Shown in pieces: positions 1 through 64,000 of a DNA stretch of 64,000 nt. This DNA is from Sclerotinia nivalis (lineage: Eukaryota; Ascomycota; Leotiomycetes; Helotiales; Sclerotiniaceae). The translations under genes and the position numbers were made by a program. Numbering within the stretch: the first letter of the stretch is position 1; each line of letters opens with the position of its first letter. The stretch lies in NCBI GenBank assembly GCA_029531795.1, contig JAPEIS010000013.1, positions 1,860,001 through 1,924,000 on the forward strand, in the 5' to 3' direction. The notes beneath the pieces are model-generated. The model saw nothing but the letters and a program-made list of their open reading frames with translations. It had not been told where the DNA came from and did no database searches.

Positions 1-1169
1 AAATTCCTCCTATCCCCCAATGCCGTCATAGCAGCCCACGATCTTGCGGTAAAAATTCGACAAGAGAACGGAGTCAAAGAAGCCGTCAATTCATTCCATC
101 GAAACCTTCCACTCAAAACAATGAGCTGCGAGTTAATGCCACAACAACCCGCAACCTGGTTCTGGAAAAAAGGCAAAAAAAATCTGAAATTATCCCATCA
201 AGCGGCCGCCGTCCTCGTGGAGAAGAAAAAGATTAACACCAGTAATCTCTCAATGTAAGTTCGCTCAATCCACAAATCCAACCCCAAAAAATCACCTCAT
301 GAACCTAACATCACCCAGCTACAAACCCCACCCAATCACCATCAAAAACCGCCGCTGGGACCCCTGGACCGCCACCACCTCCGCCGCGCTCGACAGCGCC
401 GTCGACATAACCCTTGCCATAGGCAGCATCGGCACAAACTACCGACAAGAATACCAAGGCGCGCTAACCCGAAAACGAGAAAACGGATCGACATCTTCGC
501 GTACCGCATTACAAGCAGGGGGTATCGCCATTGGAAAAGGATTCCAAAATCTCGGCATGGCGATGACCAAATCGGCGATTGAGGTTCCGCTTGCGGTGGC
601 GGATGGTTTTCATGAGATTCCTGGACTGTATGGGGATAAACCGAGAGATTATGGGGATGTGAGCGATTGGAAGAGTGGGGGATTAGTGGGAGTTAAGGTT
701 AGTTTTGAGCTGTTCTTGTTTTTTTGTGATGTGAGTGAAGATTTGAGATCGGTCGGCTAAATGTATGAATAGAGTTTTGGATACGGAATCGCAGATGGGT
801 TTACAGGATTCTTTACACATCCCATCAAAGGCGCCATCAAAGACGGCGGAAAGGGATTTGTGAAGGGAGTTGGAAAAGGTACGATTGGATTTTTGGCAAA
901 ACCAGCTTCGGGTAAGTGGATTCCTTCCTTTTCTGCATTGAGAAAAAATGGCATCGGCTAATAAGAGGATAGGTGTTTTTGGATTCGTTTCATATCCAGC
1001 CTTAGGACTGTATAGGTCTTTGAGTACATCTACTAATCACGGAACACAAGGGAAAATATTATTGGCGCAAAGGGATTATGGCATGCATCTGGCCATGACA
1101 CGAGAGATACCGGAAAATGTGGCGGAGAAAATTGTGGAAGATTTTGATTGGCTTGTTGAGGGGATTTGA
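1..1169 (+). CDS. GT1-family UDP-glucosyltransferase (sterol glucosyltransferase-like), C-terminal part
   Basis: Incomplete at the window's left edge. Four exons join in one frame: 1-254, 319-697, 773-911 and 973-1169, with introns 255-318 (GTAAGT...CAG), 698-772 (GTTAGT...TAG) and 912-972 (GTAAGT...TAG). About 322 residues are present. The first exon encodes a helix-rich stretch with GVKEAVNSFHRNLP and a downstream LKLSHQAAAVL segment. This is what I recognise as the end of the glycosyltransferase domain in fungal Atg26-like/UGT proteins, which move glucose from UDP-glucose to sterols or other lipids. Exons 2-4 carry the glycine-rich tail typical of these proteins (GGIAIGKGFQNLG, then GGKGFVKGVGKGTIGFLAKP), likely membrane-associated. 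Stop codon TGA at 1167-1169. The family call rests on the tail and the end of the domain; the UDP-binding motif lies outside the window, so the substrate cannot be judged. Confidence 0.75.
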
Positions 1170-2281
1170 AGTTTCCTTGGGGTAAAAGTTCTTTTTTTTC
1201 TCTTTCCATCGGTGTCTGATTTGATCGCTCTTTTCGGGTTCCATGAGAAATCATCATTGAGATGGACCAAATTCATCCCCAAACAATGATATAAGTAGTA
1301 TATAGTATAATCCTACACTTTTTATTATAATAAAATGTACGATAGATACGCCGAATAATAACTTTTTAATTTTCGATATCTTGTTTAATATTAATTGGTA
1401 ATTGAAGTATGACAACTTTTTCCCCCGAATATTATATAAATCGCTAAAACCTAAATCATTACAGACTTGCTCTGTTTATTATTCTCACTATATATAAGAG
1501 GATTAATTATAAAGACTAGGAAAAAGAGATTCAGCGTTAGATAATAAAATCTATTCCGTGTTTTAAATAATCTAATTAATAAATATTCGATCTATCGATT
1601 AATGTAAAAAGAGAAACAATTAAAATGAAAATCAAACAATAAAAGATTTATGCAATTTATCTTTTTTCTTTTTTAATTTTTAATTTTTTATAAAGGATTT
1701 AGTCCAATCTTCCTTAATGAGAAGAGGATTGGGATTTTTTCATTTTTTATAACAATCCGTTTCGAAAAATGAAAAATTTTCTAAAGAGATTCGAAAAACT
1801 ATTAAAATAAATATATACAAAAAGTATTAAATGCTTTATAAAAAGTTGCATATCTTGTTTTCGATTTGTCGATTTGGATAACGATTGGTTAAAGTATTCA
1901 AACAATCTAAAAAGATCGTTGATGAAGCTGATAGAATTTCTGAAATAGTTTTTTTTGTTTTCGAAGCATTTTTGAAAGAATTATAAAAATTGAAAGTTTT
2001 ATAAATCTAGTTTTTGTTTTGTTTTTCAATATTGTTTTATTATTGTTTATTGATTTGGTTTTATGTTTTTGTTTACTTGGTATTTATAAATCACAATAGT
2101 ATTTTTGAATTTATTCTATATGTTTTGTATTAATAATATTGTTATTACATTAAATTTGAATAAAGAATAAAATAAAGGATAATGGGAATTTGATAATTAA
2201 TAATTAAAAAGTTTTTTAAAGAATTAGGTTTATCCAGCGATATACCGGTGGCGATTCGGCATTGAGGTATACGATTAAAAT
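1170..2281. other. AT-rich intergenic stretch ending in an old Copia-like remnant
   Basis: No gene is visible. Composition becomes very AT-rich after about 1290, as expected for RIP-degraded repeats. The last 30 bases before the Gypsy-A element, read together with the bases just after it (7905 onward), match a stretch of the Copia element at 54780-54830 on the opposite strand. The target of the Gypsy-A insertion was therefore itself part of an older transposon. Confidence 0.5.
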
Positions 2282-2494
2282 TGTTACGGGGTCCCCGTAT
2301 ATGGTATACGGAGACCGCTCGGGTTCCGATCCATAGGAGTCGGACCTCGGATAAGTGTAGGCTAGCCCCGGTCGGGGCTAGCGCTATATATAAATGTATT
2401 TAGGGAACCGTTTCTTTTATAGAAACGTAGCTCTTGGAGTTACGTTTTATTAATAAAAGTGATTCCTGTTGTTCTATTTGTTGTTTCTGTGATA
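2282..2494 (+). repeat. 5' LTR of Gypsy-A copy 1
   Basis: 213 bp, starting TGTTACGGGG and ending GTGATA. It matches the other five LTRs of this family in the window. It contains the CCCCGGTCGGGG hairpin core and the CTATAGAAACGTAGCTC segment shared by all copies. Confidence 0.93.
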
Positions 2495-2760
2495 TTATAT
2501 AGCTTCCATCTATTTGTATCGATACTTCTACGATGTCGTTCTGTCTGTATCTGTTTAGCTAGTCCGGTTCCTTTGAAGAATTCGCTACTGTTGTAATCAG
2601 CGATATTGCGATCTGGTATCATTATCTTACCTCCTTTTATGATTATAGTATAAAAGTAGAGATAGAGGTAACTAATCTGCAATTTGTAATTCAAAAGTTT
2701 ATTCTCGATCTGCAAGTCGAGAAAACCGTATTCATATAATGAAAGGAGGAGAATAATAGG

Positions 2761-3730
2761 TTGATTATCTATCTGATTCAACTTCATTCCATCCTTATCG
2801 CCCCATTTGTTTCAACCGATTCTTCGCCCCTGATGCCCGTTACGATCCCGGCCACCGCTTCTGTTCTATCGAAGTCTCAATTGAGTGAAAAGGTATTTGA
2901 CCCCGTACCGTTTGATAAAACGAAAATCGATCTTGATCGATTTGTCGATCAAATACAGAATAAAATGTATATCAATTCCGATTGCTTTACTTCCCTACAT
3001 TCCCGTCTGATTTATGTAATTGGAAGATTAATTGGATTTGTTATTGTATAAATTCGATTATATAATATTAAAGGGTAATTTGTTAAATTTGTTGATTATG
3101 AGGATCTGTTGCAAATATTGGAAAGAGTTTATAGAAACCAGAATAAGCAGATCGAAGCCCGAAAACTCTTGATCAATTTGAAACAGAAGAATCAATCGTT
3201 TTATATCTTCTATGCTGAGTTCCAGAGACTAATATTGGAAGCCGGAATGGCCGACGATAATAGTACCCTGATTATTCTGTTAGAACAAACTTTGTCAAGC
3301 GAATTGAAGAACCAGATTATTATTGTTGAGTCATTTACAAATAACGCTAATACATTCATTGCTTTCGTATAGATATTGGAGAATCGCTGTTTGTATTTGA
3401 TAGAACCGACCGATTCCAATTGCAACCCAATCGTTCTGTCGCTCTATACTACAACTCAAAATCTGAATCCTGTTAATCGTACCCTTGCTTCGTTTCCGAA
3501 TATTATTATCCGATCTGCTGTTTTTGTTACAATTATATCTGCTGGAGATTTAATGGATCTCAATTCCCAAAGACGTACTAATAAACACAAACAAGGGGAA
3601 TACTTTCGTTATAGGTCGATCGATTATTGTGTGAAAGATTGCCCGTTCCCAGATAATCGTTTCGTGCAAGCTAGAGCTAGTTTTACCAGTCTTGCCCTGT
3701 TATCCCCTGTTCCGTTTTCCGCCTAGATTC
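2761..3730 (+). pseudogene. gag of Gypsy-A copy 1
   Basis: Broken open segments at 2761-3051, 3109-3372 and 3376-3726 encode a Gag-like capsid region (FDKTKIDLDRFVDQIQNKM, LLINLKQKNQSFYIFYAEF) followed by a zinc-knuckle position. In this copy the knuckle reads YFRYRSIDYCVKDCP, where copy 2 retains CFCCGSADHCVKDCP. Cys-to-Tyr, Cys-to-Arg and His-to-Tyr changes at the metal ligands are transition changes of the RIP type. Non-functional. Confidence 0.85.
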
Positions 3731-4010
3731 AACTATATGCTATATCACTATACAATCTGTCCTCTTCCGATTTCCCGAGTTCAGGAAACAGAGCCCGTTT
3801 GGTATAAGTTGTTGTCAGACGAAAGCCCTACACACATTACGTTTATCCGCCATTGCAACTCAAGGCTTATCTTTTGCTAAAGAAACAAACAATCGAGCAA
3901 ATCTAATAATATTGTTTGTTATTGTCCTATCGACACTTGATCGATCCTGTTTCACTTATACTATAGTAGATAACGGATACAAAGGATATGCTTTCGCAGA
4001 TCGAAGTTGA

Positions 4011-5504
4011 ATGGAAGCTACCAAGCTCCCAATATACAAATTACCTATCCCGTTCGAAATCATTGGATTCGATGGAAAAATACTGTCCGAAAACCAAATG
4101 GATCGTTATATTCTAATCGATCTACAAATCAACAATCATTATAAGAAAAGATCGAAAATCTATATTATTGAATTAGCTTATTATCCGATTATCTTGGAGT
4201 TGGTTTGATTAAAGAAATACGATTTCTATATCGGATTTGTATCCAATACTTTTTGCTTCGATAATAAGTTCTGTTGGAAGTTCTGTAATACATTTGCGCA
4301 ATTATTGAATATTTGAGTTCTATTCGATATCTTTATCAAAGTTCGTTTTGTTTATTTATTGTTTCGTTTTGAAGTGCTAAAGAAAAGAGATATAGCAAGT
4401 GTTTCAATCCGAGTTTGTTCGATGTATATCTATCGAGGTTATAAGATATTCCAAATTAATATCGATTTGATAGACCGAATCCTGAAGGAAAAAAAAGATC
4501 CTGTTTTTGAAAACCTGTCTGCTGAATTCCGTTCGTGGATCGATGTATTTTCTTCACATAATGTTGATAAACTACTTTCGCATTGTCTATACGATTATGA
4601 TATCCGATTGCAAGATGGAGCTAAACTATTGTTTGGAGCCTTGTATTCAATGTTTCGGGACGAATTGAAAGCTTTGCAAGAATGATTAAGGGAAAACCTA
4701 GCAAAAGGATTTATCCGATCGAGTTCCTTTGCTTCCGCTTCACCTATCTTATTTGTTAAGAAATCCAATGATGATCTTCAATTCTGTATAGACTATTATA
4801 TATTGAATAATTTGTTTGTGAAAGATCGATATCTGTTGCCTTTAACCAAAGAGTCCTTGAATAATTTGAAAGGGATAAAGTATTTTACAAAAATAAATAT
4901 CATCTTAACCTTCAATAATATCCGAATCAAAGAAGGACAAGAATATCTAATTGTATTCTGTATTCGATTCGGTCTATTCGAAATCTTGATTATACTGTTC
5001 GGGTTGATCGGAGCTTCAATAACGTTTCAACGATTTATCAACGATACTCTAAAAGAATATTTAGATATATTCTATACTGTTTACCTAGATGATATTCTGA
5101 TTTATAACAAGATCCGTTCTGAATATATAAAGTATATACAAAAGATACTAAACGCCTTACAGAAAACCGGATTGTATATTAATCTATCGAAATACAAATT
5201 CCTGAAACCTGAAACGAAATTCCTGGGCCTAATTGTAGGCCGAGAGAGGATCCGAATGGATCCAATCAAGATTAAGACGATAATTGATTGGAAAACACCG
5301 AAGAACTTAACAGATATACAAATGTTTATAAAGTTTAACAATTTCTATCGATGCTTTATTCACGACTTCTTCTCGATCATTCGTCCAATAGTAAATCTGA
5401 CTAAAAAGGATGTAGCTTTCCAATGGAATCCTGATTATAAGAAATCGTTCTCGAATCTGAAAGCCGTATTTACAATAGCACTTATATTAGCTTCTTTCGA
5501 TTGA
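4011..5504 (+). pseudogene. protease and reverse transcriptase region of Gypsy-A copy 1
   Basis: The protease-like part around 3960-4210 precedes an RT region. The open stretch 4803-5504 holds the RT palm with LFGLIGASITFQRFIND and the catalytic YLDD at 5082-5093, intact here. It continues to the KFLGLIV and FYRCFIHDF motifs. Stops and Trp-to-stop changes flank it. The YLDD box is preserved in this copy but altered to YLDN in copy 2. Confidence 0.88.
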
Positions 5505-7230
5505 AAAAAGAATGTAATTCTAGAGATGGATATATCGAATTATATATCTGTTGAAATCCTTTCCCAATATAATAACAATGGGATTCTAAAATCTGTTGTA
5601 TATTTTTCAAAGAAGCATTCGATTGCAAAATGTAACTACGAGATTTATAATAAAGAATTACTAGCAATTATCTGCTGTTTCGAAAAGTGGTGATCCGAAT
5701 TAGAAGATGCCTTTTCCCTGATCAAGGTCATTACGGATTATAAGAATCTGGAGTACTTTACAATAACAAAACTATTGAATTGTTATCAAATTTGCTGATC
5801 TGAATTTCTGTTTCGTTTCAATTTCAAGATTATATACCATCCCGAAAAGCAAGGAGCGAAACTCAATGCTCTAACTAAGAGATCAAAGGATTTGCTTAAA
5901 GAGGGGGATAAATACCTTTTTCATTAAAATCAGATTGTTTTGAAAATTGAAAATCTAGATACAGATTTGTTTCCTATTGTTAAATCAAAGAAGAAAATCC
6001 GTTTCGCGATTACAACTCATAGCCAAATCTGTACTGATATTCTGTCGTTTGTCCACAATCCCGAATCATTTATCCGCAAACCTGGATTATCTATTTGTGA
6101 ATCTGAATTATCTGTGATACCCAATAACTCAATCCCTGTCCAATTGCTTGAATCTATACAATTGGAACCCCCTGAAGAACTGAAACCCCTGTTCGTTGAA
6201 GTTTACCTGTCCGACCCGCTTCCACTATCGATCTTAAAGGCTTTAAAAAAGAATATTGCTAAATATTTGTATATTATATTATTTGAATATACTATGAACA
6301 ATGACTTATTATATTATTGTAAAAAGCTTTATATTCCTAACTACGATCTTCTGAAAACAAAACTCCTTCGAATGATCCACGATTCCTTTGTTGCCGGACA
6401 CCTGCACTATACTCATACCTTCAAACTACTTTCCCGAAATTACTATTGGTTTGGATATTATAACTATATTTCCTATTGGATATGTAATTATCATAATTGC
6501 TATCGAGCCACTCCGAACCATAAAGGACAAAAAGGAGTCTTACACCCTCTTCCGATCCTATAACAAATCTAGAGAGATATCTCAATCGATTTCATCATCC
6601 ATCTTTCGAAAAGCTTTGGGTACGATACAATATTTGTTGTAATCGATCGATTAACCAAAATGAAGTATTTCCTGCCCTGCCGAGGAACCTGTAATTCCGA
6701 AGAAGTCTCCCGTCTGTTCCTGAAGTATATATAGAAGCTCTATAGTCTGCCGCAGATCATTATATTCGATCATGGAGCTCAGTTTATCTTTGATTTCTGG
6801 AAGTATATCTATAAACGATTAGATATTGTTTCGAAGCTGTCGATAGCTTATCATCCTGAAACCGATGGACAAATGGAAAGGGCGAACGCAATGTTCGAAC
6901 AATACCTTCGTTCGTATGTATCCTATCTGCAGAACGACTAATCCGAATGGCTACCGATCGCTGAATTCTCGATTAACTCTACCTAATCCGAAAGCTTCCA
7001 CCTATCGCTGTTCTTTGCCAATTACAATTTCCATCTCCGAATGGATTTCGAACCCATTGTACTCTCCAATCGCCTTGGAATCCTGGACATTGAGGAATTC
7101 ATCAAAAAGATGAAATCGATCATTGATCACCTAAAGATCGAACTGATTGCTAATCAAGTCTGCTATTTGAAGAATGCCGATTCCCATTGTTCATTTGCTC
7201 ATCGATACCAGTTTGGAGATCTAGTCTAAC
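5505..7230 (+). pseudogene. RNase H and integrase region of Gypsy-A copy 1
   Basis: RNase H residues are visible at about 5600-5770 ([18 protein letters not shown], then a stop). Around 5940-6563 an open segment contains the inter-domain spacer and the integrase zinc-finger region (LLRMIHDSFVAGHLHYTHTF, then CNYHNC). The integrase core continues in broken frames to about 7230, including a segment equivalent to [19 protein letters not shown]. All are interrupted by stops; inactive. Confidence 0.82.
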
Positions 7231-7385
7231 TTAATGCTAAGAATATCCGAACTCTTCATCCCCAGGAGAAGCTAGATTGGAAGAATTTAGATCCCTTTCG
7301 AATTCTGAAAGGTATAAGCTTATACACTTACAAACTGAAACTCTCTACCTCTATAAAGAATCACTCAGTCTTTCATATTAACCTA

Positions 7386-7679
7386 TTGTATCCCGCCAAT
7401 AATAACCCTATCCCCGATCAACGCAACCCGCCTCCCCCTCCTGTCGAAGTTGAAAACATTGAGCAATTCGATGTAAAAGAAGTTCTGGATTCCCAATGGG
7501 AACGTCGAAGCTATGATAACCTCCATCTGAAGTATACTATCCGATGGATAGATTATGATACGTTTACCGAAAAGTCTACGAAGTATTTGGAGAATACTCA
7601 AGAACTAATCCGTAATTATCATCATCGTTATCCAAATAAACTTAATCCTTCTAATTGTCTCAACGAAGCTCGACCCTAA
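7386..7679 (+). pseudogene. chromodomain-bearing C terminus of Gypsy-A copy 1 Pol
   Basis: 97 open codons end 12 bases before the 3' LTR. The segment FDVKEVLDSQWERR, KYTIRWIDYD and [18 protein letters not shown] fits a chromodomain (three-strand sheet plus C-terminal helix). Such a domain is known to direct integration of chromoviruses to heterochromatin. This supports the family placement. It is the longest undamaged part of the element. Confidence 0.8.
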
Positions 7680-7691
7680 GGAGGGGGATAC

Positions 7692-7904
7692 TATCACAAA
7701 GTCCCTATATATAATATACGAAAACCGCTCGGGTTCCGATCCATAGGAATCGGACCTCGGATAAGTGTAGACTAGCCCCGATCGGGGCTAGCATTACACA
7801 TAAATGTATTTAGGGAACCATTCCTTCTATAGAAACATAGCTCTTGGAGCTACATCTTATTAATAAAAGTGATTCCTGTTGTCCTGTCTGTTGCCTCTGT
7901 GATA
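7692..7904 (+). repeat. 3' LTR of Gypsy-A copy 1
   Basis: 213 bp, starting TATCACAAAG and ending GTGATA, then AAAAT as target duplication. More heavily mutated (G-to-A) than the 5' LTR of the same element. Confidence 0.93.
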
Positions 7905-8066
7905 AAAATGATCAATTCTATCCAAATGATCAATATTCGGAATGACCGGTAAAGTAATAAAGCCTTTAAAAAAATAATTTTTGTTATTTTTATAAATACA
8001 ATTGAATAAGTTTTCTCCAGCTTTCCCATCTTTTAAATGTAAACAAAAAACAAAAAACAAAAATAT
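7905..8066. repeat. Remnant of a Copia element (right flank of the Gypsy-A insertion)
   Basis: Bases 7910-7950 (GATCAATTCTATCCAAATGA and on) are the near-identical reverse complement of 54780-54813 inside the minus-strand Copia element. Similarity fades after about 7950. The rest is A-rich with runs of CAAAAAA. Confidence 0.5.
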
Positions 8067-8279
8067 TGTCACGGGGTCCCCGTATATGGTATACGGAGAC
8101 CGCTCGGGTTCCGACCCATAGGAGTCGGACCTCGGATAAGTGTAGGCTAGCCCCGGTCGGGGCTAGCGCTACACATAAATGTATTTAAGGAACCGTTCCT
8201 TCTATAGAAACGTAGCTCTTCGAGCTACGTCTTATTAATAAAAGTGATTCCTGTTGTCCTGTCTGTTGCCTCTGTGATA
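8067..8279 (+). repeat. Solo LTR of the Gypsy-A family, almost undamaged
   Basis: 213 bp, TGTCACGGGG...GTGATA, flanked by the 5 bp duplication AATAT (8062-8066 and 8280-8284). It differs by only a handful of bases from the solo LTR at 54411-54623. It is far less mutated than the LTRs of the full-length copies. Hairpins within it: GGGGTCCCC at the start, GCTAGCCCCGGTCGGGGCTA in the middle and GTAGCTCTTCGAGCTAC near the end. Confidence 0.94.
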
Positions 8280-8838
8280 AATATCACGAATGAAAATGAT
8301 CTCTTTTTGATATTTTTGTTCCCAATTCGGTTATATTCGCTTCACGTCTTAACACCGAGATATTTACATAAGAGGTCAGTTTCGTAGAGTTAATAGTAAT
8401 GCACAAATAGTTTGATATTGAATCGTTGAATCAAGAAAAGACAAAATTAACAGAGATTTGAGAAAAGTCTACAAAAAGGAGATCAAAGAATAATAAAAAG
8501 AATCAAATTAAAAGAAATCTATTCATCAATAATCTGCTGACCAATACAGAATTACTGATAAAATGTATATCAAATTGGATATGATCTTTATTTAAACGAA
8601 GGCTTCTATATTAAGGCCATTCGCACTCAATAGTTCTTTCGAATCTTGATGCACAATTAGAAAAAGTATTAACAAAAGTTTGTTTAGAAGATTCATTTTG
8701 TTAATCGATAAAAATCTTCAAAAAAAAAAAATTGATATTATTTTGGTTGTCCTTGATTGTGTTGTACCAGTAATATATATCACTCTCATATCTCCACTAA
8801 TGAATGTGTCCTCGAAGTTGGGCAAGCGGACTAAAGTT
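8280..8838. other. AT-rich intergenic stretch with a dispersed LTR fragment
   Basis: No gene is seen. Bases 8580-8657 are a transition-mutated copy of 51329-51406 (core CGAAGGCTTCTATATT and CCATTCGCACTCAAT), which I read as the 3' part of the LTR of the Copia element starting at 51216. Confidence 0.55.
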
Positions 8839-9976
8839 TCAATCTTTAACTTTAGTACAGACGGCTTTCTCCGTTCGCCGATCGTTCCAGATTGCTATAG
8901 TAAAGCCTAGTATCATGAATGATCTATATTCAATCAGCTTATCATCAATTTAGAAATTCAATACATTTATATATCTTACTCGTCCCAGACCTTCAGGACC
9001 AACTTCCAGAAATTCTGTTTCGCCCAGCCCCGCCAGGTCTTTGCTGCCTCTCTATATCAACATTTGTTAGCCCTTGTCTGCTATGATAAATCAAAGAAAT
9101 TCCATGACAGTTGAAAATAACTAACCTCATATTGATTATCTCGTCCCTTAGATTAATAGTTAGTTTGATACTATCATCCCTTTCTTGACTTGTGAAGTAT
9201 AATCACTAACAGTTCTTTCACCCTCATTTCTCTGCTTATATGATTAGCAAATTGACAAATAATAGAGTAGACTGGCAATAAGAGATTGGACATCAATCTC
9301 CTCTTGTTATAATCCAGTTTGATGTTCGGAGTGTAATTACTAACAGTACTCTGTTTTGGAACTCACTATAGAGTATATATGATTAGCCTCATTGATAAAA
9401 AAAGACAGGGTGGGCAGGTAGTATATGTAATGCAAACTCGTGGTGTAGAAGATCGTGGTGTATGAATACCACACGACCTTGTATTGTATATATATGATGT
9501 TCCTTCTGACCGTGGAATAACATGCACCAAAAGAAAGTATAAGAAAAGATAAATAAATACTAACAGTTCCCGAATCTTCCTTTGACTGCAATACAAATTA
9601 GTAAAATCCGAATACTCTGCAGCACATATGGACAATAGGATGCGCACTCACTCTTCCTCGCATCCTTTTTCACTGAAATATATCAATATCAACATTCCAG
9701 CTTTCAATAAACATCTGGTCTGGTGGTATAAGAAGATATTCTTACTAATATTCGTTTTCCTTTTTACTGAAAAACAAATTAGAACAACATGCATGAAAGG
9801 AATTAAGTACTTACGTTTTAATTACTTTCCTTTTAATACTAGAATATATTCAGTATATGATATGGTCCTATATATATGGAAGGTACCAAGTGTAGGAATT
9901 TACTTACGACAAGATTATCTCCAATTCGTCTCTGGTAGTGCTATTGTTCCTTTTGTTGGTGATACTTATTGTCTGA
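8839..9976 (-). CDS. Multi-microexon coiled-coil protein, 3' portion (5' end unresolved)
   Basis: Read on the minus strand, nine consecutive exons fit: 9908-9940 (33 nt, or 9908-9976 using an earlier AG), 9815-9838 (24), 9746-9766 (21), 9652-9672 (21), 9565-9585 (21), 9345-9365 (21), 9211-9234 (24), 9126-9146 (21) and 8980-9051 (72). Every length is a multiple of three and every junction is phase 2. Every donor is GTAAGT, GTAAGA, GTGAGT or GTTAGT, every acceptor is AG, and several introns have CTAAC/CTAAT branch sites. Together they give 86 codons with no stop: a charged helix (exon units such as QRKIREL, EFQNRVL, REMRVKEL) leading to WRGWAKQNFWKLVLKVW. The last exon starts at 8923 (stop 8839-8841) or 8894 (stop 8852-8854). 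I found no start codon or signal peptide; the upstream exons lie in 9977-10700 or beyond. No family recognised. A coiled-coil role is inferred from heptad leucines at three successive exon junctions. Confidence 0.68.
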
Positions 9977-11093
9977 CTGAATCGGATTTCATCGTGGATT
10001 CAAAGCTCTCGTAGAGGTGGCCACCACCATGCGGATGTGCTTGCAATTGTTGAACAAGTATTCCGTCCTCATGAAAAAATATTATAAATAATTAAAACAT
10101 GTAGTGATTTCGAATCTCCTTCAAAGTCCTCAGAGAAGAATCAACATATAAGAATACCAGAAGACATTTTCTTGAAATGAAGAAAGGTGAATAATCAAAA
10201 GAGAAGCTGCCATTCCAAGGTTTCGTCTTGATTCGGTTATATCGAACTTTCCTAATTCAGATCTTTATTGACAACCTCGAGTTACGAAAGGAAGGTACAA
10301 GTAACCTTATTTATGTGTCATTGAGCTCCATTATTAATACTATTCACACCGAAGAAAAAGTACTGAAAATTCAATTTCATTTAGATAGATATAGAAATAT
10401 GACTACTTTTACTTTCCTCCCATTAGACCTTCCACTCTAAAGCCCCGACTCTCTTCAATTCGTATAATGACCGCCGTCTCATTCATTCATTAATCCAGCC
10501 CATACTCTCCTCCACATACATAGCACAAGCAGCCTCGATTTCCTCCACCCCAAGACACGCATGCTTTCCATCAAAGTAGATTGACATATTAGAGGTCTCA
10601 ATTAATTTCTGGGATAGAATTGACTACTGGGGGAAAGGACGTGAAAAATATATTCTCAATAATCAACCGTCGAATTTTCCCGCCAAAATACAATTACCTT
10701 CTCAATGAATGTCCTCCTCCCCATTGAAAGTCAATGCAACTTCGAGCTGATGCTTTTTATGGTTATATATCTGGCAGGATAGACTGTATGGCAGGTGCCC
10801 TTTCGCTACCACCCATATCTTTCCTTGAATTTTTTAGTACTGGGTGAAGGGAGATCTTTGATTGTCAGGGCCCGACTTCTTTGAGAGTTTCGGGGTTCTT
10901 GGTGGATTTTTCGCCGTGGATTTGGAGGATGAGGTGTGGTGTAAGTGAAAAGAGAAATGATTTTGTAATACAAGCCAAGGCAAAAAGAAAAATTTCTTAT
11001 AGAAGCTTCTTGACTGCTGTCTCAAAAAGCTTGCTAAAAAGAAAAAAAGAAATTAGAGACTAGTTGGTGATCGATGATAACCTCGTTTATCCT
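9977..11093. other. Unresolved region, probably holding upstream exons of the microexon gene
   Basis: No complete gene can be drawn. On the minus strand an open segment from 10608 to a TGA at 10483-10485 reads like coding DNA (MSIYFDGKHACLGVEEIEAA at 10587 downward). A GTATGT...AG pair inside it would remove the stop and join in phase 2, the same phase used by the microexons. I could not connect it securely to the exon at 9940. A second open run on the minus strand at 9965-10075 is also unassigned. Confidence 0.3.
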
Positions 11094-11696
11094 TCAAAAT
11101 CTTGGAATATGTTTTGGTCCAAATTTTGGCGGCGGTATATATATCCCATCAGCATTTTTCTCCAATCGAGAAGAATCGACACAATATTTTTCCAAAAATT
11201 CTTCGTCCATTAAATCATGCAATTGATTCATTTCATGTATGAAAGTAGCTGCCTTCGCGTAACCCTCTTCAAAATCCACCGTATCGTAAGGCACTTCAAA
11301 AGCAGTGTTGATACTCGCAGCTAGGTCTCGTATTTTCACCATGCGGGCAGCATCTTGTTGATAGGTTTCAACCCAAGATTGCTTCCTTTCATCCTCCAAT
11401 AATCTCCATCTTGCGATGTTTTCATGCTCGAGGGTCGAAATTTTTTGATGACACGTTTCCACATCCATAAAACCTTGTATCAGCCATTTGAGAAGCAGCA
11501 CGAATATGAGAAAGATGACGCTCATGATCCAGATTGGAATCGAGATATTCTCTTGGTTGGTAGTACAAAATGAGCAGAAGTAATCATCGGTTGTACGATT
11601 GAGTATAAAGGCAATGGTCGTAGGGAGGGAGGTTGGAGAATTGCTGGATGTTGATGTCATGGTGGTTAAACTTGTGGTTGGAAGAAAAGGCGCCAT
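11094..11696 (-). CDS. Hypothetical single-pass membrane protein with coiled coil
   Basis: Single exon, 200 residues, ATG at 11694-11696. The first 30 residues are Ser/Thr/Pro-rich (MAPFLPTTSLTTMTSTSSNS). A hydrophobic segment at about residues 51-70 (ISIPIWIMSVIFLIFVLLLK) would span the membrane once. Before it is a CSFC pair at 41-44. After it come charged residues 80-130 predicted to be helical/coiled (QKISTLEHENIARWRLLEDE) and an acidic region, ending in a proline-rich tail (IYIPPPKFGPKHIPRF). No signal-peptide cleavage pattern and no HxxHC motif, so it is not a UstY-type (DUF3328) oxidase. Family unknown. The consistent protein-like composition over 200 codons and clean boundaries make it likely to be real. 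Confidence 0.6.
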   Translation of the reverse strand: MAPFLPTTSLTTMTSTSSNSPTSLPTTIAFILNRTTDDYFCSFCTTNQENISIPIWIMSVIFLIFVLLLKWLIQGFMDVETCHQKISTLEHENIARWRLLEDERKQSWVETYQQDAARMVKIRDLAASINTAFEVPYDTVDFEEGYAKAATFIHEMNQLHDLMDEEFLEKYCVDSSRLEKNADGIYIPPPKFGPKHIPRF

Positions 11697-13728
11697 GAGA
11701 TCTATAGTGGTATATATCTTGTAGAGCTGTATATGTATGCGACAAGAAATCGTGAGGAAAGAAAGAATGCGTATGATATGAAATTTTCATGAGGACAAAT
11801 CCGAGAGAAATACGGTTCTATAGGATCACTAGTTTTGGTATGACGTTTAGACTTCTTTGAAACTAGGGTAGCTCGAGTTTTTTTTAGGATAGTATGAGCC
11901 TTAGTCATTGAGCATCCATTTTAAATGTCTCTCAGTCCAATCCTCTTAGCCTTAGAAGGATTAGTCCCTCTATAACAACGAATAAGACCTTATGTCCTAG
12001 AGCCTGCGAATAAAATCCCCTGTGTAGTTTTTCAATTTTTCACATGCCGTTCAAAAAATCATATATTTTTTTCTTATACTTGTCCTGGGTATTCTTTGTT
12101 AGTATCATATAATCATATAATCAAATACTAAAACAAAGGATTCTAAAACGCTGTAGACTCGAGCTCATCCTAATGTCTACTCCATCTATAACTATTAAGG
12201 AATAGATATATCTCATAGACACTCCCCGAATTATCATCACGCGATACTCTTTTAAATTAGAAGTTTCTAAGATAGAGTTCTTGATATTTATTACTCGAGA
12301 CTTAAGTCCCTTCTCACACTCTTCACAATATCTCTTCCTCTTGCTCTTTTTTACCCTCTTTCGTATTTGTAAGACTTGCTAACTTTTCACATTATCCTCC
12401 TCCTCCTCCGACGATAAAAAGAACAGCTCTTCAAAATGAGTAGGATTTGCCACACCTTATGACTCAATCGACGATGATGCGTAACTAACTCGACACTATA
12501 ATGAATAGCTTCGAAATCGCCTCGCTTAAACACTATTTCAGCAAAAACAACGAGTATCCAGTACTATCTAGTTTAGCTTCATTTTAGCTTCATTTCAGAT
12601 CAGACTTCTCACATCATTCGCTTCGACTTGTTGATCGGGTTTCACGGAGAGCGCACCACCGATTCTCCATTCACCTCATTAAGAATCTCCGCTTTAGCCT
12701 AGCTTTTCCATCTCATTTTCCCTAGACCTCTCCCTTAAAATATTCATAGTTTTCAAGATACCAGATACAAAGAAATACATTATTCTTCTATGCCAACGCT
12801 CCACTAATCTCTTTCTCCCCCCATCAAACCCCTCCTCCAACCCTCTAACCCCTCCGCTCCCCCCAAATTATCCAAAAACCTCTCTATCCAACCCCTCTCC
12901 CTTACATAACATCCATCCACTCTCCATCCACTCTCCTCCCATCTCCCCTCCCCTCAAAAACTTTAAAATTTCCATAAAAAACACTCCCTCCATTCCCTCT
13001 CAAAGCAAAAATCATTCAATCCACCTGGTGAAATTTCTATCCCATCATCTAAGCTTTAGTCATCGAGTATATTATTAGATATCACCGCTAGATTAACAAT
13101 GACAGATCACAATATCTCATACCAATAACAAAATAGCGAATTGCCCAAATCCATTCATCCATCCATTCATTTATTCATCCATCCATCACCATCATCAAAT
13201 CCCCCAATCACTACTAAACACCATACGCATAAAATCAAAAAAGTACTCCATAAAGCATTTAGTTTATTCCGTAATTTATTCCGTAGTTCACTTCTACATC
13301 TCCTCTCCCCTCCACTTCCACTTCCACCGCAGAATTAGTATCTAGAACTCAAGATTCAAGATTCAAGATTCAAAGAAAAACAAGTTAAGAAATAGAATAT
13401 ATATATCCTAGATGTGAAATGTGAGATGTGAAATTTAAGATGAAAAAGGGTGGGGTTGGAGAGCGGATGTGAGATATAAGATACCAATGACATAAAATGA
13501 GGATGATAGATCACATTACAGAGCCATCCACATCCATATCCCACTAAAAATCCAACTGAATCAGAAAATTAGGGTAAATGTTAAAATAATGACTCTTCAC
13601 AGGAATGACGGGACGTATAAGAGCTAGAATAAGAGGGCATTCAGGCTATATTGTATCAACTAAAGAGGAAAGGTTCTATAGAATGGAGAGCTCTGATATA
13701 TCAGAGCTCTACTAGTACTAATTGGGAC
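11697..13728. other. Intergenic region with pyrimidine-rich tract and microsatellites
   Basis: No gene can be supported. From about 12780 to 13340 the plus strand is strongly C/T- and A-rich with very little G. Simple repeats: CATC/CATT units at 13153-13190 and AAGATTC units at 13350-13373. Confidence 0.5.
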
Positions 13729-13742
13729 TAGCTCCCCCTGCT
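13729..13742. repeat. Target-site duplication of the LINE fragment, left copy
   Basis: TAGCTCCCCCTGCT, identical to 14500-14513. Confidence 0.88.
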
Positions 13743-14499
13743 GATTGATTGATTGATTGATTGATTGATTAAATTAACGTCTACACTGAGTCTAAGACTA
13801 TCTAAGACGGCTAGGAGCTTTATAGGCTTCTAACAAGTAACAAATGGAGAATTGCTGGCCATATTCGGTTGTAGCTAATACAATTTGGGAAGATCGAAGT
13901 GGCCTCAATCTATTAATTTTTGAATGGGGGAAGTGAAAACTAATCCTAGGGAATAAAACCCGCCTTGCAAATACTCTTGTATATAATAAGGAAAATAACA
14001 AATGAAATATGATATAATTCGAAATTGAAACGATTTACTCCACATAGAAGGGTAAATTGACCAAATTGACCAAATTGACCAAATTAGCCATTTTCTCCCA
14101 GTTCACCCTCTTCACCTTCGTCTTCTTGTTCTACATCCTCTTGCATCCTAGTTAGATACCATGACCTGGTGGCTATTTTTGTTTCCTCGATAAATTCGAG
14201 GGTCTTAATGATTCCTGTTTTGGTGTGAAGTAGATATTTCATAGTGAATCGGGAGATAGGGTTGTTTTTCTTGAATATTCTTCTTGTTGATTTGTATAAC
14301 GGGCAACTGAACAGAAGATGATTAGGAGATTCTCTCTTTCCACATCTACAATTATCATTTGCTGAGATTCCGAATCGTTGTAGGTAGGATTTGAAATATC
14401 CATGACCGATTTTAAGCTGAAACAAAGCATTAATAGAGCTTCTCTTGGTGTTTTCTGGAATTCCGATCTTTGAGCTAGTCTTCCAGGGGTATATTTTCG
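13743..14499 (-). mobile_element. 5'-truncated non-LTR retrotransposon (LINE) insertion with target duplication
   Basis: The insert lies between two identical 14-base copies of TAGCTCCCCCTGCT (13729-13742 and 14500-14513). On the minus strand it starts abruptly inside coding sequence at 14499. It ends at 13743 in a tail of seven AATC units directly against the target duplication. This is the classical outcome of target-primed reverse transcription with 5' truncation. The ORF part is intact and not RIP-riddled, so the insertion is comparatively recent or was too short for RIP. Confidence 0.88.
14084..14499 (-). pseudogene. C-terminal end of a LINE ORF2 (post-RNase H zinc-binding region)
   Basis: Reads open from the truncation point at 14499 to a stop at 14084-14086. 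The frame gives a YPWKTS motif, then KIGHGYFKSYLQRFGI, CRCGKRESPNHLLFSCPLY and an acidic tail. The C-x-CG...H-x3-C pattern after a GHG motif is the signature of the C-terminal end of fungal LINE polyproteins, downstream of RNase H. RT and endonuclease are absent through 5' truncation, so the fragment cannot mobilise itself. Confidence 0.85.
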
Positions 14500-14513
14500 T
14501 AGCTCCCCCTGCT
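14500..14513. repeat. Target-site duplication of the LINE fragment, right copy
   Basis: TAGCTCCCCCTGCT, identical to 13729-13742. Confidence 0.88.
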
Positions 14514-14993
14514 CTCTTGCACCATTGGAACCATCCATTTCAACAGTAAAGTAAAAATCCAAATAACAATAAACAATAAAGGCATAATCCGCACCATTCA
14601 TAATATCAGAAGAGTATTACATGGCATTCTTGATTCTTATAATCTTATAATACAAATATAGAAAAGACAAAATTCATCTTGTAACAGCACAGCTGTATAA
14701 TGTATATGTAGTATAGAATGGTATGTACAAAAAATAAGTCAAATCTTTTCCCTCCTCATCTATTCCTTGCTCATTCTTCTCTTCTATTTCGTTTTCTTCC
14801 CTTGACCCTTAAGCCCCCAAGTCCTTGCAGTCCCTAATCAGAGCATTTAAACCACAAGGGAATCAAACCTCACACTCATCATCACCATCCTCTACCTCAC
14901 CGGCCGGTTGACACCGCAACTCCAGCACTAGGAACGCTCATTTTGGTACCAGCAGCTGAGCTGGCAAAAGTACTAGTTCAGGCAGCTACAGAA
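14514..14993. other. Intergenic, nothing recognised
   Basis: Between the LINE insertion and the 3' end of the GH12 gene. It presumably holds the GH12 3' UTR. No reading frame of note. Confidence 0.5.
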
Positions 14994-15975
14994 CTAGGAG
15001 CTGGGTGTACCGAGATCGATTTGTAGACCGAGGGTTGCGTTCATGATTGCATTTCCATAGAAGAATTCGGTACTTTATTTTGTCAGTATGTTATCATCCA
15101 TCTCTGACCCAAACACACAAAAAAAGAACCAAGAAGTTGGACGTCCCAAGAAAGTTAAAAAAAACTCACCCAGCATTCCCAACATTAACATAAGTACTCT
15201 CCTTGAAAACTCCTTGTTCTACAAGCGCAACCAACCATTCTCTCAAATCACCCTCAAAAGTCCCCTCAAACTGTGTTCGCGGCAACATACTACTAACCCT
15301 AATACCCGAATCGGTATTAACACCTTGATACAAATCCCAGCTCGTTCCAAATAAATTGTCAATGGTGGCTACGCTTCCATCAACCCATCCGATAGGTAAC
15401 TGGCCGCCTTCATATTGGAGCCAGAGCATTAGTTCTTCGGATGAGCTAGAGGTGGAATCCCCTTTGACGTCGTTGGTCATGAAATCATAGCAGATGTTTC
15501 CTTTGAAGGCGGTGGTGTTGGAGCGTGTCCATGTGTAGGTTGTGGGTATCGAGGCAATGCCTGTGAGGGGGGTTTCGAGGTTTTGGGTTAAACCAACAAA
15601 GGAATAACCTTTAGGGACATTGTTTCTAGATTATCACATTAACCTTAGCCAACAGCTTTTAGGGAATCCCCTGAATACATACGTGCTCTCCACATAAGTT
15701 ATATCCGTCTCACTATTCCACTTCACCTCAGCAGTTCCATCACTCCCCGTTATCATCCTATCATAATAAGTACACTGACTTCCCACAATCTGATTTGCAT
15801 TATATAACATATTATAAACAATCCAAGGAGAATTGTTCAAGATGATAAAATCATAATCACCGCAGAGATTTGTCGATGCTTGAATTGCTCGAGTGTTGAG
15901 ATGAGGGTAGGCGAGAACGCTTGCGGCAGAGCTGAGAGCTATTAAGGCTGCTGCTTTACGCATTTGAGATATCAT
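14994..15975 (-). CDS. Secreted glycoside hydrolase family 12 endoglucanase/xyloglucanase
   Basis: Three exons on the minus strand: 15975-15683, 15625-15170 and 15072-14994, giving 275 residues. Introns are GTATGT...TAG (58 nt) and GTGAGT...AAG (97 nt). The N terminus is a signal peptide (MRKAAALIALSSAASVLA starts at Met5; an upstream Met is in the same frame). GH12 landmarks are in order: CGDYDFIILNNSPW near 38, TYTWTR near 128, CYDF near 143, EELMLWLQYEGGQLPIG at 161-177, and GTEFFYG at 250-256. The expected nucleophile is Glu162 and the acid/base Glu252, both present. GH12 enzymes cut beta-1,4-glucan or xyloglucan in plant cell walls outside the cell. The length is somewhat above the usual 230-250. 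A TATA-like sequence lies about 190 bp upstream. Substrate preference cannot be told from sequence alone. Confidence 0.9.
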
Positions 15976-16163
15976 TTTGAAGCTGGCTGATGGTATTGAA
16001 ATCGGGTTAACAGAGAAGAAAACGGGTATAGTAAGATAGGAAATAAACGAATGTATGTGGTGAGTAAGCGTGGAGTCTGAACTTTCAAAGTTCGATCAAA
16101 GAATGACAGGAAAGAAACTTCCGGAGTTAGTGACGAGAGAGTAAAAGAGGAAAGGCTGAGCAA

Positions 16164-16171
16164 AATATATA
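16164..16171 (-). promoter_or_regulatory. Possible TATA element of the GH12 gene
   Basis: CTATATATTTTG on the minus strand about 190 bp upstream of the GH12 start codon, followed by a stretch rich in C and T. Assigned by position only. Confidence 0.35.
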
Positions 16172-16217
16172 GAAGAGAGCGCAGCGCAAGAACGGAAACA
16201 AGACAAAAGACTCTCAC

Positions 16218-18840
16218 TCAAGGATCGTCCAATCTCCCTACTCTATCCCCTGGTACTTAGCCCTACCACAACCCATCAAACATACGATGGCATCATGGGT
16301 CATTCATACGAATTTTAAATCTTTTCATCAACAAACTTCCCCTGAATGCCACTCCCCATAGACACAATTCAGAGGCCAGGTTGTTCCATTCAATCAAAAG
16401 ATACCTATACCTGAAGCAAATAGAACTGGTATCCAATCATGGCTGCAGATCTTGGGTGGATAAAGAGATTAAACAATTCAACGTAAATTAACGTTGTAAA
16501 TGTGAAACACACTAGAAGAATCTAAATAAATGGAGCTTTATGCGACAGCCCCCACTGCCGCACATTGTTATAGAAAATTATATGAAAGGCTACGATTGTC
16601 GGGGTCATCAATCTCTCACCGGCGAACTGGATGAATAATGGATGATTGCTTGATACTGAATGCAAATTCCAGGTTGCTGACAGGTGATCTTGAAGGGACG
16701 CGACTTATCTTTCCTCAATCTTGTTGGACTAGTAGCCAACTCCTCCTCATGTTCATGCACCTTACCAACGCAAAAAGCAAAGTTATTGCGCGACGGAAAC
16801 TGAAGCTTTACAGCTCTCATAAGATATAGGAAATGCGTTGATGTAACTGTTTTGTACACCTTCCTAACCAGAGAAAATGCACAAAAGAATGCCAAAAGCT
16901 TCAGAAATGCTTGGAAGCGGGAGGATGAAAGCTTGTCTTACGCCACCCATGTAAAGATTTGTAAGTGACCGCAATCATTGTAAGTGATTGAAACGATCTC
17001 GAGCCATTTTTGCTTTCTGCCTTGTGATAGTACGAAAGTCCCTCATTTGATGAGATTTTTAATATGACAGAGAGAGTCTGTATAGCCAGCCAGCCGAAAT
17101 CATCAAGACTAATGTTCTAGAAGCTCCGTTGAGCACTTACGTTAGTTGAGCAGCATAGTTTGAGATAGTGATGGCGATAGTGACAATGTTTGAACTATGT
17201 GGTAGTAGGCGACGTAGAAACCGAGGCGAACAGCATATTTGTGCTGACATAGCCATGCCCAAGAACAATTCTCTTGTCGTATATGAAGATTAGCTGCGCC
17301 GCACACCAGAGGTGAAGTGCACCCGCCAAAACCTCACTGCTTCTCATCTCTTCACCATTGTACTTGCAGAACCTTCATACCCAGATATTAATGGCCGTCC
17401 GTGTGGAATTTGATGACAAGACGGTTGTCGAATGCAGGTTCAATCCTTTCGCAAGCCGGTCCAAACCTGAATTTTTGGTTGGCGCCTTCTCCATGACATT
17501 GCTTCCCAGCGCCAACCCAATTTGGTGCTTGTACCTCCAACTTGCTTGTACCTCCTACGATATATATTATATCTCGACCTTAGATGACTCGCAATTTTGA
17601 AAGAATTCATGATGCGACTTTTATTCCAATGCTCGGATCGTAGAATAGGGCGCGGTCTAACTCTTTGATACGACACTGAGGGATGGTAGGATCGAGGTTC
17701 GAATTGCGCGACGACATTGGAAATGGGTATCCGTAAATAAGAAAGAAATGAATCCAAACAGATCTGACTAGCATTGCGAGTTCCAATCGACGTTAGCAGG
17801 TATCTCCTTCATGATGATAATATACCGACATATGCACATATGTACAAAGAATAGACGTTGAGTCTGGTGGTTGTAATTGTTTATCCTATTGACCTTTAGG
17901 CTTGGCGAGGCTGAAGAAAAGTAACCTTAACGCTGTGCAGCTGCAGCTTCTAGCAAGGAGGATCTCTTATCTCATCTCATTCAAGGGAATTTAAAGAGCT
18001 TAACCATAATATCATAATATGCGATGAAGCCGTCAGATCAGCGAACCAGAATCCCGCAGAATAAAAAAAACTGTGCTTCAGCTCTAATGTTACCCCTCTG
18101 ACTAATCCTAATCCCCGAACTTCTCAGAGCACACCGCCTTACTAGTTAATATTGGATCTTCTGTTCATCAATCATTTTGATGGAACTATACTGTTAGACA
18201 CTTTTGCATTCTATTTTTATGAGAATCTTGCACCCGACCTTGTACCTGTGCATAGTTCGAACATTCAGCTACTCTTCCTGCCAATAGTTCTAAGTAGCTA
18301 CTATTTGGATTCGGGTTATCATGGGATATCCACTTTCTTACTGCCATTCAACGAATCACCTCGATCGTTTACAGGCAAGAGTTCGACCTACGTGTTCAAA
18401 TAGTGTTTCCTTAAATACTGGGAACGGTAAAGTGCCGAGATATATAGGCCCTCGAAGTTCTAGGACCTGATCTTCTTCGCATGCATGCAAAAAGGCTGCG
18501 CTTATTCCTATTCACGTGTATTAATTAGTATATCAAATTCATGGAGGGTTAAAGTACCGGCCAGCTACAACCAATTGTTGACCCTGCCTCTTCAAGTCCT
18601 ATAAAACTGTGCAACTTAGTGCACAATTTGTTTTCACATTAGCCAGTCCATTTCTGGGATTTGATAATCAATATTTTCTTGTCCATCAAGGCTAGAATAT
18701 GTAGATCCTCAATATCACTATCACATTCACGCGATAGACTTGTAAATTCAAGACTTCGTCGTCATATCTTGAGAAGGATAAAGATCTATTAGTAAGAGTT
18801 CCTTTCCCTCTCAACTAACCATCATCTCATCATCTCTCCA
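16218..18840. other. Long intergenic region without a defensible gene
   Basis: Composition is gene-like rather than RIP-like, but I could not build a gene. A minus-strand open run at 16608-16895 (95 codons, including LQFPSRNNFAFCVGKVHEHE) is the best candidate and remains unsupported by splice sites or homology. The right end (18541-18929) looks like a promoter and leader for the hydrophobin: TATAAAA at 18600-18606, then a C/T-rich stretch with ATCATC/CATCAA repeats. Confidence 0.4.
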
Positions 18841-18929
18841 TCCATCAAACATCAACAATAAACAACATCTCACACATTCCAACTCTCACATCAACCAAAA
18901 TCACCACTTCCAACCCACAAACCCTCAAA

Positions 18930-19360
18930 TTGCAATTCACAACCACAACACTCATCATCCTCCTCAGCGCCCTCGGAGCCGCTTCTCCCCTCCAACCACG
19001 TAAATCCGATCTCTGCAGCTCCGCTCTCGACACAGCACGATGCTGCGACATCGACGTTGATAATATTGTTAGCTTCAACTGTGTTCCTCGTATGTTTCTT
19101 CCTCATACTTATACTTATGTCTACAAATGCCTGTGAGTTACTAAAGAGATTTATAGCATTCGCCGCCCCGTTGTACTACTCCTTCAGCTTAAGCTTAAGC
19201 TTGAGATTATCATGGACTTGTGCATGTTAATGGGGTGTGAATGGGGATAGGGATTAGTGCAGCAGATTTCTTCCGGGCAAGTTATTTTCAAGAGGAAGGA
19301 GGACAGTACGATGGATTTAATTTTTGCACGATGGATAGGATGCTAGTTTATTTCATGGTT
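18930..19360 (+). pseudogene. Class II hydrophobin, probably broken
   Basis: The first exon (18930 to about 19090) encodes a secretion signal (QFTTTTLIILLSALGAASP) and then the first half of the class II hydrophobin pattern: C-x8-CC-x11-C (LCSSALDTARCC, then NIVSFNC). It ends at a GTATGT donor at about 19091. Hydrophobins coat aerial structures and spores. Two things are wrong. The codon where the start should be is TTG (18930-18932), and no in-frame ATG lies in the leader. In addition, the downstream DNA has a segment like the second half (SAADFFRAS near 19257) but lacks the expected Cys and CC pair. I therefore call it a pseudogene; an unusual start or a misplaced intron cannot be fully excluded. 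Confidence 0.6.
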
Positions 19361-19539
19361 CACGCGAAGTTTAATAATGAAAATGATTATATCTCCAATC
19401 CCTTCTTTGGTCTGATCTCAAAGCCACATTTCATTTCACTTTTTTTTTTGGATTGATTGGTTGATGCTTTACCTACTCGAGACTCTGGTGATACTCTAAA
19501 AATGATTAATTAAATATAAGCAAATGTTGTTTACTAAAT

Positions 19540-19620
19540 CCTTTGTCTTTTTGTGTCCTTTGTTCCTTTGTTTTCTTTGTTTGCTTTGTTTCCTTTGTTT
19601 CCTTCATTCCCTTTGTTTCT
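19540..19620 (+). repeat. CTTTGTTT-type simple repeat upstream of the RING gene
   Basis: About nine imperfect units of CTTTGTTTC/CTTTGTTCC in the 180 bases before the RING-protein start codon. Pyrimidine-rich leaders are common before fungal genes; no more specific role is visible. Confidence 0.6.
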
Positions 19621-19717
19621 AAATCCTATTATATAAAATGATAATAATAATTCTTTAATTTCAATTCGGTTTTCTAAAGAATCAAAAACCCCGTAACCAT
19701 CTATAAACCATTACAGG

Positions 19718-21196
19718 ATGTGTTTGCGAGCAATATGCTTTTATGAGTTTTGTGGTCAACAACCATACTCTTACATTTTGTACTCCTGTGTAGAGAAAGG
19801 AACTTGCGAAAATATACATACAGTAACTCACCCTGAGAATGATTTCTGCCCCGAATGCTACATGCTGGATGATCCTAGGATAGCCGAAGGATTCAACCCC
19901 ACCGCTCGACAAGAATTTGAGGACCGTTGGAGATTCGAACTAGCCCACTTTGAAGAACTCAATGCACTGGAAGACATCGATGGCATATTTGCTCGAGCCG
20001 ATGCCTTTAAAAGAAAATCTATCAAAGAGGAAGAGAGGGAAAGCCCTTTTGTCTTTTGCTCCTCAGGAATTCTCAGCCGTGATGTTATTCAACATCTTGA
20101 GCGGCTGCTCTATGGCCGGCTTCTGACGTATTTTTGGTCCAATGTCCTGAATGGACGAGGACAGGAAATATCAAGAGAGCGCAGGATGATAATTATACAG
20201 TTACAGCAAGCCCTACTTTACAGTCGTCTATTCACGGATATACAACATCAAGCGATGGCAAACGGAGATATGGGAAAATTGAGACAATCAATCAACGCGG
20301 GGGCACCGTGGATCACCACGGTTGTCACCGACCCTGCGCTTCTCGATGAAGACTGTACAATCTGCAAGATGGAGCGGCTCAGCAGTAGGAAAACTGTAAG
20401 GCTTCCATGTAATCATATGTATCACGAAGACTGTCTCAAACGTTGTGTCGAAATAGCTACTTGCCCCTACTGCCGGTCGAAAGAAGCCCGTGGTGAAGAA
20501 CCCAAAATATCGGCGCCAGCAGCAGGTCCTATACCTGAATGGCTTTTTGCGATACATCCTTTTCATCGCCGCGACATCCGACGTCCTTCTCTTACATACG
20601 AAGAAATTGAAGCATTGACGGGCATTTACAATGATGCCAGCGACAAAGCCTGGAAGTTATCTGAGCCTCTCGAGCCGCACTATAGGAAACTTTCGGGTAT
20701 TAGACAACGTATAGACATACTAGAGCGGAAAATCGAGGGTAGCTTTTTCGACATTGTTCAAAAGAAGTTGGATAAATTGCCCGATGCTCAAGTAGAAATG
20801 ATTCGTCAAGCTCAGCGATTAAATGATGGGATGAAGTTGAAGGTTAACTACTGGGGCTTGCAACACTTCAAGGCTATTGGGAGGACCAATCAATTCGATA
20901 AGACGGATTTTGTTCATAGACTCAACCTATACCAAGAATGGATTTACGCGAAATACCTTGATTCAGACGAAAAAAAAAAGCAGGCCTCAGGAAAGGCATT
21001 GGATGAAGTTTACGCGCCTCTCAAATTCCTCTCGTCTGACGATTTGTTGGAGCTTTCCTCTCTTAGACTCGATGAAGAAGACGCAGTAAAAACGCTATAT
21101 ACGGCTGTAGATCAGTGGAGGGTGGCTATATATGCGAGGCAGGCTGCAGAGGAGAACTGGAGTATATATCTTGGTGATAATGAGGATGTAGCTTGA
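19718..21196 (+). CDS. RING-H2 finger protein, probable E3 ubiquitin ligase
   Basis: Single exon, 492 residues, ATG at 19718. A C3H2C3 RING finger spans residues 213-252: C213-x2-C216-x14-C231-x-H233-x2-H236-x2-C239-x9-C249-x2-C252 (VRLPCNHMYHEDCLK, CPYCR). RING-H2 domains recruit an E2 enzyme for ubiquitin transfer. The N terminus has a Cys-rich stretch (C24, C30, then CPEC at 44-47), possibly a second metal site. Residues 290-490 are predominantly helical and charged with no recognised domain. No signal peptide or clear membrane span, so cytosolic or nuclear. The upstream leader contains a CTTTG repeat. Codon use and intact frame mark it as active, unlike the repeats further right. The substrate is unknown. 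Confidence 0.85.
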   Translation: MCLRAICFYEFCGQQPYSYILYSCVEKGTCENIHTVTHPENDFCPECYMLDDPRIAEGFNPTARQEFEDRWRFELAHFEELNALEDIDGIFARADAFKRKSIKEEERESPFVFCSSGILSRDVIQHLERLLYGRLLTYFWSNVLNGRGQEISRERRMIIIQLQQALLYSRLFTDIQHQAMANGDMGKLRQSINAGAPWITTVVTDPALLDEDCTICKMERLSSRKTVRLPCNHMYHEDCLKRCVEIATCPYCRSKEARGEEPKISAPAAGPIPEWLFAIHPFHRRDIRRPSLTYEEIEALTGIYNDASDKAWKLSEPLEPHYRKLSGIRQRIDILERKIEGSFFDIVQKKLDKLPDAQVEMIRQAQRLNDGMKLKVNYWGLQHFKAIGRTNQFDKTDFVHRLNLYQEWIYAKYLDSDEKKKQASGKALDEVYAPLKFLSSDDLLELSSLRLDEEDAVKTLYTAVDQWRVAIYARQAAEENWSIYLGDNEDVA

Positions 21197-22115
21197 AGAG
21201 AATTTCCATTAAACTAAACCTCTTCTCGGAGGAGGTTGATCGGATAATAAATAATATAATATTATTATTTATTAAATAATAGTGGAAGACTTAATCGTAT
21301 TTAGCTTCGGAGTGATTGAATATATGAATAATAGTATAATATTGAAGTTAGAACTATATAAATATTGAAACTGATCTTGATCTGCTTGCTTTTTCGAAGA
21401 ATTCTTTGAAGAAAATCTTCGTATTTATAGATTTTAATGAAATTCTATACTATTCTGGGATTATAAATAAGATCGATTTAAATCGAATCTTATAGAATCA
21501 TTTTATATAATAAAAAGAAATAATAACTAATAATATTCAACCTAAGAAAAAGAAAATTCTATCTGTTTTCATTTCATTCTATTCCATTATAAATTATTCT
21601 GATATAATATATGATCGAAATTTTATATAATAATAAAATTTGATAATATTAAATCATATTATCAATACATCACGTGATCATACTACTATTGGTTCGGTAA
21701 ATATTATTAAGTGATTTAATAACTTATTAGGAATTCTTACACCTCTTGGAACGGATATTGCGAAGGGTAGAAGGTGGAAGTATTATGTGAAATCGTAGAA
21801 TGAAATCATCGGAATGCATATATTATGGGGTTAGAATTTAATTTTTGGTTGTGGCAAGCTATCCATCCAAGATGTTCAAAGGATCCCAAGTAATCTTAGG
21901 AGTCGTTACTAATTGCTAGCTGCACAGTGAAGGTGAATGAGCGTTTGTATTGTAGTAGTGATTAAAATTTCGAGTTGTAAAGGAGCGTATTATCTATAAA
22001 GCTGTATCCTGCAGCGTGCCAATCTCCGAGCTCAATAGAAACCACTCGAATGTTCCTACCCCATAGTGTAACCGCCCGACTCATTCCATTATCCCCCACA
22101 TAAAGTTCAATAAAT
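21197..22115. other. AT-rich intergenic region
   Basis: Strongly AT-rich from 21240 to about 21730, then more balanced. It includes the presumed 3' UTRs of the RING gene and, on the other strand, the Kex2-repeat gene. No other gene seen. Confidence 0.5.
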
Positions 22116-22823
22116 CTAGCCAGAACCGTGGCCGGCGGGCAGTAAAGCTAGAAGGGCAGCAGCACTCTCGGCTCGCTTGACTTCTTCCTCCGATGGCTCA
22201 CGTTTTGAAGAGCCATGACCGGCTGGAAGAAGAGCAAGAAGACCAGCAGCAGTATCAGCCCTTTTCTCATGACCGGGCGGAAGAAGAGCAAGAAGACCAG
22301 CAGCAGTATCAGCCCTTTTCTCATGACCGGGTGGGAGAAGAGCAAGAAGACCAGCAGCAGTATCAGCCCTTTTCTCATGACCGGGTGGGAGAAGAGCAAG
22401 AAGGCCAGCAGCAGTATCAGCCCTTTTCTCATGACCAGGTGGAAGAAGAGCAAGAAGGCCAGCAGCAGTATCACCTCTTTTCTCATGACCCGGCGGGAGA
22501 AGAGCAAGCAGATCAGCGGCGGAATTCGCTCTCTTAGAATCTTCTTCTGGTTCACGCTTTGATGAGCCATGACCTGCTGGGAGGAGAGCAAGTAGAGAGG
22601 CAGCATCCGCTCGCGTTTCGATATTTCTTTCAACCGCAGAGGCAGCGAGGGAAGTGAATTCGGCTTGGCCGCGTGCTGTTAGGTGGTCGAAATCTACACC
22701 AGCGGCAACAATTGCAGCGTGGAGATCTCCAATGGGCATACCTCGCCCAGCTAAAACTGGAGCAGCAAGGGAGGTAGTGGCGAATGCGACCAGCGCAAGA
22801 GAAAGAATGGATTGATTACGCAT
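22116..22823 (-). CDS. Secreted Kex2-processed repeat peptide precursor (KEP type), eight repeats
   Basis: Single exon, 235 residues from ATG at 22821-22823; an upstream in-frame Met at 22919 would hide the signal peptide and is less likely. Residues 1-25 form a signal peptide (MRNQSILSLALVAFATTSLA). A pro-region follows to about 70, then eight copies of a peptide with the LLALLP core. The unit consensus is ADTAAGLLALLPPGHEKR. Lys-Arg pairs, the Kex2 site, occur at 89-90, 97-98, 115-116, 133-134, 151-152, 169-170, 187-188, 207-208 and 216-217. The middle four units are nearly identical; outer units end PAGHGSS, and two acidic spacers (EPEEDSKR, EPSEEEVKR) separate them. Such precursors are cleaved in the Golgi into multiple secreted peptides; the class includes pheromones and RiPP precursors. 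The core has no Tyr or Phe and no pheromone-like motif, so the product is unassigned. No tailoring oxidase is present in the window. Confidence 0.88.
   Translation of the reverse strand: MRNQSILSLALVAFATTSLAAPVLAGRGMPIGDLHAAIVAAGVDFDHLTARGQAEFTSLAASAVERNIETRADAASLLALLPAGHGSSKREPEEDSKRANSAADLLALLPPGHEKRGDTAAGLLALLPPGHEKRADTAAGLLALLPPGHEKRADTAAGLLALLPPGHEKRADTAAGLLALLPPGHEKRADTAAGLLALLPAGHGSSKREPSEEEVKRAESAAALLALLPAGHGSG
22184..22600 (-). repeat. 54 bp tandem repeat encoding the Kex2 peptide units
   Basis: CAGCCCTTTTCTCATGACC (plus strand) recurs at 22256, 22310, 22364 and 22418 with a strict 54 bp period. Diverged units lie on both sides. Near-identity of the central units at the DNA level suggests recent unequal exchange. 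Confidence 0.88.
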
Positions 22824-22951
22824 ATTGAATATCGATGGTAATATTAAAAAAAAAGGACTGAAATAGAAGAACTTGTAGATTGATGAAAGAATACGAAATA
22901 ATTGTGTGAGCACCGCCAAGGAAGAAGGGAAAGTTTCTGTGCGGCTTCGAG

Positions 22952-22959
22952 TTTATATA
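22952..22959 (-). promoter_or_regulatory. Probable TATA box of the Kex2-repeat precursor gene
   Basis: TATATAAA on the minus strand about 130 bp upstream of the preferred start codon at 22823, in a sensible position for a fungal core promoter. It also argues against use of the upstream Met at 22919, which would leave a leader of only some 35 bases. Confidence 0.5.
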
Positions 22960-24741
22960 CAAGGCAAAGCAAACTTGTGTTCCAATCGCAACTATCCAAA
23001 TATGTGTATAAGCTTACACCGGAAGAGTTCCAGGCAGATCGATCTAAATTCATGCAAAACTTCATGGATCATGTATCTGACAAAATGTCGTTTCAACATT
23101 CAAGCTTTTGGGGCTTTGACTTCCCGTTTGCTTCCGCCATCACTCTTCTCAGCGATGTCAGTGCGCATGTAATCGTACTTTTAAGAAACGGAACGCGTTT
23201 GAAACGACCTGAGAATCCCAAATGCAATTATCTCTTATCAAATAGCGTATCAAAAATCTCAACGTTCATTGGATCGCAGCACTTTTTCTCTGCGGGTTTT
23301 TCCGACGAGCTTGAAGCTTATCCAAAATGATCACTAGTTGTGACGATCAAAAATTGTGGAAACAAATGTAGCAAGCATATCCAGGCCATTTATTTCCTTT
23401 TGCGCTGTTGTCATGATTGACGACGTACGCGTCTCTTGTTCTAGAGTCGTCAACTAGATGAATCCTTTCCTTTTGGCAAGTCTGTCCGGCACAAGATAGA
23501 TACATTAGAAAATGCGATTGGGTGGTAAATTGAATTGAGGCGTGGATCCACGGGATGTATGACTCGAGATCATACAGCTTGTCATAGCAGGGAGGGAAAG
23601 ATAGATGCATACATTTCAATTATGGAAGAGGCAGAGGCAGAGGATTAGGAATTAGCGAAGTGTGTATGAAAAAAAAGGCGGTGACCTTATCGGGTGTGGC
23701 AGAGAAAAGGAGTAATTTGCTGCCACACCCCAACCACAATTTCCCACATGTTTGTCAACCGCAAGCAATCGCAAGCTCGCATCGTGACTCCATAAATCTC
23801 TCAGTGGGATGGAAAGTGAGGTCCAATATGGAAGTTTCTAGTAGATAGTCTCCGGTATGGCTGTCTTCTTCGTCAACTCACCATGCAATCAGCTGTACAG
23901 CAGAACCATGGACAATCTCTAAAGGCATTCACATAGGACTTCTGCATGACTATAGATCAATCAATCATAATGATCTATCATCAAGGACTTCCAAATGATA
24001 TGTGTGGTTACTCAAAACTCCGAAGGATACGTTGAACCAACCCTCCAGCAATATTTTAGAATGGAAACAGCTGGGACTAATATACACGTTATGGTCATCA
24101 GATCTAGATTTTGTGAGTGTGCGTTTCCATCTTTAGACAGTCAAGTATTATCAAGATGCTGCAGGAGTTTACAACTAGCCGTTCACGGCTTAATGTGTGG
24201 CCTTTTTGCTTGTCCATTGTAAAGCATTACGACCAAGGCATTAATTGTGGCTCAACTGGTACGTTGTTTTGTGGCACAAAGATTTCTTATCAATATTGGT
24301 CGCAAAAGGGATGAGCGGAAGGGAGATGAAGGAAGAGGGAGAATGAATGATACTTGGGGTAATAAAAGGGATGAGCGGAAGGGAGATGAAGGAAGAGGGA
24401 AAATGAATGATACTTGGGGTAATAAGGGAGTTAGACAATGAAGGTCGCTTCAAGAGATGCAATTTGTAACTTGTAACCATGAAAACTCATGGGTGCTTCT
24501 ATTTCAATGTGAACGCTGGTAAAATGGATACGCTAATTCTGCAGTACTCGCAAAAGCTCTGCATAGAGCCACAGAGTAGATATTTGCATAGAGGATGTGG
24601 TGTATGAAAAAGGAGACATATAGACCCAATTTTCAAATCCAGCGCCCAGAACAAGATTCAATAAATGGGAAAATTTGAAAACAGAAGACGCTTCATTACA
24701 GTCATATCATCATATCAGCGCGCTTGGCCAATCTTCATACA
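22960..24741. other. Intergenic region between the peptide precursor and the zinc-cluster gene
   Basis: No gene is supported; several short open runs lack coding character. It holds the divergent-side upstream region of the peptide gene, a 60 bp tandem duplication at 24304-24424 and the 3' side of the regulator gene. Confidence 0.5.
24304..24424 (+). repeat. Two-copy 60 bp tandem repeat
   Basis: AAAAGGGATGAGCGGAAGGG starts one unit near 24304 and the next near 24364; the two units differ by two bases. Purine-rich on the plus strand. No coding role evident. Confidence 0.8.
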
Positions 24742-26595
24742 TCAAATCTTCATCTGCTTCATCATTCTCTGCAAGCCCTCTTCAATACCCAAAAATGTCT
24801 CCTCCATTAACCCCGTGGGTGCACTTATATCACCAGGCTGCATCAAGAAACAACTCCTTACCCTCTCGTACAAGTACTCAGACAATTACTGAGCTCCTTT
24901 GCTATTATCTCGGAGAATAGTCTCCTCTGACCCGCAATATCGATTTTGAACGTACCGAAATCGAGTTGCGGAAGTCCAAATGTATTTGAGGCTGGAGAAT
25001 TGGGATTCGAAGATGTGTTTCGGGGAGACGGGATGGAGGGGGATCGCTTGGTAAGATCATGTTGCGTGAACATGACGCAGGCTTGTGAATAGAGGTCGTG
25101 GATATGCTTTAAAGTGATTACGTAGATCATGAGAAGCGTAAAATCCACGGATGGAGATATATTGTAGCTATTATCGGGCTGGCTTCCAGAGTGAACGGAT
25201 GGATAGTCTTCCGGGCTAGTACTTCTTGCTGGGTTTAGTGCCGGTGTGCTGTCGAATATTTGGGATAGCTCCGATACTACGCTTTTATTGGTCGCGAGGA
25301 TTACATCGAGAGACAGTGACGAAGGATCCCGAAGTAATTTTTGGAGTTTGCTGATCATTGTGAAGCATTTTGACGTGAACCGGCAAGAAGCTTCAGATGA
25401 TGTGATTGGGGGAGACATAGGAAAGGGTAGGTGTTGAGATCGGGCCGTAAATGGGAGGGAATCATCTCGTGTATTCTGTGACATGTGATCCATACTAGTA
25501 TGATTCCTATTCATCTGACCCGTCGTGGGGTGAGAGGTGAAACCACGATTAAAACCGGAATCTGCATCCAACGAAGCACTATTCTCCGAATAGTCATGCA
25601 TCTCACCGGAGTAGCTGTTATGATGCCGTATTGAAACTGTTGGGCGCGTATACAGCTGGGACTGAGACATCCATGGCGTGTCTGTCTGAGGCTGTTGAGG
25701 TTGTTTGTCAGATGACTCGAAATGAGGCCGTTTCTGAAAGAGATGTGGCTCGGGGATTGGTGGAATCGGCACTGGACTTGTTCTTTGCCTCTTGGGACTC
25801 CTGAAATCATGATGGGAGTTGATAGTGGTGGGTACTTCATGAATTGAAAAATCAAGTTCCGAATCTCCATATCCAGAGTCATTCGTAGTACCCACACTGG
25901 AGGTTTTCTCAAGCCCTACCGAGTTGAAGACGTCTTGTCCTTCATCGGAACCAAAATCCCATAAGAATTCATGTTCAATCATAGGCGTGTCTAGATATGT
26001 CTCCATATTTGACAACCTCGACGAGAAATCCTCAGGTGAGGAGCTCACGGTAGCTTTGCCATGGTTTCCCTCCGGAAGAATGTTGCAGTCGCATTGCTTA
26101 GGTGAACGACTGACATTGATACTATCTTCCACAGATGCCTCATTTTGATCGTTGCCCGAATGATTGCCGACAGCTACGTCTTGTATGACTTGTACAGTTG
26201 CCACTGGTACCATTGGCGTTTGAATATGCAGCGTCTGATCACCAGATCTGATATAAAAATTATTAGCGGTCGGTTTCTAGGCTTGGGTGAGTATGAATTT
26301 ATTTAGGCTCACTTGCCTAGAATCCGCACCAGTAATTGCTGCATCCTTATTAGGGGATGTCCGCCTACGATGGCCTTGCACTTTCCCCACCATGGAAACA
26401 CTGTAGGTGCATGTTTGTTGGTTGCATACACATCGGCGACATCCTGTGCGTTCTCCGCTACACCTGACCTACTCGAAATGAATACTTTGAAGGGACCGGG
26501 GAGGATTTGAATATTCCTGACCTTAGACGCATGGCATTCATTACAAGCATGTCGTAGCTTTGGGGGGGGTTTTGTGGTCTATTGTTTGGAGCCAT
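24742..26595 (-). CDS. Zn2Cys6 transcription factor of the AflR type, with GC-AG intron and probable frameshifts
   Basis: Exons on the minus strand: 26595-26522, 26468-26317 and 26247 onward. Exons 1-2 encode the binuclear zinc cluster C-x2-C-x6-C-x6-C-x2-C-x6-C (ACNECHASK, VRCSGERTGCRRC, NQQTC) and then the basic GKVQGHRRR typical of AflR-like regulators. Intron 1 (26521-26469) is GT-AG. Intron 2 (26316-26248) starts GCAAGT, and only this GC-AG splice keeps the frame. Exon 3 encodes a long, Ser/Pro-rich region (FRSPKRQRTSPVPIPPIPEP) and a helical C-terminal region (RRLFSEIIAKELSN). Two breaks: a run of eight C at about 26562-26569 puts the ATG (26593-26595) one base out of frame with the zinc cluster. 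Near 24875 the frame ends early at 24858, although another frame continues plausibly (SEYLYERVRSCFLMQ) to a stop at 24742-24744. It may be a pseudogene or contain sequencing errors. It would act in the nucleus on secondary-metabolism-type promoters. Confidence 0.78.
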
Positions 26596-28181
26596 GATTA
26601 GGATGAGTCTCTGCACAAAATTGAAGACAGTTCGGAAGGGCCTACGGTGACATCTTGAGAAGAAGTTTGAGTGAATTTGGATGTGGGAAAATTTGTTCTG
26701 GACTCCTGATGGATAAAACGAGGACTTTCTGAGATGTCTTCTTTGTAGTTTACTCACGGATATTGGAATCAAATTAAGGACTCTTTCGACTGCCACGATC
26801 CGCCAATTTCTGCGCTCTTTTTTGATACAACGGATTCTGAAATCCATCAATATGTCGAAAGATTTGAAATCCGTGTAACGTACCCCCCGGTAATGTAATC
26901 ATCAAAATTTATGCTTTTGAAAAGGAAGTGGAGTAGTTCTACGTGAAGGGCGTAACGTAATCTTTTACAAAACAACTGTATAAACTCATCTACGGCGGAA
27001 CATACTAAACCTATTTCAATCTTTAACTTTTTTCGAAGCCGAAGCAAAAGTGGAATAAAAAAACATCTATTTAAAATGATTCTTCCAATAGAATTGATCG
27101 AGAGTACGAAGTAAGAAGTAGTCTTATTTAAAATAGGCTTAATGTGGTTTGGTATATTCTAGTCTTGGTGAGTTTATTTATATGTTCGGTACTTGCCAGC
27201 CAGAAAGTGTAAAAGTCCGACCCTAGGTAACGTCAAAACTCGGCAAACTTAGGTACGCTATCACTTAACCGAGAAATCGCCTTACCCATAAGGCAAAATA
27301 TCTGATTGGAAGAAACCCTCTGAGTGGATCACCTCAACTTTAAATTTTGCTCAATTCTACTCCAATTTTATTGACACCATGGACTATACTATATTGGGCA
27401 GTGCAAGCGATTCATCCCGCAAAACTCTATTCTATATCGGTGATAGCCTGCCTCAGTTCACCGAGTTTTTGACGGTACTTGACACATACATCATACGAGG
27501 GTTGTTGGTAATTGTGATTGGCATCATAGCCTCTTTCAAGATGTGTGTGTAGTAGGGGTGGATTTCAAGGGTATAAATATATGACTAGGATCGGATCTGA
27601 TGCCTATTAGGGCATGGTGGTTTAGTGGTAGTATCAATCAATATTACTTTTATCCTATTTTCTGTATGTGCTGCACTCTAACTCTTCCGGGATCTTGATT
27701 GACGCTGCAAATCAGTGCCTAGATGGGTTAGCAAAGCCAAAACCTTATTATTCAGCGGAGCTAGACGTAATTTGAGGCTCAGAAAGTCTAAACCTTAAAA
27801 GTGCGCTTTCTGTAATGTCAACCTTGGCATAAACCTTATTTGGTGACGACATCTGCACTTAAGCCTTAAGCGGGTGGTCATACCTTATGTGTGTGTGTGT
27901 GTGATATTTTTCGTCTGAGGTTTTTAGGCCATAAATTCCCAATTGGGACAAAAGACGCCAAAGGAGGAAGGCCTTTGGGTTTCTAACTAGCTAGACTAAG
28001 TTTACTAGTTTAATATGTGCTAAATGCTTCAATAGGGTTTATATGATTGCTGTTGTGTATTGAGTTAATTCCTTAGATAGATATTTCGGCTATCCTCCTC
28101 AATACAGATAGATCCCTCGAATCCTGATCTCCTTTTTTTCGTCATCGCACTCGAGCTTTTTGATATGATTTTATATATATA
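26596..28181. other. Transition zone between gene island and transposon block
   Basis: No gene seen. It holds the regulator's upstream region (to about 26900), then increasingly AT-rich DNA with a TG microsatellite at 27890-27903. A tRNA-like half at 27612-27635 (GCATGGTGGTTTAGTGGTAG) resembles the 5' half of a glycine tRNA, but no 3' half follows. Confidence 0.45.
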
Positions 28182-28356
28182 ACTTTTTTTTTTTTTTTTT
28201 TAACTTTCCAAATCAAAATTCTAATACTTTATACAAGAAAACCCCCAAAATAACATAAAATAAAAGAAAATCAAAACAAAAATTTTTTTTTTTTTAATCA
28301 ATAAATTGTACAGGGGATCGAGGATATATATCCTAATAGAACCTTATAGATTTGAA

Positions 28357-29550
28357 CTAAATTGCTAGTTTCGTTGTTCCTTCTGTAATTCCCAAGAGAT
28401 AAGGGATGGCTTCAGATAGCGGTAACTTTGAAAGAGTTTTTTGAGCATTTCTAATTTTACAAAAGTAAAAATGAAGAGAGGATTTTCTTTTTTTATATAA
28501 ATATAGTATATAAATATCTTTGTGATTGAAGTGGTTATAATATACTACGAAATCACTGTATTGAAATCTGGTTGCTAGGATATATTCTAGTATCATTCGA
28601 TCAAAAGAAAACATAATCGATTTGTTGTTATAAATTATGAAAAGATTATTGTAGTTTAATGGTATTGTATTTGTCTATAATTTAGCTCTTGTTGATTTGG
28701 TATTCGTTTTAACAATTCTTTTCAAGAAGGCAAAGATGCAAATAGGATTGGATAGAAAAGGAAATATTGTTTTTTCTTTGGTTGCTACATTTGTTGCTTC
28801 GTTTTCAGGGATATTTAAATGATCAGGGATTTATCGAATTCGAATTGAGCCAGGACGGGTATATAGCAAACAAGGTCTGAAAGGCTAAGCGGTAATTAAA
28901 GTACAGAAGTCTTCGAATATAGCTTGCAAGGATTCTGTCGAATAAAAGTATAATTATATAATGATCTTTAGATTATCCAAGAAGATTTAAAGATCTGTAG
29001 CGAATCTGTTTGAGGATAATAGTATTACAATTTGTATACCTTTTAAAATTGTAGTTATTTCAATATCGAAGATTTCTGTATTATAGCCAAATAAGAAAAC
29101 TTGTCGATCTATTTACAAATTGTATTGATAAATTATTGAATCACCTTTTATAGAATCATTCAAAGCTTCATTTTTCAAATCATCAAAGAAAACCTGTAAA
29201 TCGCTTACTGAGATTGTAAATAGGAATCTTACGAAATCCTTGATTGTTTATACTTTTGAACGATCAAAAGAGCCATTAATTCGGATTTCTGTAGCAATAT
29301 ATAATTTTTTGATTCTTCAAAAAAAAGAACAATTGGATTAATATATTCTGCTTTTGGGAAAGCTAGAATTAACCTTAAGAATCTTGATTCAATAATTCTA
29401 GTTCTTTTAGCCAGGATATTTTTGGTTCGAATTCGAAAAGGATGATTAGAATCAAACCGAGCAGTTCGAACAGCGAAGATTTGTGAGATCAAATTGAATT
29501 CAATCTCAGAAGGCATTAGATTTGATTCTTTGAACAGGATTGTAATATTG
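28357..29550 (-). pseudogene. LINE RT end, RNase H and C terminus (minus-strand block)
   Basis: 29229-29550 is open and encodes the RT-to-RNase H linker (SNLMPSEIEFNLISQIFAVR, then RTARFDSNHPF). Next, 29220-28700 in broken frame shows RNase H-like pieces: FGYNTEIFDIEITTILKGIQ, then a SIRIR...PDHLNIPENEA segment equivalent to the WIPGH motif. 28614-28357 encodes the C-terminal zinc-knuckle region, with its Cys residues changed to Tyr (YLYKKRKSSLHFYFCK), and a LLGITEGT ending. Cys-to-Tyr changes are of RIP type. Confidence 0.8.
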
Positions 29551-29555
29551 GTTAT

Positions 29556-29701
29556 TGTCACGGGTTCGTAACCCGTTCCTAGCTAGTCTGCATGGCTGCC
29601 TAAGGCACCCATCCCCCATATAGTCGGCGCTCTTCCTAGCACCTTCTTCCTTCTTTGTAGAATATCATTATATCTTAAAGCATCCTACCATTATTGTGAT
29701 A
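29556..29701 (+). repeat. 5' LTR of Gypsy-B
   Basis: 146 bp, contains CTAGCTAGTCTGCATGGCTG and TATAGTCGGCGCTCTTCC, shared with 50503-50648. Confidence 0.93.
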
Positions 29702-30589
29702 GTATATTCTACCCTTTATAAAGACTCTACTGTTGAATGGGAAAGACAGCTCAGTTTTGCCAAATAATCAATTTCACGAAATATTCGGAAACTTTGATTA
29801 TCAATACGTCGATAAATAATAAACAACGCTTTAATTCGATTCCAATCCAGATCCAGATCTAGATTCAGATTCAGACCCAGATTCAGATTCAGACCTAGAC
29901 TTTGATTTAATTAGTATTACGTCATTATATACTCGAAATCAAAGATCCTACAATTATACTTTAGTTTTTAAGACTGTTTTAAATAATCTATCATTATGTT
30001 GGATACCATTCAATCAATTTCATCAGAATTATCGATATCCCTAGTTCGATCAAAGATAATACTTGAATTCCGAGAGTATATTAAATCTGTTTTCTTTAAT
30101 TATTAATGATTTGTATATGAACTTTCCAATGTTGAAGATAGAGATCTTAAAGATTCAATTCCTGTTTCCGATATGTTTATTAATATATAGAATCCTGAAG
30201 TTATTATATATATATAATATTTGTTCAGTTTCATAAAACGAATGTTAATTCAAGTAAAACAATACCGATAAGAAATATATGCATTATAAAGAGATCTGCA
30301 ATTAAGCAATATAGTTAATGCAAGATTAATGATTTAGAATTCTGCTTTTCGGGAATAATTTGATTAATCATTTATCGATGCAAATCTTATTGTATCAATT
30401 TATCGATTATGATAAACTATGAAGAATCCTGAACTATTCAAAGGTGAAAAAACAGGTCTTTTGATTCGATAAAGCAAATACGAAGATTAGAAAATAGATT
30501 TATATATCTATTGGAAAAACGATTCTATAGTTTTCGTTATAGAACAAAAGAAATTGTTATATATGGTTTCGCTTTTGAAAGGAATAGTT

Positions 30590-31870
30590 TGATAGAAAAG
30601 ATGAAAGGATATTGAAGGAATTATAGATGATATATCGGAATTTATTATTGTGGATGTATTCCTGAAGAAACTCGATGATCTTTATATTTCAATTGATGTT
30701 GAATGTAAGGCAGTAATCAAATTCGATAAATTCAAAATGAGTGACAAAACTCTATTTTCCTCTTTTTATTTATAATTGGAATATTTAGATGTATTTAGTG
30801 GAAAGATTCTCCGAGAAATGATTCTTGTAATGAAACAAAAAGTTATCGACGAATTGAAGGTATTGGTAAAAGGCGATTCAAATTTTTGCGAACTTATTGA
30901 TATTGAAGGATAAAGAAAGAAGTTCCAAATATGGAGTCAAAACTGTTGGGATAATGAGTATTACAATATAAATTTTTCGAGATCTAATTCAATTTATATT
31001 CAATGATAAGTATTGCTAGTATTTTATATTCAAGGCAACCCTATAGATCTCGATATAATCAGAATCCCAAAACAAATATAAAGAGAATATAAATACTTTT
31101 ATGATCTATATTATTTTTGTAAACAATCTAAATATCGAGTTGTAGATTGTAAAGCAAAGAAACAAGTTGATGTTATAAGAAATACAAATGGATACAAAGG
31201 TATTTCTTATAGAAATAGTTATTTGAGAGATAATTATCAATTATATCAAAATCAATAATACTGTTCGAGTAGTTCAATCAATCGAGGTGGCTACCAATGA
31301 GGAGGATATCAAGTATAGTTTCAAGCTTAATAATATTATCTCTTTAATCCAATTAATCGTGGAAGTTTTTAATGAGGTAATTATCAAGGTTATAATAATC
31401 ATCAATAACAATACTTTAATATATTCATCAAATTCGTTGAAAAAGAAGTATTAGCATTATCAGAAAGTGTATCAAATATACCTTCTTGTAATACAATATT
31501 ATCGCTACCTATATCTATTCAAGAGTATTCAGGAAAAGTTTAATTTTTGCGATAAATCGTTCGTGGGGGTTATCAAGGGATACAGAATAGATACGATAAA
31601 TAATAACTAACAAAGAATCTTTATAGTTCAATTCTATAAATAGCAAATCTTTACTTATTCAAATTATTATATTCTCAATATACTTCTTTCCCTTTAATAT
31701 AACCAGCTTGATTGATAACGGATATTCAGGAAAGGCATTCGCTAATCGTTCTTTCGTTGACCGAAATAATATCTCAATTCGACCCTTATTATATCATTGT
31801 AAATTCTGTTTGGTAGATAGAAACACTATAGATATTATCATTGATTATTTTGTAATGAATATAGTAATAG
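30590..31870 (+). pseudogene. Gypsy-B gag zinc-knuckle and protease region
   Basis: Degraded coding sequence. A zinc knuckle at about 31107-31154 reads YYFCKQSKYRVVDCK: the first Cys and the His of C-x2-C-x4-H-x4-C have both become Tyr, each by a single transition. A protease-like segment at about 31700-31800 includes LIDNGYSGKAFANRSFVD, where an Asp-Ser/Thr-Gly triad would be expected and Asn-Gly-Tyr-Ser-Gly is seen. An acidic stretch encoded by GATTCA repeats lies at 29850-29900. Confidence 0.7.
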
Positions 31871-32730
31871 AATAATATAAAGAAATATGATTATTCTTTG
31901 TTACAAAATTTTCCAAAAAAATTCTAGTTATTTTTGAGCTATTATAATTATAATGCTATAATCCATATATAAATTAGCAGGATATAATTCTCTTTTTCAA
32001 TTCTCAATATTGTATAATTTATTGTTGCCTTTATAGTACATTCGATTCAATACAAACATCAACAATCCCTTTATCAATATATATAAACCAAATATACAAA
32101 AGTAATATATCTACAAAATCATTTATCGATAAAATCCTTGATATATTATTTTTAATTAAAACTTTCTTTTTTAATGTAAAAAAGAATCCTTTTCGATATT
32201 TATCATTATTTATTGAAGACGAAAACGAAGACGATGAAATATACACTCAAAATTTTAAGACGGTCTTAAAAAAGCCATCGGAATAAGATTATAATGAATC
32301 AGTTTCTATAAACGAAAGTTATAAATCGATAGAAGACTCTGGAATCGATTTACAAATCGATAAGATCTTGATACCCGGTATAAATTATTATTATATAAAA
32401 GTTTGCAATAAAGGAATATCATTTCAAGTATAAATGATACCGAATCGATATTCTATTCAGTATAAATTTATACAAAAGATCGCTGGATAATATTAACTGA
32501 AGTTAATATTAAAGAATGAATCTTTATCATTACTATTAATTCCAATCCCAAAAAAGCAGATCGATGTTATTTTCAATACAAAACCAGATTTAGATAATAT
32601 TTGTTAATTACAAGCTACTAGTTTTATATTTTTTTATCAATAGAATAAAGTGAAGATTATATACCTTATATAAAAGAAATTAGATCGAGTAAAAGAGATT
32701 ATTCGATAAAAACATTTATATAAAATAATA

Positions 32731-32952
32731 ATGATTCTAGTTTTTCAGGAACAAGATTTCAAGGATATATTATATGGAAAAGACAATATTGTTGATATAT
32801 TAATCAAAATATCTCCAAAGTTTTATGATTTTGTTTACTATTGTTATCAATTAGAATACCTTCGAAAAATAACAGAGATAGATATCGAGAAATTCCTCAA
32901 TAATAAATCATTATTCAATGATAACGAAATCAAAGAAAAACTCCTTTTGTAA
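32731..32952 (+). pseudogene. Gypsy-B fragment upstream of the RT core
   Basis: 73 open codons (FQEQDFKDILYGKDNIVDIL) just before the insertion of Gypsy-A copy 2; position suggests the RT-proximal part of Pol. No diagnostic motif. Confidence 0.4.
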
Positions 32953-33078
32953 CTTCAAAACAAATTATCTGTTTTCCTATTTCGTTATACAAATATATTT
33001 CCTCTACGATGGATATGGAATCACAAGATAGAGTTAATACTTAGAAAAAAACCTTCATATTTCAAAAATCGCTCTTTG

Positions 33079-33291
33079 TATCACGGAGGCAGCAGACAGG
33101 ATAACAGAAATCACTTTTATTGATAAGATGTAGTTCGAAGAGCTACGTTTCTATAAAAGGAATAGTTCCTTAAACATATTTATGTATAGCATTAGCCCCG
33201 ACCGGGGTTAACCTACACTTATCCGAGATTCGACTTTTATGGGTCGGAACCCAAGTGGTCTCCGTATACTATATACAGGGACTTTATGATA
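33079..33291 (-). repeat. 3' LTR of Gypsy-A copy 2
   Basis: 213 bp, more mutated than the 5' LTR (its outer start reads TATCATAAAG on the minus strand). Confidence 0.93.
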
Positions 33292-33309
33292 ATACTCCCC
33301 TTTTTAAAA

Positions 33310-33570
33310 TCGAACTTTGTTGAGACGATTAAGAGGACTAGGTTTATCCGGATAACGATAATAATAATTACGAATCAATTCTTGAGTATTCTCCAAATAC
33401 TTTGTAGGCTCTTCGGTAAGCATATCATAGTCTATCCATCGGACAGTATACTTCAGACAGGGATCATTACAGCCCCGACATTCCCATCAGAAATCCAGGA
33501 CTTCCTCTACATCGAATTGCTCAATGCCTTCAACTTCGATAAAAGGAAGAGGTGGGTTGTGTTGATCGGG
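33310..33570 (-). pseudogene. Chromodomain end of Gypsy-A copy 2 Pol
   Basis: On the minus strand: FDVEEVLDF, stop, then [20 protein letters not shown] and [19 protein letters not shown]. Same domain as 7386-7679, with a Trp/Gln-type stop in the middle. Confidence 0.75.
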
Positions 33571-33702
33571 AACAAAATCATCATTGACAGAATACAACAG
33601 ATTAATATAAAAGATCGAATGATTCCTTATAAAGATAAAAAGCTTCAGTTCGTAAACGTACGAATTTATACCCTTCAGAATTCGAAAGGGATTTAAGTTC
33701 TT

Positions 33703-35151
33703 CTAATCTAGTTTCTTCTGAAGACAAAGAGTTCGGATATTCTTAACATTAAGCCAGACTAGATCTCCAGATTGGTATCGATAAGCAAATGAACAATAGG
33801 AATCAGCATTCTTCGAATAACAGGCTTGACTAACGATCAATTCGATCTTCAAATGATCGACAATCGACTTCATCTTTTTGACGAATTCCTTAGCATCCAG
33901 GACTCCAGGGCGATCGGAGAACACGACAGGTTCGAAACCCATTCGAGGATAGAAACCGTAATTGGCAAAGAACGGCGATAAACAAAAGCTTTCGGATCAG
34001 ACAGAGTTAATCGAGAATTCGACGATCGATAGCCATTCGGACCAATCGTCCTGCAGATAGGATACATACAAACAAAGGTATTATTCGAGCATTGCGTTCG
34101 CCCTTTCCGTTTGTCCATCGGTTTCAAAATGATAAGCTGTCGACAGCTTCGAAACAGTATCTAATCGTTTACAGATATGCTTCCAGAAGTCAAAGATAAA
34201 CTGAACTCCACGATCAAATATAATAGTCTGCAGCAGACCGTAGAGCTTCCATACATACTTCAGGAACAAACGGGAGACTTCTTCGGAGTTACAGGTTCCT
34301 CAACAGAACAAGAAATGCTTCATTTTGGTCAATCGATCGACTACAACAAATATCGCATCGTACCCAAAACTTTTCAGAAGATGAATGATGAAATCGATTG
34401 AGATATCTCTCTAAACTTGTTGCAGGATCGGGAAAGGGCATAAAACTCCTTCTTGTCCTCTACAATTCGGGGCAGCTCGATAGCAACTATGACAATTGCG
34501 CACCCAACAGAAGACATAATCGTAATATCCAGACCAATAATAGTTTCAGGAAAGCAGTTCGAAGGTACAGATACAATGCAGGTATCCGGCAACAGGGGAA
34601 TCGTGGATCATTCGGAGGAGCTTTGCTTTCAAAGGATCGTAATTAGAAATATAAAGCTTTTTACGATAATATAATAAATCATTATTCACAATACATTCAG
34701 ATAACATGATATACAAATATCTAACAGCATTCTTTTTTAAAGCCTTTAAAATCGATAGCAGAAGCGAATCGGACAGGTAAACTTCAGCGAACAAGGGTTT
34801 CAATTCTTCAGGGGATTCCAATTGTATAGATTTAGGCAATTGGACAGGGATTGGGTTATCGGGTATCACAGGTAGTTCAGATTCACAAGCAGGTAATCCA
34901 GATTCACAGACAAATGGTTCGGGATTGCGGACAGACAACAGAGTATCGATACAAGTTTGGTTACAGGTTGTAATCACGAAACAGACTTTCTTCTTTGGTT
35001 TAACAATAGGAAACAAATCTGTATCTAGATTTTCGATTTTCAGAACAATCTGATTTTGATAAAGAAGACGTTCATCCCCCTCTTTAAGCAAATCCTCTGA
35101 TCTCCTGATCAGAGCATCAGATTTCGCTCTTTGCTTTCCGGGATAATACAT
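33703..35151 (-). pseudogene. Integrase region of Gypsy-A copy 2
   Basis: Open runs 35151-34546 (spacer and zinc-finger: LLRMIHDSPVAGYLHCICTF) and 34269-34081 (core: [20 protein letters not shown], then [16 protein letters not shown]), and 33942-33703. The catalytic Asp in FDRG and the final Glu in DGQTERAN are visible. Interrupted by stops and frame changes. Confidence 0.82.
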
Positions 35152-35193
35152 AATCTTGAAATTAAAACAGAACAGAAATTCAGATCAATAAAC

Positions 35194-36333
35194 TTAACGA
35201 CGGTTCAATAACTTTGTTATTATAAAGTACTCCAGATTCTTATGATCCGTAATGACCTTGATCGGGAAAAAGGCGCTTTCTAATTCGGATCGCCACTCTT
35301 CGAAACAGCAGATAATTGTCAGTAATTCTTTATCATAAATCTCGTAGTTACATTCTACAATCGAATACTTCTTTGAAAAATATACAACAGATTTCAGAAT
35401 CCCATCGTCATCGTATTGAAAGAGGACTCCAACAAATACATAATCCGATACATCCGTCTCTAGAATTACATCCTTTTCCCAATCAAAAAAGGCTAACACA
35501 AATACCGCCGTAAATACGGCTTTCAGACTCGAAAACGATTTCTCATAACCAGGATCCCATTGGAAAACTACATCCTTCTTAATCAGATTTACCATCGAGC
35601 AAATGATCAAAGAGAAATCGCAAATAAAGCATCAATAGAAATTACTAAACCCTATAAACATTTATACATCCGTCAGGTTCTTCGGCGTTTTCCAATCAAT
35701 TATCGTCTTAATCTTGACTGGGTCCATTCGGATCCCCTCTCAGCCTACAATTAGACCCAGGAATTTCGTTTCAGGTTTCAGGAATTCGCATTTCGACAGA
35801 TTGGCATACAATCCGGCTTTCCGTAAGGCGTCTAATACCTTTTGTATATGCTTTATATATTCAAAACGGGTCTTGCTATAAATCAGAATATTATCCAAAT
35901 AAACAATGCAGAATATATCCAGATATTCTCTTAGAGTATCGTTAATAAATCGTTGAAACATTGCTGGAGCTCCGGTCAGCCCGAACAGCATAACCAAGGT
36001 TTCGAACAGGCCGAATCGGGTACGGAATGCAATTAGGTATTCTTGTCCTTCCTTGATTCGGATATTATTGAAGGCCAAAATGATATCTATTTTTGTAAAA
36101 TACTTCATCCCTTTCAGGTTATTCAAGGACTCTTTGGTTAAAGGCAACAGGTATCGATCTTTCACAGACAGATTATTCAACGCACGATAATCTACACAGA
36201 ATCGAAGACCACCATTGGGTTTCTTAACAAATAAGACAAGCAAAGCAGAAACAAAGGAACTCAATCGGATGAATCCTTTTGCTAAGTTTTCCCTTAACCA
36301 TTCTTGCAAAGCTTTCAATTCGTCCCGAGACAT
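35194..36333 (-). pseudogene. RT and RNase H of Gypsy-A copy 2
   Basis: 36333-35740 encodes RT with [37 protein letters not shown] and [10 protein letters not shown]. The second catalytic Asp of YLDD has become Asn, a single G-to-A change that would inactivate the enzyme. 35610-35194 encodes RNase H ([20 protein letters not shown], then [18 protein letters not shown]). A stop separates them. Confidence 0.87.
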
Positions 36334-36570
36334 TGAATACAGGGCTCCAAACGGTAGCTTAACTCTATCTTGTAATCGGATATCATAATCGTATAAACAA
36401 TGCGGAGGTAGTTTATCAATATTACATAAAGAAAATATGTCGATCTACGAACAGAATTCAGAAGGCAGATCTTCGGGAGCAGGGTCTTCTTTTTCCTTCA
36501 GGATTCGGTCTATCAAATCGATACTAGCTTGGAATATCTTGTAGTCTCGACGGGCGTATATCGAGCAAGC

Positions 36571-37188
36571 TCAGATTGAAACGCTTGCTATATCTCTTTT
36601 CTTTAGTGCTTCAAAACGAAGCGGTAGATAAATAGAACAGACTTTGACAGGGATATCGGATAGAGCTCGGACACTCGATGATTGCATAGACGTATTACAG
36701 AACTTTCGGCAGAATTCGCTATCGAAGCGAAAGGTATTGGATGTAAATCCGATATAGGGATCGTACTTCTTTAGCCAAACCAACCCCAGGACAATCGGAT
36801 AATGAGCTAATTCAGTAATATAGATTTTCGATCTTTTCTTATAATAATCATTGATTTGCAGATCGGTTAGAATGTAACGATCCACTCAGTTTTCGGGCAA
36901 TATTTTTCCATCGAATCCAATGACTTCAAACAGGACAAGTAATTTGTATATTGGAAGCTTAATAGCTTCCACCCAACTTCGATCCGCGAAAGCATATCCT
37001 TCGCATCCGCTATCCACCATAACGTAAATAGAACAGGATCGATCAAACGTCGATAGAATAATAACAGACAATATCATCAGATTTACTCGATTGCTTGTTT
37101 CTTCAACGAAAGATAAACCTTGAGTTGCAACGACGGACAAACGTAATATACACAAGGCTTTCGTCTGACAACGACTTATACCAAGCAA
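36571..37188 (-). pseudogene. Protease region of Gypsy-A copy 2
   Basis: Open runs 37188-36886 and 36885-36571. SIYVMVDSGCEGYAFADRSW contains the Asp-Ser-Gly active site of a retropepsin, followed by VIGFDGKILPEN and YPIVLGLVWLKKYDPYI (the equivalent of the usual LG..WL strand). Confidence 0.8.
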
Positions 37189-38465
37189 ACTCCGTTTCCC
37201 GAACTCGGGGAGCCGGGAAGGAACAGACTGTACAATGACATAGCATACAGTTGAATCTGGCCGGAAAACGGAACAGGGGATAGCAAAGCAAGACTGGTAA
37301 GACTAGCTCTAGCTTGCACAGGACGATTATCTAGGAACGGGCAATCTTTCACACAATGATCGGCAGATCCACAACAGAAGCATTCCCCTCGTTCGCGTTT
37401 ATTAATACGTCTTTGGGAATTGAGATCCATTGGATCTCCAACAGGCATAATCGTAACGGGAGCAACAGATCGGACAATAGAATTCAGGGACGAAGCAAGG
37501 GTACAATTAACAGGATTCAGGTTTTGAATAATAATACAAAGTAACGGGACGATTGGACTACAACCGGAGCCGATCGGTCCTATCAGATACAGACAGCGAT
37601 TCTCCAATGTCTGCACGAAAGCAGCGAATGTGTCGGTACTATCCGTAAAGGGCTCAACAGTAACAATCTGATTCTTCAATTCACTCGACAGAGCTTATTC
37701 TAATAAGATAACCAGAGTACTGTTGTCGTCGACCATCCCGGCTTCCAATACTAATCTTTAGAACTCAGTATAAAAGACATAGAACGATTGATTCCTCTGT
37801 TTCAGATTGATCAAGAGTTTCCGGGCCTCGACTCGTTTGTTCTGATTTCCATAAACTCTTTCCAATATTTGCAATAAATCCTCATAATCGACAAGTTTAA
37901 CAAATTGTCCTTTGATATTATACAATCGAATTTGCACAACAGCAAATCCAATTAATCTTCCAATTACATAAGTCAAACGGGAATGCAGAAAAATGAAGCA
38001 ATCGGAATTGACATACATTTTATTTTGTATTTGATCGACAAATCGATCAAGATCGATTTTCGTTCCATCAAACGATACAGGATCAGATACCTTCTCACTC
38101 AATTGAGGTTTCGACAGAACAAAAGCAACAGTTGGGATTGTAACAAGAGTCAAAGACGAAGAGCCGGTCAGATCGGTAGGGGTTGAAACAGGCAAAACAA
38201 CAAAGACGGGATGAAGTTGAGTTAGATAGATAATCAATCTATCGTTCTCCTCTTTCCATCATATAAATACAGTTTTCTCGACTTGCAGATCGAGAGTAAG
38301 CTTTTGAATTGCGGATTGCAGATCAATCACTTCTGTTTCCATTCTTATACTGAATTCGTAAAGGAAGATAAAATAACGATACCAAATCGCAGTATCACTG
38401 GCTACAGCGATAGCGAATTCTTCAGGGGAGCCGGGCTGGCTAGACAGGTGCGGACGGGACAACAT
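37176..38465 (-). pseudogene. gag of Gypsy-A copy 2
   Basis: Open runs 38465-38259, 38237-37758 and 37679-37176. The capsid region (FDGTKIDLDRFVDQIQNKM) and an intact zinc knuckle CFCCGSADHCVKDCP (C-x2-C-x4-H-x4-C) are present. Stops separate the runs. Confidence 0.83.
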
Positions 38466-38503
38466 CGTAGAAGTGTCAGCACAGATAGGAAGGAGCTACA
38501 TAG

Positions 38504-38716
38504 TATCACAAAGGCAACAAATAGAATAACAGAAATCACTTTTATTGATAAAACGTAACTCAAAGAACTACATTTCTATAGAAGAAACGATTCCTTAAAC
38601 ACATTTATATATAGCGCTAGCCCCGACCGGAGCTAGCCTACACTTATCCGAGGTCCGACTCCTACGGGTCGGAACCCGAGCGGTCTCCGTATACCATATA
38701 CGGGGACCCCGTGACA
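38504..38716 (-). repeat. 5' LTR of Gypsy-A copy 2
   Basis: 213 bp, TGTCACGGGG...GTGATA on the minus strand; followed inside by CTATGTAGCTCCTTCC, the presumed primer-binding site. Confidence 0.93.
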
Positions 38717-38721
38717 CTTTG

Positions 38722-40026
38722 TCCCTTCTCGAATTAAAAATAATTCGAAAATAAATCAATGATAATTTTATCAAAAGTTTCATTCGAGAATCAAGATCAT
38801 AAAACACAATCTTATTACTTCTAGCAATCAAATCTGATAAAGGGATTTGTATCTATCAGGATTATTATAGTTTGAATAATATTATTATTAAAAATCGATA
38901 CCTTTTATCAATTGTTTAAAAAACCCTGGATACTCTTTATAATACAAAAATCTATATCAAATTAGATATTATTACTGCTTTCAACAAACTTTGTATTGTA
39001 GAAAATGACGAATAGAAAACTGTTTTCATTATTCGATTTGGATTATTCGAATCATTAGTTATACCTTTTGATCTTTGCAATATACTAATGTTATTCTAAT
39101 ACTATATTAATTATACTTTGTTTGACGAATTGAATAAATACTATATTGTATATCTGGATAACGTTTTCATATACTCCGAAGATAAGAATTAACATCGAGA
39201 ATATATTCGTAATATAATTCAGAAATTGCAAAATGCTGGTTTACAAATCGATATTAATAAATGCGAATTCGAAACAACTTCTATGAAATATTTAGGCCTT
39301 ATAATCACAATCGAAAATATAAAAATGGATCAAGATAAAATATCAATTATTACCTTTTAGATACAATTAATATCTATTAAAAATTTACAACGATTCCTTA
39401 GTTTCGCGAATTTTTATTGTCGATTTATAAAAGACTTTTCAAAGATCTGTTATTCTTTAAATAACCTTTTGCAAAAAGGAATAAATTAATAATAGAAGAA
39501 CAATTATACAATAGCATTCGAGAACTTAAAGAAAGCATTTATAACAACTCTAATACTTACTTATTTTAATTACAATAGAAAAACTATATTGAAAATAGAT
39601 ACTTCGGATTGGATTTCGAAAAGAATACTTTCTTAATATAATAACAATAATGTTTTATAATCAGTAATATACTTTTCTTTGAAATATTCAATTATTGAAT
39701 GTAATTATGAGATTTATAATAAAGAATTATTAGCTATTATTAAATCAATAAAGGAATAACAACCGGAATTATAAAGATCTCAACAGGAATTCGAAATCCT
39801 AATCGATTATAAGAATCTAAAATACTTTACAATGATGAAAGTATTAAATCAATGTCAAATATAATGATCAGAGTTTCTATTTCAATACAACTTCTGAATT
39901 GTTTATCGATTAGAAACCAAAGCAATTCGGTCAGATGTTTTGAACCGTCGATAGAAGAATCGATCTGATAGTTCTGATCTCAACGATGAACACTTAAAAA
40001 ACCGGGAGTGCATTGTTTTATCTACT
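38722..40026 (+). pseudogene. RT and RNase H of Gypsy-B
   Basis: Resumes directly after the copy 2 target duplication. RT motifs: YIKLDIITAFNKLCIVENDE, RFGLFESLVIPFDLC, YLDNVFIYSE (Asp-to-Asn at the catalytic box), KYLGLIITIENIKMD and [20 protein letters not shown]. RNase H follows ([20 protein letters not shown]). It ends at the CTACT target site of the element at 40027. Confidence 0.87.
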
Positions 40027-40159
40027 AGATACCGTACCAAAAAGGAGGCAGGTAACGTGACTCCAAAAGGGTCTATATAACCACTCCAATTCAATCTAGT
40101 TTAATAAAAAATGCGCAATTTCAATTTATCATTTTGTATCCGTTTCCGGCATGTTTACT
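40027..40159 (+). repeat. 5' LTR of Gypsy-C
   Basis: 133 bp. Shares GTGACTCCAAAAGGGTCTAT and TTTGTATCCGTTTCCGGC with 48463-48595. Boundary could shift by one base because of a shared T. Confidence 0.85.
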
Positions 40160-41099
40160 GGTGATCTATATAGGGATCTATAGATATCTAATATATTGTT
40201 AGCATCTTTTCGTTTGCAGATTCATACTTTATTCTCTTTTCGAAAAATTTTCTTTTGAATTTTCTTTTTAGGGTTGTTAATTGGCATTATAAGCTTCAGC
40301 GATTTGATTATTTCAAGGAAGCAAAATAGAGTTATTGTAGTATAGATTTGCTATCTATGGAACTACTAATTTGTGTATAGAATCCCTGACTTTTGATTTG
40401 TTTAAAGTATCGACCCTTTGTTATATCAAAACGTTTCTTTTCAAAGATCTTAATTTAGTATAGTAGTCGTATTTTTAGGAATAAGTTTAATATCGTTTTT
40501 TTATCAAAATTTTTAATCTTTCGATATCGAATTTCCTTTTGATTTCGAACCTTCGAAATATTTATATTTCTTATAATTGAGAAGTAAAAAATTCAATCTG
40601 GAGATCGGTTCCGAAACCTATTCCAAATATCGATAAATTGTTATTCGTTTTTATCGATATCTTTCTAATTTTGATTCATAAGAACAAGTATATTATATAT
40701 CTTTTATTGAAGAATTTCTTTTTTCGATTTACAATCTTTCAGAATCCTTATGAATAAGATTCCTAGGATTCGAAATATATTTTTCATTAAATTATCTGAA
40801 AGAATTCAATTCGTTTCTTATTATACTTTCATTTCCTTTTTTTAATTTTTCCAATTCGAATCTTCAAATTATAAGTATATCGATATTCGATGATGCTAAA
40901 GTTAAGGAGTTTTAGAATAAGATCAATATCGATTCAGTATCTGAATTTGATCATTGCAATATATCAAACTTTGTATAGCTAAATATGATCAAAACTATTG
41001 TCAAACGAGTTATTAGAGATTCAATTTACAAATTATTTGTTTTTTTCATTATAGTTCAATTGAAATTTAAAAGGAAAGTTCAGATCTGGGCAAATAATT

Positions 41100-41900
41100 A
41101 TACCCATTTCAAGATTATCTTTGAAGATACCGAAATAGCTACTTAGAAGAACAAACTTGTTTTCATTAAGGCCTTTCTAAATCGTTATCTTTCTTATAAT
41201 AATGAAAATACAATTCAGAATGTAATGGATTCAATGAATTCGTTTGTTCAAACTAAAAACGAAACTCTTGAAAAATATTATTCACAAATAAAGGATATTC
41301 AATATAATATAGGATTCAAAGATATTCCTGCTTTTGAGAAAAACCTTGATGTTATTAATACAATCGTTCAAAAGAAGTTAGTTTTTAATTTTGTCAAAGG
41401 GCTAATCGATTCAATTCTTCGTAATTATTCTATTTCCAATAATACTATTTGTTGATCTCTTACCAAAACTTATTTATAAACGATGAGATCGTTAAAGAAC
41501 TTACAGACAATATATCCAATACCAAATCTAAAGGTTTTACTAAAGAACAAAAATTCGAAGTTCTTTCTCAATAATTGAAATCGAAACCCATTTTCAAAAA
41601 AGATAATTCGAAAGGAAATTACAATTCCAATAATTCTCGAAATCAAAATAGAGAAGGAAATAATAATCGTAATAATAATAATAATCGATAAAAACAGAAC
41701 AATGATTTCCAATAGATCTCCAATCAAATCCGATAGATCAATTTACTAGATCCAAAGACTTCGAAATATTCCATTGTGAATAATATAGAAGAATACAATT
41801 CAAGTAAGAAATCTCTTTGCTTTAATTATAAAGAATATAAACATTTTAAATCTAAATGTATTGGAAATCCTTTATTAATATAGTAATAAGTAATTCTTTG
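41100..41900 (+). pseudogene. Gypsy-C gag-like region
   Basis: 41225-41452 is open and resembles a retrotransposon capsid segment (NSFVQTKNETLEKYYSQIKD and VQKKLVFNFVKGLID). Around 41814-41870 CFNYKEYKHFKSKC stands at the zinc-knuckle position with the second Cys changed to Tyr. Confidence 0.65.
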
Positions 41901-43099
41901 TATTATAATTTTATTTAAGAGTATTATTATTAGTAATCTTTTTTATATTATTGTAGAAGATTGGTTTACAGAAAAATCTGGTATCAATCAAATCGATACA
42001 ATTAGTTTGAGAAAATCAGATCGAGTTTGTATCAATTGTTATAAGAAACTAAAAATTATTAAAGATATTTTTTTTTAATTGAATAGTATTTATAATTTAG
42101 ATATTACTCTTTATAATATTATTCTAGATAACGAATTCGATAGTTCTTTAGATTATTTAGATCAAGGATCTTTTAATAATTCGATTAATTTTATATAAAT
42201 ATTTGAATAAAACTTTGTTGAAGAAATTAATTCAGATGATATTGATGATGAGGAAGATTTTGAGAATGAGATTACCTTTTATATAACAGTTTTGCAACGA
42301 AAGAGATTCCGTTCTATTGTTTTATCAAAATTTGAAGACATTCATCCTCCTCCTCAATCATAAAAAGAAATTCATAAACAGAACAAGAACCTTTTTGTAT
42401 TTTATATTTATAATCGAAGCAAAAAAACTACCCTTTAGATACCAATAGCACCTTTACAATCATAAATTTCTATTTCTTCTTCAGAAATTCGTTAAGTTGA
42501 GTTATTACTATCGGAAATTCGATTATCTATTTCCCTTTTAAAGTATACAATATCTATTAGTAATTGTAAAGAACATTTTAAAGATCCTAAACCACTTTCT
42601 AATATTATTGGTAGATGAGGATAAGGGTTAATAGATTATAAAATACTTATACAATGTTTCATATTAGACTTTAAAGAAATTAACCTTTTAGATTTTTGTT
42701 AAATCTCTTTAGATGCTATTAAGTATTTCAGATATTTTATTATTCGAGAAAACTCAATTAGAAAGAAGAAATCAATGATTATTTATAAATCAAAAGTTTC
42801 CTCAACTCTTTCAGCTTCAATTCAGAATAAAGATCAGAGTAATTCTGATCAAAATGATCAATTTGGTCAATTTGGTCAATTTGATCAATTAAATCAGAAT
42901 TCAATTACGAACTCAGATCTTGAGCTAATACACCCAATTCGATATGGATTTATTCAGAATCATCTGATTCATTTTTCTTTTGATCAAATTCGATAACATT
43001 TCTTTTATAAATAGAAGGATCCTAAATACAATTTATCAAGTTTCAATGCTTCTTTTAAGAACAATCGACAAATGATTGGTCTAGATAGGATTAATACTA

Positions 43100-43600
43100 T
43101 AGATTATTCAGTTATTCCGATTATTATTTGTATTGTAGATAAAGATCGTTCTTTTCGAATTAGGGGAATATATATTTTATCAGGATTATCTTTAATAGAG
43201 ATCATCATAGGCAAATCCAATTGTATTGTTGATTAAGGTTTTGATAGCAATATTGTTTTTTTTGCTTTCGTTGATCATTTAGGTTTATATCGATATAAGA
43301 TTCAATTAAATAGCAATATCTTTATAGAAATTGCTGATGGAATTGATACAGATCTGAAAGAATATATTACTATTGATCTTGTAATCGAAAGAGTTCGATA
43401 AATTATTTATACTTTTATTTATTCTAATGAGGAAAATAATTCTAATAAGGATTAGAAGATTCTTTTATTAGGTTTGCTATGGTTTTATATAATCAAAAAT
43501 TATATTGATATTTTTAATTCTATTCTTTTTATCGAAGACGAAGATTTGAATAAGAAAAGAATGTTTATTTAGATTTCGAAATTTAAATAATTCTTTTTTC
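43100..43600 (+). pseudogene. Gypsy-C protease-like region
   Basis: Broken frame with SNCIVD, stop, GFDSNIVFF, and later LLLGLLWFYIIKNYIDIFN, which fits the C-terminal strand of a retropepsin (LLG.PWL). Assignment depends on position before the RT. Confidence 0.5.
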
Positions 43601-44930
43601 ATTAATTCATTCTATATCTAGCCGATCCGAAGTATCAAACAGCTATTCTAAATGCTGAAATTTCAATGAATTTTGAAATTGCTAGCAGAAATATTGATAA
43701 TTTTGTATTCAAGATCAAACCGATTCTGAAGATGGTACAATTTGAAGATCAATAAAAATCTAATTCATCAGAAGACTCTTTCGATTCAATAGATTCCGAG
43801 GAAATATCCGAAGAAGTATTTGATTCCCTTTTTGAATCTATTTCAGAATTTCAAAGTGATTATTCAGATTCAGACGATTCACAAGATTCTTTAAACTTTT
43901 GAATCCTCAGTATGATTCAAAACTACTTTTTTTCTTTTCGAAAATCAATATTAAAGGATCTAAAGAAATCCAGAATAAAGATTTTTTATATATTCGATCT
44001 TCTCAAAGGTTTATACAATCTAGATTATTTCATTCAGTAAAGGATATACTCCTTTAATTACTAAATAATCTCGAAGAAAATGCCTTTTTAGAGATTTTTG
44101 TTGAAAACCAAAACTATAGTTTCGATTATCGAAAACGTTGTTATTATATTATATTTTCCTTTTCGAAAACTCAATTATTATATATTCTTAATGCAATTTT
44201 TTAAATGGATGGTTCATATATACTATTCGAAATTCTATATCAATTCGATTTTTCTTTCAAAGTAGATTCCAAATGTTTTAAACTATTTTCTTAAGGAAGA
44301 GATCAATATGTTTCGATCAATTAAGCTTTTACTTTTCAATCGGATTCTTTAAAAACATATGTATATTCTATAGATAAAAGACCAATTCTTCGAGAAATAT
44401 TTACAAATTTATTAAATATTATTAATGAATGGTTTCAAAAGAATGAGATTGATATAGATCTTTTAATAATAGATGAACTTCGATTAAAAGTTATTCGATT
44501 TTTTTATATTTATAGAGATTTAAATATTATAAAATTAGTTTATATTCCTTTTATTCCTTTTTATATTTATTGAGTATGATTCAAATCAGATATTTTTCTT
44601 TATAAAAATAGGAAAAGATCTAGATACAATTTTTAACAAATGTTTTGGCTTAATAAGATTATATCTAAAGGGTACAAATGTTATATATATGAATATATTA
44701 TAGTAATCAATAGCAAACTTTTTGATTGATCAATAATACTATTAATAATTGATAAATCAAGTGTTGAATATCCCAAGAATCTTTTTTTTCATGAATCTAA
44801 TTCTGAAAAATATATAGTTTTCAATTATTCGAAAGTTATAGAATAGATACCAGATAATTATTGTATTTTATCTCAAAATGTTTATAAGTTTCTTTTTAAT
44901 TCTAATTATAAGGTATATCTACAATTTGAT

Positions 44931-47390
44931 TTGAAATATATTTATTGGAATATGCTTTTTCATTTAGAAGATCGTTATTATTTTGCTTTTTCTATAGAAG
45001 ATTCAATTCAGATACAATCTACCAAAGTTCTACAAGATATTCAAATTGTTTGTTTTTCTATATTTGAGTTTCTCTATATAGTTTTTGGTTATATTCCTTC
45101 TTTTAAAGATAGTTCAATAGATGAGGAATATCCTTTTATATTTGAATCTAGTATTGAAAACAATTTAGTATTGGTCAAATTCTATATTGACGATATCTTT
45201 TCAGATTTTATAATTCCGAAAGAAGCTTATTTTAATTTAGTTAATCATATTCTTCCTTATTTTGATTTCGCTCAATTATATTTATCTTTCAAAAAATTGT
45301 ATATCTTTGTCGATCAAATAAAGGCTTTAGGAGTTCTTTATAAAGTTAGTGGTATTATGATTACCAAATCTACTAGAGCAATTAAAATCAAGAATTTTTC
45401 GGTTTCTATTAATCAGATTGGAGTTCGAAGTTTTCTAATTATAATATAGATGATCCGTAAAGGTATTAAGAACTTCGTCGAGATTTCTTATCCTCTTTTC
45501 TGTCTTACAGATAAAGTGGAATGGCAATGGGGAGCTTGTAAGCAATTAGCTTTTGAATTTTTGTGAGAGAAATGTTCAGAAATAATCGATTTCTATAGTG
45601 TCGATTATACTCTTCTAGTTCAGATATATACAGATTCAAGTGTTTTCGTATCAGGATGTTTTATTATTTAGAAACGTTACTTTTCAGGATAGAATACTGG
45701 ATGTTTAATGGAATATCCTGTATTATATGATTTCTTTTTGTTAATCAAAATACAAAGAAATTATAGTATTTATAAATACGAATTATTCGTTATTATTGAG
45801 TTTGTTAGAAAATATTATTATTATTTTAGATCTATTGAAGATTGTATAATCTTTATTAATCATTTACTATTTACCAGTTTCCTTTTTCTCAATTCTCAGA
45901 TTAGAAGTATATATATTTGTTGAACAATAGAGTTTTCCATTTTCAATATCATTATTATTTATATTCTAAAAGTTCACAACAAAATCACGGATGCTTTTTC
46001 TTGTATTATTTTTCTAGATTCTGATTACAAATTAAATGATCTTTTAGATTTTCTAGGAGAACTATAATATGATATGAATAATTTCAAATGGATTTGGAAA
46101 GACAGTATTGAAGGCTACGAAGAATTTCTTCGTTTTCGAGAAGTTCAATGTTTATAGGAATAATCAGATTTTAAAGATCAGAATATATTCTTTATATTAT
46201 TATTAAAAGAATTAATAATTATTAATTATTTTATAATTATCTCAAATAGTATTTAATATGGTTTAGTTGTAAGCAAATATAATGAGGATCTATAATATTC
46301 TTTTATATATGTTTATATAACAATTCAAACCCTTTCTGAAGATCTTTTTAAATTAAAGAAAGCAACCTTTTTTAGGTATGTCAAGAACTTTTATATGTTT
46401 GGGGGCGAACTGTATTTTTCCTTTTGTAGGGTCGATAAACGATATATCCTCAAATCTGAAGTTTCAGAAGTATTAACTTTAGTTTATGATTTAGAAGATC
46501 ATTATATAGTAGAACTTACAATCAAGAAGCTTAGGAATTATTGATAACCAATACTAATTATCGATATTAAACAATATATCCAAAATTGTATGAAATATAT
46601 CAAGTATAATATATAATAAAGGATATTCTATTTCAAACCTTATAAAATTGATTGTTTTTTAATTTTTATTAGTTTCGATTTTATAGAACCTTTTTCATCT
46701 ATTCTAATCAATAAAACTGAGATTCTTAAAATGATTTAGCCGGTAGTTTAGAAATTTATCAAAATCGATATTACTATTCAATTAATAGATTTCGATGATG
46801 ATATATTCGATAAAAAAGGTTTTATTTTTTTTTTTTATATCCTTCTTATAATCGATTACTTTTCACATTATATTTGGGCTTTTCCAACAATTGAAGTAAT
46901 AAGCGTTAAAATAGTAAGATACTTAAATTGGATTTTCAATGCTTTTGGAATTCCGATTGAAGGATTTTACGATCTAGATATTCACTTCGAAAATAAAGTA
47001 ATTAAACAATTTGCTAAAGAAATCGGAATGCTATTTATCTTTATAATTGTAGGAATTAAAAAATCCTCTGGAATAATTGAAAAAGGTAACAATCTCTTTC
47101 AAAAAATCCTTAAAAAGATTGATTCAGGAATCGAAAATTGGTCTATAGAAGTTCAAACTTTAATCAATTCATTCAATATACAAGAAATCGATTATCTAGA
47201 ATATTCTCCTTATGAAATTCTTTTTGGATATCAATCTGTAGAATATCTGGAGATCAAATACCCTTCAAATCAACGTTTTGAAATCCAAAACTTTTTACTA
47301 AATATTACAAACCTCGATAAGGACTTTCCAAAAGAGATCCATCAATCAAAAGTCTTTGATTTTATACACAATAGAAAGCTAATTCAATAG
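44931..47390 (+). pseudogene. Gypsy-C RT, RNase H and integrase
   Basis: 44931-45449 (172 codons) holds RT with YWNMLFHLEDRYYFAFSIED and the catalytic box FYIDDIFSDF. 45708-45923 holds RNase H-like IQRNYSIYKYELFVIIEFVR. Around 46840-46960 the integrase core appears (LIIDYFSHYIWAFPTIEV), and 47028-47390 continues it. Order RT, RNase H, integrase supports a Gypsy assignment. Confidence 0.75.
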
Positions 47391-48462
47391 AAAATCTTAT
47401 AACAATCTGATTGAAAAAAAACATTAATCAAAGAAAAATACGATATGGATATTCGAAACTATACAGTTTTCGACCTTAATTAAATGATTATACTCTATAA
47501 TAAAACATCTACTAAAAAGAAACTTCATCCAATTTATCATGATCCATTTGTAATAATTGATCCTACAGAAAATCATCAGAAATCCTATCAACTATAATAA
47601 ATCAATAATAAATCTATTCATCGATCTTTTTATATCGACTATTTAAAACTTTTTAAACCTAGAATAAATCATTTACAAGTTTTATTCGAAAAAAGCATCC
47701 CTGAATACCAGAATTTACGAACTAATACTTTCAAAACAACTCTTCCTTCAACCTTACGAAACAAGAAAAGCCCTTGATAACCCAAAAAGGAAAATAACCT
47801 ATAATAATAACAAAAACATTTTCAAATCAAAGCATATATTACAATAAAATCAAATAAAGTACATTTTCGATTTCAATAAAATCTAAATCATATATAAAGT
47901 CAAAAGAATCTAATCAAATCTGCACAAGGTCAAAGCTTCAACTAACCGATTAGCTAACAAAATTATATTCGAACTTCAACAAATCTGTTTTGAGAAAATT
48001 AATACAATTATAATTTTCGAAAAGATTAAAAATAAAAAGATTATCAATTTAACGATTCTTTTGAACCTAGGAAACCTCAATAAATTCATTCCTGACTAGA
48101 CCACTTTCAGCAAACAGTCTTGTAGTTTTTCTTTCAGATTTTCGACCGTTTTCTTCAACCAAATCTAAACTTTATTTTCAATTCAATTCATAAAAGGTTT
48201 TAAGTATTAAATTGTTTAAAGATCTTTCCATTTTTTATATCAAAATGATATAAGCCAAAAACAGCATTAACTTAATATGATCCATTTCTTCTTTTTCATA
48301 AATTAGGAAAGTAAAAATAGTATACTAGGCTAAAAGCTAGGAAAATATCATTTTACAAAAAGACTTCTAATTCATTTAGCAAGAAAACAACATATATATA
48401 GCTTCAGAAAACCTCTGAATAAGAAAAGCATACAGGAACGCATATTGCTTCAGCTCCGGTCT

Positions 48463-48595
48463 AGATACCATACCAAAAAGAAAACAGATAACGTGACTCC
48501 AAAAGGGTCTATATAACCACTCCAACTCAACCTAGTTTAATAAAAAATGCGCAACTTCAATTTATCATTTTGTATCCGTTTCCGGCGTGTTTACT
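48463..48595 (+). repeat. 3' LTR of Gypsy-C
   Basis: 133 bp, followed by CTACT, the right target duplication. Confidence 0.85.
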
Positions 48596-48600
48596 CTACT

Positions 48601-49990
48601 GATAGATTCAATATAGATCTATACAAAGAACTTACAAACGATCTTTTGTTAACTATAATAGATTGAATAATACTATTTGAAGATAAACCTATCGACGAAT
48701 TTATTGATACAGTATACAACAGACCAGATATAGCCAAACAATTAATATCAGTAATCGAAGACCTTTTTACAATTAAATAACCAAAAGAATTCAGGAAAAC
48801 CATACAAATAGCTATACAGAATTGCTGTATTTATAATAATAAAATCTACTATCGTGAAAAATTATGGATTCCGTTTGATGATGAACTGAAGATACAAATT
48901 TTATACAGAACACATTCATTGGGCTCTGTTGGCCACCCTGGTTGCACGAAGACTGTTGATTTGATCTCCAGAAGCTATTGGTGGCTACAGATACATCAAG
49001 AAATAAACACCTATATTCAAGCTTATGAACTTTATATTCAAACAAAATCCCCAAAATCATCCCTTTCAGAATTCCTGAAGTTGTTGCCTATTCCTTTCCA
49101 ATTATGATTAGATATTTCAATCGATTACATTATACCTTTGCTAAACTATAAACACTACAATTCAATATACAAATATATATTAATAATTGTTTATAGATTA
49201 ACAAAAATGAGGTACTTTATAAATACAAAATCTCTAACAATAGAAGAATTGATTAATACTTTCATCAGCTGTATTTATATATTATATAATCTCCCGGAAA
49301 ATATCATTTTAGATCAAAGAACACAATTCGTATCGGAATTCTGAATACAGCTTTCTAAACGATTGGGAATAGCCCTTAAACACAATTTAGTGTTTCATTT
49401 GCAAACAGATAGCCAAATGGAATGAATCAATTCAATTCTAGAATAATATTTGTATATATTCATAAACTTTCATTAGGATAATTGAATAAAATAATTACTA
49501 TTGATAGAATTTGCTTCAAACAATTTGGTTTCTGAAATAACAGACTATTCGCCGTTCTTTGCGAATTACAGTTTTAATCCATAATTGGATATAAAACCTA
49601 ATAAACCCTGCCCTTTAGATATAATAATAATTCAAAAACACGAATTCTTCAAGGGAAATAAAACAATCGATAAAATAGAATATATTTTGAATTAACTTAA
49701 AGCATTTACGAAACAATCTATTGCAATCTACAAGGAATATACAAATCGGAATAGATCAGATTCGCTATAATATATAAAAGAACAAAAAGTATATATAAAT
49801 ACAAAAAACATAAAGATATCTTATAAAACAAAAAAGCTCGATAATAAATGAATCGGATTATACAAAATAATAAAGGTCTATCTGTATATTTGCTTGATTG
49901 AATTACCAGAAAATATATGAATTTTCCTAGTATTCTATTATTTGTTGTTAAGATTAACATATCCAAAATTTTATTTTCCAGGACAAACTT
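48601..49990 (+). pseudogene. Integrase of Gypsy-B
   Basis: Resumes after Gypsy-C. The zinc-finger part: YREKLWIPFDDELKIQILYR, TVDLISRSYWWLQIHQEI, then CYS-poor YELYIQTK (Cys to Tyr). 49138-49344: core with YRLTKMRYFINTKSLTIEEL and NIILDQRTQFVSEF. Then LQTDSQME for the usual TDGQTE. Degraded. Confidence 0.8.
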
Positions 49991-50502
49991 TAATTAACAA
50001 ATCGGAATCGAAAACTACAAGAAATAGAATCCTCGAAAGAGAAAACGGAGAGGAAGAACTAATTTAGAAATGGATATTTGAAAGTATATTTGATAATTAT
50101 AATAAAGATAGCTATCATTATCAAATCAAATAAAGATATTATATATTAATCTAGTAATCAGTATCAGATCTAAAAGGCAATAAGGAGACCCTAATCGATT
50201 ACTATTGTTTACATTTCGAGAAATCTGGACCATTATTATAGATCTTGGATTATCTAGACGCTGCAATATTGTTGCTAATTTCAACTCCTACAAAGACTTT
50301 ACAACGATCAACAAAAAAGAAAGTATAATTTGCTTGAACAGGAAAATAATATCTCAAATTTTAAAATAATCTTAAAATTTGAAAGGTGGTCTCATAATTT
50401 AGGGATTTGGGGTGTCTGGATAAGATTTTGCTTGAATAATTGTTTTTCAAAAAGGTTTTATCAATAATTTGAAAACAAATTAGGTTTTGAGAAAGAGAGT
50501 AC

Positions 50503-50648
50503 TATCACAAATTCGTAACCCATTCCTAGCTAGTCTGCATGGCTGCCTAAAGCACCCATCCCCTATATAGTCGGCGCTCTTCCTAGCACCTTCTTTCTTC
50601 TTCGTAGAATATCATCATATCTTAAAGCACCCTACTACTACCGTGATA
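50503..50648 (+). repeat. 3' LTR of Gypsy-B
   Basis: 146 bp, TATCACAAATTCG...GTGATA, followed by GTTAT. Confidence 0.93.
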
Positions 50649-50653
50649 GTTAT

Positions 50654-51215
50654 ATAGAATATTGAAAGGATTACTCGAATACTAATTAATACAATCTTAT
50701 TTAAAAGTTTCAAATATCCTTCTACTTGGTTCAATATTGTAGAATATAAACTACATTTTCTGATTCGATTAGGCCATCAAATTTCGATTGCAAAATAACA
50801 CTTTTTGAAAATATAAATTATTACTACTCATTGAAACAGGATTAAAGAGATACCTCAAGTAATCTTTCCAAGCGAATGTAAAGCGTTTACAATTGTAAGA
50901 ACTTTAATCGACAATATCTAAACATAAGATTTGAAACTAAATTCTTTATCAAAGTAAACCCCTAATTATCTTAATAGTCTTGGTTTTTCTATAATGAAAA
51001 GACTCTTTGTATAGATACTAAAACTTTCAATATTTCTTTTAGAACCTCTGAAAAAATGAATTAATTCAGATTTCTTTGAATCAAAAATAATATCTTCTGA
51101 TTTTCTTTAATTCAAAGCTTCCATCATTTTCGATTGTAATTGATTATAATTCGATTATAAACTTGAAAAGAATACTATTAAAACAATATCATCTGTATAT
51201 CCAAATCTTCGGATA
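50654..51215 (-). pseudogene. LINE reverse transcriptase block
   Basis: Minus strand, stops included: IRRFGYTDDIVLIVFFSSL at the start (YTDD in place of the usual YADD/FADD), then KKSELIHFFRGSKRNIESF, LLR-stop-LGVYFDKEFSFKSY, and segments leading into the linker continued at 29550. The block ends at 51216 where the Copia LTR starts. Confidence 0.78.
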
Positions 51216-51410
51216 TGTCACGGGGCTAGAACTCTACCACTAGGCCACGAAACCCCTAAAAGAGTAGAAGTAGTTTGATCGGTATCAAATCTACTCGATA
51301 GATGTTGGTATTCACATGCTCTTAAAGCATGTGATCCTCACTTAAGCGAAGGCTTCTATATTGAGGCCATTCGCACTCAATGGTTCTTTCGAACCTTGAT
51401 GCGCAATATA
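51216..51410 (+). repeat. Probable 5' LTR of Copia-1
   Basis: Starts TGTCACGGGG. Its right part (51329-51406) recurs, RIP-mutated, at 8580-8657. The right limit is uncertain because the 3' LTR is outside the window. On the minus strand it contains GTGGCCTAGTGGTAGAG, which resembles a tRNA D-arm. Confidence 0.5.
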
Positions 51411-51731
51411 ATTTTTAATTTAGGGGTTAATTGCGTAGCAATCCAAACGTCCTTACGGGAATCTCTTTTATAAATAACCTCAATACGATTATAAACGTTT
51501 TGATTATTTCTATTGGATACGATGATTACAGAGTTGTATTGATATTAATTAGTGATTACAAATTAGACCATTTTCAAAATCTTTTCAAAACTTCGAATAA
51601 TCTCATTTTTCATTCGATAACGATCTTTATAATACTTCAACTCTCTTTTATATATTATTTATATCATTACCAATCCCCTTCTTCAAAATCCTATCTCAAA
51701 TCTATCATTTTCGAATTCGAATCGATTCAAA

Positions 51732-51813
51732 TTTCAAACTATCATTATGAAAACTTCGAATAGCTTCAATTTTCAAACTATCATTATGAAAACTTCGAAT
51801 AGCTTCAATTTTC
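51732..51813 (+). repeat. 39 bp tandem duplication
   Basis: TTTCAAACTATCATTATGAA begins at 51732 and again at 51771; two near-identical 39 bp units. Confidence 0.85.
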
Positions 51814-52151
51814 ATATCTATTATTATTATCTATTCGAATTCTATTATTTATCCTTTTCTTTATTCGAATTCGATCTACTTCCTCTTTATTCGATCAATT
51901 AGAAAGGCCGAAAGTTATTGTAACCTCAGTATATACACCATCTTGAAACCTTTCGATTCATTTCAATTCATTTCGTTCAATTTTCTATTCAAAAATCTTC
52001 GAAAATGCTATTTCTGTTATTGTATTACAATCAATCTATTTTTCAGATATATTTTGAGTATGTTTTTGTTACAAAAACCTGATTCGGAGATCATTTTTTG
52101 TATTATATCGCAATCTACTTTGATTTATCTCTAATGAAGTGTTATTAGATA

Positions 52152-52969
52152 AGTCCCTTACCCCACATTCCGGCCACCCCCCCATTCCGGCCATTATTTA
52201 CACCAAAAATCACGAAAATCAGCATTTTTAACTTTTTTATTTATGAATATAATTTTTTGAAATTTTGAATATAGATTTATTATATATATATAAATAAATT
52301 CTGAAAATTTCAGATTTTTCGCAATTTTTTCTATTGAGATATTGAAGATTAAACTTTTGAATTTTCAATTTATATATAAATTGTATATAAAATTTAACAT
52401 TTTGAAAAATACTAATAGTTTTTTAACAAAAATCGTTAAAAATAAAATGTAAATTTTATTTAATCTATTTAATTATATTATATTCGAAAATATAATAATA
52501 TTATATATTATAATTTGTAGTTAATGAATTATTTACTATTATATAGTTTCTCATATAAATATTTTGTTAGTAAAATATAAAATTTCAAATAATTCATTAA
52601 TTACAAATTATAGTATCTAATATTAATACATTTTTAAATATACTATAATTTAATAATATAAATAAAATTTATATTTTATTTTTAATGATTTTTATTGAAA
52701 TGTTATTAATATTTTTCAAAATGTAGAATTTTGTATATGATTTATATACAAATTCAAAATTTGAAAATTAAATTTTAAATATCTCAATAGAAAAAATTGC
52801 GAAAAATCTGAAATTTTCAGAATTTATTTATATATATATAATAAATCTATATTTAAAATTTCAAAAAATTATATTCATAAATAAAAAAGTTAAAAATGCT
52901 GATTTTCGTGATTTTTGGTGTAAATAATGGCCGGAATGGGGGGGTGGCCGGAATGTGGGGTAAGGGACT
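52152..52969. mobile_element. Long palindromic MITE, pogo/Fot1-like ends
   Basis: 818 bp, almost entirely an inverted repeat: left arm 52152 to about 52540, right arm about 52590-52969, with a short central loop. It starts AGTCCCTTACCCCACATTCC and ends with its reverse complement. TA flanks both ends (52150-52151 and 52970-52971), the target duplication of Tc1/mariner-superfamily transposons. It has no coding capacity and would need a transposase supplied in trans. The tips are G/C-rich while the interior is extremely AT-rich. Confidence 0.87.
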
Positions 52970-53269
52970 TAGTGAATCTTTTTTGAATTGTATTATTTTT
53001 GATGGAATTTCGATTACTTTGTCTCAATCTTTTCAAATTTTCGTATTACTATATTATATTCAACTTTTACGATTAATGCGATCCCTTTATTCTAACAGTT
53101 TTTCGAATCTCTTTAAAAAAAATTCGAAATGTTACATCTATTCTGTATTATATACTATCAATCTTATTATCGATTATTATTAAAATATACAACCTTCCTT
53201 TTCAAAAACTTTATTCTTTTTAACTCTTTAATTTTTTGTGTATATTATATAATTATATATTATGAAACT

Positions 53270-53976
53270 ATGATTACAGTTAGCTATTTAATTACTACAA
53301 GTGATCTCAAGTTTATAGAACAAACTTACAAAGATTTGAAGGAGAGATACGATTCTACTATTGATTCTAGCGAAAAAGAATAGAATTCGATGCAGGAATA
53401 TATCTTATTTCGTAGATATCAATATCAATACATTAGGATATATGATAAAAAGATTAATGGTATTTTTAAAAAGGATTTTAAAGATTGAATAGTAAAAAAT
53501 TTCGTTCTAACTTGTTGCTCTTATTTAGTATTTCTTCGAAATATTCTTTGTGAGAACAATTTCTATATTAACAAGGCTGATGAAGATGCTTTAAGAAAGA
53601 ATTTTATTAATATTCTTATTTATAAGTATTCTGTATAGACAAATGAACAATTACAAAAATAACTTTTATACTTTTTAAATGTAATATTCTTTATATTTTG
53701 ATACTATTTCGAAAAGCTTATTTCGATTGATATATATGATTTTTCAATCTTTGGTAGTGTTATCAATGTTAAGAAGAATATTAATCAAATTGAATCACTT
53801 TAGGATTACAGTAATAATGATTTATTTCAAACGATTGGTTCTTATACTGCTACTTCTGAAAGGGATAAGAAAGTTATTCAAAGTATTATAAACTTTGGCA
53901 AACTTTATAATAGGGATATAAAGTATAGTGATTCCAATAATAGTATTCAATACAAATTTGTTATTTTCTATGATTA
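53270..53976 (+). pseudogene. Copia-1 gag, first part
   Basis: MITVSYLITTSDLKFIEQTY starts at 53270 and is followed by broken frame to FVIFYD at the Copia-2 target site. Continued at 61795. Confidence 0.6.
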
Positions 53977-54336
53977 TATCACGAGATAGTACGATCACGG
54001 AGTATGTTGAAGGGATCGGAGAGAAGATGGTTATAGTGAAGTGTTAGAATTAAAGTGTATCTTGAATAAGAATTATATTGAATGATCTGTTTTCGATCTT
54101 AAGGATTGTAGATGGTATATATAGACTTAATAGAAGTTATCTAGTCGACGAGAAGTATCAATTAGGTTAGGCTTCAATCTGTATGATATCAGGAGAGGGT
54201 TGATGATTATAAGGATCGATAAAATCTAGAAAAACCTGATAATTAATATGAAATGAAGGATTTAATAATTGTAGATTATAAAGTGATCATAGATTATTAG
54301 TTATATGAATCAGGTATTATATGATTATCTATAATA
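53977..54336 (-). repeat. 3' LTR of Copia-2
   Basis: 360 bp, aligned end to end with 61430-61789; differences are nearly all transitions. Confidence 0.9.
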
Positions 54337-54410
54337 TATCCTTTAGATCGAGAATCGGTTTGTAATAATAAGGAAAGATTGTAAAGAGTAATAATTAATC
54401 AAATATAAAG

Positions 54411-54623
54411 TATCACGGAGGCAGCAGACAGGATAACAGAAATCACTTTTATTGATAAGACGTAGCTCGAAGAGCTACGTTTCTATAGAAGGAACGGTTC
54501 CTTAAATACATTTATGTGTAGCGCTAGCCCCGACCGGGGCTAGCCTACACTTATCCGAGGTCCGACTCCTATGGGTCGGAACCCGAGCGGTCTCCGTATA
54601 CCATATACGGGGACCCCGTGACA
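54411..54623 (-). repeat. Solo LTR of Gypsy-A inside Copia-2
   Basis: 213 bp, TGTCACGGGG...GTGATA on the minus strand, target duplication TAAAG (54406-54410 and 54624-54628). Almost identical to the solo LTR at 8067-8279. Confidence 0.94.
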
Positions 54624-55835
54624 TAAAGTATAGATTTTGATAATGTATGAGTATCGATTTTGAGCGATTCCGATTGAAATTGGTGGTGTGGTTCAATTTG
54701 ATCGATTAATTGATCAAATTGATCAAATTGATCATTTCGTGATTATATCGATAAGGTTGATTTATTGATCATATTGATCACTCCGAATATTAATCATTTG
54801 GATAGAATTAATCTTTTTAATTGTATTGATCAATTGATGTAAAGAAATAAGTGTAAGTTGTGATATATTGATCGATTTGATTGATGTGATTGGTTTTGAT
54901 TAGTGGTAACGAATTAGTTGATGTAGTGTATATATATGATCAAATTTCATCAATTTTGTATAGTATTATAATGGTGTTTTGTTCGAAAGTGTATAATGCT
55001 GTAGATGGTTTGTGATTAATATAATCGAATTAATTAAACAATATAATAAGGTTTCGAAGAGCCCGATGAGATTCGAAAAAGGAAAGTATAATCGAAAAGA
55101 TCTGAAATATGAGTTATCTTACCCTTCATTTTATAGTTTAATTATTGTGGTAGTTATTAAAATGATATTTTTAAAATGATTTATATTTTAATGGTTGTCG
55201 TGTAAAAGTGAACTGGGAGAACCTCGATTGTATACAAATTCGACGAAATTTGTTTGTATATTTATACGATCGATTAGTAGATAGATTACATTTTGCAATC
55301 AGTATTATATAGAATATTAATCGTATCAAAATGAATAAAGAAGGCCTTCGATTGTATATTGATTTAATAAAATTCGTTTGTAGATATATACGATCGATTT
55401 TCTATTCAATTTTGAATAGTATTATTTTTATATTGAAGATTGAAGGGATAAAAGATATCGAAAAATTAAAATAAAAAAGAATAAAAAGAATCGGTAATGA
55501 ATTAAATAGTTTTTGTTCTATTATAGATTTGAATAGAAAGATATTGTAATAATAATTACGAATTAATTGATAATGTATATATATACAAGCAAATTTTATC
55601 AATTTAGTATAGGATTATAGTAATGTTAAATTCGAAAGTATATAATATAATAGATAGTTCGTAATTATTCTTATTTAATTTTTGTAATTCTATTGTTAAT
55701 ATCCTATAGATTCAGGAGAGAGCGGAAATGTTCGAACTTTTGTTATATGAGGTTCTTAATGAGTTTGTTGGTTGTTATATCGGTAATTAGAAGGTAGATT
55801 ATATAAAAGCTCTCTTTTGAATATTTCTATTGTAA

Positions 55836-56366
55836 CTATATGTTCTGTATATTGATATGCTTAAGTTTTGTAATGATTCGTTTGTTTTCATCAATCATCA
55901 GTTTGATTGCTTGTTGATTATTATAAAATATTGATATAGGTTCTTTTATTGTAAGATCGATTTCCTTTAGAAAGTATAGAGTTGCTATAATTTCTTTTGA
56001 TGTATATTCGATACTGAATAGTTTAGTTTCCATAGTTGAAGTAATTACAATATTCTGTTTAAATGTTTTTTATATAATTAAACTATCGAAAAGGGATATT
56101 ATATATCTTTGGGATGATTTACAAATATCAGGATTATCTGTGAAAGAAATGTTTGAGAAGATAAGAAATTATAGTATTTGATTATTGTTGTATTGTATTG
56201 CAAGAAACCTTGTATTCCAGAGATATTCAAGATAATAATTAACAGTTTTTATATATTCGATCGATAGATTGATCAAGTAGTAATTCAATTGCGAAGTAGC
56301 GAATAAGATATCTGTTTTTATTGTGATTACAGTGTATAGGATTGATTCTATTTTCTCCTGATACAA
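55836..56366 (-). pseudogene. RT C terminus and RNase H of Copia-2
   Basis: 56366-56169: YQEKIESILYTVITIKTDIL, then FATSQLNYYLINLSIEYIKT, the Copia RT thumb (usual TRPDI.YA). 56033-55836: SIEYTSKEIIATLYFLKEID, then YNNQQAIKLMIDENKR and TKLKHINI, the Copia RNase H DNQ.A...N and TKHI segments. The usual first Asp is Tyr-Asn here. Broken between blocks. Confidence 0.85.
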
Positions 56367-57824
56367 TTTGATTATATATATAGGAGCCTGATCTGAATTT
56401 TTCCGAAATACTATTATAGGAAGTGGTATATATGTTATCTCTTTTATTACTTTAAATTTCTTAGTAATCTTTTCAATATATGTATTATAAATTAGCCATA
56501 GTTTTTTCTTGGATCGATTATAAAGGATATATATTCCTAGGAATCATTTTATATTTTCAAGGTTATGTAGTTTATATATAGCTTTGATTCCTTCGATAAT
56601 TTTTGTGACAACTGGTTCATTTTTCTTGTGGTATATAATTTGAATATTATTTACGAAGAATAGGATTATAATAATATGCTTTAGATTGATATAGAGATAC
56701 AATTCCTTTTTATATTGTATTAATTCTAATTTTTTGAATGTTTGAGTGAAATCCCTGAACTATATTGTAAGGGAATCTCAAAGATTATATAGTGTTTAAT
56801 CGATAATGATATATTTGTTGGGGACTTTGTAATTATTAGAAAGATAGTATACAATTGGGATATCAGAAGGATTATATAAAGTATTGATAAAGGTGTTAAT
56901 TATATTGTATTGTTTAATTTCGAAATTGTATTTGATAACAATTGTTATAACGATTCGGAATAATTAGTTAGCGAATGTAATAGTATAAATAGTTTCAATT
57001 ATACTTTTAGTTTAGAGATCTCTTTATATTATTAAACAAGAGCGGTAACGAATGATTAGATCTTGATTATTGTATTTGTATATAAATATCTATTGAAAAG
57101 GGATCGATTTTATAAATTCCGATTCAGAATCGATTTTATACTAAGTATTTCTAGTTTTAAAATTATTAACCTCAAGATTGCAATCCTATTTGAATCAATA
57201 TTCTATTTAATGATCTTTTAATTGATAATAAAAGCAAAATAGTTTTGAAATTATAAAAATATAAATTCGAAGGAAAAGTATTGTTTGTGATCTATAGATC
57301 GTAGATTAAATAAACAATAATAATAATTTTGTTTCAATTTTAATAATGATTATATTATGAATTATTACAAATTGAGAACGTTTTTCTATATTATCCATTC
57401 CAATTTGATCAGATTAGAAAGTAAAATGAAAATCATTAAAACAGTTTAATTCAGATGAGCCTGTCTTTTGTATGATGATGATTCTTATATAGAATCCAAT
57501 ATTGAGATTATTTCCCTAATGACATTACTATATATACAATTGCCTTCAGATATATATTGATTATTTTGGGGTATAATATTGAAAGAAAGATAACTCCGAT
57601 AGATAATCAAATAATTGAAATTCAGATAGGTTAATCTAAGCCCTAGATATTTCAATCTTTATAAAATGAATTCTTTTAAGTGTTCTCTTAAGATTATGAA
57701 TCTGTGAATCCTCAATAAACTTATCGAGAGATAGTGTAAAGTACAGCAATCTTTCCGATGATTGGATTTCCTTTACGGTATACTCTGATTGATTGCGCTA
57801 ATGTATTTGTTTCTTTTTGGAATG

Positions 57825-58169
57825 TTATAATTGATCGATTGGAGGAAGTTTTAGATCACTTTCGTATTCACTGCGAAGAACTTCGATAGCACAATCAATA
57901 GATTCAAATTCTATATTCCTTATATCAATATATTCTGCAAGGTCGGGGTTCGAATTATCATTACGAGTATCCTTTTGAGCATCGTTATCATTTTTATTTG
58001 TAAAATGTGATTGTTCTTCAATAATAGAATTGGTATTTTTGATCTCCTCAATAAAATGATCGACCGATATTTGTATATTTCCATTGCTTGTTCTATCGGT
58101 GTCATCTAAAGGATTAGATAAATTGGATGGTTTTAGATTGGATTCTGTATTTTTATCATTATCTTTCAA
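57825..58169 (-). pseudogene. Copia-2 integrase-to-RT spacer
   Basis: 114 open codons rich in Asn, Asp, Ser and Glu (SNLKPSNLSNPLDDTDRTSN). The position between integrase and RT and the low complexity fit the Copia linker. Confidence 0.5.
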
Positions 58170-60849
58170 ATCTGCTTTTATTTCCGAGTTTAGCTTGTTT
58201 GTAAATGGTGATGGATTTGAAATATATTTGATGAGTGAGTTTAGAGTTTTCCGATTAATGAAAATGAGTAAATGAATAAAATCATTACGATTGTTTTTAT
58301 GTTGAATAATCGTTTTGTCTATTTCGATGTGGTTTTGTATATCGAGGATTTTTGTTAATTATTTGAACTTTTTTGTATCGTGAATATCGATTATTTGATT
58401 AATGGAATTTATATAATAAATGAAATCTTCATTAAATGTAACATTTCGAATAATTATAATTCTATCGAACTTGAGTATCCATATATGATAGATTAGTATA
58501 CCTGGGATATAGTCTATCAAATATTTAATATATATTCGAGGATTGGTTTTGTATTATTTTCTATTGAATTCAATTTCTCTATTTTTATTCAAGGGGTAAA
58601 CTTTGCATTTATATCTGTAAATCCTATTCTAATTGGAACGGAGATCATCAGATATTTTTTCTGCAAGCAAAGGATTGTTTTTGTAGAGATAATCACAGAA
58701 CTATATATCGAGTATTTCATTTGGAGATTTGAAGGATTTGATTTTCAAAGAATTTATATTGTATAAATAGATTGCAGTTTGCATTACTTTTATTTATAAT
58801 TTATCTAAAAAACCCGATATGATTCTCATTTTGATTTGTTTGGTGATTATTTCTTATCCTGTATATTCTAATCCTTTATTAGATTCGTGTATATAAGAAA
58901 GGGATAATTCAAATTCAATACCTTTTTGTTTAATCCATTTCTCGAAGAGTATATTTATTATAATCTCAATAATAGATATATCGTTATCCTATTTGATTCC
59001 TATAATTGTTAGATTATACTTACAATGAATCCAAACAAAGAAGTTTTGTATAATAGAAAACATTTCATTATAGATTTTTCTGTAAAGAGGATACGAAAAA
59101 ATCTTGTTATTGTATATATCTTTGATTATAAGAAACTATAATACATCTATATATCCTTTATCAAAATCAAAAAGATTCTATTGGATTTTGTAGAATGGTC
59201 GAAGCGGTTGGTGATCATTCGATGTACAAAAGATGATCTGTTTCGTATAGATGCAAGTACAGTCTGTATATTCGATACAAATGATACCTTCTATTTTAAC
59301 GTTTCGTATTATAAATATTAGATATTCGAATACTTCTTTTCCTAGATATTCTAAACGTTTATATTATAATTGATTTGTATCCTCTCTAGGAAAATATAGA
59401 TCATGAAATTGATAGAACGCTTTATCGATTTTACGATTCATTATTGGATATATCAAAGAAAAGTTATTCACAGAAATAGATAGAAGAATACTCGAATAAA
59501 TTGAAAATGATTTGTATTCTAAGAATACAAGATTTTCAGTACGAATATATCTAGTTATTATAATACTATTTGAAAGATCTCCTTTACAGAGAGTACAATT
59601 GTATTCAGAATACTATATACCAGTTTTCAACAATCAAACCTCCGAGATAATATTGATATAGAAACCAAGAATTAATATTACATCGTTCAAAACGAGATCA
59701 CCATTAGAATGACCTTCTCTTTCGATAATTCTTTTGATTATACAAATATCACGATCTAGAACTTAGAAGGATATAATATCTACTTCTATAAGATCACTAA
59801 AACCAAATAGTATATATCGATAATTATCTATAAAAGAGATATTATTCATAATATATATAGTATTACAGTTATCAAACAAAATATTATTAGAAAGACAATG
59901 AACTCTTATAATAGTAATATAGATCCCTACTTGATTAATACGAATATCAAAAATAACAATATTGAATAGATTTTCAGAAAGATTTATATTTGATTTTATT
60001 TATCCTTTCTTAATTTATTCAATATATAGATGCTTTTATAATTGTAAATTAACTTGATCCCTGATCATCTTTAATTCAGATTCAATATAATACCATCGGG
60101 GTATTATATCTACCTTACCAGTAAGCGTTAGCTTTATAATTCGACAATTACTTGTATAATGCCGATACCCTAATCCATTCTTCCAATCAGCTTCCGTCTT
60201 GCAAGAATATACTCAGATTCTATTAGTATCCGAATTTCCTCTAAAGTTGATTCCCTTTTTATTCTTTTTAAACTTTTTATCGTTTTGAAAAAAACTAAGA
60301 ATAAAATACACACTTCCTTTAGCTTTAAAAATTATTGAATCCTAATAGATTAATCCTTCAAAGATATCTCCGAATTATTGAAATGAAAAATTAAATAATC
60401 CGAATTGATTATTCATCTTGATTTGTGTAATCATAATATTTGCCCAAATTGAAAACAACCTAGCATCAACCGCTTATAGAAATACGATAATAATTATTTC
60501 ATCCTGAACCTCAGTTATCTTATATAAAAAAGCTTTGATATAGATTATAATCCAATCCTTATATTATTTGATAAAATCGATTCTACCGAATAACATTTAT
60601 ACTAATATAGATTAATATTCATATAGTACTATCATTTTGGCAATAGTTACCATAAAAGCGAATTTCTGTTTAAATATTGAGATAATCGTTTTGAATGAAA
60701 AAGATATAATACCTTTATTACAAATAGAAAACTTTATAAAGTAAACTTGATTTACAATTGATTCGATCCATTTATATACATTTCGAAAAGCTTTATGATT
60801 CTAAATATACTTGTATTAACGATATCGATACTCCGTTTGAAGAATACTA

Positions 60850-61220
60850 AATTCAACTACAATATCTTGAAATGTTACAAGAAAAAGAATAATAAATCGA
60901 ATTAGTATAAATCCCAATATATTTCCACTGGAATTCTCTATATTAATATCCTCACTTGTATCTTGCCGAGCTTGGATTGCCGTGAGGTATTCCGTAAATT
61001 CCCATCGATATCGATCTTGGTTAGCTTAATCGTATTTAGCCTGAAAATCGGCAACAAAGGGTAGAACTGATGGTCTAACGGATAACCAATCGATTTGAAA
61101 GGTAGTTGATTTATTTGTCAGATCGGAGCTAGAAATGGTTTTGTTCGAAATGGATACAAGAGGATTGTTATCTGGATTAACTAATTCCCAAATTCCGACG
61201 ACTAAATACTTATTTTGCAA
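60850..61220 (-). pseudogene. Copia-2 gag N-terminal region
   Basis: 61220-61026 encodes NKYLVVGIWELVNPDNNPLV and WLSVRPSVLPFVADFQAKYD, then a stop, then DRYRWEFTEYLTAIQARQD. This resembles the start of fungal Copia Gag (W...Y). About 210 bases inside the 5' LTR. Confidence 0.6.
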
Positions 61221-61429
61221 ACGAAGATACCACTCTAATTATTAAACACAAATAACAAAAAAGGAGAATCAGATTGATTTTTTGTTATATTTAGATAGTA
61301 ATAAAAAGAGATATAGAATAATTGGACTTATAATAAAAATAAAAATGAAATGAAGAAGGGCGATCCCTTAAAAATTGAATAATCGTATAATAAAAGTTTG
61401 GACAGATTAAAAGCTACCAGGCTCATAAC

Positions 61430-61789
61430 TATTACAAGATAGTATAATCACAAAGCATATTGAAGGGATCGAAAAAAAGATGATTATAATGAAGTATTAG
61501 AATTAAAATATATCTTGAATAAGAATTATATTAAATAACCTGCCCTCGATCTTAAAGATTATAGATAATATATATAGACTTAATAAAAGCTATCTAACCG
61601 ACGAGAAGCATCAATTAAGCTAGGCTTCGATCTGTATAATATCAGAAAAGGATTGACGATCGTAAGGATCGATAAGATCTAGAAGAGCCTGATAACTAAT
61701 GTGAAATGAGGGGTTTAATGATCGTAAAGTATGGAGTGATCGTAGATCACCAGTTATGTGAATCAGGTATCATGTGATTATCCGTAACA
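61430..61789 (-). repeat. 5' LTR of Copia-2
   Basis: 360 bp; starts TGTTACGGATAATCACATGA on the minus strand. Less mutated than the 3' LTR. Confidence 0.9.
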
Positions 61790-61794
61790 GATCA

Positions 61795-62750
61795 ATATAA
61801 TAAAATCAATTTATCCTTTTTCTATTACAGTTTAGTCTTTTCTATAATACTACAAAACGAAGTATTAAATTTCTACTTTATTATTATCAATCTTTGCAAA
61901 TTATCTTTTGACAAAAGTATATATTATATATATAATTATTTTGAAGGTTAAGAATATCAACGAGCAATTTTCATCAAATAAATATTCATTTTATTAGTTT
62001 CGATTCAGAAGAACAATTCTATCGTTATTATCCTCGAATGTTTCGAAAAACTAGTTAATACATTTCGGGATCTTCGATTCAATCTTTTTATCGATTAACA
62101 AAATGAATCTTTTGTATTATTGAAGATCATTATTATTTATCATTTTCACTCTATATATAAACTAACTTGCTTTAACTCTGCCTCGATATATACAGACCAA
62201 ATTAACAAGATATATTCCAGTATTATAATTCACAATCTTCTATTTAATAATAACAATCTACAATTATAACTTCAGGAAAAAGCTTTCTCCGAATTCAATC
62301 CTTTTTAAAAGAAAGTATATTATATAAATCGAATTTACAAAAACAATTAAAAAATTCTATCCCGTTTTTTAGATTCTAATACAAAATTCCAAGGTAGAAA
62401 GTATTATAGATATTATATTTATAAAAAAGAAAGCTATTAGTTAACCAATTATTTTATTGAAAAACAAAAGGAAGCTAGATAACATTATTAGGAATTCATT
62501 AGAGCTAAATAACCTGAATATACTTCTACCTTCAAACGTTTGTACCGTCAATACATTATAAGCGAATACAATACAATTATTCCTTCAAATGAACAATTCA
62601 TTCTCCTTATAAAGGAATACAAAAATTCTTTATAGAAGAATCCTCAAAAGGAATTAAACGATGACTTTGATCTCGAAGGATTTTTCAATAAATTCACTTC
62701 TTCAAAGGCTCAAAAAACTATTATCGAGCTTTATAATAATACTATTACTT
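61795..62750 (+). pseudogene. Copia-1 gag, second part
   Basis: Resumes the frame after Copia-2: QYNKINLSFFYYSLVFSIIL, then FDKSIYYIYNYFEG, stop, EYQRAIFIK. The YFEG.EYQRA segment is what I recognise from fungal Copia Gag. Many stops follow. Confidence 0.65.
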
Positions 62751-62755
62751 ATTTC

Positions 62756-64000
62756 TTGGAAACCACAATTCTATCGTCGATTCAAATCTTCTTCAACTAT
62801 TGTTATTCAAATGAAGAATTTATCGGTATTATAATTGATTCAGAAACTTCAATCAAATCTACCGCCGGTATATATCAAATTGAAGCTCTACAGAAATTAA
62901 TCGATATTATAATTATATCAAATTCTAATTTTAATATTAATTTCGTTTTCGGAATTGATAATACTAATTCAAAAGGAATTGTGATATTTAATATATCTAT
63001 TAATAATAATATTTTTTATATTATAGATACTTATATTTTTTTTTTATTACTTGTAGATATAGATCGACTTTATATAGTTTTTGATAATTTTAGTAATATT
63101 GTTATAGATTCCAAAGGAAATCATATTTATTCTGTAATTAGAAAATTCGATCATATATTTCTTTTATAGAATATCATTCTTTTTATCGATCTAATAGAAG
63201 TATATTCTTCTATTCTGTTTTTTTATTTCATTGATATAAAACTTCGAAGATTGTATCGTCGATTTGGTTATTCTTCTATAAAAAAACTTTGTAATATTCT
63301 GAAATGTATTAACTATGATGAATATACTGAAAAAGAACTTTGTAAATTTAACAAGTTTTGTTATTTTTGTCAAAAACATAATAGATCCTTAGAACGATTC
63401 AAATTTACCTTATATAACGATATCGAATTCAATTTTATAGTTTATATTGATGTTATATATTTAAATAGAAAATTAATTCTGTATATTATCGATCAAACAA
63501 TACATTTCCAAATTGTACAATTACTATCTAATATTTCAACAATTGCAATTTGGAATACTTTAAAGGAATACTAGATCAATATCTATATTGAATCTCCAGA
63601 TTATCTAATTTACAATGCTGGAAAGAATTTCATCGGAAAAGAGTTTGTAAATCGAGCTTTATTCATGAATACAATAACGAAATCAATTTTTATTGAATCC
63701 TATTAATCAATTGATATTGTTGAACGATATCATACACCTCTCCGTTGTGTATACGAAATCATTACTGAAGAAATAATTCAAAAACCTAATATTATATAGG
63801 ATATGTATCTTCAAATAATTGTGAAAACTATAAATGATTCAGTTGATCCAAATAATTTAGTTTTTATACTATTTGTATTTGGAATATATTTTAGAATCTC
63901 CAATTTAGACTTTTCAAATCTTACTATTCTACAATGAATCATAATTATTGAAAAAGCTATACAGAAGATTCACAAATTTTATATACAAAGATAAATTAAC
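62756..64000 (+). pseudogene. Copia-1 protease, pre-integrase and integrase (truncated by window)
   Basis: 62756-63169: protease-like GIIIDSETSIKSTAGIYQI (Asp-Ser in place of DSG/DTG). 63251-63574: pre-integrase YRRFGYSSIKKLCNILK with CYFCQKH, then integrase FNFIVYIDVIYLNRKLILYI. Downstream broken frame shows NAGKNFIGKEFVNRALF and VERYHTPLRCVYEII, the DD-E core of Copia integrases. The His of the zinc finger (usual RFGH) is Tyr. Confidence 0.82.

Follow-up and report, generated by a model that had tools for sequence, protein, structure and literature searches.

In animals, the 54-bp exons of the fibrillar collagen genes each correspond to six Gly-X-Y triplets; the exons of schistosome microexon genes (MEGs) are multiples of three, which allows skipping, and the bicycle proteins of aphids carry paired cysteine-tyrosine-cysteine motifs and a signal peptide. 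Genes with serial microexons are already known, a microexon being limited, in the available part of one account, to at most 51 nt (PMC6600660). Aphid bicycle genes, as described in the available part of PMC9168663, have many very small internal exons, nearly all of phase 2, with ~17 exons on average, and sequence divergence among them is so high that gene structure served to find relatives. Schistosome MEGs have serial short exons of 3-81 bp, introns of up to 5 kbp and secreted products, according to the accessible portion of PMC10526429. Among fungi, the SP7-like effectors of Rhizophagus irregularis have a signal peptide and 6-11 hydrophilic repeat units ending in a conserved island, and are nuclear; the number of repeat units varies between paralogues, and shared gene structure was taken as evidence of common origin (PMC11333574, available part).

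Here, a gene on the minus strand of a 64,000-nt stretch of Sclerotinia nivalis DNA (the window; contig C13, JAPEIS010000013.1) was examined by computation, together with a second gene on contig C9. Over both loci, 26 of the 29 internal exons are 36 nt or shorter and lie in runs, within the microexon limit of 51 nt. Like the bicycle genes in the available part of their description, the window and C9 genes have small phase-2 internal exons; unlike them, bicycle genes are insect genes, expressed in the salivary gland and regarded as putative gall effectors, and no one-exon-one-heptad rule was found in that part of the source (PMC9168663). The MEGs share the serial short exons, with no heptad array mentioned in the accessible portion of PMC10526429. 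The SP7-like effectors are fungal repeat proteins, as are the products considered here, although the word microexon is absent from the available text of PMC11333574. Collagen exons, as here, are an exact multiple of a structural repeat, but that repeat is not a coiled-coil heptad. A literature search for heptad-sized exons in fungi yielded none among the matches listed, which were open-licence papers. The reading preferred here, to which a probability of roughly three in four is assigned, is that the window contains a real spliced coiled-coil gene belonging to a small Sclerotinia set with serial 21-nt heptad exons, grown by duplication of exon-plus-intron modules.

The exon chain in the window

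Donor, branch-site and acceptor tables were trained on 38 introns, taken from 200 kb of this genome, that link long frames; the introns had been selected by a CTRAY branch site and a YAG acceptor, and it is this class that the tables describe. An earlier note had proposed nine successive exons on the minus strand, and splice scoring and chain tests bear this array out with some corrections. The series comprises one 24-nt exon and six 21-nt exons (9838-9126), followed by exons of 72 and 85 nt. The 24-nt microexon (9815..9838, IKRKVIKT) has a GTAAGT donor (8.9) and an acceptor with CTGAA as possible branch site, which scores 0.9, or 10.8 under relaxed scoring. It is followed by 9746..9766 (KKENEYY; acceptor 14.9 with a CTAAT branch, donor GTAAGA 6.8) and 9652..9672 (EKGCEED; acceptor 8.9, donor GTGAGT 7.2). 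The next four microexons all have GTTAGT donors scoring 6.9, namely 9565..9585 (QRKIREL; acceptor 14.9), 9345..9365 (EFQNRVL; 13.9), 9211..9231 (EMRVKEL; 13.9) and 9126..9146 (DEIINMR; AAG acceptor, 9.4). This donor, present at four successive introns of the gene, is absent from the 20 donor types listed, which account for 39 of 40 introns. The 72-nt exon (8980..9051; acceptor 14.7, donor GTAAGA 6.8) encodes a tryptophan-rich segment, EAAKTWRGWAKQNFWKLVLKVWDE, and the last coding exon (8839..8923, 85 nt; acceptor 15.8 with a CTGAT branch) encodes SFMILGFTIAIWNDRRTEKAVCTKVKD followed by TGA. This terminal exon is part of the best gene model, and had been left out of the earlier exon list even though it falls inside the interval 8839..9976 given with that list.

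Every listed exon from 9838 to 8839 is joined in phase 2 without stop or frameshift. The donors had all been called strong, which holds (6.8-8.9, all within the training range of 3.5-8.9). The acceptors lie within the training range (11.3-16.9) at five of the eight internal exons and below it at exons 9838 (0.9), 9672 (8.9) and 9146 (9.4). Exon 9231-9211 may be read as 21 nt with a CAG acceptor, or as the 24 nt originally proposed for it with an AAG acceptor 3 nt upstream; the automatic relaxed chain took the longer form, whereas the heptad register favours the 21-nt form.

These calculations place the chain far beyond chance. A strict search for in-phase, stop-free exons of 15-33 nt gave a chain of six at the window gene, whereas the longest chain was two in 2000 dinucleotide shuffles of the region (14/2000) and also two in 41 other sequence-strands of 264 kb (2/41). 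With a slightly relaxed search (looser branch site, exons up to 36 nt) the chain reached seven, against a maximum of two both in shuffles (13/1000) and in 95 other chunk-strands (3/95). The region is AT-rich, and a fortuitous run of GT and AG sites might be expected more readily in such DNA; however, none of the 2000 shuffles reached even three units and a second locus of like design has a complete frame, making an accidental run exceedingly improbable.

The 5' end of the gene is less clear. Under relaxed scoring, upstream acceptors score -0.9 at 9941 and 3.5 at 9977, compared with 10.8 for exon 9838. A tentative second exon of 69 nt (9908..9976) thus combines a good donor at 9907 (GTAAGT, 8.9) with a weak acceptor (3.5 at 9977, or lower). 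The first exon of 33 nt proposed earlier corresponds to the last 33 nt of this exon, and its acceptor (-0.9 at 9941) is weak. The ATG at 10587 is the only listed phase-2 start with a donor above 3 (7.8), and gives a full frame of 147 aa; the tentative first exon that it opens (10520..10587, 68 nt, MSIYFDGKHACLGVEEIEAACA) has a GTATGT donor. The weak points of this model are the 543-nt intron that follows and the weak next acceptor. A path search restricted to introns of up to 300 nt kept this ATG but took a different donor for it, together with a 4-nt exon, whereas the best gene model, with a score of 47.0, starts at 9992 and replaces exons 9838 and 9766 with a single 14-nt exon. A model in an alternative frame, which differs from exon 9672 onwards, scored 46.0.

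With a 5' end and start that are tentative, the window copy could be truncated or decaying. Indeed, it might be a pseudogene fragment in which the microexon part is intact and the 5' part lost, a tentative reading that is compatible with the explanation favoured for the C9 gene. The acceptors before the first listed exon are all weak, no convincing start was found, genes of transposable elements lie nearby, and the protein database search found no homologue of the window protein at lengths of about 60-190 aa (one candidate). On the other hand, the listed exons are free of stops and frameshifts, all donors are intact, a phase-consistent start is present at 10587, and the codon preference of the exons is just positive (2.0 bits, compared with 14.8 for the C9 gene) against summed log-odds of -31.0 and -70.7 in the other two frames, in which stops weigh in. 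On balance, loss of the 5' part is considered possible rather than probable.

Directly upstream of the gene on the same strand, 11094-11696 is an open frame of 200 aa in which one likely membrane-spanning segment is visible by eye; no Pfam family matches it above cut-off. Just downstream of the gene are two direct repeats of 229 nt (7688-7916 and 8063-8291; 89% identity, spaced by 375 nt), both containing a short GC-rich palindrome. Proteins of Sclerotinia sclerotiorum, S. trifoliorum and Stromatinia cepivora share 68-70% identity with a neighbouring RING-finger protein, and a 5.8S comparison gave a single match, which fell short of the cut-off. Reverse transcriptase (RVT_1) and integrase zinc-binding (H2C2) domains at 4803-6563 and 35740-36333 represent transposon remains flanking the gene-rich part. 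A 54-nt tandem repeat at 22214-22517 (5.6 copies, 94%) gives an 18-residue repeat in the minus-strand open frame 22116-22919, and the long stretch from 38000 to 64000, with 21-30% GC, resembles repeat-rich fungal DNA of the kind presumably affected by RIP.

A second locus on contig C9

The genome was searched with a splice-site pattern (CTAA, 9-15 bases, AG, 21 bases, GTTAGT), which gave 17 matches compared with 125 for a reversed control; four of these lie in the window gene and two side by side on contig C9. A second splice-site pattern gave 22 matches compared with 83 for its reversed control. Both patterns are rarer than their controls, and therefore a single match means nothing; repeated matches occurred at the window gene and at C9, and otherwise only as two overlapping readings of one site on C16. 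The C9 locus was hence located by splice-site pattern and not by heptad content, although the pattern fixed the exon at 21 nt, such that two of the twelve 21-nt exons there were picked by length and the other ten were not.

The gene on C9 (plus strand, C9:1396311-1399396, spanning stretches L025 and L026) comprises 23 exons of 7, 43, 33, 36, 21, 24, 30, nine times 21, 30, 30, 21, 21, 24, 84 and 16 nt, twelve being exactly 21 nt. The frame runs from ATG to TGA without a stop and encodes 202 aa. From exon 2 on, junctions are of phase 2 (21 of 22), the first being of phase 1. The longest strict chain at this locus was eight, against a maximum of three in shuffles (2/1000). Introns are 48-79 nt in length save one of 1241 nt (L025:836-2076), in which a segment of 167 bases matches C16:1340803-1340982 at 72% identity; given this likeness, the long intron may hold an old insertion. 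Two exons were added by eye, namely the last exon and 1397007-1397027, which has an AAG acceptor; the latter was skipped by the automatic chain and is present in a database protein.

That protein, OCU04_008398 (P0005), and OCU04_008399 (P0006), both of S. nivalis, agree with 16 of the 22 C9 junctions, among them the one at the 7-nt first exon. In the database annotation the locus appears as two genes; five junctions in the neighbourhood of the long intron are absent, and a 57-nt intron is treated as coding sequence. Because of this last reading, exons 6 and 7 may in fact be a single exon of 111 nt. Taken together, 28 of the 29 internal exons of the two loci are multiples of three, in keeping with the exon symmetry proposed for the window gene, and 18 of the 29 are 21 nt. 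Similarity between the window and C9 proteins is weak (P 0.01 for the whole, 0.017-0.03 for the C-termini); it suggests common descent without amounting to proof. The likeness of the window 5' region, in three frames, to the C9 N-terminus was not significant.

Searches for further relatives returned little. A paralogue search of the same genome, conducted with the DNA of the window array and both C9 arrays and with the proteins, found only self-matches. The protein database search with the C9 protein found only the two S. nivalis entries among 90 candidates, which were limited by length; within that limit, neither protein had a homologue from another species. That the protein database lacks relatives may reflect missing annotation rather than missing genes. 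Pfam profiles gave no match to the window protein above the curated cut-off and five weak ones, the best being MAP7 and CENP-F_leu_zip (E 0.007-0.008), and no match to P0005 or P0006; the PDB gave one weak match only, to a peptidase M23 chain (E 0.055).

The search for further arrays covered about 0.3 Mb of one 50.3-Mb genome of 31 contigs. Strict scans of 20 stretches (200 kb) of contigs C1-C5 found no chain above two, and a relaxed scan detected four chains elsewhere, each of 3-4 exons that varied in length. In 32 short stretches around all other pattern matches no 21-nt series was found; the longest relaxed chains there were of seven exons of 16-38 nt (L031) and five exons of 12-57 nt (L045). 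The gene at L031:360-1601 resembles, by eye, a LaeA-type methyltransferase; ordinary genes of this genome would thus seem to contain small exons too, though not as 21-nt series.

The combination of phase-2 internal microexons and a lack of homologues recalls the bicycle genes as described in the available part of PMC9168663, and Sclerotinia species are plant pathogens. By analogy with those genes and with the MEGs, the product could be a secreted, fast-evolving host-interaction protein encoded by serial microexons. However, the C9 protein starts MSGNITQALRRRRIRRG, in which no signal peptide is apparent by eye, and the product would be a coiled coil with a single cysteine rather than a protein with the paired motifs of the bicycle family. 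Nor does the C9 protein, by eye, show the signal peptide plus hydrophilic units of the SP7 type, the comparison being with the description in the available part of PMC11333574. An effector is considered quite improbable; in the preferred reading the protein would act within the cell, in a structural or oligomerising capacity.

Heptad content of the exons

Spacing of hydrophobic residues by three and then four positions is the a/d pattern of coiled coils, and Ile, Val or Asn at a with Leu at d recall dimeric zippers. Over the 18 exons of 21 nt from both loci, Ile, Leu, Val, Met or Phe occupies 22 of the 36 places at positions 4 and 7, compared with 33 of 126 places overall, and none of 100,000 within-exon shuffles reached 22/36 in any register (P about 1e-5). 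Residue 4 is one of these five in 11 of the 18 exons and Asn in three more, while residue 7, whose codon the intron interrupts, belongs to the five in 11 of the 18, with Leu in seven of these. With hydrophobic residues at 4 (a) and 7 (d), and the d codon cut by the intron, one exon amounts to one heptad, examples over both loci being QRKIREL, EFQNRVL, EMRVKEL, DVKIQKL and QEEIKNL. Read in the two remaining frames, nine and five of these 18 exons, respectively, contain stops.

In the C9 gene alone, the five residues occupy 16 of the 24 a/d places, a value which none of 100,000 shuffles attained in that register. The window's own heptad signal is modest (6/12 a/d places, P 0.028), as is that of the hydrophobic moment at period 3.5 (P 0.039 for the window part, 0.10 for exons 9585 to 9146 alone). 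Single-sequence AlphaFold2 predictions for P0005 and P0006 gave one long helix over the microexon part, with block pLDDT of 63-91 and 68-95, respectively; this constitutes weak support, because pTM was low (0.32 for P0005, 0.38 for P0006) and four of five P0006 models had a mean pLDDT below 40. The proposal that serial microexons each encode one coiled-coil heptad is nonetheless strongly supported, and is strengthened by the second locus with its complete open frame.

Origin of the array and change of length

If expressed and spliced as drawn, each exon would encode one heptad read e-f-g-a-b-c-d, in which a hydrophobic residue or Asn would be favoured at a and Leu at d, each intron would cut the d codon in phase 2, and the protein would end in a helical, aromatic C-terminal segment. 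The array most likely grew as modules of one 21-nt exon plus one intron of roughly 50-70 nt were duplicated in tandem, an origin that accords with the regular unit of 21 nt, the unchanging phase and the position of the introns in the d codon. A module gained or lost would leave frame and heptad register intact and the splice sites functional, and therefore the length of the rod could change by exactly seven residues each time.

Comparison of introns provides some traces of such duplication. The alignment of C9 introns 7 and 10 scores z 7.0, compared with at most 4.5 among the 260 control pairs, out of 703, that were scored; in the window gene, introns 6 and 7 agree at 13 of the 20 bases past the donor, where the control maximum was 12. 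Pairs above z 3 amount to 5.6% of 36 in the window, 1.9% of 210 at C9 and 0.8% of 260 controls. In the comparison of whole introns, however, none of the 36 window pairs exceeded the control maximum (best z 4.0), so duplication is evident for a few units only; since few pairs stand out, the array may be old, or only parts of it may have grown by duplication. Two repeats, D3 and D4, extend from exon into intron, which fits module duplication, bearing in mind that short two-copy repeats often arise by chance.

Conversely, an ordinary continuous coiled-coil exon with 21-nt repeats may have come first and later acquired introns, introner-like or other, at an identical position in every repeat. Mean intron-end identity is higher in the arrays (0.29-0.34) than in controls (0.26-0.27), as expected of a common intron source, and most exon sequences differ; the raised identity also speaks for module duplication. 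Set against this, the exact 21-nt spacing, single phase and single codon position would need a targeted insertion site, yet only four of 31 exon ends, counted by eye, are AG, so no common protosplice motif is apparent; additionally, the D3 and D4 repeats cross from exon into intron. Later insertion is thus regarded as unlikely, and duplication of exon-plus-intron modules is retained as the probable origin.

The frame symmetry behind the earlier suggestion, that exon skipping might generate length variants, is real; the skipping itself is conjectural. Fungal splicing is mostly intron-defined, and for this reason intron retention is commoner than exon skipping in fungi. More speculatively, and with rather low probability, rod length may be set in exact heptad steps by RNA-level choice or by recombination, in which case the Sclerotinia gene family would serve as adjustable spacers or partner-choice zippers.

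Exon borders seldom match structural repeats as closely as in the window and C9 genes. The identity of a 21-nt exon with a heptad gives a clean test of the origin of exon modules, by duplication or by intron insertion. The two genes also exemplify a class that annotation can split, as with the C9 gene recorded as two proteins, or miss, as with the window gene that has no match, and they bear on the processing of successive 21-nt exons by a fungal spliceosome and on whether splicing tunes the length of a coiled coil.
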